Source: Rhodanobacter sp. C06 (GTDB taxonomy: Bacteria; Pseudomonadota; Gammaproteobacteria; Xanthomonadales; Rhodanobacteraceae). Taken from it: 39,483 bases of DNA. The position numbers and the translations under genes are program-made. This document shows positions 1 to 39,483 of the stretch, piece by piece. How positions within the stretch are numbered: the first letter of the stretch is position 1; the number at the start of each line of letters is the position of its first letter. The notes below the pieces were generated by a model. The model saw nothing but the letters and a program-made list of their open reading frames with translations. It had not been told where the DNA came from and ran no database searches. The stretch lies in assembly GCF_002001105.1 (NCBI RefSeq), contig NZ_MUNP01000075.1:1-39483 (forward strand), in the 5' to 3' direction.

Positions 1-50
1 CCTCACCCCAACCCTCTCCCCCGAAGGACTTCGGGGGAGAGGGAGCACTT
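1..50. repeat. Family 1 palindromic repeat, copy A (truncated by window edge)
   Basis: Bases 12-43 form a perfect 15-bp inverted repeat (CCCTCTCCCCCGAAG, 2-nt centre, then its complement). It is preceded by CCTCACCCCAA, the same lead-in seen in copy C at 3241. The right arm ends 12 nt before the GTG of the thioredoxin gene, so it lies in that gene's leader. The element probably extends beyond the left edge. Confidence 0.85.
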
Positions 51-54
51 CGCC

Positions 55-633
55 GTGCTGAGTCGCGACAACCTCGTGATTCTCGCGGTGGCGGTGCTCG
101 CCGCCGCACTGGGCGGCTGGCTGCAGCACGAGAGCCGGCTGGCACGGGTGCCGGCGGGCGTGGTGGTGGCACAGGTGGGCGAGCCCGCGCCCGCACTGGA
201 GCTGCCGGATTTGCAGGGACATCCGCACCGGCTGGCCGATTATCGCGGCCGTCGCGTGCTCCTGAATTTCTGGGCCAGCTGGTGCGGGCCGTGCCTGGAC
301 GAGCTGCCGGCGCTGGACAAGATGCAGGCCAAGTTCGGCGAAAACGGACCTGTCGTGCTGGGAATCGCGATGGACGAGTCCGCGCGGGTTCGTGCCTTTC
401 TCGACCATCATCCGGTGCGTTTCCCGATCTTGCTGGGTCGGATGGAGCCGCCAAGCACCTCGCTGCTGTGGGGCGATAGCGGCGAAATATTGCCTTACAG
501 CGTGTTGATCGGCGCCGATGGGCGCGTGATCGCCACCCATCGTGGCCCGCTCGATACCGCCACGCTCGATCAATGGCTTATGAGGAGTGCGGCCATGGAT
601 GGCCGCCCGTTTGATCTTCGCGAGCAGGGATGA
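55..633 (+). CDS. TlpA-family thiol:disulfide oxidoreductase
   Basis: The 192-residue protein has an N-terminal hydrophobic segment (about residues 7-23) that would act as a membrane anchor or uncleaved signal. A thioredoxin-like domain of the TlpA/ResA/AhpC-TSA class follows. The active site is WCGPC with cysteines 77 and 80, in the usual setting after LLNFWAS. Family members work in the periplasm, passing electrons to oxidised thiols, for example in cytochrome c maturation; the partner here cannot be told. The GTG at 55 is used because no better in-frame start lies ahead of the membrane segment. The only purine-rich stretch upstream is the arm of repeat copy A (GGGAGAGGGAG). aroQ follows after a 149-bp gap in which I see no gene. 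Confidence 0.88.
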   Translation: MLSRDNLVILAVAVLAAALGGWLQHESRLARVPAGVVVAQVGEPAPALELPDLQGHPHRLADYRGRRVLLNFWASWCGPCLDELPALDKMQAKFGENGPVVLGIAMDESARVRAFLDHHPVRFPILLGRMEPPSTSLLWGDSGEILPYSVLIGADGRVIATHRGPLDTATLDQWLMRSAAMDGRPFDLREQG

Positions 634-782
634 TCGCAAGAGTCACCTCGCATACGTCAGCGCACGGAGAGTGACGCACTTCTCCTTCAAACATCGCCGA
701 TCTGCGTCGAACTGGACAACATCCGGAACAGCGCGCAAACTTCGCCCGTTCCGGGTTCTCCGGACGTCGTCGAAGGTATGGT

Positions 783-1226
<444 letters not shown>

Positions 1227-1243
1227 CCCGAGTTTCCCTTTCC

Positions 1244-1261
1244 CGTCGCCCGCGGGCGACG
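1244..1261. promoter_or_regulatory. Perfect 18-bp palindrome upstream of accB
   Basis: CGTCGCCCGCGGGCGACG is self-complementary over its full length and lies 21 nt before the accB ATG, just after the aroQ stop. It could be an operator or an mRNA hairpin controlling accBC. It has no U-tract, so it is unlikely to be an intrinsic terminator. Role is inferred from position only. Confidence 0.4.
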
Positions 1262-1282
1262 TAATGACATGAAGGCCATCCC

Positions 1283-1741
1283 ATGGATCTGCGCAAGATC
1301 AAGAAGCTGATCGACCTGCTCGAGGAGTCCAACCTCGCCGAACTCGAAATCAAGGAGGGCGAGGAAGTGGTGCGCCTGTCGCGCGTGCCCAAGGGCGGCG
1401 CGGCCGTGGCCGCGCCCGCGCCGGTGATGATGGCGCCCGCCCCGGTGGCCGCCGCACCCGCTCCTGCCGCGGTCGCCGAAGCGCCCGCCGCCAATGCGCT
1501 GCCTGCCGGCCATGTGGTGAAGGCGCCGATGGTCGGCACGTTCTATGCCTCGTCCTCGCCGGGTGCGGCGCCGTTCGTCAAGGTCGGCCAGCAGGTGAAG
1601 GCCGGCGAGACGCTGGGCGTCATCGAGGCGATGAAGATGTTCAACCAGATCGAGGCCGACGTGGCCGGCACCATCCAGGCGATCCTGGTCGAGAACAGCC
1701 AGCCGGTCGAGTTCGACCAGCCGATGTTCGTGATTGCCTGA
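1283..1741 (+). CDS. accB: Acetyl-CoA carboxylase biotin carboxyl carrier protein
   Basis: The 152-residue biotin carrier subunit of acetyl-CoA carboxylase shuttles carboxylate from AccC to the carboxyltransferase in the first step of fatty acid synthesis. Residues 1-35 ([17 protein letters not shown]) match the conserved N-terminal helix region. An Ala/Pro-rich flexible linker covers about residues 43-75, and the biotinyl domain follows. The biotin-accepting lysine is Lys118 in EAMKMFNQ. The start is the ATG at 1283. accC follows 10 bp after the stop, the usual two-gene operon. The perfect palindrome at 1244-1261 lies in the leader. Confidence 0.97.
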
Positions 1742-1751
1742 GGCCGCCCGG

Positions 1752-3119
<1,368 letters not shown>

Positions 3120-3142
3120 GACAACGCGCTTCTCGCGTTTGC

Positions 3143-3280
3143 CTCCTCTCCCCTCCGGGGAGAGGATTGAGGTGAGGGGACGGGGCTTGCGACAAGCCCA
3201 GGACAAAGCCCGCTCAATCAGACTCCATCGCCAGAACATCCCTCACCCCAACCCTCTCCCCGACGGGGAGAGGGAGTGGA
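3143..3280. repeat. Family 1 repeat pair, copies B and C in inverted orientation
   Basis: Copy B (stem 3145-3165, CCTCTCCCC/GGGGAGAGG) is followed by ATTGAGGTGAGGGG. Copy C is CCCCTCACCCCAACC-type sequence followed by a stem at 3252-3274 (CCCTCTCCCCG/CGGGGAGAGGG). B is the reverse complement of C, so the two form one composite element of about 135 bp. A small hairpin lies between them (GGGCTTG-CGA-CAAGCCC, about 3183-3200). The right end of C lies 10-15 nt before the prmA ATG. The element fills the accC-prmA gap and has no coding signature. Confidence 0.85.
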
Positions 3281-3289
3281 CTTCGCCCC

Positions 3290-4189
3290 ATGCCCTTCCT
3301 CGAACTCTCCCTCACCGCCCGCCTCGAACAGCAGCCTCGCGTGGAGGAGGCGCTGGAGGATCTCGGCGCGCTGTCGATCACGCTGCGCGACGCCGATGCG
3401 GAGACGCCGGACGAGCAGGCGATCTTCGAGCCCGGCGTGGGCGAGCTGCCACTGTGGCCGACGATCACGCTGAACGCGTTGTTCGACGCGGACACGGACC
3501 GGCGCGGCCTGAGCGAAGCGCTAGGCGAACTGCTGCCGTGGCTGGAGCCGGACCAACTGGACTTCCGCGCGGTCGAGGACCAGGACTGGGAGCGCGCGTG
3601 GATGGACCAGTACCAGCCGATGCCTTTCGGCCGGCGGCTGTGGATCTATCCGTGGAACATCGAGCCGCCCGCGGACGACGAACGCGTCGTGGTGCGCCTC
3701 GATCCCGGCCTCGCCTTCGGCAGCGGAACGCACCCCACCACGGCGTTGTGCCTGGAGTGGCTGGACGGGCTCTCGCTCGCCGGCAAGACCGTCACCGACT
3801 ACGGCTGCGGCTCCGGCATCCTCGCCATCGCCGCGTTGAAGCTCGGCGCCGCCAGCACGGTCGGCGTGGACAACGATCCGCAGGCACTGCTCGCCTCGCG
3901 CGACAACGCCGAGCGCAACGGCGTGGCCGAACGCCTCGCACTGTTCCTGCCCGAGGATCACGCGAGCGAACCGGCCGACGTGTTCGTCGCGAACATCCTC
4001 GCCGGCCCGCTCGGCGAGCTCGCGCCCACCTTCGCCATCGCCGCGAAATCCGGCGCGCCGTTCGCGATCTCCGGCATCCTCGACGGCCAGCAGGACGAAC
4101 TGCTGGCGCGCTACGCCGAGTGGTTCGACGCGCTGCGGGTGGACACGCGCGAAGGCTGGGTACGCATCAGCGGAACGCGTCGCGGCTGA
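3290..4189 (+). CDS. prmA: Ribosomal protein L11 methyltransferase
   Basis: The 299-residue SAM-dependent methyltransferase trimethylates ribosomal protein L11 in the cytoplasm. The N-terminal substrate-recognition domain starts MPFLELSLTARLEQQ and covers about residues 1-90. A linker leads to a Rossmann-type domain with the SAM motif DYGCGSGILAIAALKLGA (about residues 168-185), GVDNDP, and the PrmA-specific VANILAGPL, equivalent to the NxxxPL catalytic loop. DPGLAFGSGTHPTT is also diagnostic. The ATG at 3290 follows repeat copy C, whose GGGAGAGGGAG arm is the only purine-rich sequence upstream. Confidence 0.96.
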   Translation: MPFLELSLTARLEQQPRVEEALEDLGALSITLRDADAETPDEQAIFEPGVGELPLWPTITLNALFDADTDRRGLSEALGELLPWLEPDQLDFRAVEDQDWERAWMDQYQPMPFGRRLWIYPWNIEPPADDERVVVRLDPGLAFGSGTHPTTALCLEWLDGLSLAGKTVTDYGCGSGILAIAALKLGAASTVGVDNDPQALLASRDNAERNGVAERLALFLPEDHASEPADVFVANILAGPLGELAPTFAIAAKSGAPFAISGILDGQQDELLARYAEWFDALRVDTREGWVRISGTRRG

Positions 4190-4237
4190 GCCGCGACCGC
4201 CTGCTAAGCTGGCGGCTCGCTCACTGCCACGGCCCGC

Positions 4238-5086
4238 ATGTATACGCAATGCCCCGAATGCCTGTCCGTGTTCTCGCTTGGCGCGCAAGCGCTGGTGCAG
4301 GCGCATGGCTACGTGATGTGCGGGCATTGCGGCGCCGGCTTCGACAGCCTCGCCACGCTCAGCGAGCAGTTGCCGCCGGAACCGTTCCAGGAACTGCCGG
4401 TGAACGACCAGGCGCTGGTGCCGCCGCGCATCGAATTGGTGGTGTACCGGCCGCAACCGCCGGCGCCGGAACCGGCGGTGGTCGTGGCGGAGACGGCGAC
4501 GCCGGCCGCGGAAGATTTCTCGCAACTGGTGTTCACGCCGCGTTTCGCGAAAAACGCGCGCCAACGCAAGCCGGTACGAGCGGACCGCAAGCGTCGTCCG
4601 CGTCGCGACGCCGCGACGCCGCGACGCTGGCCTTGGGTGCTGGTCTGCGGCACGCTCGCGGTGGCGCTCGGGCTGCAACTGGCGTGGATCGGCCGCGACG
4701 GCCTGATCCGCGACCCGCTGGTCGGCGGCTGGTTGCGCGGCGCCTGCAACGCGTTCGACTGCCACCTGCCGCTGGTCGCCGAGCCACAGCAATTGCGCCT
4801 GCTCGCCAGCAACGTCGAGAGCCATCCCAATGCCGCGCACGCGCTGATGATCAGCCTCAGCCTGCGCAACGAGGCCGCGTTCGCGCAGCCCTGGCCGGTG
4901 GTCGTGGTCACGCTGGAGGACGCGCAAGGCCACCGGCTGACGATGCGCCGCCTGCTGCCCACCGACTACCTGGACGATCCCGCCGTGCTGGATCGCGGCC
5001 TCGCTCCCGGCGCGACCACGGCCTTGTTGCTGGAAGTCCAGGATCCCGGCGACCAAGCGGTCGCATACGAGTTCGGCTTCGAGTAA
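4238..5086 (+). CDS. Zinc-ribbon and DUF3426 domain membrane protein
   Basis: The 282-residue protein opens with an MJ0042-type zinc ribbon (CPEC at residues 5-8, then CGHCGAGFD), so four cysteines can bind zinc. A low-complexity Pro/Ala stretch and a basic segment (KRRPRRDAATPRR) follow. A single membrane helix spans about residues 132-150, and a C-terminal DUF3426 domain lies on the far side. The family is common in beta- and gammaproteobacteria, often beside prmA as here; its molecular role is not established. TGCTAAGCT at 4202-4210 resembles an extended -10 about 28 nt before the ATG. Confidence 0.85.
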   Translation: MYTQCPECLSVFSLGAQALVQAHGYVMCGHCGAGFDSLATLSEQLPPEPFQELPVNDQALVPPRIELVVYRPQPPAPEPAVVVAETATPAAEDFSQLVFTPRFAKNARQRKPVRADRKRRPRRDAATPRRWPWVLVCGTLAVALGLQLAWIGRDGLIRDPLVGGWLRGACNAFDCHLPLVAEPQQLRLLASNVESHPNAAHALMISLSLRNEAAFAQPWPVVVVTLEDAQGHRLTMRRLLPTDYLDDPAVLDRGLAPGATTALLLEVQDPGDQAVAYEFGFE

Positions 5087-5168
5087 CGCATCGCGGGCTC
5101 CGCGATACGGACGGCACCGCAGGCGCCGGGAAATGCAAGTGCCCAATCGCGCTTTTTGAACGTACGCA

Positions 5169-5183
5169 GCACTTAAAATTCGC
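5169..5183. promoter_or_regulatory. AT-rich candidate Fis-binding site upstream of fis
   Basis: In the 224-bp gap before fis, the AT-rich stretch TTAAAATT is flanked by G and C at the spacing of the Fis consensus (G at 5169, C at 5183). Only the outer G/C and the A/T centre fit; the inner pyrimidine-purine steps do not. Fis autorepression is known in E. coli. No convincing -35/-10 pair was found, though TAGACT at 5196-5201 is possible. The rest of 5087-5310 holds no gene that I can see. Confidence 0.25.
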
Positions 5184-5310
5184 GGCACTCGCGGGTAGAC
5201 TCCGTGCTTCCGCACATCGTCACCGGCATGCGCGGAAGGACCGCCGACGCGGTCGCGGAAGACAATCAGAAGCAGCGGCCCAAGCAGCCGCGCAAGACAC
5301 ACAGAGGGAA

Positions 5311-5598
5311 ATGTCAGTGAATGCCGTGAGATTGCCAGCCACCGAGGCCACCCGTCCGGTCGCCTCGCAGAGTGCGCTGGGCGAATGCGTCAGCCGCACC
5401 GTGCGCCGTTATCTCGCCGACCTCGGCGGCGCAGACTGCGGCGAAGGCCTGCACGCGCTGGTGATCCGCGAAGTGGAAGGTCCGCTGCTGCGCGAGGTGC
5501 TGGCGTTCCACGACGGCAACCAGAGCCGCGCCGCGGTGGCGCTCGGCATCAACCGCGCCACGCTGCGCAAGAAGCTGGCCGCGCACGGCCTGCTGTAA
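5311..5598 (+). CDS. fis: DNA-binding protein Fis
   Basis: The 95-residue nucleoid protein bends DNA and modulates transcription and recombination. The C-terminal half is a clear Fis helix-turn-helix: PLLREVLAFHDGNQSRAA, then LGINRATLRKKLAAHGLL at the very end. The N-terminal part is variable, as in the family. The ATG at 5311 is preceded by GAGGG (5304-5308) and gives a normal Fis length. A longer frame reading in from 3139 passes through repeats and out-of-frame prmA and is not real. Here fis stands alone ahead of purH instead of behind dusB as in enteric bacteria. Confidence 0.93.
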   Translation: MSVNAVRLPATEATRPVASQSALGECVSRTVRRYLADLGGADCGEGLHALVIREVEGPLLREVLAFHDGNQSRAAVALGINRATLRKKLAAHGLL

Positions 5599-5616
5599 TT
5601 CCCCACCTGTCCCATT

Positions 5617-5637
5617 TGGCCGTCCAAACGACGGCCA
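5617..5637. promoter_or_regulatory. 8-bp inverted repeat between fis and purH
   Basis: TGGCCGTC (5617-5624), a 5-nt loop CAAAC and GACGGCCA (5630-5637) form a perfect stem 19 nt after the fis stop. There is no T-run behind it. The right arm overlaps where the purH -35 would lie, so it may be a weak fis terminator or an operator for purH. Confidence 0.4.
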
Positions 5638-5658
5638 CACCCCGGACTCGGCTATAAT
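5630..5658 (+). promoter_or_regulatory. Candidate purH promoter
   Basis: A perfect -10 box TATAAT lies at 5653-5658, 27 nt before the purH ATG. No good TTGACA is found 16-18 nt upstream (GACGGC at 5630-5635 is the best placed). The call rests on the -10 box and its position. Confidence 0.5.
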
Positions 5659-5685
5659 CGGCAGCTTTCCCGCCTGGAAGCCGCC

Positions 5686-7296
5686 ATGTCCACCCCCGCC
5701 GCCGTCCCCGTCCGCCGCGCCCTGCTCAGCGTTTCCGACAAGACCGGACTGATCGAGCTGGGCCGCCGCCTCGCCGCCAGGGGCGTGGAGCTGCTTTCCA
5801 CCGGCGGCAGCGCGAAAGTGCTGCGCGAGGCTGGCATCGCGGTGCAGGACGTCAGCGAGCTCACCGGTTTCCCCGAGATCATGGACGGCCGCGTCAAGAC
5901 CCTGCACCCCAAGGTGCACGGCGGCCTGCTCGGCCGGCGCGGCACCGACGACGCGGTGATGGCGGAACTCGGCATCGCGCCGATCGACCTCTTGGTGCTG
6001 AACCTCTACCCGTTCGAGGCCACCGTGGCCAAGCCGGGCTGCACGCTGGAAGACGCCATCGAGAACATCGACATCGGCGGCCCGGCGATGCTGCGTTCGG
6101 CCGCGAAGAACTGGAACGACGTGGGCGTGCTCACCTCGCCCGACCAGTACGACGGCGCGCTGGCCGAGATCGAGCAGCACGGCGGCCTCAGCCGCGCCAC
6201 GCGCTTCCAGCTGGCGGTCGCCGCGTTCAACAACGTGGCCAACTACGACGGCGCGATCAGTGACTACCTCTCGGGCCTCAAGCTCGACGAGGCGCACGAT
6301 GCCATCGCCGGCCACGAAGCCTTCCCCGGCCAGGCCAACGGCCGCTTCGTCAAGCTGATGGACCTGCGCTACGGCGAGAACCCGCACCAGAGCGCCGCGT
6401 TCTACCGCGACCTGTATCCGGCGCCGGGCACGCTGGCCACGTTCCGCCAGCTGCAGGGCAAGGAACTCTCGTTCAACAACATCGCCGACGCCGACGCGGC
6501 ATGGGAATGCGTGCGCAGCTTCGTCAAGCCGGCCTGCGTGATCGTGAAGCACGCCAACCCCTGCGGCGTGGCGGTGAGCCTGGACGGCATAGCCAAGGCC
6601 TACGACCTCGCCTACCAGACCGACCCCACCTCGGCCTTCGGCGGCATCATCGCGTTCAACCGCGAGCTCGACGGCGCCACCGCGCAGGCCATCGTGTCGC
6701 GCCAGTTCGTCGAGGTCGTGCTGGCGCCGTCGTATGGCGAGGACGCGCTGAAGGCGTTCGCGAAGAAGGGCAACGTGCGCGTGCTGGAGATTCCGGTGCC
6801 GCCGGGCACCGACCTGGTCGCTGCGCATCCGGGCAACCAGTCCAAGCGCGTCGGCTCGGGCCTGCTGATCCAGACCGCCGACACCGGCATGGTCAAGGCC
6901 GCGGACCTCAAGGTGGTGACCAGGCTGGCGCCCACGCCGCAGCAGATCGACGACCTGATCTTCGCGTGGAAGGTGGCGAAGTTCGTGAAGTCCAACGCCA
7001 TCGTCTACGCCAAGGATCGCCAGACCATCGGCATCGGCGCCGGCCAGATGAGCCGCGTGTACAGCGCAAAGATCGCCGGCATCAAGGCCGCCGACGAGAA
7101 GCTGGAAGTGCGCGGCTCGGTGATGGCCAGCGACGCGTTCTTCCCGTTCCGCGACGGCATTGACGCCGCCGCGGCCGCCGGCATCAGCGCGGTGATCCAG
7201 CCCGGCGGCTCGATGCGCGACGCCGAGGTGATCGCCGCCGCCGACGAACACGGCCTGGCGATGGTGTTCACGGGGATGAGGCACTTCCGTCACTGA
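5686..7296 (+). CDS. purH: Bifunctional AICAR formyltransferase/IMP cyclohydrolase
   Basis: The 536-residue enzyme performs the last two steps of IMP synthesis: formylation of AICAR with 10-formyl-THF, then ring closure. The IMP cyclohydrolase domain (about 1-200) shows [36 protein letters not shown] and NLYPFE. The formyltransferase domain follows, with [10 protein letters not shown], the catalytic Lys288-His289 in [22 protein letters not shown], and the C-terminal ending TGMRHFRH. The ATG at 5686 gives the canonical start. An imperfect hairpin (7284-7308) spans the stop codon but has no T-run. Repeat family 2 copy G1 lies just downstream. Confidence 0.97.
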
Positions 7297-7337
7297 AAGT
7301 GGCGGAAGTCAATCAAGCACCCCGGCATGGATTGACA

Positions 7338-7409
7338 TAGGAGCGCACCCTGTGCGCGATGCTTTTCCGTAACGTGACGAAGAGCGTTCGCGCACAAGAT
7401 GCGCTCCTA
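7338..7409. repeat. Family 2 inverted repeat, copy G1
   Basis: Left arm 7338-7360 (begins TAGGAGCGCACCCTGTGCGC) and right arm 7387-7409 (ends GATGCGCTCCTA) are an imperfect inverted repeat of about 23 bp with a 26-nt spacer. It lies in the gap between purH (+) and the convergent transporter gene (-), where it could end transcription from both sides. The same unit is inside polA at 10023-10098. Confidence 0.85.
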
Positions 7410-7440
7410 CGTCGCGATCACGGTGGCGACGGATACCCGC

Positions 7441-8442
7441 TCAATCCGCCGGCGCCGTATCCCCTTCATCTGGCGAGATCGCCTCGCCCCGCCGCGCATA
7501 CCGCCGCGCCAGCACCGCGCACACCATCAGCTGGATCTGGTGGAACAGCATCAGCGGCAGCACGATCATGCCCACTGGGTGCCCGGCGAACAGCACCTTC
7601 GCCATCGGCACGCCGCTTGCGAGGCTTTTCTTGGAGCCGCAGAACACGATGGTGATCTCGTCTTCCTTGCCGAAACCCAGCGCGCGCGCACCCTGGGTGG
7701 TACTCAGCAACGCGAGCGCCAGCAGCACCACGCAGACCAGCACCACACCGCCGAGCACCGGCAGCGGCACCTGCTTCCACAGGCCTTCCAGCACCGAGGC
7801 GCTGAACGCGGTGTAGACCACCAGCAGGATCGAACCCTGGTCGACCACACCGACCAGCGGGCGATGGCGCTGCACCCAGCCACCGATCCAGCGCTGCGCC
7901 ACCTGCCCCGCCACGAACGGCACGAGCAGCAGGCTGACGATCTCGCCCAGCGCATGCCAGGACATGCCGCCACTCCCGCCCGACTCCAGCAGCAAACCCG
8001 CCCACAACGGCGTGATGAAGATGCCGAGCAGACTGGACGCCGAGGCCGCGCACACCGCGGCGGAGACATTCCCGCGCGCGATCGAGGTGAACGCGATCGA
8101 CGACTGCACCGTGGACGGCAGGGTGCACAGGAACAGCACGCCAAGGTACAGGCTCGGCGTCACCAGCGGCGCCAGCAGCGGGCGCAACGCCCAGCCCATC
8201 AGCGGGAACAGCACGAAGGTGCTGCCCAGCACGACGAGATGCAGCCTCCAGTGCGTGACGCCCGCCAGCACCGCCTGCCGCGACAGCTTGGCGCCGTGCA
8301 GGAAGAACAGCAGCATGATCGCGCCGTCGGTGAGCCAGCCGAACGCCGTGGCCCACGCGCCGCGGCAGGGCAGCACGCTGGACAGCAGCACGGTCAGCAG
8401 CAGCGCGCAGGTGAAGCGATCGGGCAGGAAACGGCGGAGCAT
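7441..8442 (-). CDS. SBF-like (YfeH-type) bile acid:sodium symporter family protein
   Basis: The 333-residue, very hydrophobic protein has about nine or ten membrane helices. Segments such as GAIMLLFFLHGAKLSR, PSTVQSSIAFTSIARGN and FCGSKKSLASGVPMAKVLF are typical of the SBF-like subgroup of the bile acid/sodium symporter superfamily (E. coli YfeH). Family members are inner-membrane secondary transporters; the substrate cannot be read from sequence. The ATG at 8442 (MLRRFLPDRF) is preferred over an in-frame ATG at 8493, which would add a polar 17-residue extension. It lies 113 bp downstream of the DUF2782 gene on the same strand. Confidence 0.85.
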   Translation of the reverse strand: MLRRFLPDRFTCALLLTVLLSSVLPCRGAWATAFGWLTDGAIMLLFFLHGAKLSRQAVLAGVTHWRLHLVVLGSTFVLFPLMGWALRPLLAPLVTPSLYLGVLFLCTLPSTVQSSIAFTSIARGNVSAAVCAASASSLLGIFITPLWAGLLLESGGSGGMSWHALGEIVSLLLVPFVAGQVAQRWIGGWVQRHRPLVGVVDQGSILLVVYTAFSASVLEGLWKQVPLPVLGGVVLVCVVLLALALLSTTQGARALGFGKEDEITIVFCGSKKSLASGVPMAKVLFAGHPVGMIVLPLMLFHQIQLMVCAVLARRYARRGEAISPDEGDTAPAD

Positions 8443-8555
8443 GCGTGACACCGGCAACGAGGAACGCGTATTGCAGCGGTGCGACCGTGGCAAATCAATC
8501 CCGGAAGCTGCGCGCCTGCGTCGTCATCGCCATCCGTCGCCGCAACCGCCGAAGC

Positions 8556-9086
8556 TCAGCGGCCGTTGTCGTTGCCGCTGTCGGATGTGGCCGGCTTGCT
8601 GCCGCCCCACTCCAGGACCTTGTACATCACCGGGCGCACCGGCGGCGCGCCCTCGGTGGCGCGCATCACGCCATTGCTGTCCACCATGTAGGTGTAGGAC
8701 AACCCGTTCTTCTGGGTGACCACCACCATGTAGACGCGACCGTTGCGGCGGTACTCCTGGTAGACCGCATCGCCCTCGGTGTGCACCGTGACATCATCCG
8801 CCGGTGAATCACCCTTGGCCGTCTGCGACGCACCCTTGTCGCCCGGCATCGCGGGCAGCGGGATCGGCTTGCCCGGCAAGGGCGTGGCCATGACCTCGGC
8901 CGGCGTGCTGCCGCTGCTGCTCGAGGCCGGCTTGGCAGGTGGCGCCACCGCCTGCACGCCCGGATCGTTCATGCCCGGCGGCGGCGGGGCCGGCGCGAAC
9001 TTCGACGGTTGCTGGCTGCTGGACTGCGCACAGACCGGCAGCGCGACGAAGGCCGTGAGGGCGAGCAGGCAGGCAGCAGGTTTCAT
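8556..9086 (-). CDS. DUF2782 domain periplasmic protein
   Basis: The 176-residue protein starts with a clear signal peptide (MKPAACLLALTAFVALPVCA, cleavage around residue 20). A Ser/Pro/Ala-rich, disordered stretch of about 75 residues follows. The C-terminal part contains VTVHTEGDAVYQEYRRNG and RVYMVVVTQKNGLSYTYMVD, characteristic of DUF2782, a proteobacterial family of unknown role found next to polA in Xanthomonadales. The ATG at 9086 begins the signal peptide; an upstream in-frame ATG at 9182 would run into polA. It diverges from polA across 82 bp. Confidence 0.8.
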   Translation of the reverse strand: MKPAACLLALTAFVALPVCAQSSSQQPSKFAPAPPPPGMNDPGVQAVAPPAKPASSSSGSTPAEVMATPLPGKPIPLPAMPGDKGASQTAKGDSPADDVTVHTEGDAVYQEYRRNGRVYMVVVTQKNGLSYTYMVDSNGVMRATEGAPPVRPVMYKVLEWGGSKPATSDSGNDNGR

Positions 9087-9155
9087 GACGGCGACCTCGA
9101 TGGGGAGCCGCAGCATAGCAGCGCCTCCGCTGCTGCCCCGTGAACCTCGCCGTGC

Positions 9156-9161
9156 GAGAAT
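9156..9161 (+). promoter_or_regulatory. Candidate polA -10 box giving a leaderless start
   Basis: TGCGAGAAT (9153-9161) looks like an extended -10 (TGnGAGAAT). Its end is 7 nt before the polA ATG, which places the expected transcription start on the A of the ATG. GAAGG lies only 1 nt from the ATG, too close for a normal ribosome binding site. Confidence 0.4.
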
Positions 9162-9168
9162 CGAAGGC

Positions 9169-11919
9169 ATGCCCAAGCTCATCCTGATCGACGGTTCCTC
9201 CTACCTGTACCGCGCCTTCCACGCGCTGCCGCCGCTGACCAACGCGCAAGGCGAACCTACTGGCGCGCTGTTCGGCGTGGTCAACATGCTGCGCGCCACG
9301 CTGAAGGCAAAGCCCGACTACCTGGCCTTCGTCAGCGATGCTTCCGGCCCCACCTTCCGCGATGAGCTGTATGAGCACTACAAGGCGAACCGCCCGCCGA
9401 TGCCGGGCGACCTGCGCGTGCAGATCGAGCCGATGCTGGCGATCGTGGGCGCGCTGGGTTTCCCCATCCTGCGCATCGGTGGTGTCGAAGCCGACGACGT
9501 GATCGGCACGCTCGCCGTGCAGGCACAACGCGCCGGCATCGAGGTGGAGATCTCCACCGGCGACAAGGACATGGCCCAGCTGGTCGGCCCCGGCGTCACC
9601 CTGGTCAACACCATGACCAGCACCACGATGGACCGCGACGGCGTGATCGAGAAATTCGGCGTGCCGCCCGAGCGCATCGTCGACTACCTCACCCTGGTGG
9701 GCGACACCGTGGACAACGTGCCCGGCGTGCCCAAGTGCGGCCCCAAGACCGCCGCTAAATGGATCGCCGAATACGGCTCGCTGGACGGCGTGATCGCGAA
9801 CGCGGACAAGATCGGCGGCAAGATCGGCGAGAGCCTGCGCGAAGCGCTGCCGCAGCTGCCGCTGTCGCGCGCACTGGTGACGATCAAGACCGACGTGGCG
9901 CTGGAACAGGGTCCCGCCGACCTTGCCCTGCGCGAGGCCGACACCGCGGCACTGCGCGAGCTGTACACGCGCTACGAGTTCAAGGCGGCGCTGAAGGACC
10001 TGGATTCCTCCGGAGATACCTCTGCAGGAGCGCACCCCGTGCGCGAAAAACTCGATGCAGCACCAGAGCCCGAGCATCGCGCACAGGGTGCGCTCCCACC
10101 AAGCAATGCCGCGCCCGGCGAATACGAACTCGTCACCACGCAGGCGCAATTCGACGCCTGGCTGGACAAGCTGCGCAATGCGCCGCTGATCGCCTTCGAC
10201 ACCGAGACCACCAGCATCGATCCGATGCTGGCCGATATCGTGGGCCTGTCGCTGGCGGTGGAACCGGGCAAGGCCTGCTACGTGCCACTGGCGCACGACT
10301 ATCCCGGCGCGCCCGCACAGCTGGCGCGCGCTGCGGTGCTCGCCGCGCTGAAGCCGATCTTCGAGGACGCCAGCCGCCCCAAGCTGGGCCAGCACGCGAA
10401 GTACGACATCAACATCCTGTCGCACTACGGCATCGCGGTGGCGGGCGTGCGCCACGACAGCATGCTGGAGTCCTACGTGTGGAACGCCACTGCTACGCGG
10501 CACGACATGGATTCGCTGGCGAAGCGTTACCTCGGCTACGACACCGTGAAGTACGAGGAGGTGGCCGGCAAGGGCGCGAAGCAGATCCCGTTCTCGCAGG
10601 TGGACCTGGACACCGCCTGCCGCTACGCCGCCGAGGACGCCGACATCACCCTGCGCCTGCACCACGCGCTGTGGCCGCTACTGGAGAGCGTGCCCAGCCT
10701 GCGCTCGGTCTACGAGAACATCGAGATCCCGCTCATTCCCGTGCTGGCCGGCATGGAGCAGCGCGGCGTGCTGATCGACGTGGCGGAGTTGCGCAAGCAG
10801 AGCCAGCAGCTCGGCAAGCGCATGCTGGAATTGCAGCAGCAGGCGTACAAGGAGGCCGGGCGCGAGTTCAACCTCGATTCGCCGAAGCAATTGCAGGCGA
10901 TCCTGTTCGACGAACTGGGACTGCCGGCGAAACTCAAGACGCCCACCGGACAGCCGTCGACCAACGAGGAAGCGCTGGAGGCGATCGCCGACGCGCATGC
11001 GCTGCCGAAGCTGATCCTCGACTACCGCGGCCTCGCCAAGCTGCGCTCCACCTATACCGACAAGCTGGCCGGCACGGTGAACCCGCGCACCGGCCGCGTG
11101 CACACCAGCTACCACCAGGGCGCGGTGGCCACCGGACGGATCTCCTCCACCGATCCGAACCTGCAGAACATCCCGGTGCGCACCGAGGAAGGTCGCCGCA
11201 TCCGCCAGGCCTTCATCGCGCCGCCGGGCTGGAAGGTGATGGCGGCGGACTACTCGCAGATCGAGCTGCGCATCATGGCCCACCTGTCCGGCGACGAAGG
11301 CCTGCTGAAGGCCTTCCACGAAGGCGGCGACGTGCACCGCGCCACCGCCGCCGAGGTGTTCGGCCTCAAGCCCGAACAAGTCACCAGCAACCAGCGCCGC
11401 GCCGCCAAGGCGATCAACTTCGGCCTGATGTACGGCATGAGCGCGTTCGGCCTCGCCCGCCAGCTCGGCATCGACCGCGGCGAGGCCGGCGACTACATGG
11501 CCCGCTACTTCGCCCGCTACCCCGGCGTGCACGCCTTCATGGAGGCCACCCGCGAACAGGCGCATCGCGACGGCTACGTGGAGACGATCTTCGGCCGCCG
11601 CCTGTACCTGGAGAACCTGCAGTCCCGCAACCAGGCCCATCGCGCCGGCGCCGAGCGCGCCGCGGTGAACGCGCCGATGCAGGGCAGCGCCGCCGACATC
11701 ATCAAGCGCGCGATGATTGCCGTGGCCGCGTGGCTGAAGGCGCGCGACGACGCCCACATGCTGATGCAGGTGCACGACGAACTGGTGTTCGAGGTGCGTG
11801 CCGACGCCGTGGACGTGGTACGCGAAGGCGTACGCGAGCGCATGCAGGGCGCCGCCGCACTGGCGGTGCCGCTGATCGTCGACGTGGGCGTAGGCGCGAA
11901 TTGGGACGAGGCACATTGA
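9169..11919 (+). CDS. polA: DNA polymerase I, with in-frame repeat insertion
   Basis: The 916-residue polymerase for gap filling and Okazaki fragment processing has all three domains. The 5' nuclease domain covers residues 1 to about 280 (LILIDGSSYLYRAFHALPPL, TGDKDMAQLV, GVPKCGPKTAAKW). The 3'-5' proofreading exonuclease keeps its acidic residues (Asp344 and Glu346 in DTETTSID, HAKYDINIL, YAAEDADITLRLH). The polymerase domain has ADYSQIELR (Asp694), KAINFGLMYGMS and VHDELVFE (Asp870). All activities look intact. Residues about 285-311 (SAGAHPVREKL to RAQGALPPS) are encoded by a family 2 repeat inserted in frame in the linker between the two nuclease domains. The ATG at 9169 is the canonical start. 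Confidence 0.97.
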   Translation: MPKLILIDGSSYLYRAFHALPPLTNAQGEPTGALFGVVNMLRATLKAKPDYLAFVSDASGPTFRDELYEHYKANRPPMPGDLRVQIEPMLAIVGALGFPILRIGGVEADDVIGTLAVQAQRAGIEVEISTGDKDMAQLVGPGVTLVNTMTSTTMDRDGVIEKFGVPPERIVDYLTLVGDTVDNVPGVPKCGPKTAAKWIAEYGSLDGVIANADKIGGKIGESLREALPQLPLSRALVTIKTDVALEQGPADLALREADTAALRELYTRYEFKAALKDLDSSGDTSAGAHPVREKLDAAPEPEHRAQGALPPSNAAPGEYELVTTQAQFDAWLDKLRNAPLIAFDTETTSIDPMLADIVGLSLAVEPGKACYVPLAHDYPGAPAQLARAAVLAALKPIFEDASRPKLGQHAKYDINILSHYGIAVAGVRHDSMLESYVWNATATRHDMDSLAKRYLGYDTVKYEEVAGKGAKQIPFSQVDLDTACRYAAEDADITLRLHHALWPLLESVPSLRSVYENIEIPLIPVLAGMEQRGVLIDVAELRKQSQQLGKRMLELQQQAYKEAGREFNLDSPKQLQAILFDELGLPAKLKTPTGQPSTNEEALEAIADAHALPKLILDYRGLAKLRSTYTDKLAGTVNPRTGRVHTSYHQGAVATGRISSTDPNLQNIPVRTEEGRRIRQAFIAPPGWKVMAADYSQIELRIMAHLSGDEGLLKAFHEGGDVHRATAAEVFGLKPEQVTSNQRRAAKAINFGLMYGMSAFGLARQLGIDRGEAGDYMARYFARYPGVHAFMEATREQAHRDGYVETIFGRRLYLENLQSRNQAHRAGAERAAVNAPMQGSAADIIKRAMIAVAAWLKARDDAHMLMQVHDELVFEVRADAVDVVREGVRERMQGAAALAVPLIVDVGVGANWDEAH
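10023..10098. repeat. Family 2 inverted repeat, copy G2, inside polA
   Basis: The left arm begins TGCAGGAGCGCACCCCGTGC at 10023. The right arm (10077-10098) reads TCGCGCACAGGGTGCGCTCC followed by CA. The arms match those of copy G1 at 7338-7409. The reading frame of polA passes through without a stop, adding roughly 27 residues. Confidence 0.9.
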
Positions 11920-11959
11920 GTCCGCCCCAGTTGTTGGGTTTCCGTGAAATGAATCGAAC

Positions 11960-11987
11960 CTGACTTTTTTTGCACCGGCTGTAGAAC
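11960..11987 (+). promoter_or_regulatory. Candidate promoter of the sX13-like small RNA
   Basis: CTGACT (11960-11965) and TAGAAC (11982-11987) are separated by 16 nt in a T-rich stretch downstream of polA. They would start transcription near 11994. Both boxes are only partial matches to consensus. Confidence 0.35.
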
Positions 11988-11993
11988 TTTTCC

Positions 11994-12140
11994 GGATTCG
12001 CGCGTTCTCAATCATCGGATGCACGCAACGGCATCCATGGCTGGACACCTCCCTGGACAGCCACCCGGACGCGGAACCTCTCCCCTGGGTTTCCGCCTCC
12101 CCCGGCCCCGAAGGCACCCCCTGGCCTTCGGGGCCTTTTT
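11994..12140 (+). ncRNA. sX13: Structured small RNA with C-rich loops, sX13-like
   Basis: The gap downstream of polA encodes three short stems and an intrinsic terminator. Stem 1 is GGATGC/GCATCC (12017-12036). Stem 2 is TGGCTG/CAGCCA (12038-12063), with CACCTCCCTGG in its loop. Stem 3 is GCGGAA plus CC / GG plus TTCCGC (12071-12096), with loop TCTCCCCTG. A CCTCCCCC linker precedes the terminator. Known from Xanthomonas (from memory): sX13, an Hfq-independent virulence regulator encoded beside polA, pairs through C-rich loops with G-rich motifs near start codons. Position and loop chemistry fit. The 5' end is inferred from a weak promoter, and the identity is not confirmed by alignment. Confidence 0.7.
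12104..12140 (+). terminator. Rho-independent terminator of the small RNA
   Basis: GGCCCCGAAGG (12104-12114) pairs perfectly with CCTTCGGGGCC (12125-12135) across a 10-nt loop, followed by TTTTTA. This is the strongest terminator in the window and could also end polA transcripts. Confidence 0.92.
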
Positions 12141-12264
12141 ATGGGTTGTATTCGTGCGTTCGTCCATGATCGCGAAGATGGGAGTCGCGGCCAGACTGCT
12201 CTCCACTTCATCTGCACGGGCCGCCCCGGCATACTCGAAGCCCGTTCCATCGCGGAAAATATCC

Positions 12265-12483
12265 ATGCGCTTCGCACTGATCGTCATCGGCCTCGTCCTG
12301 CTCGTCGCCGGCCTGTGGGTGGTGTTCGGCCACGGCGGCTACCAGCAGACCGACACGCTGGTGCAACTCGGCTCGGCCAAGCTCACCGCCACGCACGACA
12401 AGGCCTTCCCGCAGTGGCTGGGCGTCGCCGGCATCGTGGTGGGCGCATTGCTGGCCATCGGCGGTTTCTTCAAGAAGGGCTGA
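12265..12483 (+). CDS. Small two-helix membrane protein (DUF3185-like)
   Basis: The 72-residue protein has a hydrophobic segment at about residues 3-22 (FALIVIGLVLLVAGLWVVFG), a polar middle stretch (TDTLVQLGSAKLTATHDKAF) and a second helix at about 51-68 (WLGVAGIVVGALLAIGGFF) ending in basic residues. Size and layout match the DUF3185 family of small inner-membrane proteins, whose role is unknown. The ATG at 12265 starts directly at the first helix. It lies between the small RNA and uvrD, and its stop is 27 nt before the uvrD start. Confidence 0.75.
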   Translation: MRFALIVIGLVLLVAGLWVVFGHGGYQQTDTLVQLGSAKLTATHDKAFPQWLGVAGIVVGALLAIGGFFKKG

Positions 12484-12496
12484 ACACCGCAGCCGC

Positions 12497-12502
12497 TACA
12501 AT
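12497..12502 (+). promoter_or_regulatory. Candidate uvrD -10 box giving a leaderless start
   Basis: TACAAT (12497-12502) ends 7 nt before the ATG at 12510, so transcription would begin on or next to the start codon. The surrounding GCTACAATGGGTGC is almost identical to the sequence at the thiS start (GCTACAATGGGCGC). No Shine-Dalgarno sequence is present. Confidence 0.45.
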
Positions 12503-12509
12503 GGGTGCG

Positions 12510-14804
12510 ATGGATGTCTCGCACCTGATCGACACGCTCAACGACGCGCAACGCGAAGCCGTCTGCGCCCCGCTTGGCCACTATCTCGTCCTCGCCGGCG
12601 CCGGCTCCGGCAAGACCAGCGTGCTCACGCGCCGCATCGGCTGGCTCACCCAGGTGGAGCGGGTGCCGCCATGGGCGATCCTCGCCGTCACCTTCACCAA
12701 CAAGGCCGCGGGCGAGATGCGCGCGCGGCTGGAGTCGCTGATTCCCGGCGGTACGCAAGGACTCACCGTGGGCACCTTCCACGGCATCGCCCACCGCCTG
12801 CTGCGCCGGCACTGGCGCGAGGCCGGACTGCCGGAAGGCTTCCAGATCCTCGACGCCGACGACCAGCAGCGACTGGTGAAGCGCGTGATAGCGGGACTGG
12901 GGCTGGACGAGGCGCGCTTTCCGCCGCGCCAGGCCACCTGGACGATCAACGGCTGGAAGGACGAGGGCAAGCGCCCCGACGCGATCGAGCACCGCGACCA
13001 TCCCGTCACGCACACCCTGGTGCGCATCTACCAGGCCTACGAGGACGCCTGCCACCGTGCCGGCCTGGTCGATTTCGCCGAGCTGCTGCTGCGTGCGCAC
13101 GAGCTGTGGCTGAAGAATCCGGCCGTACTGGAGCATTACCAGAGCCGCTGGCGGCACCTGCTGATCGACGAATTCCAGGACACCAACACGCTGCAGTACG
13201 CGTGGATCCGCGTGCTCGCCGGCCACAGCAGCAAGGTCTTCGCAGTGGGCGATGACGACCAGTCGATCTACGGCTGGCGTGGCGCGCGGGTGGAGAACAT
13301 GCAGCAGTTCCTCAAGGATTTCCCCGGCGCGCGCACGATCAAGCTGGAACAGAACTACCGCTCCACCGCCACCATCCTCAAGGCCGCGAACCACGTGATC
13401 GCGCGCAACGGCGGCCGCCTCGGCAAGGAACTGTGGACCGCCGGCGACGATGGCGAGCGCATCGCGCTGTACGCCGCCTACAACGAGCAGGACGAGGCGC
13501 GCTTCGTGGTCGAGCGCATCCGCGAATACATCGCCGAACACGGCAGCGCGAAGGACTGCGCCATCCTCTACCGCTCCAACGCGCAGTCGCGCAACTTCGA
13601 GGAACAGCTCACCCAGCGCAACATCCCCTACCGCGTCTACGGCGGCCAGCGCTTCTTCGAGCGCGCCGAGATCAAGGACGCGCTGGCCTACCTGCGGCTC
13701 ACCGCCAACCGCCACGACGACGCCTCGTTCGAGCGCGCGGTGAACACCCCGCCGCGCGGCATCGGCGACCGCACGCTCGACGTGTTGCGCCGCCGCGCCC
13801 GCAGCGAGCGCACGTCGATGTGGGAAGCCGCGCTGGCCGAACTCGCCGGCAGCGAACTGGCCGGGCGTGCGAAGAATGCGGTGAAGGCCTTCCTCGCCCT
13901 GATCGGCGAGATGAGCCGCACGTTTTCTCCCTCTCCCCTGCGGGGAGAGGGTCGGGGTGAAGGGTCGGGCTTGCCGGAAACTTCCGCTCCGCCCGAACCC
14001 TCTCCCCCAACCCCTCTCCCGGAGGGAGAGGGGAGTAATGCATTGCCCCTCGCCGAGCAGATCGACCACGTGCTCACCCACACCGGCCTGCGCGACCACT
14101 ACGAGAAGGACAGCCGCGGCAACGGCGAGGCGCGTATCGAGAACCTCGACGAACTGGTCAACGTGGCCAGCCGCTTCGAGCGCACCCAGGAGGACCTCGA
14201 TGCCGGCCTCGACGAGCTGTCCGCCTTCCTCTCGCATGCCGCGCTGGAAGCGGGCGAGGGCCAGGGCGAGGCCTGGGACGATTGCGTGCAGCTGATGACG
14301 CTGCACTCGGCCAAGGGCTTGGAGTTCCCGCTGGTGTTCCTGGTCGGGCTGGAGGAAGGCCTGTTCCCCAGCCAGCGCTCCACCGAGGACGAAGGCCGGT
14401 TGGAAGAGGAGCGCCGGCTCGCCTACGTGGGCATCACCCGCGCCCGCGATCGCCTGGTCATCAGCTACGCCGAATCGCGCCGCATGCACGGCACCGAGAT
14501 GCTGGCGCGCCCCTCGCGCTTCCTCGCCGAGATGCCCGCCGAACTGATCGACGAGGTGCGCCCGCGCGTGCAGGTGAGCCGCCCGCTCTACGCCGGCGCC
14601 GGCGCCGGCCGCTACACTGACACCAGTTCGCTGCAGGAAGACCTGCCGGTCAAGCTCGGCCAGCGCGTCAGCCACCCCAGCTTCGGCGAAGGCGTGGTGG
14701 TCAGCGCCGAAGGCAGCGGCGCGCACACGCGGCTGCAGGTGAATTTTGCCGGCGCCGGCAGCAAGTGGCTGGTGGCGGCGTACGCCAATCTCACGCCCTT
14801 GTAG
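12510..14804 (+). CDS. uvrD: DNA helicase II, with in-frame repeat insertion
   Basis: The 764-residue SF1 helicase acts in nucleotide excision and mismatch repair. Motif I is LAGAGSGKTSVL (Lys35), followed by TFTNKAAGEM, GTFHGIAHRLL, DEFQDTN, VGDDDQSIYGWRGA, QNYRST, YGGQRFFERAEIKDALAYLR, MTLHSAKGLEFP and YVGITRARDRL. The C-terminal Tudor-like tail (GQRVSHPSFGEGVVVSAEG, ending YANLTPL) identifies UvrD/PcrA. Residues about 473-513 (SPSPLRGEGRGEG to TPLPEGEGS) come from a family 1 repeat and fall in the 2B subdomain; the frame stays open. The ATG at 12510 is preferred over 12501 because of the -10 box spacing. A degraded copy of its 3' end lies at 19350-19508. Confidence 0.95.
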   Translation: MDVSHLIDTLNDAQREAVCAPLGHYLVLAGAGSGKTSVLTRRIGWLTQVERVPPWAILAVTFTNKAAGEMRARLESLIPGGTQGLTVGTFHGIAHRLLRRHWREAGLPEGFQILDADDQQRLVKRVIAGLGLDEARFPPRQATWTINGWKDEGKRPDAIEHRDHPVTHTLVRIYQAYEDACHRAGLVDFAELLLRAHELWLKNPAVLEHYQSRWRHLLIDEFQDTNTLQYAWIRVLAGHSSKVFAVGDDDQSIYGWRGARVENMQQFLKDFPGARTIKLEQNYRSTATILKAANHVIARNGGRLGKELWTAGDDGERIALYAAYNEQDEARFVVERIREYIAEHGSAKDCAILYRSNAQSRNFEEQLTQRNIPYRVYGGQRFFERAEIKDALAYLRLTANRHDDASFERAVNTPPRGIGDRTLDVLRRRARSERTSMWEAALAELAGSELAGRAKNAVKAFLALIGEMSRTFSPSPLRGEGRGEGSGLPETSAPPEPSPPTPLPEGEGSNALPLAEQIDHVLTHTGLRDHYEKDSRGNGEARIENLDELVNVASRFERTQEDLDAGLDELSAFLSHAALEAGEGQGEAWDDCVQLMTLHSAKGLEFPLVFLVGLEEGLFPSQRSTEDEGRLEEERRLAYVGITRARDRLVISYAESRRMHGTEMLARPSRFLAEMPAELIDEVRPRVQVSRPLYAGAGAGRYTDTSSLQEDLPVKLGQRVSHPSFGEGVVVSAEGSGAHTRLQVNFAGAGSKWLVAAYANLTPL
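13926..14036. repeat. Family 1 composite repeat, copy D, inside uvrD
   Basis: It holds two stems: 13929-13951 (CCCTCTCCCC, TGC, GGGGAGAGGG) and 14011-14033 (CCCCTCTCCC, GGA, GGGAGAGGGG). They are joined by a linker containing CTTCCGCTCCGCCCG. The layout, two inverted units around a spacer, matches the B/C pair. The linker CTCCGCTCCGCCCG recurs in copy E between thiG and trmB. Confidence 0.9.
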
Positions 14805-14986
14805 ATCATGTCGATTCCAGCCGACAGCGAGGCTGCCGATATCGGAAAGCAAACCCTGCTTCCGCTGTTTCCGACCGCGCTTGTTTGGGTGGCCAAACCC
14901 GCCGGCCGGCTCTTGCCAAGGCGCCGGATTGCGGGGAGGATGCCGACAATCGCGCCTTCCTGCGTTCTGGTTGAAAGGAGGATTGC

Positions 14987-16045
14987 ATGGATGTCGTGAT
15001 CGTCGACGACCAGGCTTCGGCCCGCACGATGTTGCGACACATCGTGCAGGACATCGGGCCACAGCTCGTCGTGCACGATTTCGGCGTGCCGCAAGCGGCG
15101 CTGGACTGGTGCGAGGACAACCGGCCCGACCTGCTGCTGCTGGACTACCGCATGCCGGGTATGGACGGGCTGGAACTGGCCAAGGCCTTCCGCAAGCCGC
15201 TGCGGAACCGGGATGTGCCCATCGTGCTGGTCACGGTGGTGGGCGACGAACCGGTGCGGCAGGCGGCGCTGGATGCCGGCGTGATCGATTTCCTGGTCAA
15301 GCCGATCCATCCGCGCGAGCTGCGCGCGCGTTGCCGCAACCTGCTGCAGTTGCGCCAGCAGTCGGAATCGATCAAGCAACGCTCGCTGTCGCTGGAGCAG
15401 CGGCTCCTCGCCAGCATGCACGAAGTCGAGGAACGCGAGCGCGAAACGCTGTCGCGGCTCGCGCGGGCCATCGAACTCCGCGACGCCGGCACCAGCGCCT
15501 TTCTCGAGCGCATGGCGCACATCGCCGGACTGATCGCGGAGGGGCTGGGGCTGCCGGAAGATCAGGTCCGCATGATCGAGTTGGCTGCGCCGCTGCACGA
15601 CATCGGCAAGATCGCCATCCCCGACGCGATCCTGCTGAAGCCGGGCCCGCTGGACGCGGAGGAACGTGCGCGCATGCAGCAGCACCCGCGCATCGGCTAC
15701 CAGCTGCTGCAGGACAGCCAGAGCCGCTTCATCCAGGCGGGCGCGCAGATCGCGCTGCGCCACCACGAACACTGGGACGGCAAAGGCTACCCGGACGGCT
15801 TGGCCGGCGAGGAAATCCCGATCGAGGCGCGGGTGACCACCGTGGCCGACGTGCTGGACGCCCTGCTGTCGCCGCGCCCGTACAAGGAGGCCTGGAGCAT
15901 CGAGCGCTCGCTCGAATACATCGGCACGCAAAGCGGCGTGCTGCTGGATCCGGACTGCGTGCGCGCCCTGATGGACAACCTGCCGCAGCTGCACGGCATC
16001 TGCGAACGCTACTCCCATGTTCCGCTCCATCGTGACTGGCGTTGA
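14987..16045 (+). CDS. rpfG: Response regulator with HD-GYP cyclic-di-GMP phosphodiesterase domain, RpfG
   Basis: The 352-residue protein has an N-terminal receiver domain with phospho-acceptor Asp53 ([13 protein letters not shown]) and Lys in FLVKPIHP, then a coiled linker (about 120-165). The C-terminal HD-GYP domain has His204-Asp205 in [25 protein letters not shown] (GYP at 267-269) and [13 protein letters not shown]. In Xanthomonas RpfG is phosphorylated by RpfC when DSF is sensed and degrades cyclic-di-GMP, switching on virulence and biofilm dispersal genes. A near-perfect ribosome binding site AAAGGAGG (14975-14982) precedes the ATG. The gene overlaps rpfC by 29 bp. The 182 bp upstream contain no gene. 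Confidence 0.93.
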
Positions 16046-18236
16046 CCGCGTGCGCCAGGCCTTGGCCTGGGTGCGCCTGCGGTTGCGCGGGCGCGCGGAC
16101 AGCGAGCATGCGCAGGTATTCGTGCGCATCGCGATCACCTTGCTGTTCTCCATCTATCTCGGCTGGAAGGTCGGCTGGGGCAACGACACCCCGGCGCTGT
16201 TCTCGACCTGGCTGATCCTGCTCGGCGAACTGGGCCTGTCGATCGGCCTGCTTGTCGCGATCCTCGCGGCGCCGCAGCCGTCGGAGCTGCGGCGCTGGCT
16301 GGGGATGCTGGCCGACTACGCGGCGATCGGCGGGGTCATGTACCTGCAGGGCGAATCGGCCTCCCCGCTGTACGCGGCGTACCTGTGGGTCACGATCGGC
16401 AACGGCATGCGCTACGGGCCGCGCTACCTGTACGCCTCCACCGCGCTGGCCACGCTGTCGTTCGGGGAGATGATGACGTTCACCCCCTACTGGCTGCAAA
16501 ACCGCTACCTGTCCTGGGGACTGCTGCTGGGCCTGGTCGCGGTGCCGCTGTACTTCGCCGCCCTGCTCAAGGCGCTGACCGCCGCGATCGAGGAAGCCCG
16601 GCGCGCCAACCTGGCCAAGAGCCGCTTCCTCGCCAACATGAGCCACGAGTTCCGCACGCCGCTGAACGGGCTGTCGGGCATGTCGGAGCTGCTGGCGAGC
16701 ACCCGGCTGGACGCGGAGCAGCGCGGCTACCTGGAAACCATCCAGGCCGCCAGCCGCTCGTTGCTGGCGCTGGTGGAGGACGTGCTGGACATCTCGGCGA
16801 TCGAGGCCGGCAAGCTGCGGCTGAAGCAGGAAAGCTTCAACCTGCATGCCTTGCTGGAGCAGATCAACCTGATGCTGCGCCCCGAGGCGCGCTCGAAGCG
16901 GCTGGACTACGCGGTGACGGTCATGCCGGAAGTGCCGGTGCAACTGCGCGGCGACGCCCGCCACCTGCAACAGGTGCTGGTGAACCTGCTCAGCAACGCG
17001 ATCAAGTTCACCGCGTCGGGCGAGGTCCACATGACGGTGGCGAAATCCGCCGTGGCCGGCGCGGGGCCGGTGCGCCTGCGCTTCACGGTGTCGGATACCG
17101 GCATAGGCATTCCCGTATCGGCGCGCGCGCGGCTGTTCGAGGCCTTCGAGCAGGTCGACAACAGCCTGGTTCGCAAGCACCAGGGCAGCGGGCTGGGTAC
17201 CACGATCGCCAAGGGCCTGACCGAGGCCATGGGCGGATCGATCGGGTTCGAAAGCCACGAGAACGTCGGCAGCAGCTTCTGGGTCGAGCTGCCGTTCGAT
17301 CTCGCCGCCGAGTCCGTACGCACAACCGACAGCGGCACAGCGCCGGCCGCGGACGCGCGCCTGTCGCCTGCGCCGTCGGCTGCGCACAACGTCATCGCGT
17401 TCGCCGATCCGTTCTCGCGCCATCGCGCGCGGATCAAGTCGGCCCGCGTGCTGGTCGCCGACGACCATGCCGCCAACCGCCTGCTCCTGCAGGGCGTGCT
17501 GCAGAAGGCCGGGCACCGGGTGATGACGGTGGAGGACGGCGAAGTCGCGCTCGATGCGCTGGTGGGCGGCGGCTTCGAGCTGGCGCTGCTGGACCTGCAC
17601 ATGCCGTCGCTGAGCGGGATCGACCTGCTGCGTCAGCTGCGCGTGATGGAAGCGGGCTCGCGCGCCCGTACCCCGGTGGTGATCATCAGCGCCGATGCCA
17701 CCCCCGAATCGGCCCAGGCCTGCCGCAACGCCGGGGCCCGCGCGTTCATCACCAAGCCCTTTGCCGCCGGCAGACTGCTCGACGCCATTGCGGCGATCCT
17801 GAGCGGCGGAGACGGCGAGGCAGCGGACAGCCCGCAACCGGTCGCGCACGCCTCCTCCGCGGAAGTGCTGGACCCGTCGGTGCTGGACGAACTCGCGTCG
17901 CTCGGGATGGGCAAGGTCTTCGAAGCCGATTTCATCGGCCAGTGCATTACCGACGCGCGGGTGGCGCTGGCCAAGATGCGCCAGACCGGGGCGGAGGCCG
18001 ACTGGGAACAGTTCCGCGAGCATGCCCACGCCATGAAGGGGATTGCCGGCAATCTCGGCCTGGTGCAGTGCGCCGGCTTGAGCGGCGCCCTGATGCGGAT
18101 GACCGCCTTCGAGCTGGACCGCGACTGGCGGCGCCACTGCGAAAGCCTGACCCAGCGCCTGCACGAGGGCGAACAGGCGCTGCAAGCGCGCGGGAGCTGG
18201 CTACCCGCGCGCGAGGACAATCCGCAGCCGTCATGA
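16017..18236 (+). CDS. rpfC: Hybrid sensor histidine kinase RpfC (DSF receptor)
   Basis: The 739-residue protein has a membrane input domain with about five helices between residues 40 and 195, a HisKA domain (His210 in [12 protein letters not shown]), and a HATPase domain ([29 protein letters not shown]). A receiver domain (Asp526 in [11 protein letters not shown]) and a C-terminal Hpt domain (His671 in [11 protein letters not shown]) follow. Order and size match Xanthomonas RpfC, which senses DSF and phosphorylates RpfG, and whose receiver domain binds and restrains RpfF. The start lies inside rpfG, suggesting coupled translation. Its TGA (18234-18236) directly abuts the opposing stop of rpfF. 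rpfH, present between rpfG and rpfC in some xanthomonads, is absent. Confidence 0.93.
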
Positions 18237-19133
18237 TCAGGCCTGCGCGGCGGTCGGTTCGCCATGCCGGCGGTACTGCGCGCGCACCAGCCGCTCCATG
18301 GTCCGCAGCGACTTCTCGCCGAGCTGCAGCGCGGTATCCACCCAGACCTCGGTGATCGCCATCATTTCTTCCAGGGTCACCGGTTGCGCCAGCGTCCGGA
18401 CCCGATGCATGGCCATGCGCGCGTGCGGGATGCGGCGGTTGCCGCGGATGACTTCCTCGACCGCCTGCACGCCCTGCCCGCGCGGGGCCAGGACATCCAC
18501 CAGACCCATCTTGTAGAGCTCTTCGCTGGACAGGATGTCGCCGCTCAGCATCAGCTGTTCGGCCCGATGCGGCGGGATGCGCTTGCACAGGAAGGAGTAG
18601 GCCCCCATCCCCGGGAACAGGTCGAACAGCACCTCCGGCAGCCCCATGCCGACGCCTTCCTCCGCCACGATGGTATGGCAGCTCAGCGCGACCTCGAAGC
18701 CGCCGCCCAGCGCATCGCCCTGCACCAGCGCGATGCTGTGCGCATCGGCATCGAGCCCGGCATGGAACGCATGCACGCCACGCACGCATTGCCGGGCGTA
18801 GGTCAGCAGGGCAGGACGGTTCTGGTGGCGGATCGCGTTGCAGAAGTATTCCAGGTCGCCACCGAGGTTGAACGCATCGCAGTCGGAAGCGAGCACCACG
18901 TGCCGCAGGCCGGCTTCGCCGAACATGCGCTCCCGGCGCAGGCGGTCGCCCAGGACGTTCTGGTACTGCAGGATGTCGGCAACCAGTGCCGGCTTGAAGC
19001 AGGCGCGGCCGGGCGAACTGGCCAGATCGGCGTGCATGTGGCACCAGTGCACGGCGGCATCGGCGCTCTCGGTGACGCGCAGGGTGGGGTAACGGGGGGC
19101 AGCAGCAAGCTTCTCGAGGATCGCGGTAGCCAT
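18237..19133 (-). CDS. rpfF: DSF synthase RpfF (crotonase family)
   Basis: The 298-residue crotonase-fold enzyme makes the cis-2-unsaturated fatty acid signal DSF by acting as dehydratase and thioesterase on 3-hydroxyacyl-ACP. FNLGGDLEYF, GDALGGGFEVALS and GLPEVLFDLFPGMGAY are hallmarks of RpfF. The two catalytic glutamates (Glu141 and Glu161 of the Xanthomonas enzyme) correspond to Glu147 and Glu167 here, and both are present, which separates it from plain enoyl-CoA hydratases. The ATG at 19133 has GGAG 9 nt upstream. It converges on rpfC with no base between the stops. rpfB, its usual operon partner, is not next to it. Confidence 0.94.
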   Translation of the reverse strand: MATAILEKLAAAPRYPTLRVTESADAAVHWCHMHADLASSPGRACFKPALVADILQYQNVLGDRLRRERMFGEAGLRHVVLASDCDAFNLGGDLEYFCNAIRHQNRPALLTYARQCVRGVHAFHAGLDADAHSIALVQGDALGGGFEVALSCHTIVAEEGVGMGLPEVLFDLFPGMGAYSFLCKRIPPHRAEQLMLSGDILSSEELYKMGLVDVLAPRGQGVQAVEEVIRGNRRIPHARMAMHRVRTLAQPVTLEEMMAITEVWVDTALQLGEKSLRTMERLVRAQYRRHGEPTAAQA

Positions 19134-19214
19134 GGTCGCTCCAGACGGGTGATGCCAGCCCGGGCCCCGTGGCCGGCGGGACACGGAAGGTACGTCAAGG
19201 GGGGCCCGGAGGCC

Positions 19215-19243
19215 TCTATGCACCCAAACGCCCGTGAGTGCAA
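19215..19243 (-). promoter_or_regulatory. Candidate rpfF promoter
   Basis: On the minus strand, TTGCAC (19238-19243) and CATAGA (19215-19220) are separated by exactly 17 nt. The predicted start near 19208 gives a leader of about 75 nt to the rpfF ATG. The -10 match is modest. Nothing else is recognisable in 19134-19349. Confidence 0.4.
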
Positions 19244-19349
19244 GGAAACGCCCGGTACAGGGAGTTGCATGCACCGGATCGATGGCACGCTGCGTATCCA
19301 GCCGCGCCACGGCCGTCACGATCAGCCACTGGCCAGCATGTGATGCTTT

Positions 19350-19508
19350 GGTGAAGCCTGGCCCGCGCGTCAGCCACCCCGGCTTCGCCGAAGGCGTGGT
19401 GGTCAGCGCCGTAGGCAGCGGCGCGCACACACGCGGTTGCCGGTGAACTCGCGGTCGTGGGCAGCGTGGCTGGTGGTGAGCTACGCCAGCGTTGCGCCGC
19501 CGCGCTGA
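19350..19508 (+). pseudogene. Degraded second copy of the uvrD 3' end
   Basis: Bases 19365-19430 match uvrD 14663-14728 at 63 of 66 positions in the same orientation. They encode RVSHPGFAEGVVVSAVGSG against RVSHPSFGEGVVVSAEGSG in UvrD. A 2-bp AC insertion then shifts the frame. The shifted frame continues as VNSRSWAAWLVVSYASVAPP and stops at 19506-19508, parallel to VNFAGAGSKWLVAAYANLTPL of UvrD. The fragment therefore covers the whole C-terminal Tudor-like tail, well conserved in its first half and diverged in its second. It has no start and cannot make a helicase. It abuts the stop codon of the opposing hydrolase gene. Confidence 0.85.
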
Positions 19509-20528
19509 TCAACCGTGCGCTGGTGCGAGCTCCTTCAGCGCCTGCTTCACCGCATCCGCCACGGCTTGCGGCTGATCCAGCTCGACGTCGTGCGAGCTGT
19601 CGGCCACCTTGCGCAGCACGCCACGGGCCGAGCTCGCCACGATGCGTCGCTGGGTCGCGTCGCGCGCCGCCTCCAGCCGCTTGCGCATGTCGGCGGGCGC
19701 GTCGGCATAGGTGCCCGCGGCCTGCAGCACCACCAGCGGCATGGTGCCGTGCGATTCGTTTGCAGGCACCGGCTGCGCGAACACCGACACGTTCTGCGCC
19801 AGTTCCGAGCGCAGCGTGTGCCAGAACGCCGGACGCAGCGTGCGCGCATGATTGGCCGCGGCGACCGCCTTGCTCTCCCATGGCGCCGGTTTGTCGATGC
19901 ACTGCGCCAGCGCGGGCGACGGCCTGGCCAACTCGCCACGCTCGGCGGCAGCCTCGCAACCCGCGATGAACGCATCGCGCTGCTGGTCCAGCATCGCATC
20001 GTCCTTCATCCACTGCGCCGACATGAAACGAGCCAGGTCCTGAGCGGGCGGATCGACCAACACCAGCGCGGCGACCTCGCCGGGATACCCGCTGGCGTAG
20101 CGACGCACGATGTTGCTGCCCAGCGAATGGCCCACCAGCACCAGGGGCGTATGCAGATGGGCGGCTTCGACCAGCGCATGCAGGTCGGCCACGTCGGCGT
20201 CGAGCCCGCGCGGCAACGGCCCAGCATCGCTGAAACCATAGCCCGCACGGTCGTAGGAGCAGACGCGCGTCCGCGCTGCCAGCAGCGGCCGCACGCGGAA
20301 CCAGCTCTCCGAATCAGCATGCGAGCCGGACTCCAGCAGCACGGTCATCGGCCCGCTGCCGCTGCAGCGCACGTTGAGGTAGCGGCCCTGGCCAATGGCG
20401 ATACGCTGGCCCGGTTTGGCGTAGCTTTCCGGTGTCTTTGCGAGGGTCGCCGGCGCGGCCATCGCTGCGGTGGCCAACGGCAGCACCGTGCAGGTCGCGA
20501 CCAGAGGTCCGAGGTGCCGGAGTTTCAT
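19509..20528 (-). CDS. Exported alpha/beta hydrolase
   Basis: The 339-residue protein has a signal peptide (MKLRHLGPLVATCTVLPLATAAMA, cleavage about residue 24-25), so it acts outside the cytoplasm. The hydrolase fold shows YLNVRCSGSGPMTVLLESG (oxyanion strand), YDRAGYGFSD, the nucleophile elbow LVGHSLGSNIV, LVLVDPP and a late histidine in DSSHDVELDQP. The likely triad is Ser-Asp-His. The substrate is unknown. It sits upstream of the rpf cluster, but I see no evidence that it processes DSF. The ATG at 20528 starts the signal peptide. 128 bp separate it from hemY on the same strand. Confidence 0.85.
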   Translation of the reverse strand: MKLRHLGPLVATCTVLPLATAAMAAPATLAKTPESYAKPGQRIAIGQGRYLNVRCSGSGPMTVLLESGSHADSESWFRVRPLLAARTRVCSYDRAGYGFSDAGPLPRGLDADVADLHALVEAAHLHTPLVLVGHSLGSNIVRRYASGYPGEVAALVLVDPPAQDLARFMSAQWMKDDAMLDQQRDAFIAGCEAAAERGELARPSPALAQCIDKPAPWESKAVAAANHARTLRPAFWHTLRSELAQNVSVFAQPVPANESHGTMPLVVLQAAGTYADAPADMRKRLEAARDATQRRIVASSARGVLRKVADSSHDVELDQPQAVADAVKQALKELAPAHG

Positions 20529-20656
20529 GCGCGTCTCCCGTTGGGTTTGCCTTGGGACACGGGCGCGCAGGTGGAAGTTCGCGACTTGGAAATTTGTCGG
20601 CAAGCACCCAAGCGTGATCGCGGGTATCGAAATCCCCGAAAAACGTGAGCAGCGTC

Positions 20657-21910
20657 CTATCCGCGCAACCGCGGCACCCCGTGCTCGTCGCGCTCCTCGA
20701 CCGCGATGGCGCTGGTGTCGATCACGCCAGCGGTCTGGCTGGCGGACTGGCGCACGGTTTCGCCGCGGGTCATGGCGAGCGCGTTGCGGTAGCAGCGTTG
20801 CGCTTGGGTAGCGTCGCCCTGGCCTTGCCAGGCATCGCCCAGCGCTTCCCACGCGCTCGCGCTTGGTGCCAGCGCCAGCGCGCGTTCGAGGTACTGGCGG
20901 GCCTTGCCCCACAGCTTGGCGCGCACGCAGATGCGGCCGGTGGCGAGCAGCAGGGCGGCGTCGTTGGGATGGGCATCGAGCCAGCCCTCGGCACGGCGCA
21001 GGCGGGCGTCGAGGTCGCCGCCGGCGAGCACGCCGTAGGCTTCCACCAGTTCCGGCGACCATTCGCGGCGCAGCGCGGATTCGAGTTCGTCCATCGCCGG
21101 CAGCACCAGGCCGAAGCCGGCGGCACGGCGGGCGTAGGCGTCGATCGCGGCGGGGGCGCGGCGCTGGGTCTTGGGCAGTTGCGACCACAGCGTGTTGAGC
21201 GCGGCCCCGTCGGGCGCCGTGTCGATGGCGGCGACCAGCACCCTCGCTTCCAGCGCGGTGTAGCCGCGCGTGCCCAGCGCGCCGCTTTTCTGCAGCGGTT
21301 CCAGCGCGGCGAGCGCGCGGCGGGTGTCGCCCGCAACCAGCGCGGAGAGCGCGAGTTCGCGCCAGCCGCCGGGCGGCAGCGCGCCCTTGTCGGCATCGGG
21401 CACCAGCAGGGCCAGCGCTTCGGCGGCCTTGCCGTCGCGGCGCAACACGCGGGCGCGCAGCACGCGCGCCGCCTGCGGTGCGGCCTGCGAAGCTTCGGCG
21501 AGGATTTCCAGCGCGCGGCCATGCTCGCCGCGGCGCGAGGCGGCTTCGGCGGAAGCCAGCAGAGCGACACCACGCAACGCATCCAGCCGCGAGGCGCGGT
21601 TGAGGTCGCGCTCGGCGTCGCCGTGGCGGCCCTCCATCAGCGCGATCAGGCCCTCGGCCAGCCGCTTGCGGCTGAGCCGGCGATGCCGCCGCGACAGCGC
21701 GCCGAATGGCCAGCGCAGCAGCCGCCACACCACGACGAGGACGGCCCAGGCCACCAGCAGGATGAGCAGGGCGGCGACCACCGTGGTCTCCACGCGCCAA
21801 CCGCGCAGGCGCACCAGCACGTAGCCGGGATCGACCGCCACCCAGTGCCAGCCGAACGCCGCCAGCGCGGCGACGATCGCCAGCAGCAGGATCCAGCGCC
21901 ACAGGCTCAT
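20657..21910 (-). CDS. hemY: HemY-type TPR membrane protein
   Basis: The 417-residue protein opens with two membrane helices (about residues 5-24 and 42-63) around a short loop (VDPGYVLVRLRGWRVETT) that is the HemY N-terminal signature. A long helical tetratricopeptide-repeat region follows (AEGLIALMEGRHGDAERDL, LLASAEAASRRGEHGRALEIL and similar units). Proteobacterial HemY of this kind is encoded behind hemX in the hemD operon. Its role in tetrapyrrole synthesis is unproven, and it is not the protoporphyrinogen oxidase of the same name. Its ATG overlaps the hemX stop (ATGA, 21907-21910). Confidence 0.9.
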   Translation of the reverse strand: MSLWRWILLLAIVAALAAFGWHWVAVDPGYVLVRLRGWRVETTVVAALLILLVAWAVLVVVWRLLRWPFGALSRRHRRLSRKRLAEGLIALMEGRHGDAERDLNRASRLDALRGVALLASAEAASRRGEHGRALEILAEASQAAPQAARVLRARVLRRDGKAAEALALLVPDADKGALPPGGWRELALSALVAGDTRRALAALEPLQKSGALGTRGYTALEARVLVAAIDTAPDGAALNTLWSQLPKTQRRAPAAIDAYARRAAGFGLVLPAMDELESALRREWSPELVEAYGVLAGGDLDARLRRAEGWLDAHPNDAALLLATGRICVRAKLWGKARQYLERALALAPSASAWEALGDAWQGQGDATQAQRCYRNALAMTRGETVRQSASQTAGVIDTSAIAVEERDEHGVPRLRG

Positions 21911-23022
21911 CGCGCGGCTCCCGCAGCGTGCGCCGGCACTGTCGCGCTGGCGGCAGGCGCGGGGTTGTTCGACAGCGCATGCACTGCGCGCAGGTTGCGC
22001 AGTTCGGTGAGCGCGGCGCCGAGCTGCACCGGCGCGTTGTTCGGCGCAGCATCGATCAGCTGCCGCAACGTATTGCGTGCCTGCTGCACGGACTCGGCGT
22101 GCTCGTCAAACTGGCTGGCGAGCCCGGCGTCGGCGCGCTGCAGCGCCGTGGCGAAGGCCTTGGGATCGTGCGCGAGCAGCGCGGCCTGCGCCTGCGCGAG
22201 ATCCAGCGCCAGCAGCTCGCGGGCGAAGCGCGCATCGGCCACCGCCAGCGGTGCGCCGTTGTCGCGCTGCACGCTGACCACGCCGGCCAGCGCGCGGCCG
22301 ATGCGCGACCACGCACTGGTCGACGATGCGCTCGCCGGCGCGTCCAGCGGCTTCAGGGGCAGCGTGGGCAGCATGCCGCGCAGCGTGGTGAGCATGGCCA
22401 GCGCCTGGGCTTGGCCGGTCGGCTGGCTGGCGAGCAAGGCGCGACGTTCCGCCTCGATGCTCTGCCGCAAACCCGCGAACGCACTGTCGTTCACCGCAGC
22501 CAGCGCCTGTGCAGCCAGCGCATACGCCGCCGCCGCGCCCTGCGCGTCGTGGAACAGCTCGTAGCGTTCCCTGGCCATGCGCAGCAGCGACTCGGTCTCG
22601 TCGAGCAAGGTGGCGTCGCGCGCGGAAAGCGTGTTCTCGGAGAGCTTGCCCACCGCGTCTTCCAGTTGGCGCAGGCGATCGCCCTGCGACTGCTGCGCAG
22701 CCTGCAACGAGCGGTCGAGCTGGTCGGCGGCATCCAGGCGCTGGGCGAGGCTTGCACCACCGCCTTTCAGGCTATCCAGCTTGTGCTCCAGAGCATTTAC
22801 ACGGTTGAGCAGATCCATCGTGCTCAGCACGGCCGTGTCGACGCCAACTTTCTGCTGCCACTGGCGCCAACCCACGTAACCGGCTGCGAGCAAGGCCAGC
22901 AAGGCCAGCAGCAGCGCCAGCGCGATGCTGCCGCCGCGAGGGGCGGCGTCGCGCGAGGCGGGTTTCGTGGCACGCGGCGTGGACGCAGGCGTGGCGGACG
23001 GTGCGGGCTCGTGTTCGCTCAT
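21907..23022 (-). CDS. hemX: HemX-like protein
   Basis: The roughly 371-residue protein has a Pro/Ala/Arg-rich cytoplasmic N-terminus, one membrane helix (about residues 33-53) and a long alpha-helical, Ala/Gln/Glu-rich domain with coiled-coil character (LLNRVNALEHKLDSLKGGG, QLEDAVGKLSENTLSARDA). This is the layout of HemX, often annotated as a uroporphyrinogen-III methyltransferase although it lacks that catalytic domain. Two ATGs are possible, 23031 and 23022. I prefer 23022 because TAGCAT on the minus strand (23030-23035) ends 7 nt before it, the spacing of a leaderless start. Order hemD-hemX-hemY is conserved. Confidence 0.88.
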   Translation of the reverse strand: MSEHEPAPSATPASTPRATKPASRDAAPRGGSIALALLLALLALLAAGYVGWRQWQQKVGVDTAVLSTMDLLNRVNALEHKLDSLKGGGASLAQRLDAADQLDRSLQAAQQSQGDRLRQLEDAVGKLSENTLSARDATLLDETESLLRMARERYELFHDAQGAAAAYALAAQALAAVNDSAFAGLRQSIEAERRALLASQPTGQAQALAMLTTLRGMLPTLPLKPLDAPASASSTSAWSRIGRALAGVVSVQRDNGAPLAVADARFARELLALDLAQAQAALLAHDPKAFATALQRADAGLASQFDEHAESVQQARNTLRQLIDAAPNNAPVQLGAALTELRNLRAVHALSNNPAPAASATVPAHAAGAAR

Positions 23023-23076
23023 GCCCGGCATGCTAACAGGCAGGCCCGGGACGTTCGTTGCAAGGCCGTGAAACGA

Positions 23077-23841
23077 TCAGCGCAACGCCGCGGCCCTGAG
23101 CAGATCGGCGGCAAGCGCGGACTCGGCCTGCACGATGCGCGCGAAACCCGCCATGCGTGCCGCCTTCGCCAGTCGCGCGCTGCTGGTCACGGCCACCGCC
23201 GCGCGCAGGCGCGCCAGTGCCGGCAGCGGCAAGAAGTTGACGAGGTTCTGCAGTGCCTCGACGCTGGAAAGCAGCACACGCGCCGAACGCGGCAGCGCCA
23301 GCACGGCATCGACATGCCGGCTATCCAGCCGCGGCGGCACGCGGCGATACACCTGCACTTCGCGCAGACGCGCGCCGCGTGCGGCCAGTTGCTCGCGCAG
23401 CATGCCGCGACCGCCGGGCGCGCCGACCAAGGCCACGCGCCGGCCGCGCAAGACCTGCGTGGCCGGCAGGTCGAGCAGGCCTTCGCTGTCCTGTCGCGAC
23501 GGCGCCTGCGCGGACACGCCATGCCGGCGCAACGCCTGCGCCGTGCCCTGCCCCACCGCCAGCACCGCGGCCTTCGTGCGCAACGGCGCCAGGGCGGCGG
23601 CGAAACGCACGGCGGCGGGACTGGTAAACACCAGTACGTCATCGCCCAGCGCGGCGCGCATCGCCGCACGCAGATCCGTGCCATCCGTCGCGCCACGCAG
23701 CGACAGCCCCGGCAACAGCAGCGGCACGCCGCCGCACGCACGCACGCGCCCTGCCAGCGCGACGGCGGTGCCGGCCGGGCGGGTGATCACGACCACGCGA
23801 CCAAGCAACGCCGGCGACTTGCTTGCACTTGAGGAAACCAC
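23077..23841 (-). CDS. hemD: Uroporphyrinogen-III synthase
   Basis: The 254-residue enzyme closes and rearranges hydroxymethylbilane to uroporphyrinogen III, the precursor of haem, sirohaem and cobalamin. Recognisable parts are GRVVVITRPAGTA at the N-terminus, VLVFTSPAAVRFA, AVGQGTAQALRRHG, SEGLLDL, VALVGAPGGRGMLREQL, VYRR, and VLLSSVEALQNL near the end. Sequence is poorly conserved in this family, so context (hemX, hemY behind it) matters. The GTG at 23841 gives a normal length and follows a TACACT box (23876-23881, minus strand). An ATG at 23904 is possible but would nearly touch the divergent gene. hemC is not adjacent. Confidence 0.88.
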   Translation of the reverse strand: MVSSSASKSPALLGRVVVITRPAGTAVALAGRVRACGGVPLLLPGLSLRGATDGTDLRAAMRAALGDDVLVFTSPAAVRFAAALAPLRTKAAVLAVGQGTAQALRRHGVSAQAPSRQDSEGLLDLPATQVLRGRRVALVGAPGGRGMLREQLAARGARLREVQVYRRVPPRLDSRHVDAVLALPRSARVLLSSVEALQNLVNFLPLPALARLRAAVAVTSSARLAKAARMAGFARIVQAESALAADLLRAAALR

Positions 23842-23913
23842 GCGCGCCCCACATCTGCATGATTCGGCCAGCCCGCAGTGTAACGGCTGCCATCGCCAGC
23901 CCATGGACAGTCC

Positions 23914-24393
23914 GTGAACCCATCGCCCGTGAACCCAGGCACCGACGCCGCGCACGACCTGGTGCGCTTCATCCGCGACAAGATCCCGCTGGCGCAGGCG
24001 ATGGAGCTGGAACTTCAGGCGCACGACGATGACCTGCTGGTGCTGGGCGCGCCGCTGGCGCCGAACGTCAACGACAAGGGCTGCGCGTTCGGCGGCAGCC
24101 TGGTGAGCCTGATGACGCTGTGCGGCTGGGGCCTGGTGGAACTGGCATTGCGTCGGCTGGGCCACGACTGCGACGTGTACGTGGGCGAATCCATGGTGCG
24201 CTACCTGCAGCCGGTGTGGGGGGACTTCGATGCCGAGGCGCGGCTGGCGGAAGGCGCGGACTGGGCCACGTTCTTCGACACCTTGCGTGCGCGCGGCAAG
24301 GCGCGCATCGAGTTGGCCTGCCGCGTGCCTGGCACGGACGGCCAGCCCGCCGCCACGCTGACCGCCCGTTTCGTGGCCAAGCGCCGCGATTGA
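23914..24393 (+). CDS. YiiD_C-type putative thioesterase
   Basis: The 159-residue single-domain hotdog-fold protein (LVRFIRDKIPLAQAMELEL, then APNVNDKGCAFGGSLVSLMTLCGWGL) matches the thioesterase domain found at the C-terminus of E. coli YiiD. The conserved NDKG.AFGGS segment forms the active-site helix in this family. Acyl substrate unknown. Two GTG starts are in frame (23914 and 23929); neither has a clear ribosome binding site, so the first 5 residues are uncertain. It diverges from hemD across about 72 bp and is followed by a lipoprotein gene. Confidence 0.82.
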   Translation: MNPSPVNPGTDAAHDLVRFIRDKIPLAQAMELELQAHDDDLLVLGAPLAPNVNDKGCAFGGSLVSLMTLCGWGLVELALRRLGHDCDVYVGESMVRYLQPVWGDFDAEARLAEGADWATFFDTLRARGKARIELACRVPGTDGQPAATLTARFVAKRRD

Positions 24394-24460
24394 AACTCCC
24401 CGATTGAAGCGGCGCGCCCGCCGCCGCAGAATGGGGCGGCTCCCCGGGGGATAACACCGC

Positions 24461-24874
24461 ATGCGCCGCATCTTGCTTCCGCTCATCGCCAGCACCGTCC
24501 TGCTGCTCGCCGGCTGCGCCGCCAACACGCGCAACGACGCCCTGACCTCCACGCTCACCGCCTACGGCAACGCGGTGCGCTGGAACGGCCTGCAGAGCGC
24601 GCTGCAGTTCGTCGATCCCGCGGTGCTCAAGGCACATCCGCCCACCGATCTCGATCTGGCGCGCTACCGGCAGGTCACGGTGAGCGACTACGACGACGGC
24701 GCCGGCCCGGTGCCGCTGGGCGAGAACGAAGTGCAGCAGACCGTGCAGATCCGCCTCATCAACATCCACACCCAGGCCGAGCGCGGCATCACCGCGCGCC
24801 AGGTCTGGCGCTACGACGAGAAGCTGAAGCATTGGTGGCTGGAAAGCGGCCTGCCGGACATCCGGCAGGACTGA
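24461..24874 (+). CDS. Putative lipoprotein, function unknown
   Basis: The 137-residue protein has a lipoprotein signal (MRRILLPLIASTVLLLAGCA) with a good lipobox LLAGC, so Cys19 should be lipidated. The mature part has no family that I recognise. It is a small alpha/beta-looking domain with a TALTAYGNAVRW-like helix start and a terminal strand ending in WRYDEKLKHWWLESGLP, reminiscent of NTF2-like folds (weak impression). GGGG precedes the ATG (GGGGGATAACACCGC). The gene lies between the thioesterase and the yibN-like gene. Confidence 0.78.
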   Translation: MRRILLPLIASTVLLLAGCAANTRNDALTSTLTAYGNAVRWNGLQSALQFVDPAVLKAHPPTDLDLARYRQVTVSDYDDGAGPVPLGENEVQQTVQIRLINIHTQAERGITARQVWRYDEKLKHWWLESGLPDIRQD

Positions 24875-24909
24875 TGGCGGGCGAAGCTCATGGCGGCAAC
24901 GGATGTCCG

Positions 24910-24915
24910 TATAAT
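24910..24915 (+). promoter_or_regulatory. Candidate promoter -10 box of the YibN-like gene
   Basis: A perfect TATAAT (24910-24915) lies 48 nt before the ATG of the rhodanese-like gene. No clear -35 is seen. Confidence 0.45.
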
Positions 24916-24963
24916 CGCCGGTTTGACCGTACCGGCGCGACTGTCGCGCCCCGTGGACCCGAC

Positions 24964-25410
24964 ATGCAAGATTTCCTGCACAAGCTGCCCCAGTTCATCG
25001 GCAACCATGCGGCGCTGGCCGCGCTGTTCGCGATCCTGCTGATCGCGCTGATCGTGGTGCAGGTCGGCCTGCTGTTCGGCAAGAGCAAGGAGCTGACGCC
25101 GGCCGGCCTCACCCAGCTGATCAACCGCGACAGCCCGCTGCTGATCGACCTCTCGGCGATCGCCGACTTCGAGAAGATGCACGTGCCCGGCGCGCGCCAC
25201 GTCCTGATGAGCCAATTCGACCCCGAGCACAAGGACCTGGCCAAGGCCAAGGAACTGCCGGTGGTGGTGATGGACAAGGACGGCCGCGGCAACTCGGTGA
25301 AGGCCTCGCAGCGCCTGGTCAAGGCCGGTTTCCAGAAGGTCTACACGCTGGGCGGCGGCGTACTCTCCTGGCACGCGGCGCAGCTGCCGGTGGCGAAGGG
25401 CAACAAATAG
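24964..25410 (+). CDS. YibN-like membrane-anchored rhodanese-fold protein
   Basis: The 148-residue protein has one N-terminal membrane helix (about residues 18-38, ALFAILLIALIVVQVGLLFG) and a rhodanese domain (LIDLSAIADFEKMHVPGARHV, then GFQKVYTLGGGVLSWHAAQLP). At the catalytic position the cysteine is missing: the loop reads VVVMDKDGRGNS, with Asp where active rhodaneses have Cys. E. coli YibN has a comparable Asp-containing loop as I recall it, so this matches a subfamily and is not decay. It is unlikely to transfer sulfur. The gene ends 20 bp before the family 3 repeat. Confidence 0.85.
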   Translation: MQDFLHKLPQFIGNHAALAALFAILLIALIVVQVGLLFGKSKELTPAGLTQLINRDSPLLIDLSAIADFEKMHVPGARHVLMSQFDPEHKDLAKAKELPVVVMDKDGRGNSVKASQRLVKAGFQKVYTLGGGVLSWHAAQLPVAKGNK

Positions 25411-25430
25411 GCACGTCGCAGGAACGGCTG

Positions 25431-25484
25431 CAGGAGCGGCTTCCGCCGCGATTCCTCAGCCGGTCGCGGCTGAAGCCGCTCCTA
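25431..25484. repeat. Family 3 inverted repeat, copy H1
   Basis: Left arm 25431-25451 (CAGGAGCGGCTTCCGCCGCG and one more base) and right arm 25464-25484 (TCGCGGCTGAAGCCGCTCCT and one more base) pair with two mismatches across a 12-nt spacer. It lies between two convergent genes. The last three bases of the right arm (CTA, 25482-25484) are the TAG stop codon of the minus-strand oxidoreductase. Confidence 0.92.
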
Positions 25485-26543
25485 CAGGTGGAAACCCGCG
25501 CGTTTGGCGATGATCTGCGCCAGCACGTCCGGCGCGTAGTCGAACGAGTCGTAGTACAGCCGCTCCTCCGGCAAGGCCGCCGCCACGAAGCGATGGCGCG
25601 CGATGTCGATCATCGCGGGCGGTCCGCTCATGTAGACGTCGTGCGCCGACAGATCCGGGTGATCGGCCAGCACCGCCTCGTGCACCAGCCCCGTGCGCAG
25701 CGGCGCGGCGGCGTCCGGCGCCACGTCGGACAACACGGCATGGAAACGCAACTGCCGCGCCTGTCGCTGCCACTGTTCGATCTGCGGCAACAGGTACAGG
25801 TCCGCCGCATGGCGCGCGCCCCAGTACACATCCATCGCCCGGCGCGTGCCCAGCGCGAGGAAGTGCTCGACGATCGCCTTCACCGGCGCGATGCCGGTGC
25901 CGCCAGCCACGAAGATCATCGGCCGCTCCGAATCCTCGCGCGCCACGAAGGTGCCCAACGGCCCCTCGATGCGCAGCGTGTCGCCCACCGCGAGCCCGTC
26001 GGCCACCCGCGAGGTGAAGCCGCCGCCGGCGACATGGCGCACGTGCAGTTCGATCGTGCCGTCCGGCTGCGGCCCGTTGGCGATCGAGAACGGCCGGCGC
26101 CGGTCCTCGTCCAGCAGCACGTCGAGGTACTGCCCCGGCAGCCATTGCAGGCGCGGCTCGCCGTCGACGGGCTCCAGGTGCAGGCCGGTCACGTCGGGCG
26201 CCAGCGTGTGCTTCCCGGCCACGCGCACGGTGAGCCGGCGGCGCACGATGTCCTCCACCGAAGCGACTTCGCGCGCCGCCAGCAGCAGGTCGCTGGCCGG
26301 CACCGCCTGGCACAACAGCACGGCGTGATGGGCGCGCTCGTCCGCATCCAGCGCCAGCGGCGGGTTGCGCGGGTAGTCGCAGCGACCGGCCAGCAAGGTG
26401 GCCTTGCAGCTGCCGCAGACGCCGGCGCGGCAGGAATATGGCAAGGCGATGCCGGCGCGCTGCGCGGCTTCCAGCACGGTTTCGCCCGCGGCCACGTCGA
26501 AGCGACGGCCGGTGCTTTGCAGGGTGACGGTGTACACGCGCAC
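25482..26543 (-). CDS. 2Fe-2S ferredoxin/FAD/NAD(P) oxidoreductase (AscD-like)
   Basis: The 353-residue fusion has a plant-type ferredoxin domain first (about 1-90, cluster ligands in YSCRAGVCGSCKATL and a fourth Cys in VLLCQAV). A flavin-binding domain (RRPFSIAN) and a NAD(P)-binding domain (IFVAGGTGIAPVKAI, DVYMSGPPAMI, ending YYDSFDY) follow. This is the layout of CDP-6-deoxy-delta-3,4-glucoseen reductase-like and phenol hydroxylase reductases. It should pass electrons from NAD(P)H through FAD to the iron-sulfur cluster; the acceptor is unknown. The GTG at 26543 (VRVYTVTLQ) is preferred over an ATG at 26600 that would leave 2 bp to the divergent gene. The stop is contributed by repeat H1. 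Confidence 0.85.
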   Translation of the reverse strand: MRVYTVTLQSTGRRFDVAAGETVLEAAQRAGIALPYSCRAGVCGSCKATLLAGRCDYPRNPPLALDADERAHHAVLLCQAVPASDLLLAAREVASVEDIVRRRLTVRVAGKHTLAPDVTGLHLEPVDGEPRLQWLPGQYLDVLLDEDRRRPFSIANGPQPDGTIELHVRHVAGGGFTSRVADGLAVGDTLRIEGPLGTFVAREDSERPMIFVAGGTGIAPVKAIVEHFLALGTRRAMDVYWGARHAADLYLLPQIEQWQRQARQLRFHAVLSDVAPDAAAPLRTGLVHEAVLADHPDLSAHDVYMSGPPAMIDIARHRFVAAALPEERLYYDSFDYAPDVLAQIIAKRAGFHL

Positions 26544-26602
26544 ATTGTCGCCGCGATGGCCCCAGCCGACAATGCGACTTTCCTCGCGGACTAGGGACAA
26601 AC

Positions 26603-27043
26603 ATGGGCATCTGGCAGCAGGACATCGACCTTGCGCACATCAACGCGTGGAGCGAAAACACGCTGATGGCGGTGCTGGGCATCCGCATCACCGAGATCGG
26701 CGAGGATTGGCTGCGCGGCACGATGCCGGTGGACGCCCGTACCCACCAGCCCTACGGCCTGCTGCACGGCGGCGCCTCGGTGGCGCTGGCCGAGACGCTG
26801 GGCAGCACCGCGGCGATGCTCACGCTCGATCCGGCGAAGTTCCGCGCGGTGGGTCTGGAGATCAACGCGAATCACGTGCGCGGCGTGCGCGAAGGCACGG
26901 TCACCGGCACCGCGAAGGCGCTGCACACCGGCCGCAGCACCCAAGTGTGGGAAATCCGCATCGAGGACGAGCGGCAACGGCTGGTGTGCGTGTCGCGCAT
27001 CACCATGGCGGTGGTGCCGGCCGACGTGGTGGCGCCGCATTGA
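26603..27043 (+). CDS. PaaI/MenI-type hotdog thioesterase
   Basis: The 146-residue acyl-CoA thioesterase belongs to the PaaI/YdiI group: RGTMPVDARTHQPYGLLHGGASVALAETLGS carries the conserved HGG and catalytic Glu helix, and EINANHVR and CVSRITMAVV complete the domain. E. coli YdiI (MenI) and EntH are of this type. Substrate cannot be told; no menaquinone gene lies nearby. The ATG at 26603 fits the conserved N-terminus. Its TGA overlaps the TTG start of srkA, so the two are probably translated from one message. Confidence 0.88.
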   Translation: MGIWQQDIDLAHINAWSENTLMAVLGIRITEIGEDWLRGTMPVDARTHQPYGLLHGGASVALAETLGSTAAMLTLDPAKFRAVGLEINANHVRGVREGTVTGTAKALHTGRSTQVWEIRIEDERQRLVCVSRITMAVVPADVVAPH

Positions 27044-27987
27044 ACGAAACGCCTTATGCGGGCCTCACCCCCGACCTCGTGCTCGACGCCGTGGCTGCCT
27101 GCGGGCTGTGGCCGGACGGACGACTGCTGGCGCTGAACAGCTACGAGAACCGCGTATGGCAGGTGGGCATCGAGGATGCCGTGCCGGTAATCGCGAAGTT
27201 CTACCGCCCCGGCCGCTGGAGCGATGCGGCGATTCTCGAAGAGCACGCCTACGCGCGTGAGCTGGCCGACGACGAGGTGCCGATGGTGGCGCCGCTGGTG
27301 TTCGCTGGCCGCAGCCTGCGCGAGCACGGCGGCTACCGCTACGCGTTGTCGCCGCGGCGCGGTGGCCGCGCGCCCACGCTGGAGTCGCGCGAGCAGCTGG
27401 AATGGCTGGGTCGCCTGCTCGCCCGCCTCCATGCAACAGGCGCGCGGAAGGCCTTCGCGCATCGCGGCGTGCTGGATCGCGCCACGCTGATCGCGCAGCC
27501 GGTGCAGGCGGTGCTGGCCTCCGACCTGTTGCCCGCACATCTGCACGCCGCCTACCGCAACGCAACGCAACGGCTCGACACCGCGGTGGCCGCGCGCCTC
27601 GATGCCGTGGGCCCCGTACGCACGCTGCGCCTGCACGGCGACTGTCATCCCGGCAACATCCTGTGGACCGATGCCGGCCCGCACTTCGTCGACCTCGACG
27701 ATGCGCGCACGGGTCCCGCGGTGCAGGACTTGTGGATGCTCGCCAGCGACGACGCGGCGATGCGCGCGCTGCTGGACGGCTACACCCAGCTGCGCGATTT
27801 CGATCACGCCGAACTCGCGCTGGTACCCGCACTGCGCGCGATGCGCCAGCTGCACTACGCGGGCTGGATCGCCCAGCGCTGGCACGATCCCGCCTTCCCC
27901 GCCGCGTTCCCGTTCGCGGCCGAGGCGCGCTGGTGGGACGAGCACATCGCCGACCTGCACGAGCTGGCCGACGCGCTCGAAGCGTGA
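27040..27987 (+). CDS. srkA: Stress response kinase A (YihE-type)
   Basis: The 315-residue protein is a Ser/Thr kinase with an aminoglycoside-phosphotransferase-like fold. Seen are SYENRVWQVG (nucleotide loop), VIAKFYRPGRW (Lys), EEHAYARELAD, the catalytic loop LHGDCHPGNILW, and the metal-binding FVDLDDARTGPAVQDLW. In E. coli SrkA counters stress-induced cell death. No ATG fits the N-terminus; TTG at 27040 does, and it overlaps the preceding stop as TTGA. Length is close to the 328 residues of E. coli SrkA. Confidence 0.9.
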   Translation: MNETPYAGLTPDLVLDAVAACGLWPDGRLLALNSYENRVWQVGIEDAVPVIAKFYRPGRWSDAAILEEHAYARELADDEVPMVAPLVFAGRSLREHGGYRYALSPRRGGRAPTLESREQLEWLGRLLARLHATGARKAFAHRGVLDRATLIAQPVQAVLASDLLPAHLHAAYRNATQRLDTAVAARLDAVGPVRTLRLHGDCHPGNILWTDAGPHFVDLDDARTGPAVQDLWMLASDDAAMRALLDGYTQLRDFDHAELALVPALRAMRQLHYAGWIAQRWHDPAFPAAFPFAAEARWWDEHIADLHELADALEA

Positions 27988-28012
27988 TGGAATGGTGGCA
28001 GGGGGAGCAGTC

Positions 28013-28498
28013 ATGACGAAAATCCGCGTGACTCACTGGTTGGTGCGTGCCACCTGCATGTCGCTCGGCCTGGGTGCCGTGCTCGGCATCATCATCGGCA
28101 TCGATGCGTTGGGCTCACCTACAACGTCGCCCGTGCTTGGCACCATCACCGTGCTGATCTATCTGGCCATCGGCGCAGCGGCCGTAGGCCTGTGGTTTGG
28201 AGAAGAGCTCGGACTGCGCGCGACTCGCCTGCTGCTGATCGCGCAGGTACCCATCGTGCAGTCGACCAGCTTCAGTTATCTGTTCTACACCGGCGCAAGC
28301 TTCCTGATATACGTCGGCAGCGAGTTCGGCCTGAATGGCTTCATTGGCTCGGCCTATGTCCTGCAAGTTCATCCTCACGGCACATCGAGCGCCGGTTACC
28401 TTGTCGGAGTCAATCTGCTTGCCATCGCCATGCTGACGATCCTGAGCCGTGTCGACTTGATGCCATTCAGCTCATCACCCCCACCGCCATTCAAATAA
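28013..28498 (+). CDS. Four-helix membrane protein, unknown
   Basis: The 161-residue protein has four predicted membrane segments (about residues 13-33, 43-62, 72-100 and 127-148) and a short Pro-rich tail (SSPPPPFK). I do not recognise a family. The ATG at 28013 has a good ribosome binding site (GGGGGAG, 8 nt upstream). By eye it is lower in G+C than its neighbours, with codons such as ATA, TTG and TCA that are rare elsewhere in the window, which may indicate recent acquisition. It lies 25 bp behind srkA. Confidence 0.7.
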   Translation: MTKIRVTHWLVRATCMSLGLGAVLGIIIGIDALGSPTTSPVLGTITVLIYLAIGAAAVGLWFGEELGLRATRLLLIAQVPIVQSTSFSYLFYTGASFLIYVGSEFGLNGFIGSAYVLQVHPHGTSSAGYLVGVNLLAIAMLTILSRVDLMPFSSSPPPPFK

Positions 28499-28575
28499 AA
28501 GAGTTGCGTAGCAAGAACTTTCATCCATACGTCCAGGCAGGCATGCTTAGGCCGAGTTCTCTTTTGGGCACGACC

Positions 28576-29118
28576 ATGAAACGATCCCGCACCGCCGCCC
28601 TGCTGCTGATGGGCAGCGCCCCGCTGCTGCTGACCGCGTGCAACTCCGATTCGGAGGCCTCGCGCCAAGGCCTGTACACCTCGGTCGAGGCCTGCGTGGC
28701 GGCGACCAACGACAGCGCCACCTGCCAGCAGGCGTTCGCCAAGGCCCAGCAGGAGGCGACCACCGAAGCGCCGCGCTTCGCCAACCGCGCGGAATGCGAG
28801 GCGAACTATGGCGCGGACAAGTGCGCGGAACGCAACGACGGCGGCGGCCACTCGTTCTTCGGCCCGATGATGACCGGCTTCTTCCTGTCGCAGATGCTGC
28901 GCAACGGCACGGCCGCCAGCGGCTTCAACAGCGCGCCGGCGTTCCGCGACAGCAATGGCGGCTGGCAGCGCCCGGCCGCGGATGGTGGCACCGGCGGCGT
29001 GTACCGCGGCGGCACCGGCACCGCGATGATGCCGATCAGCGCCACGCCTGATCGCGCGGTGACGGTGAGCCGCGGCGGCTTCGGCGAATCCGCCGGCAGT
29101 CGCGGCGCCGGCGGCTGA
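28576..29118 (+). CDS. YgiB-like DUF1190 lipoprotein
   Basis: The 180-residue protein has a lipoprotein signal (MKRSRTAALLLMGSAPLLLTAC, Cys22). A DUF1190-type domain follows, with SVEACVAATNDSATCQQAFAKA and FANRAECEANYGADKC, whose four cysteines probably form disulfides. The C-terminal half is Gly/Ser-rich (FFGPMMTGFFLSQMLRNG onward). E. coli YgiB is the closest named relative. Its TGA shares one base with the ATG of the ygiC-like gene (TGATG), which makes the usual ygiB-ygiC pair. Confidence 0.87.
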   Translation: MKRSRTAALLLMGSAPLLLTACNSDSEASRQGLYTSVEACVAATNDSATCQQAFAKAQQEATTEAPRFANRAECEANYGADKCAERNDGGGHSFFGPMMTGFFLSQMLRNGTAASGFNSAPAFRDSNGGWQRPAADGGTGGVYRGGTGTAMMPISATPDRAVTVSRGGFGESAGSRGAGG

Positions 29119-30296
29119 TGCGACGCGTCGCCTGTGCCGAGCGCGCCGACTGGCGTGCGAAGGCCGCCGCCTGCGGTTTCGGCTTCCACACCATCGACGA
29201 TGCGCCGTACTGGGACGAGACGGCGTATTACGCATTCAGTCTGCGCGAGATCGAGCGCGACATCGAGGCATCCACCGAGGAACTGCACGCGATGGCGCTG
29301 GACATGGTCGGGCGCGTGGTGGGCAGCGAACGCGACATGGAAAGACTGGCCATCCCGGAGGGCTTCCGCGACTGGATCGCGGCGAGCTGGCGCGAGCGCG
29401 CGCCGCACCTCTACGGCCGCATGGATTTCGCCTACGACGGCACCGGCCCCGCGAAGCTCTACGAGCTCAACTACGACACGCCCACCTCGCTGTTCGAAGC
29501 GGCGTTCTTCCAGTGGCAATGGCTGGAGGATGGTCTCGCGGCAGGCGCGTTGCCGGCCGGCGCCGACCAGTTCAACTCGATCCAGGAATCGCTGGTGGAG
29601 GCGTTCGGCACGATCGCCCGCTCCATCGCGCGGCCATTCCGGCTCGCCGCCGTGCGCGGCTCTACGGAAGACCAGGGCACCGTGGCCTACCTGCGCGACT
29701 GCGCGCTGCAGGCCGGCATCGATGGCGAGCAGCTGGCGATCGAGGACATCGGCGTCACCGCCGACGGCCGCTACACCGACCTCGACGACCAGGTGATCGG
29801 CTGCCTGTTCAAGCTGTACCCGCTGGAGGACTTGTTCCGCGAATCCTTCGGCCAGTACCTGCCACGCTCCGGCCTGCAGCTGATCGAGCCGCCGTGGAAG
29901 GCCATCCTCAGCAACAAGGGCATCCTGCCGCTGCTGTGGGAGGCACACACTGGCCACCCCAACTTGTTGCCGGCGACGTTCGACGACGGCGGCGAACTGC
30001 CGCGCGGCTGGGTGCGCAAGCCGCTGCATTCGCGCGAGGGCGCCAACGTCGCGATGCGGCTCCCGGACGGCCGCGAACTCGCCACCGGCGGCCCCTACGG
30101 CGGGCCATGCATCCGCCAGGCCTGCCAGCCGCTGGGCGCATTCGACGGCCGCTATCCGCTGATCGGCAGCTGGGTGGTGGGCGACCGCGCCTGCGGCATG
30201 GGGCTGCGCGAGGATGCCACGCCGATCACGAAAGACAGCGCCAGCTTCGTGCCACATGTGATCGTGGAAGAAGCACGCGGCGTATTGATCGCGTAA
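29118..30296 (+). CDS. YgiC-like glutathionylspermidine synthase family protein
   Basis: The 392-residue ATP-grasp ligase is homologous to the synthetase half of glutathionylspermidine synthase. Typical stretches are PYWDETAYYAFSL, YELNYDTPTSLFEAAFFQW, DQGTVAYLRDCA, FKLYPLEDLF, PPWKAILSNKGILPLLWEA and RKPLHSREGANV. It lacks an amidase domain. Known for the family: YgiC and YjfC do not show clear glutathionylspermidine synthase activity, so the product is open. Start is set by the one-base overlap with the ygiB-like gene. Confidence 0.9.
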   Translation: MRRVACAERADWRAKAAACGFGFHTIDDAPYWDETAYYAFSLREIERDIEASTEELHAMALDMVGRVVGSERDMERLAIPEGFRDWIAASWRERAPHLYGRMDFAYDGTGPAKLYELNYDTPTSLFEAAFFQWQWLEDGLAAGALPAGADQFNSIQESLVEAFGTIARSIARPFRLAAVRGSTEDQGTVAYLRDCALQAGIDGEQLAIEDIGVTADGRYTDLDDQVIGCLFKLYPLEDLFRESFGQYLPRSGLQLIEPPWKAILSNKGILPLLWEAHTGHPNLLPATFDDGGELPRGWVRKPLHSREGANVAMRLPDGRELATGGPYGGPCIRQACQPLGAFDGRYPLIGSWVVGDRACGMGLREDATPITKDSASFVPHVIVEEARGVLIA

Positions 30297-30325
30297 GCTG
30301 CGCGCTTTTCCAGAAGGGACGCCAC

Positions 30326-30760
30326 GTGCGCCAGATCCTGTTCCGCCTGATCGGCATCCTCGAAGTGGCCGGCGGCGGCTACGGCATGATCCAGATGCTG
30401 TACCGCCTGCTGCCGTTCCGCGCGCACGACGGCATCGTCGCGCTGATCGGCCTGGCGCTGTATGCCTTCGTGCTGGTGGCGGGCGTGCTGCTGCTGGAGA
30501 ACAGCGAGCGTGGCGTACGTTGGTCGGGCTGGGCGCAACTGCTGCAGCTGCCGCTGATCGCCACGCCGGTGTTCAGCTGGGCGCTGCACTGCGGCGGTTA
30601 CGTCAACGTGTTCACCACGCTGCACCTGCCGCCGCACCTGGGGCTGGCCGCGCACTTCGGCAGCCAGGCCTTCGTGCTCGCCGTCGGCGGCCCCGCCGCC
30701 GCCCACCTGGGCATCAACCTGCTGGCGCTGCTGTCCTGGCTGGCATTGAAGCTGCGTTGA
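30326..30760 (+). CDS. Small membrane protein, unknown
   Basis: The 144-residue hydrophobic protein has about four membrane segments (roughly residues 5-25, 36-56, 67-90 and 112-142). The GTG at 30326 follows AGAAGGGA (30312-30319), a good ribosome binding site, 29 bp after the ygiC-like stop, so it is probably the third gene of that operon. No family recognised. Its end faces the two-component system across repeat H2. Confidence 0.7.
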   Translation: MRQILFRLIGILEVAGGGYGMIQMLYRLLPFRAHDGIVALIGLALYAFVLVAGVLLLENSERGVRWSGWAQLLQLPLIATPVFSWALHCGGYVNVFTTLHLPPHLGLAAHFGSQAFVLAVGGPAAAHLGINLLALLSWLALKLR

Positions 30761-30780
30761 TCGCCGTGGAGGAGCGGCCG

Positions 30781-30837
30781 TAGGAGCGGCTTCAGCCGCG
30801 ATTCCTCGCGCCACGGTCGCGGCTGAAGCCGCTCCTA
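30781..30837. repeat. Family 3 inverted repeat, copy H2
   Basis: Bases 30781-30801 and 30817-30837 are perfect 21-bp reverse complements separated by 15 nt (left arm begins TAGGAGCGGCTTCAGCCGCG). It lies between convergent genes ending at 30760 and 30857. The form matches GTAGGAGCGGCTTCAGCCGCGA-type REP sequences of Xanthomonadales and relatives. Confidence 0.95.
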
Positions 30838-30856
30838 CAATTTCCGCGCGGGATGC

Positions 30857-32140
30857 TCAGCCGAACACGATGCTGGCGATCGCGCCGTTCGCGTCGGTGC
30901 GCGGACGCATCGACACCTCCCAGCCGTACAGTTCGCACAGCCGGCGCACGATGGCGAGGCCCAAGCCTGCGCCGCTGCCGCCCGCGCCTTCGCCGCGCAC
31001 GCCGCGCTGGAACAGCTTCTCGGCATCCTCCGGCTTGATGCCGGGGCCGGTGTCGATCACCTCGATGCGGCCCGCGCCCACCTCGACGCGCACCGTGCCC
31101 TCCAGCGTGTACTTGATCGCGTTGCCGATCAGGTTGGTGAGCGCCACCGACAGCACCGAGGCCGGCGCGTTGACGCTGACCGGCTCGTGCGCCGCCAGTT
31201 CGATCTCCAGCGGCTTGCCGCGCACCTGCGGCCGCTGGCTCTCGATCACGTCGGCGGCGACCTTGGCCACCTCGGTGGTCTCGCCGCGGGTGGGGCCGCG
31301 CCGCTCGGCGCGCGACAGCAACAGCAACGCCTCGATCAGCTCGGTGGCCTGGCGCGAGGCGCGCTCGATGCGCTTCAGCCGCTCGGCGAGCTTGGGCGTG
31401 AGATCCGGCGAGCCCTGCAGCAGCTCGGTCGTGCTGGCGATCACCGCCAGCGGCGTGCGCAGCTCATGGCTGACATCGGAGTTGAACTCGCGGTCGCGCT
31501 CCACCATCGCGGTGAGCCGCGCAGCGTATTCGTCCAGCGCGTGCGCCAGCTCGCCCACCTCGTCGTCGGCGAAATGCTGCGCCAGCGGCTCGGCCTTGCC
31601 GGCCTTGCGGAAATCGCGCAGGCGGTTCGCCAGCAGGGTCACCGGCTTGAGCACCTTGCGCGACAGCCACAGGCCGATCGCCAGCGACAACAGGCTGAAC
31701 AGCAGCACCACCGCGATCAGCGAAGTGACCAGTTGGCGCTTGCCCAGCTCCTCGCGGCCCACGTCGTAGCGCACGAAACCGATGATGCCGTCCTTGCGCC
31801 GCACCGCCAGCTTGTAGTGGCGCAGCACGCCGTTGGCGTCGGTCTCGGTGATGTCGTGCACGCCGGTGCCAAGGTTCTGCCAAGCCAGCGGCATCTTGTA
31901 GAGCGTGCGGTCGCTCTTGATCCAAGCCTGGATCAGTTCCGAACTGACCGACTGGTCGGGATGCGCGATGACCTTGTCGACCGCCTGATCGACGTCGTGC
32001 TGCAGCGCCGACACCACCAGTTGGTCTTCCACCTTGGAGCGCACGTACAACGAGGCGACGGCGAACAGCACGCTGAGGCCGAAACCGAACAGCGCGAAGG
32101 AGAGGACGAGACGGAAACGGAGCTTACGCCTGGACTGCAT
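30857..32140 (-). CDS. Sensor histidine kinase
   Basis: The 427-residue membrane kinase has one helix at about residues 9-33, a periplasmic sensor region of about 100 residues (34-136), a second helix (137-160) and a HAMP linker (161-214). The HisKA domain has His225 in SDVSHELRTPLAV, and the HATPase domain has NLIGNAIKYT, VIDTGPGIKPEDAEKLFQRG and GAGLGLAIVRRL. The input signal is not evident. It is encoded behind its regulator with a 17-bp overlap (32124-32140), a normal pair arrangement. Confidence 0.9.
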   Translation of the reverse strand: MQSRRKLRFRLVLSFALFGFGLSVLFAVASLYVRSKVEDQLVVSALQHDVDQAVDKVIAHPDQSVSSELIQAWIKSDRTLYKMPLAWQNLGTGVHDITETDANGVLRHYKLAVRRKDGIIGFVRYDVGREELGKRQLVTSLIAVVLLFSLLSLAIGLWLSRKVLKPVTLLANRLRDFRKAGKAEPLAQHFADDEVGELAHALDEYAARLTAMVERDREFNSDVSHELRTPLAVIASTTELLQGSPDLTPKLAERLKRIERASRQATELIEALLLLSRAERRGPTRGETTEVAKVAADVIESQRPQVRGKPLEIELAAHEPVSVNAPASVLSVALTNLIGNAIKYTLEGTVRVEVGAGRIEVIDTGPGIKPEDAEKLFQRGVRGEGAGGSGAGLGLAIVRRLCELYGWEVSMRPRTDANGAIASIVFG

Positions 32141-32810
32141 CCGGCTCGACCATCCTGTAGCCGATACCGTGCCGCGTGTGGATCAGCGGCTTGTCGAAGG
32201 GTTTGTCGATCGCCGCGCGCAGGCCGTGGATGTGCACGCGCAGGGAATCGGAGTCGGGCAGCTCCTCGCCCCACACCTTCTGTTCCAGGTCCTGCCGCGT
32301 CACCACCGAAGGACTGGCTTCCATCAGCGCCTGCAGCAGCTTCAGGCCGATCGGGTTGAGCTGGATCGCCTTGCCCGCGCGGCTCACGGTGAGCGTGTCG
32401 AGGTTGTAGGTGAGGTCGGCCACCTTGAGCACGCGGCTCTGCGGGCCCTTGCCGCGGCGCGCCAGCACTTCCAGCCGTGCGGAAAGTTCCTGCAACGCGA
32501 ACGGCTTGGTCATGTAGTCGTCGGCGCCGGACTCGAAGCCGGTGAGCTTCTGCTCCAGCGCGTCGCGCGCGGTGAGCATCAGGATCGGCGTCTGCTTGTG
32601 CGCCTCGTGGCGCAGCTTCTTCGCCACCTCGAGCCCGTCCATGCCGGGCAGGGTGAGGTCGAGCACGATCACGTCGAAGTCGTGCACCACCGCCAGGTGC
32701 AGGCCGGTGACGCCGTCGCCGGCGAAGTCCACCACATGGCCACGATCTTCCAGATAGTCGCCGATATTGGTCGCGATGTCGCTGTTGTCTTCGATCACCA
32801 GTACGCGCAT
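32124..32810 (-). CDS. OmpR-family response regulator
   Basis: The 228-residue regulator has a receiver domain (Asp8 and phospho-acceptor Asp51 in VIVLDLTLPGMDG, then MLTARDA and MTKPF) and a C-terminal winged helix (LNPIGLKLLQALMEASPSVVTRQDLEQKVWG, SLRVHIHGLRAAIDKPF, IHTRHGIGYRM). The ATG at 32810 gives the typical MRVLVIEDN start; an in-frame ATG at 32822 would add four residues. It precedes and overlaps its kinase gene. The target genes are unknown. Confidence 0.9.
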   Translation of the reverse strand: MRVLVIEDNSDIATNIGDYLEDRGHVVDFAGDGVTGLHLAVVHDFDVIVLDLTLPGMDGLEVAKKLRHEAHKQTPILMLTARDALEQKLTGFESGADDYMTKPFALQELSARLEVLARRGKGPQSRVLKVADLTYNLDTLTVSRAGKAIQLNPIGLKLLQALMEASPSVVTRQDLEQKVWGEELPDSDSLRVHIHGLRAAIDKPFDKPLIHTRHGIGYRMVEPDAVQA

Positions 32811-32935
32811 GCGCTGCTCCATGGTGTCACCGGCGGCACGGGCCGGCCCAGCCGCAAGCTTAACATTTGCGGCACTGATAACTCGCGGTCAGCCGGCTCC
32901 GGCCTGAATGACTGCATCCGGGAAAACTCGCCCAA

Positions 32936-32977
32936 GAAAAAACCCGGATGTGCCGGCTGGTCGCCGCCGCATCCGGG
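32936..32977 (-). terminator. Rho-independent terminator downstream of rimK
   Basis: On the minus strand CCCGGATG (complement of 32970-32977) pairs with CATCCGGG (complement of 32943-32950), followed by six T (32937-32942). It lies 127 nt after the rimK stop and before the response regulator gene, so it probably ends rimB-rimK transcription. The loop is long (19 nt). Confidence 0.7.
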
Positions 32978-32979
32978 CT

Positions 32980-33104
32980 CAGGGCTCGTCCCGTTACCGC
33001 CATCCACCGTCGTCGAACCTCACGGCACGCTTCGGGCAAATCGACAGCGGAATCGTTTATAGAAGCTTGGGGGTTAGGACCGGGTTAACCCCCGCGTGCG
33101 ACAT
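32980..33104. other. Unexplained spacer downstream of rimK with a hairpin
   Basis: This stretch, within the 294-bp gap between rimK and the response regulator gene, has no coding signal. It contains GGGGGTTA/TAACCCCC (33069-33093, 9-nt loop) and, on the minus strand, a TATAAA box just after it. Together with the terminator at 32936 it could specify a short minus-strand transcript, but no -35 was found. Confidence 0.3.
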
Positions 33105-34022
33105 TCATGTCGCGTTTGTCTTGCCGCGTCGTGCGACACGTGGCGTGTCGCCCACCCGCGTCTGCAGCAGCTCGATGATCGCACCGGCCACGTCCACGCC
33201 GGTAACCGCCTCGATGCCTTCCAGCCCCGGCGAGGCGTTCACCTCCAGTACCAGTGGCCCGCGTTCCGAACGCAGCAGGTCGACGCCGGCCACGCCCAGG
33301 CCCAGCGCTTCGGCGGCGCGCACGGCAATGCGCTTCTCGGCCGCGCTCAGCTTCACCGCCACCGCGCTGCCGCCGCGATGCAGGTTGGCGCGGAAATCGC
33401 CCGCGCTGGCCTCGCGCTGCATCGCCGCCACCACCTTGCCGCCGACCACGAAGCAGCGCAGGTCGCAGCCCTTCGCCTCGGCGATGAACTCCTGCACCAG
33501 GAAGTTCGCGTACAGGCCGCGGAACGCCTCGATCACGCTCTGCGAGGCGCTGCGCTTCTCGGCGAGCACCACGCCGTTGCCCTGGCTGCCCTCGTTGAGC
33601 TTGATCACGTGCGGCGGCTCGCCAAGCATCGCGAGCAGGTCCTCGGTGTCGTCGGGGTTGTCGCCGAATACCGTGACCGGCATCGCGATGCCCTGCGCGG
33701 CGAGGATCTGCAGGCTGCGCAGCTTGTCGCGCGCGCGCAGCACCGCATCGGAGGAGTTCGGCGTGTACACGCCCATCGTCTCCAGCTGGCGCAACACCGC
33801 GGTGCCGTAGAACGTGCTCTGCGTGCCGATGCGCGGGATCGCCGCGTCGATGTCGCGCACCGGCTTGCCCTTGTAGCGCATCGCCACGTGTCCTGGCGCG
33901 ATGCGCACGTAGCAGCGCAGCGGGTCGAGCACACGCACCACGTGGCCACGCGCGCGCGCCGCGTCCACCAGCCGCTGGGTCGAGTACAGGCGCGTATTGC
34001 GCGAGAGGATGGCGATCTTCAT
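33105..34022 (-). CDS. rimK: RimK-type ATP-grasp glutamate ligase
   Basis: The 305-residue enzyme adds glutamates to the C-terminus of ribosomal protein S6. It has [18 protein letters not shown] at the N-terminus, [28 protein letters not shown] (ATP loop), [31 protein letters not shown] and [14 protein letters not shown], all standard for RimK. The ATG at 34022 overlaps the rimB stop by 4 nt (ATGA), so rimB-rimK is one operon. rimA, which completes the Pseudomonas rimABK set, is not adjacent. Confidence 0.93.
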
Positions 34023-34516
34023 GGATGATCCGTGGCCGCCAGCGGCAGCCGGGGCTGGGTGTAGGCGCGCGCGGGGTCGACCGCGAAGCGCCCGTGCAGG
34101 GCGCTGCGGCCGAGCAGCATGGGAAACAGCATGTGCTGCCGATCGGTCAGGTTGATGTCGGCATCGAAGCGCCGCCCGGCCAAGAGGATCTCGCTGCGGA
34201 TGAACCAGCGCTCGGTGCGGTGGCCGCCGGTGTCGGTGACCACGCGCCGGTCCAGCGCGCGCGCCTCGCAATGCACCGCGTCCGCCGGATGCCGCCCGGC
34301 GCGCACGGTGAAGCGCAGCCACACCGCGCCGTCGCGCAGGAAGCTGTCCAGCGTTTCCACATGCAGCGCGCTGCTGCGCGCGCCGGTATCGAGCTTGGCC
34401 TTGAGCTGGGCGATGCCGAGTTGCGGCAGCGCCAGCCGTTCGCGCCAGCCCAGTACGGTCGGACCCGGCATGATCGGCTCCGGCACGAGCGGACTCGGAG
34501 TGATCGGATCCGTCAT
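34019..34516 (-). CDS. rimB: RimB-type retropepsin-like aspartic protease
   Basis: The 165-residue protein belongs to the ATP-dependent zinc protease/RimB family. The signature is [27 protein letters not shown] shortened to its key part, [13 protein letters not shown], with the aspartate of the DTGA active site. [25 protein letters not shown] follows, with the LLGR typical of retropepsin folds. In Pseudomonas RimB modulates RimK. The ATG at 34516 gives a Pro-rich N-terminus; a slightly later start cannot be excluded. tRNA-Gly lies 60 bp upstream on the same strand. Confidence 0.85.
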
Positions 34517-34576
34517 CGGTGTCGGCGCGCTCGCTGGGGTGGCGATATGGGGCGGCAGGCCATGGCGGGGAAGCCA

Positions 34577-34650
34577 TGGAGCGGGTGAAGGGAATCGAAC
34601 CCTCGTCAGTAGCTTGGGAAGCTACAGCTCTACCATTGAGCTACACCCGC
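34577..34650 (-). tRNA. tRNA-Gly(CCC)
   Basis: Read on the minus strand, the 74-nt gene has acceptor GCGGGTG/CACCCGC, D-arm GCTCAATGGTAGAGC, anticodon stem GTAGC/GCTAC with loop TTCCCAA (anticodon CCC), T-arm GAGGGTTCGATTCCCTT, and an encoded CCA (34577-34579). It closely resembles E. coli glyU. The loop was counted to exclude UCC: the U33 position leaves CCC as 34-36. Confidence 0.95.
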
Positions 34651-34892
34651 ATCGGCCGGCGGATGGTAACCCGGGAAACGGCGCGGTGGGAATCGCCGCC
34701 CGGCCGCACCGGCATGAACCGTCGCCGGCCGCTGGATATCCGCCCGCTGAACCATGGTCGCGGTCGCCGCGAAAACTAAGCCGGCCCTAATCCCGACCGT
34801 AGGCATAATCGGACCGTCAATGCACGTCGCGCAGCGTGCCTTGGGACGGCCACCGCCGCCGCTCGCGTTGCGCCTGGAACCGGGAGACTCCG

Positions 34893-37145
34893 ATGCGTGT
34901 GCTTGCTTCCCTGCTTGCTTCGTGGCGCCACGTCGGCCGAGCGCTGGCTGTGCTGCTGCTGTGTGCCGTGGCCGCGCTGGCCCAAGCGCAATCCGCCGAC
35001 GACAGCGACGCCGCGCCGCCGGACCGCGTGGCGCGGCTGTCGTACATCGCCGGCGACCTCGGCTTCCTGCCCGCCGGCAGCCAGGACTGGGCCAGCGCCG
35101 ACCTCAACCGGCCGCTGACCACCGGCGACCGCCTCTCCACCGGCGACGGCTCGCGTGCCGAACTGGAACTGGGCGGCGGCGTGTTGCGCATGGCCGGCGG
35201 CACCGACTTCGGCCTGCTCAACCTCAACGACAACCTCGCCCAGGTGGAGCTGACCCAGGGCGCGCTGAACCTCAGCGTGCGCCGCCTCGACCAGGGCCAG
35301 AGCTACGAGATCGACACGCCCACGCTGGCACTGGTAGTCACCAGCCCCGGCACCTTCCGCGTGGACGTGGACAACGGCGGCAACGGCACCCGCGTCACCG
35401 TGTTCGACGGCCAGGCCACGGTCTACGGCGAGAACAACGCGCAGCACGACGTTTTCCAGGGCCGCAGCTACCAGTTCGACGACGCCTCGCTGGCGGCGCT
35501 GACGGTCAGCGACATCGGCGGCGGCGACGCCTTCGACGCGTGGAGCAGCGAGCGCGACCAGCGCTACGCACGATCGCAGACGCGTCGCTACGTATCCGAC
35601 GACGTGGTCGGCTACCAGGACCTCGACCAGTACGGCAGCTGGCAGAGCAGCCCCGACTACGGCGCGGTCTGGTACCCCAGCCAGGTGCCGACGGACTGGG
35701 CGCCGTACCGCGACGGCCACTGGGCCTATGTCGCGCCGTGGGGCTGGACCTGGGTGGACGATTCGCCGTGGGGCTTCGCGCCGTATCACTACGGCCGCTG
35801 GGCGTACATCCGCGGTGCCTGGGGCTGGATCCCCGGACCGGTCGTGGCACGCCCGGTGTATGCGCCGGCACTGGTGGCCTTCGTGGGCGGCGGCGGCTGG
35901 AGCGTGTCGGTCGGCATCGGCGGCGGCGCGCCGGTGGGCTGGTTCCCGCTCGGCCCCGGCGAGGTCTACAACCCGTGGTACCACTGCGACCGCGACTACT
36001 ACCGTCGCGTCAACGTCACCAACATCTACGTGCACAACACCGTCTACCGCACCACGGTGATCAACAACATCAACAACCAGTACAACTACTACCGCGAGGG
36101 ACGTGCGCCGCAAAACCAGCGCTACGCGAACCGTGCCGCGCCGCGCGGCTTCACCGCGGTGTCCGGCACGGCCTTCGCCGGCGGCCAGCGCGTGCAGCGC
36201 GGCCTGCTGCGCGTCGACCCGCGCCAGCTCGCCGCCGCACCGGTGCTGGCCCGCGGCGTGAGCGCGCTGCGCCCGGCCCCGCGCAGCGTGGCGCCGCCGC
36301 GCGGGCCGCAGGCGCGACCGCTGCCCACCGCCGACTTCCGCCGCAACGTGGTGGCGCGCACGCCGCCGCCGCGCGCACTGCCCGCGGTGCATCCGAGCTT
36401 CGCTCCGGCGACCGCGCGCCAACCGCAACGCACGGCCACGCCGTTCGCGAACGTGCGCGTGCTGAACGGCCGTGGCGTGCCGCGCCCGGTCGCCGCGCCG
36501 CAGCCCGAGGCGGCCCGCGCCGTCCCGCCACAACCGCGCATGATGCGCGCCCCGAATGCCCCCGCTGGCCAGCCGGACGTGCGCCGTGCGGAACCGGCCC
36601 CGGCGCAGGCCGGCGCCCTGCCCTCGGCGCGCTTCGCCCATCCGCGCAGCGACGAGCGCAGCCTGCCCGCGGTCGAGCCGATCCGCCGCGCGACGCCAAC
36701 CGAATCGCGCCAGGCACCGCGACCGGGCGTGAGCTACATCGCCGGCCCGGAGCAACCGGCGCGCCCGCAACCGGACTACCGCAACGAACGCCCGGCCAGC
36801 ACGCTGCCGCAGCCGCCGCGCTTCGAACGCGCGCCGCAGCCCGCCGCGCCGGTCGAGCGCGCTCCCGCGCCGGCCTACGTGCCACCGCGCGAACAGCCTC
36901 ACCAGCCGCAGCGCGCCGAACCGATGCGCGAAGCCGCGCCGCCGCGTTTCGAACGGGCGGACAACCCGCCACAGCCGGCATACCAGCCGCCGCGCGAGTA
37001 CGCCCGGCCGACCTACCAGCCACAGCCGCGCTACGAACAACCGCAACCTCGCTACGAGGCGCCCCGCCCCGCCGCGCAATCGCAGCAGCACGCCGAACCG
37101 GCGCGCAAGCCCCCGCCGCCGCGCAAGGATGAGCAGCAGCACTGA
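34893..37145 (+). CDS. Exported FecR-domain/DUF6600 protein with Pro/Arg-rich tail
   Basis: The 750-residue protein has a signal peptide (about residues 1-33, ending ALAQAQ). A FecR-like domain (about 45-210) contains PLTTGDRLSTGDGSRAELEL, ALNLSVRRL and TPTLALVVTSPGTFRV. A Trp/Tyr-rich DUF6600 region (about 235-400) follows, with LDQYGSWQSSPDYGAVWYP, WTWVDDSPWGFAPYHYGRW and GAWGWIPGP. The last 330 residues are Pro/Arg/Ala/Gln-rich and probably disordered, with recurrent PQPRYE and QPPRFERA units near the end. It is not a classical sigma-factor regulator: no membrane helix beyond the signal and no adjacent sigma gene. The ATG at 34893 has GGGAGA 6 nt upstream. The 242 bp before it contain CATAAT (34805-34810) as a possible -10. 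Confidence 0.83.
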   Translation: MRVLASLLASWRHVGRALAVLLLCAVAALAQAQSADDSDAAPPDRVARLSYIAGDLGFLPAGSQDWASADLNRPLTTGDRLSTGDGSRAELELGGGVLRMAGGTDFGLLNLNDNLAQVELTQGALNLSVRRLDQGQSYEIDTPTLALVVTSPGTFRVDVDNGGNGTRVTVFDGQATVYGENNAQHDVFQGRSYQFDDASLAALTVSDIGGGDAFDAWSSERDQRYARSQTRRYVSDDVVGYQDLDQYGSWQSSPDYGAVWYPSQVPTDWAPYRDGHWAYVAPWGWTWVDDSPWGFAPYHYGRWAYIRGAWGWIPGPVVARPVYAPALVAFVGGGGWSVSVGIGGGAPVGWFPLGPGEVYNPWYHCDRDYYRRVNVTNIYVHNTVYRTTVINNINNQYNYYREGRAPQNQRYANRAAPRGFTAVSGTAFAGGQRVQRGLLRVDPRQLAAAPVLARGVSALRPAPRSVAPPRGPQARPLPTADFRRNVVARTPPPRALPAVHPSFAPATARQPQRTATPFANVRVLNGRGVPRPVAAPQPEAARAVPPQPRMMRAPNAPAGQPDVRRAEPAPAQAGALPSARFAHPRSDERSLPAVEPIRRATPTESRQAPRPGVSYIAGPEQPARPQPDYRNERPASTLPQPPRFERAPQPAAPVERAPAPAYVPPREQPHQPQRAEPMREAAPPRFERADNPPQPAYQPPREYARPTYQPQPRYEQPQPRYEAPRPAAQSQQHAEPARKPPPPRKDEQQH

Positions 37146-37187
37146 GGCATGCCGCCGCCGCTGGCGCCGCGATCCGGCGCCAGCGGC

Positions 37188-37193
37188 TACAAT
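37188..37193 (+). promoter_or_regulatory. Candidate thiS -10 box giving a leaderless start
   Basis: TACAAT (37188-37193) ends 6 nt before the thiS ATG, so transcription should begin at the start codon. GCTACAATGGGCGC is nearly identical to the uvrD start context. No TPP riboswitch fits in the space. Confidence 0.45.
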
Positions 37194-37199
37194 GGGCGC

Positions 37200-37400
37200 A
37201 TGCAGATCACGCTCAACGGCCAGCCGCGCGATTGCGCTCCCGCCACCACCATCGCCCAGCTGCTGGAAACCGCTGGCTACGGCGGTCGGCGCGTGGCGGT
37301 GGAGTTGAACCGCGAGATCGTGCCGCGCGGCCAGCACGCCAGCCGCACCCTCGCCGACGGCGACCAGCTCGAGATCGTGCACGCGATCGGCGGAGGGTGA
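37200..37400 (+). CDS. thiS: Sulfur carrier protein ThiS
   Basis: The 66-residue ubiquitin-fold protein is thiocarboxylated at its C-terminal glycine and donates sulfur for the thiazole ring of thiamine. It reads [26 protein letters not shown] and ends [12 protein letters not shown], carrying the required terminal Gly-Gly (here three glycines). The ATG at 37200 gives the family start; an ATG at 37149 would add 17 unrelated residues. thiG follows, but behind a 241-bp multi-hairpin element. Confidence 0.94.
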
Positions 37401-37404
37401 ACGC

Positions 37405-37610
37405 GTGCGCCTGGCTGATGCCTTGAAGGGCATCAGCCGCACGAGCGACGAGGTGCGCAAGAGCGCACCCGAACGCCGCAGGCGGCCCGCAGGGAGAGCG
37501 CCAGGGATGGCGCGAATCACGCCCGAGGCAGGAGCCAAGGGCCGGGTTGCTTGGCGAGCGCAGGATGCGCGAGGTTAGCAACATCGTCCATCCGCGCAGC
37601 GGATGAATCC
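37405..37610. repeat. Multi-hairpin element between thiS and thiG
   Basis: Six perfect short inverted repeats follow one another: GGCTGATGCC/GGCATCAGCC (37413-37438, 6-nt loop), GTGCGC/GCGCAC, GCCGC/GCGGC, GCGCCA/TGGCGC, GCGCA/TGCGC and CATCCGC/GCGGATG (near 37590-37606). No frame here resembles a protein. Such a row of stems suggests a folded RNA or a mobile, genome-wide repeat. It ends about 35 nt before the thiG start. Confidence 0.75.
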
Positions 37611-37641
37611 CAGGTTCCTCAAACCGACTTTCATATTCCCC

Positions 37642-38442
37642 ATGAACCTCAAGACCCTCGACATCGCCGACCCGCTGGTCATCGCCGGCAAGAGCTACGC
37701 CTCGCGCCTGCTCACCGGCACCGGCAAGTACAGGGATTTCGACGAGACCCGCGCGGCCTCGCAGGCGGCCGGTGCGGAGATCGTCACGGTAGCGATCCGC
37801 CGCGTGAACATCGGCCAGGACGCGAACACGCCCAGCCTGCTCGACGTGCTGCCACCGGACGAATTCACCCTGCTGCCGAACACCGCCGGCTGCTACAACG
37901 CGGCCGACGCCGTGCGCACCTGCAAGCTGGCGCGCGAACTGCTGGACGGCCACAAGCTGGTGAAGCTGGAGGTACTGGGCGACCAGCGCACGCTGTTCCC
38001 CGACGTGGTGGAAACGCTGAAGGCTGCCGAAGAACTCGTCGCCGACGGCTTCGACGTGATGGTCTACACCTCGGACGACCCGATCCTGGCGAAGAAGCTG
38101 GAGCAGATCGGCTGCGTGGCGGTGATGCCGCTGGCCGCGCCGATCGGCTCGGGCCTCGGCATCCAGAACCGCTACAACCTGCTGGAGATCGTGGAGAACG
38201 CGAAGGTGCCGATCATCGTCGACGCCGGCGTGGGCACCGCCTCCGACGCCGCGGTGGCGATGGAGTTGGGTTGCGACGGCGTGCTGATGAACACCGCCAT
38301 CGCCGGCGCGACGGACCCTGTGCTGATGGCCCACGCGATGAAGCTGGCGATCCAGGCCGGCCGCGCCGCGTTCAAGGCCGGCCGCATCCCGCGCAAGCGC
38401 TACGCCTCGGCCTCCAGCCCGATCGACGGCACCATCGGCTGA
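37642..38442 (+). CDS. thiG: Thiazole synthase
   Basis: The 266-residue TIM-barrel enzyme builds the thiazole phosphate of thiamine from deoxyxylulose phosphate, dehydroglycine and ThiS thiocarboxylate. [19 protein letters not shown], the Schiff-base lysine Lys108 in [41 protein letters not shown] and [15 protein letters not shown] are all present. The ATG at 37642 ([12 protein letters not shown]) is preferred over 37603, whose 13 extra residues are encoded by the end of the repeat region. Confidence 0.96.
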
Positions 38443-38449
38443 CCTGCCT

Positions 38450-38645
38450 TGCTCCCCTCTCCCTTCGGACGCGGGGAAGGGCCATGGATGGCCCTGCCTT
38501 GAGGAGCGAGGAAGAGGGGTTGGGGGAGAGGGTTCGGCCGAAGCGCGCCACAGCCGTTTCGCGCAGATCTGGTCCACGGCTCTCCGCTCCGCCCGCACCC
38601 TCACCCGCCTGCCGGCACCCTCCCCCGGAGGGAGAGGGATTCACT
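38450..38645. repeat. Family 1 composite repeat, copy E
   Basis: The gap between thiG and trmB is filled by CCCCTCTCCCTTCGG-type sequence, a hairpin GGGCCAT/ATGGCCC (38479-38494), GGTTGGGGGAGAGGG, then CTCCGCTCCGCCCG and a final arm ending GGAGGGAGAGGG (38627-38638). It is a degenerate two-ended element like copy D, with which it shares the internal linker. Its right arm lies 25 nt before the trmB ATG. Confidence 0.8.
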
Positions 38646-38663
38646 CGACACGTTTCGCCTGAC

Positions 38664-39365
38664 ATGACCGACCATCCCGTCCCCGAACATCTCCGCCGCA
38701 TCCGCAGCTTCGTGCTCCGCGAAGGCCGCATGACGCCGGCGCAGCAGCGCGCCTTCGACGAGCACTGGTCGCGCTTCGGCATCGACTACACCGGCGGCGC
38801 GCAGGACTACGCCGCGCGCTTCGGTCGGCTCGCGCCGCTGGTGCTGGAAATCGGCTTCGGCAACGGCGAGGCACTGGCCTGGGCCAGCGAGCACGACCCG
38901 GCGCGCGACTACCTCGGCGTGGAAGTGCACGGCCCCGGCGTGGGCCGGCTGATGAACGCACTGGCCGCGCGCGACGCGCGCAACGTGCGCCTGTACAAGC
39001 ACGACGCGGTGGAGGTGCTGGCGCACGAGATCGCGCCGGGCACGCTGGCCGAGGCGCGCATCTGGTTCCCCGACCCCTGGCACAAGAAGCGCCACAACAA
39101 GCGCCGCATCATCCAGCCGGCGTTCGTCGCCTTGCTCGCCTCGCGCATGGCGCCCGACGGCCTGCTGCACCTGGCTACCGACTGGCAACCCTATGCCGAG
39201 CACATGCTGGAAACGATGGAAGCCGCGCCCGACTGGCGCAATGCCCTCACTCCCGGCCAGTACGCCGAGAAGCCGGATTGGCGCATCGAGACCCACTTCG
39301 AGCGGCGCGGCTTGAAGCTGGGGCATGGCGTGTGGGATCTGCTGTACCGCGCTTCAATGAAATGA
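38664..39365 (+). CDS. trmB: tRNA (guanine-N7)-methyltransferase
   Basis: The 233-residue SAM-dependent enzyme makes m7G46 in tRNA. The SAM loop is [11 protein letters not shown], followed by [14 protein letters not shown] and the family signature [16 protein letters not shown], then LHLATDW and the C-terminal [17 protein letters not shown]. The ATG at 38664 fits the family start. Order thiS-thiG-trmB is common in Xanthomonadales. Repeat copy E precedes it and a terminator follows. Confidence 0.96.
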
Positions 39366-39370
39366 AAGCC

Positions 39371-39398
39371 ACGCCGCCCTCTTGGGCGGCGTCTCGTT
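39371..39398 (+). terminator. Probable terminator downstream of trmB
   Basis: ACGCCGCCC and GGGCGGCGT (39371-39392) form a perfect 9-bp stem with a TCTT loop, followed by CTCGTTT. The T-run is weak. Confidence 0.65.
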
Positions 39399-39400
39399 TG

Positions 39401-39445
39401 CCCCCTCTCCCGCATGCGGGAGAGGGTTGGGGAGAGGGAGGCATT
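39401..39445. repeat. Family 1 repeat, copy F
   Basis: Bases 39403-39426 are a perfect 24-bp palindrome (CCCTCTCCCGCA and its complement), followed by TTGGGGAGAGGGAGGC. The rest to the window end shows no gene start. Confidence 0.88.
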
Positions 39446-39483
39446 GCGGAGGCCCGCGCTCGAAACAAGCAACATCGCAACCC

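What the first reader, a model, noticed from the sequence alone, without database searches (positions are those of the whole stretch)
14663..19508. DSF quorum-sensing module flanked by direct copies of the uvrD 3' end
The end of uvrD (14663-14804) recurs in the same orientation at 19365-19508 (63 of 66 identical in the core, then a 2-bp frameshift and divergence). Between the copies lie exactly rpfG, rpfC and rpfF. Elements that integrate into the 3' end of a gene often restore that end and leave the displaced copy at the far side. An old tandem duplication or homologous recombination with foreign DNA that carried uvrD-rpf would look the same. Either way it suggests the rpf module moved in as one block, and the direct repeats could still permit its excision by recombination.
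Basis: partly seen in the sequence, partly recalled or inferred. Interest (0 to 1): 0.8.

Follow-up and report, generated by a model that had tools for sequence, protein, structure and literature searches.

The report
Old uvrD end between stacked cargos
A leftover end of the DNA-repair gene uvrD lies between two alternative sets of passenger genes (a chemical-signalling set and a hydrolase) that have been stacked at one busy chromosomal landing spot, a trace of how ordinary recombination can pile up foreign genes without a mobile element.

Summary
The repeat is real: the last ~150 bp of uvrD (14648-14804) recur, decayed, at ~19345-19508, with rpfG, rpfC and rpfF between. It is not the general footprint of the rpf module. 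Of 15 genus genomes (own included) 8 carry rpfGCF between uvrD and hemY, and only this one has the fragment. The fragment belongs with its right-hand neighbour, an alpha/beta hydrolase: 8 relatives have that hydrolase 10-32 bp after uvrD, and the junction aligns. So the locus is a stack of two alternative cargos of a uvrD-hemY hotspot (interval 12 bp to 9.4 kb in 64 genomes). Similar scars recur: uvrD 3' relics in 4 of 133 genomes (one or two of them possibly plain duplications) and a hemY 3' relic in G004. Best mechanism: recombination anchored in a flanking core gene with an illegitimate far end, as proposed for Vibrio type VI effector arrays. rpfGCF did enter as a block, apparently once, from a Thermomonas-like source; two rpf-negative genomes inside the clade point to loss or replacement. 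Unresolved: whether rpf displaced the hydrolase allele, or the hydrolase block came later. No integrase among the four genes; easy excision is unlikely (longest identical run 23 bp).

The parts
12510..14804 (+). uvrD (DNA helicase II), intact; left anchor of the hotspot
   Evidence: NCBIfam NF008743 1141 bits, over its cut-off; present in 15 of 15 genus genomes
14648..14804 (+). 3' end of uvrD, first copy
14987..16045 (+). rpfG, response regulator with HD-GYP-type (HD_5) domain
   Evidence: Pfam Response_reg + HD_5
16017..18236 (+). rpfC, hybrid sensor kinase (HisKA, HATPase_c, Response_reg, Hpt)
18237..19133 (-). rpfF, DSF synthase of the crotonase fold
   Evidence: solved RpfF 3m6m E 3.6e-114; best NCBIfam model is RpfF, 442.6 bits, below its cut-off of 550
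19134..19344 (.). rpfF-side spacer; in 6 other rpf+ genomes it runs straight to hemY (231-244 bp); the half near the fragment is diverged from the sister genome (71%) while the rpfF half is 97%
19345..19508 (+). decayed uvrD 3' end, second copy (approximate left edge)
19509..20528 (-). alpha/beta hydrolase; alternative cargo of the hotspot
   Evidence: Pfam Abhydrolase_1 / _6; next to uvrD in other genomes
20657..21910 (-). hemY-like TPR protein gene; right anchor of the hotspot
   Evidence: TIGR00540 221.9 bits, over its cut-off

Best explanation
The convergent gap between the core genes uvrD and hemY is a hotspot that takes different cargos in different Rhodanobacteraceae. In this genome two of these cargos are stacked: uvrD | rpfGCF | relic of a uvrD 3' end | hydrolase | hemY. 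The relic is the old uvrD end that belonged to the uvrD-hydrolase allele. The likely step is recombination between the two alleles with one end anchored by homology in a flanking core gene and the other end joined illegitimately, so that the new cargo was added instead of exchanged and a piece of the core gene was left at the seam. Shown: the relic, its link to the hydrolase, the alternative alleles, repeated scars. Inferred: the recombination mechanism. Unresolved: which cargo came second.
For: (1) Hydrolase lies 10-32 bp after uvrD in 8 genomes (G191, G195, G198, G203, G211, G222, G233, G023) and the relic-hydrolase junction aligns with theirs. (2) Six of the 7 other rpf+ genomes have rpfF 231-244 bp from hemY with neither relic nor hydrolase; the seventh, G014, has 5 kb of other DNA there. 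(3) The interval is variable: 12 to 9392 bp, median 1778, in 64 genomes with both ends, with unrelated cargos. (4) The same scar elsewhere: G203 = uvrD | hydrolase | uvrD relic | trypsin-like protease | hemY, while G201 has protease and hydrolase in the other order without a relic; G231 = uvrD | DNA | uvrD relic | DNA | hemY; mirror image in G004 = uvrD | acetyltransferase | hemY relic | rpfGCF | hemY. (5) Profile scan: uvrD relics in 4 of 133 genomes, none in shuffled intervals.
Against: The relic cannot be placed in a tree (AU p 0.2-0.37) and no donor is known: the hydrolase is at most 78% identical to any other found. In G231 the relic is closest to the resident uvrD (rank 1 of 69) and in G179 it lies about 21 bp after uvrD with no cargo between, so one or both may be plain duplications. 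The hemY relic in G004 is weak by profile (E 0.0033), though strong against its own hemY (E 2e-10, z 11.9). No imported tract is seen in uvrD or hemY when compared with sister G010.
Confidence: 0.8

Rival explanations
1. Order 1: rpf DNA joined a chromosome that had uvrD-hydrolase-hemY; the recipient's uvrD end was displaced with its hydrolase, and other rpf+ lineages later lost that block (or G000 regained it from a lineage that kept it).
For: The relic looks old: differences from resident uvrD are even over codon positions (7/50, 12/51, 11/53) against 1, 0, 6 between the G000 and G010 genes; novel states at codon positions 1+2 are 17 of 101 (8 of 76 without the ends), against 0.025-0.034 per lineage since the G000/G010 split and 0.06-0.17 for the other six rpf+ genomes.
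Against: Needs loss of the block in G010 and in the other rpf+ lineages with the same 231-244-bp spacer left each time; the trimmed count is small and its error wide; the relic could have decayed in a donor.
Confidence: 0.45
2. Order 2: the chromosome had uvrD-rpfGCF-hemY, and a block (uvrD end + hydrolase) was added beside hemY in the G000 lineage only.
For: Sister G010 (95% DNA identity over 5.4 kb) and 5 other rpf+ genomes lack the block and keep the plain spacer, so one gain is the most economical history.
Against: The age signal above; the distal spacer differs from G010 by 29% while nearby noncoding DNA differs by 3-5%, so the odd haplotype reaches into the rpf side (but this spacer half is diverged in nearly all pairs of rpf+ genomes, 58-77%); no donor tract in hemY.
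Confidence: 0.4
3. A site-specific integrative element inserted at the 3' end of uvrD and restored it, leaving the displaced copy at the far side.
For: Geometry alone.
Against: The genes in the interval are RpfG, RpfC, RpfF and a hydrolase; no tRNA nearby; no phage or plasmid record covers as much as 80% of the block, best about 11% and 5%; the other 7 rpf+ genomes lack the repeat; the copy is joined to the native uvrD-hydrolase junction.
Confidence: 0.03
4. A tandem duplication of the resident uvrD end, with rpf inserted between or carried along.
For: Same orientation, same genome.
Against: Resident uvrD is 17th of 69 in identity to the fragment (0.790; best 0.809); the downstream hydrolase junction matches other genera. 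A grouping with the resident gene is not rejected by the AU test (p 0.205 and 0.371).
Confidence: 0.07

Closest known systems
[quoted passage not shown] 2017, PMC5635113; passages seen)
   Same: Accessory genes turn over between two conserved core genes without a recognised mobile element; [quoted passage not shown]
   Different: Here single cases show the seams: truncated ends of the anchor genes left between stacked cargos. Recombination rates were not measured here.
Stepwise displacement of type VI effector-immunity modules in Vibrio cholerae, proposed to use homology-facilitated illegitimate recombination (Kirchberger et al. 2017, PMC5361080; passages seen)
   Same: A new module is added at a constant 5' part, and the old 3' end is shifted back behind it.
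   Different: The anchor is a housekeeping repair gene and the cargos are unrelated functions, not toxin-immunity pairs; a scar from the other anchor (hemY) is also seen.
rpf clusters for DSF signalling in Xanthomonadaceae
   Same: rpfG, rpfC, rpfF present together; RpfF matches solved RpfF.
   Different: The trio sits between uvrD and hemY only in this genus among the loci compared; closest kin are in Thermomonas.

Membership tests
Core-gene-flanked recombination hotspot | Two conserved neighbours with a highly variable content between | tested here: met
   64 intervals, 12-9392 bp, unrelated cargos; hemY was found downstream of uvrD in 96 of 133 genomes, so the neighbourhood is not universal
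Core-gene-flanked recombination hotspot | No integrase or other mobile-element gene needed | tested here: inconclusive
   None among the four genes here; other intervals were not all scanned, and G012 holds an integrase-core-like (transposase-type) reading frame by eye
Core-gene-flanked recombination hotspot | Raised recombination in the flanking core genes | tested here: inconclusive
   No foreign tract between G000 and G010; no population-scale test possible
Additive (homology-facilitated illegitimate) displacement | Displaced 3' end of the anchor gene behind the new cargo, joined to the old cargo | tested here: met
   Relic joined to the hydrolase as in 8 relatives
Additive (homology-facilitated illegitimate) displacement | One homologous and one illegitimate junction | not testable with these tools
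   Junctions are old and decayed; no donor known
Site-specific integrative element | Integrase gene and att-type repeats shared by carriers | tested here: not met
   no integrase among the genes scanned; repeat in 1 of 8 rpf+ genomes
DSF (rpf) signalling cluster | RpfF synthase, RpfC sensor, RpfG regulator with expected domains | tested here: met
   caveat: RpfF scores 442.6 bits against a curated cut-off of 550
DSF (rpf) signalling cluster | Makes and senses DSF | not testable with these tools
   needs a bioassay

The most novel reading that the evidence does not exclude
uvrD-hemY acts as an integrase-free cassette site: cargos circulate between species attached to pieces of uvrD or hemY, are swapped by homologous recombination, and now and then stack into arrays whose seams are marked by relics of either anchor gene. 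The DSF module is one such cargo.
Probability: 0.4. Interest if true: 0.7.

Novelty: new variant of a known kind. Interest (0 to 1): 0.5.

Why it matters
Hotspots without mobile elements are usually explained statistically. Anchor-gene relics at the seams give physical traces of single addition events, at a housekeeping locus and with unrelated cargos, and make the additive route countable across genomes. It also shows a quorum-sensing module crossing from a Xanthomonadaceae-like source into Rhodanobacter and later missing in two members of the clade.

Tried and rejected
Placing the relic by phylogeny: too short and too decayed. Finding a donor tract in uvrD or hemY: none. Hydrolase tree: G000 groups weakly with G203, not resolved. 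First rpoB tree was wrong because some loci were on the other strand; redone. Relic candidates dropped: hits to an inner uvrD stretch in G132 and G124 (E 8e-8 and 9e-13, probably another helicase gene, not checked further); hemY hits in G006 (z 2.2), G002, G023, G148, G183 (short or on the other strand); G193 (z 5.3, not seen by the profile) kept only as a hint; G160 profile hit (E 1.7e-34) taken as that contig's own hemY, which the protein search had missed. Plasmid and phage collections: only partial matches.
Full report
WHAT IS THERE. The last ~150 bp of uvrD recur in the same orientation at ~19345-19508. rpfG, rpfC and rpfF lie between. The second copy is no longer coding: it has a 2-bp insertion and other indels, and its differences from resident uvrD are spread evenly over codon positions, 7/50, 12/51 and 11/53. 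In the same stretch sister genome G010 differs from G000 at 1, 0 and 6 sites. The own genome has no other strong match. A uvrD 3' profile finds the copy at E 1.4e-26 and nothing below E 0.1 in shuffled intervals.

WHOSE GENOME. The closest named loci for RpfF are Rhodanobacter. The family search calls the genus g1; 15 genomes of it are held, own included.

THE NEIGHBOURHOOD IN RELATIVES. RpfF is present in 8 of 15 genus genomes, always between uvrD and hemY. In six of the other seven, rpfF is followed directly by hemY, 231-244 bp away (G010, G004, G013, G002, G007, G008). G014 has 5 kb of other DNA in that place. None of these seven has a uvrD relic. So the fragment is not a shared footprint of rpf. 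The hydrolase, by contrast, sits 10-32 bp after uvrD in eight genomes (G191, G195, G198, G203, G211, G222, G233, G023), and further away in G006 and G201 where another gene lies between. The joint between relic and hydrolase in G000 aligns with those joints. Distances are measured to the ends of the protein alignments.

A HOTSPOT. In 64 genomes with both ends found the uvrD-hemY interval ranges from 12 to 9392 bp, median 1778; 7 are under 100 bp and 21 over 3 kb. Cargos include rpfGCF (8), the hydrolase (10), a Transgly_assoc protein (3), a trypsin-like protease (3), a multicopper-oxidase/cytochrome protein (3), an acetyltransferase (2) and others. 27 intervals over 300 bp hold none of the 15 query proteins that I tried, so the cargo list is incomplete.

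OTHER SCARS. I fetched the stretch after uvrD for 134 of the 233 family genomes searched (window included), chosen from those with a listed uvrD-end match plus the whole genus; G077 was too short, leaving 133. A uvrD 3' profile hits four: G231, G203, G000, G179. G203 reads uvrD, hydrolase, relic, protease, hemY; G201 carries the same two cargos in the other order without a relic. G231's relic is closest to its own uvrD, and G179's lies directly after uvrD, so these may be duplications. G004 holds a relic of the hemY 3' end between an acetyltransferase gene and rpfG (E 2.3e-10 against its own hemY; z 11.9; only E 0.0033 by profile). Shuffled intervals gave no hit for either profile.

WHERE rpf CAME FROM. 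Outside the genus the closest RpfF are in Thermomonas (80-86%), with RpfG 79-83% and RpfC 59-73% (the related thermophile MAG L036 is 83, 85 and 70%). Within the family but outside the genus, the best listed is 66% (RpfF-like matches at E 1e-40 in 37 of 233 genomes). None of the 75 non-Rhodanobacter loci L036-L112, with up to 7 kb of flank, shows uvrD or hemY. The five Rhodanobacter loci are probably the same records as five of the G genomes (equal contig lengths), so they are not independent.

TREES. The unrooted topology of the 8 rpf+ genomes is the same for rpfGCF and for hemY-hemX; the roots differ with weak support. In the rpoB tree of 11 genomes (G005, G007 and G014 had no rpoB hit and the partial G011 was left out) G001 and G003, which lack rpf, fall inside the rpf+ clade (99 for the clade); the flank tree agrees. 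Both have a Transgly_assoc gene instead. One entry followed by two losses or replacements is the simplest history. rpfGCF thus looks inherited since an early entry, not newly arrived in G000.

WHICH CARGO CAME SECOND. Economy favours a late addition of relic + hydrolase in G000, since G010 and the rest lack it. The decay favours an old seam: 17 of 101 novel states at codon positions 1 and 2 (8 of 76 with the ends cut off), against 0.025-0.034 substitutions per lineage since the G000/G010 split. The error on the trimmed figure is wide, and the relic may have decayed in a donor. The rpfF-distal half of the spacer is only 71% identical between G000 and G010, while the proximal half is 97% and the uvrD-rpfG spacer 95.6%; but that half is diverged in nearly all pairs. 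No foreign tract shows in uvrD or hemY. I leave the order open.

MECHANISM. Inferred: recombination anchored in uvrD (or hemY, G004) at one end and illegitimate at the other adds a cargo and strands an anchor end. The idea is in print for Vibrio type VI arrays (PMC5361080, passages) and homology-facilitated illegitimate recombination is known from transformation and conjugation (PMC3240628, search listing only). Core-gene-flanked hotspots without mobile elements, often beside repair genes, are described in PMC5635113 (passages).

IN PRINT? Searches for Rhodanobacter with rpfF (4 papers) and with diffusible signal factor (5 papers) list papers on other subjects, each with one or two mentions of the genus; I did not read them. 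Rhodanobacter with natural competence: none.

EXCISION. The longest identical run between the copies is 23 bp, short for RecA (general knowledge), so loss of rpfGCF by recombination of the repeats should be rare.

Noticed in passing
window 13925-14043: A palindromic repeat of the REP kind (name from general knowledge) is inserted in frame inside the uvrD coding region; 48 partial matches in the own genome, also near 3136-3276 and 38510-38638 of the window. Alignments with several relatives break there.
   Followed up: partly
G004 (L159), about 603-720 bp after uvrD: Decayed 3' end of hemY between an acetyltransferase gene and rpfG, the mirror image of the uvrD relic.
   Followed up: partly
G203 (L233) and G231 (L256), interval after uvrD: Further uvrD 3' relics between cargos. 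The DNA on either side in G231 is unassigned: one reading frame scanned, no Pfam match.
   Followed up: partly
L168 6448-10392 (G014): Between rpfF and hemY a 1314-aa protein with a weak, sub-cut-off NACHT match, possibly a defence-type protein.
   Followed up: no
window 19134-19345: The half of the rpfF-hemY spacer away from rpfF is far more diverged than the half next to rpfF in nearly all pairs of rpf+ genomes; unexplained.
   Followed up: partly
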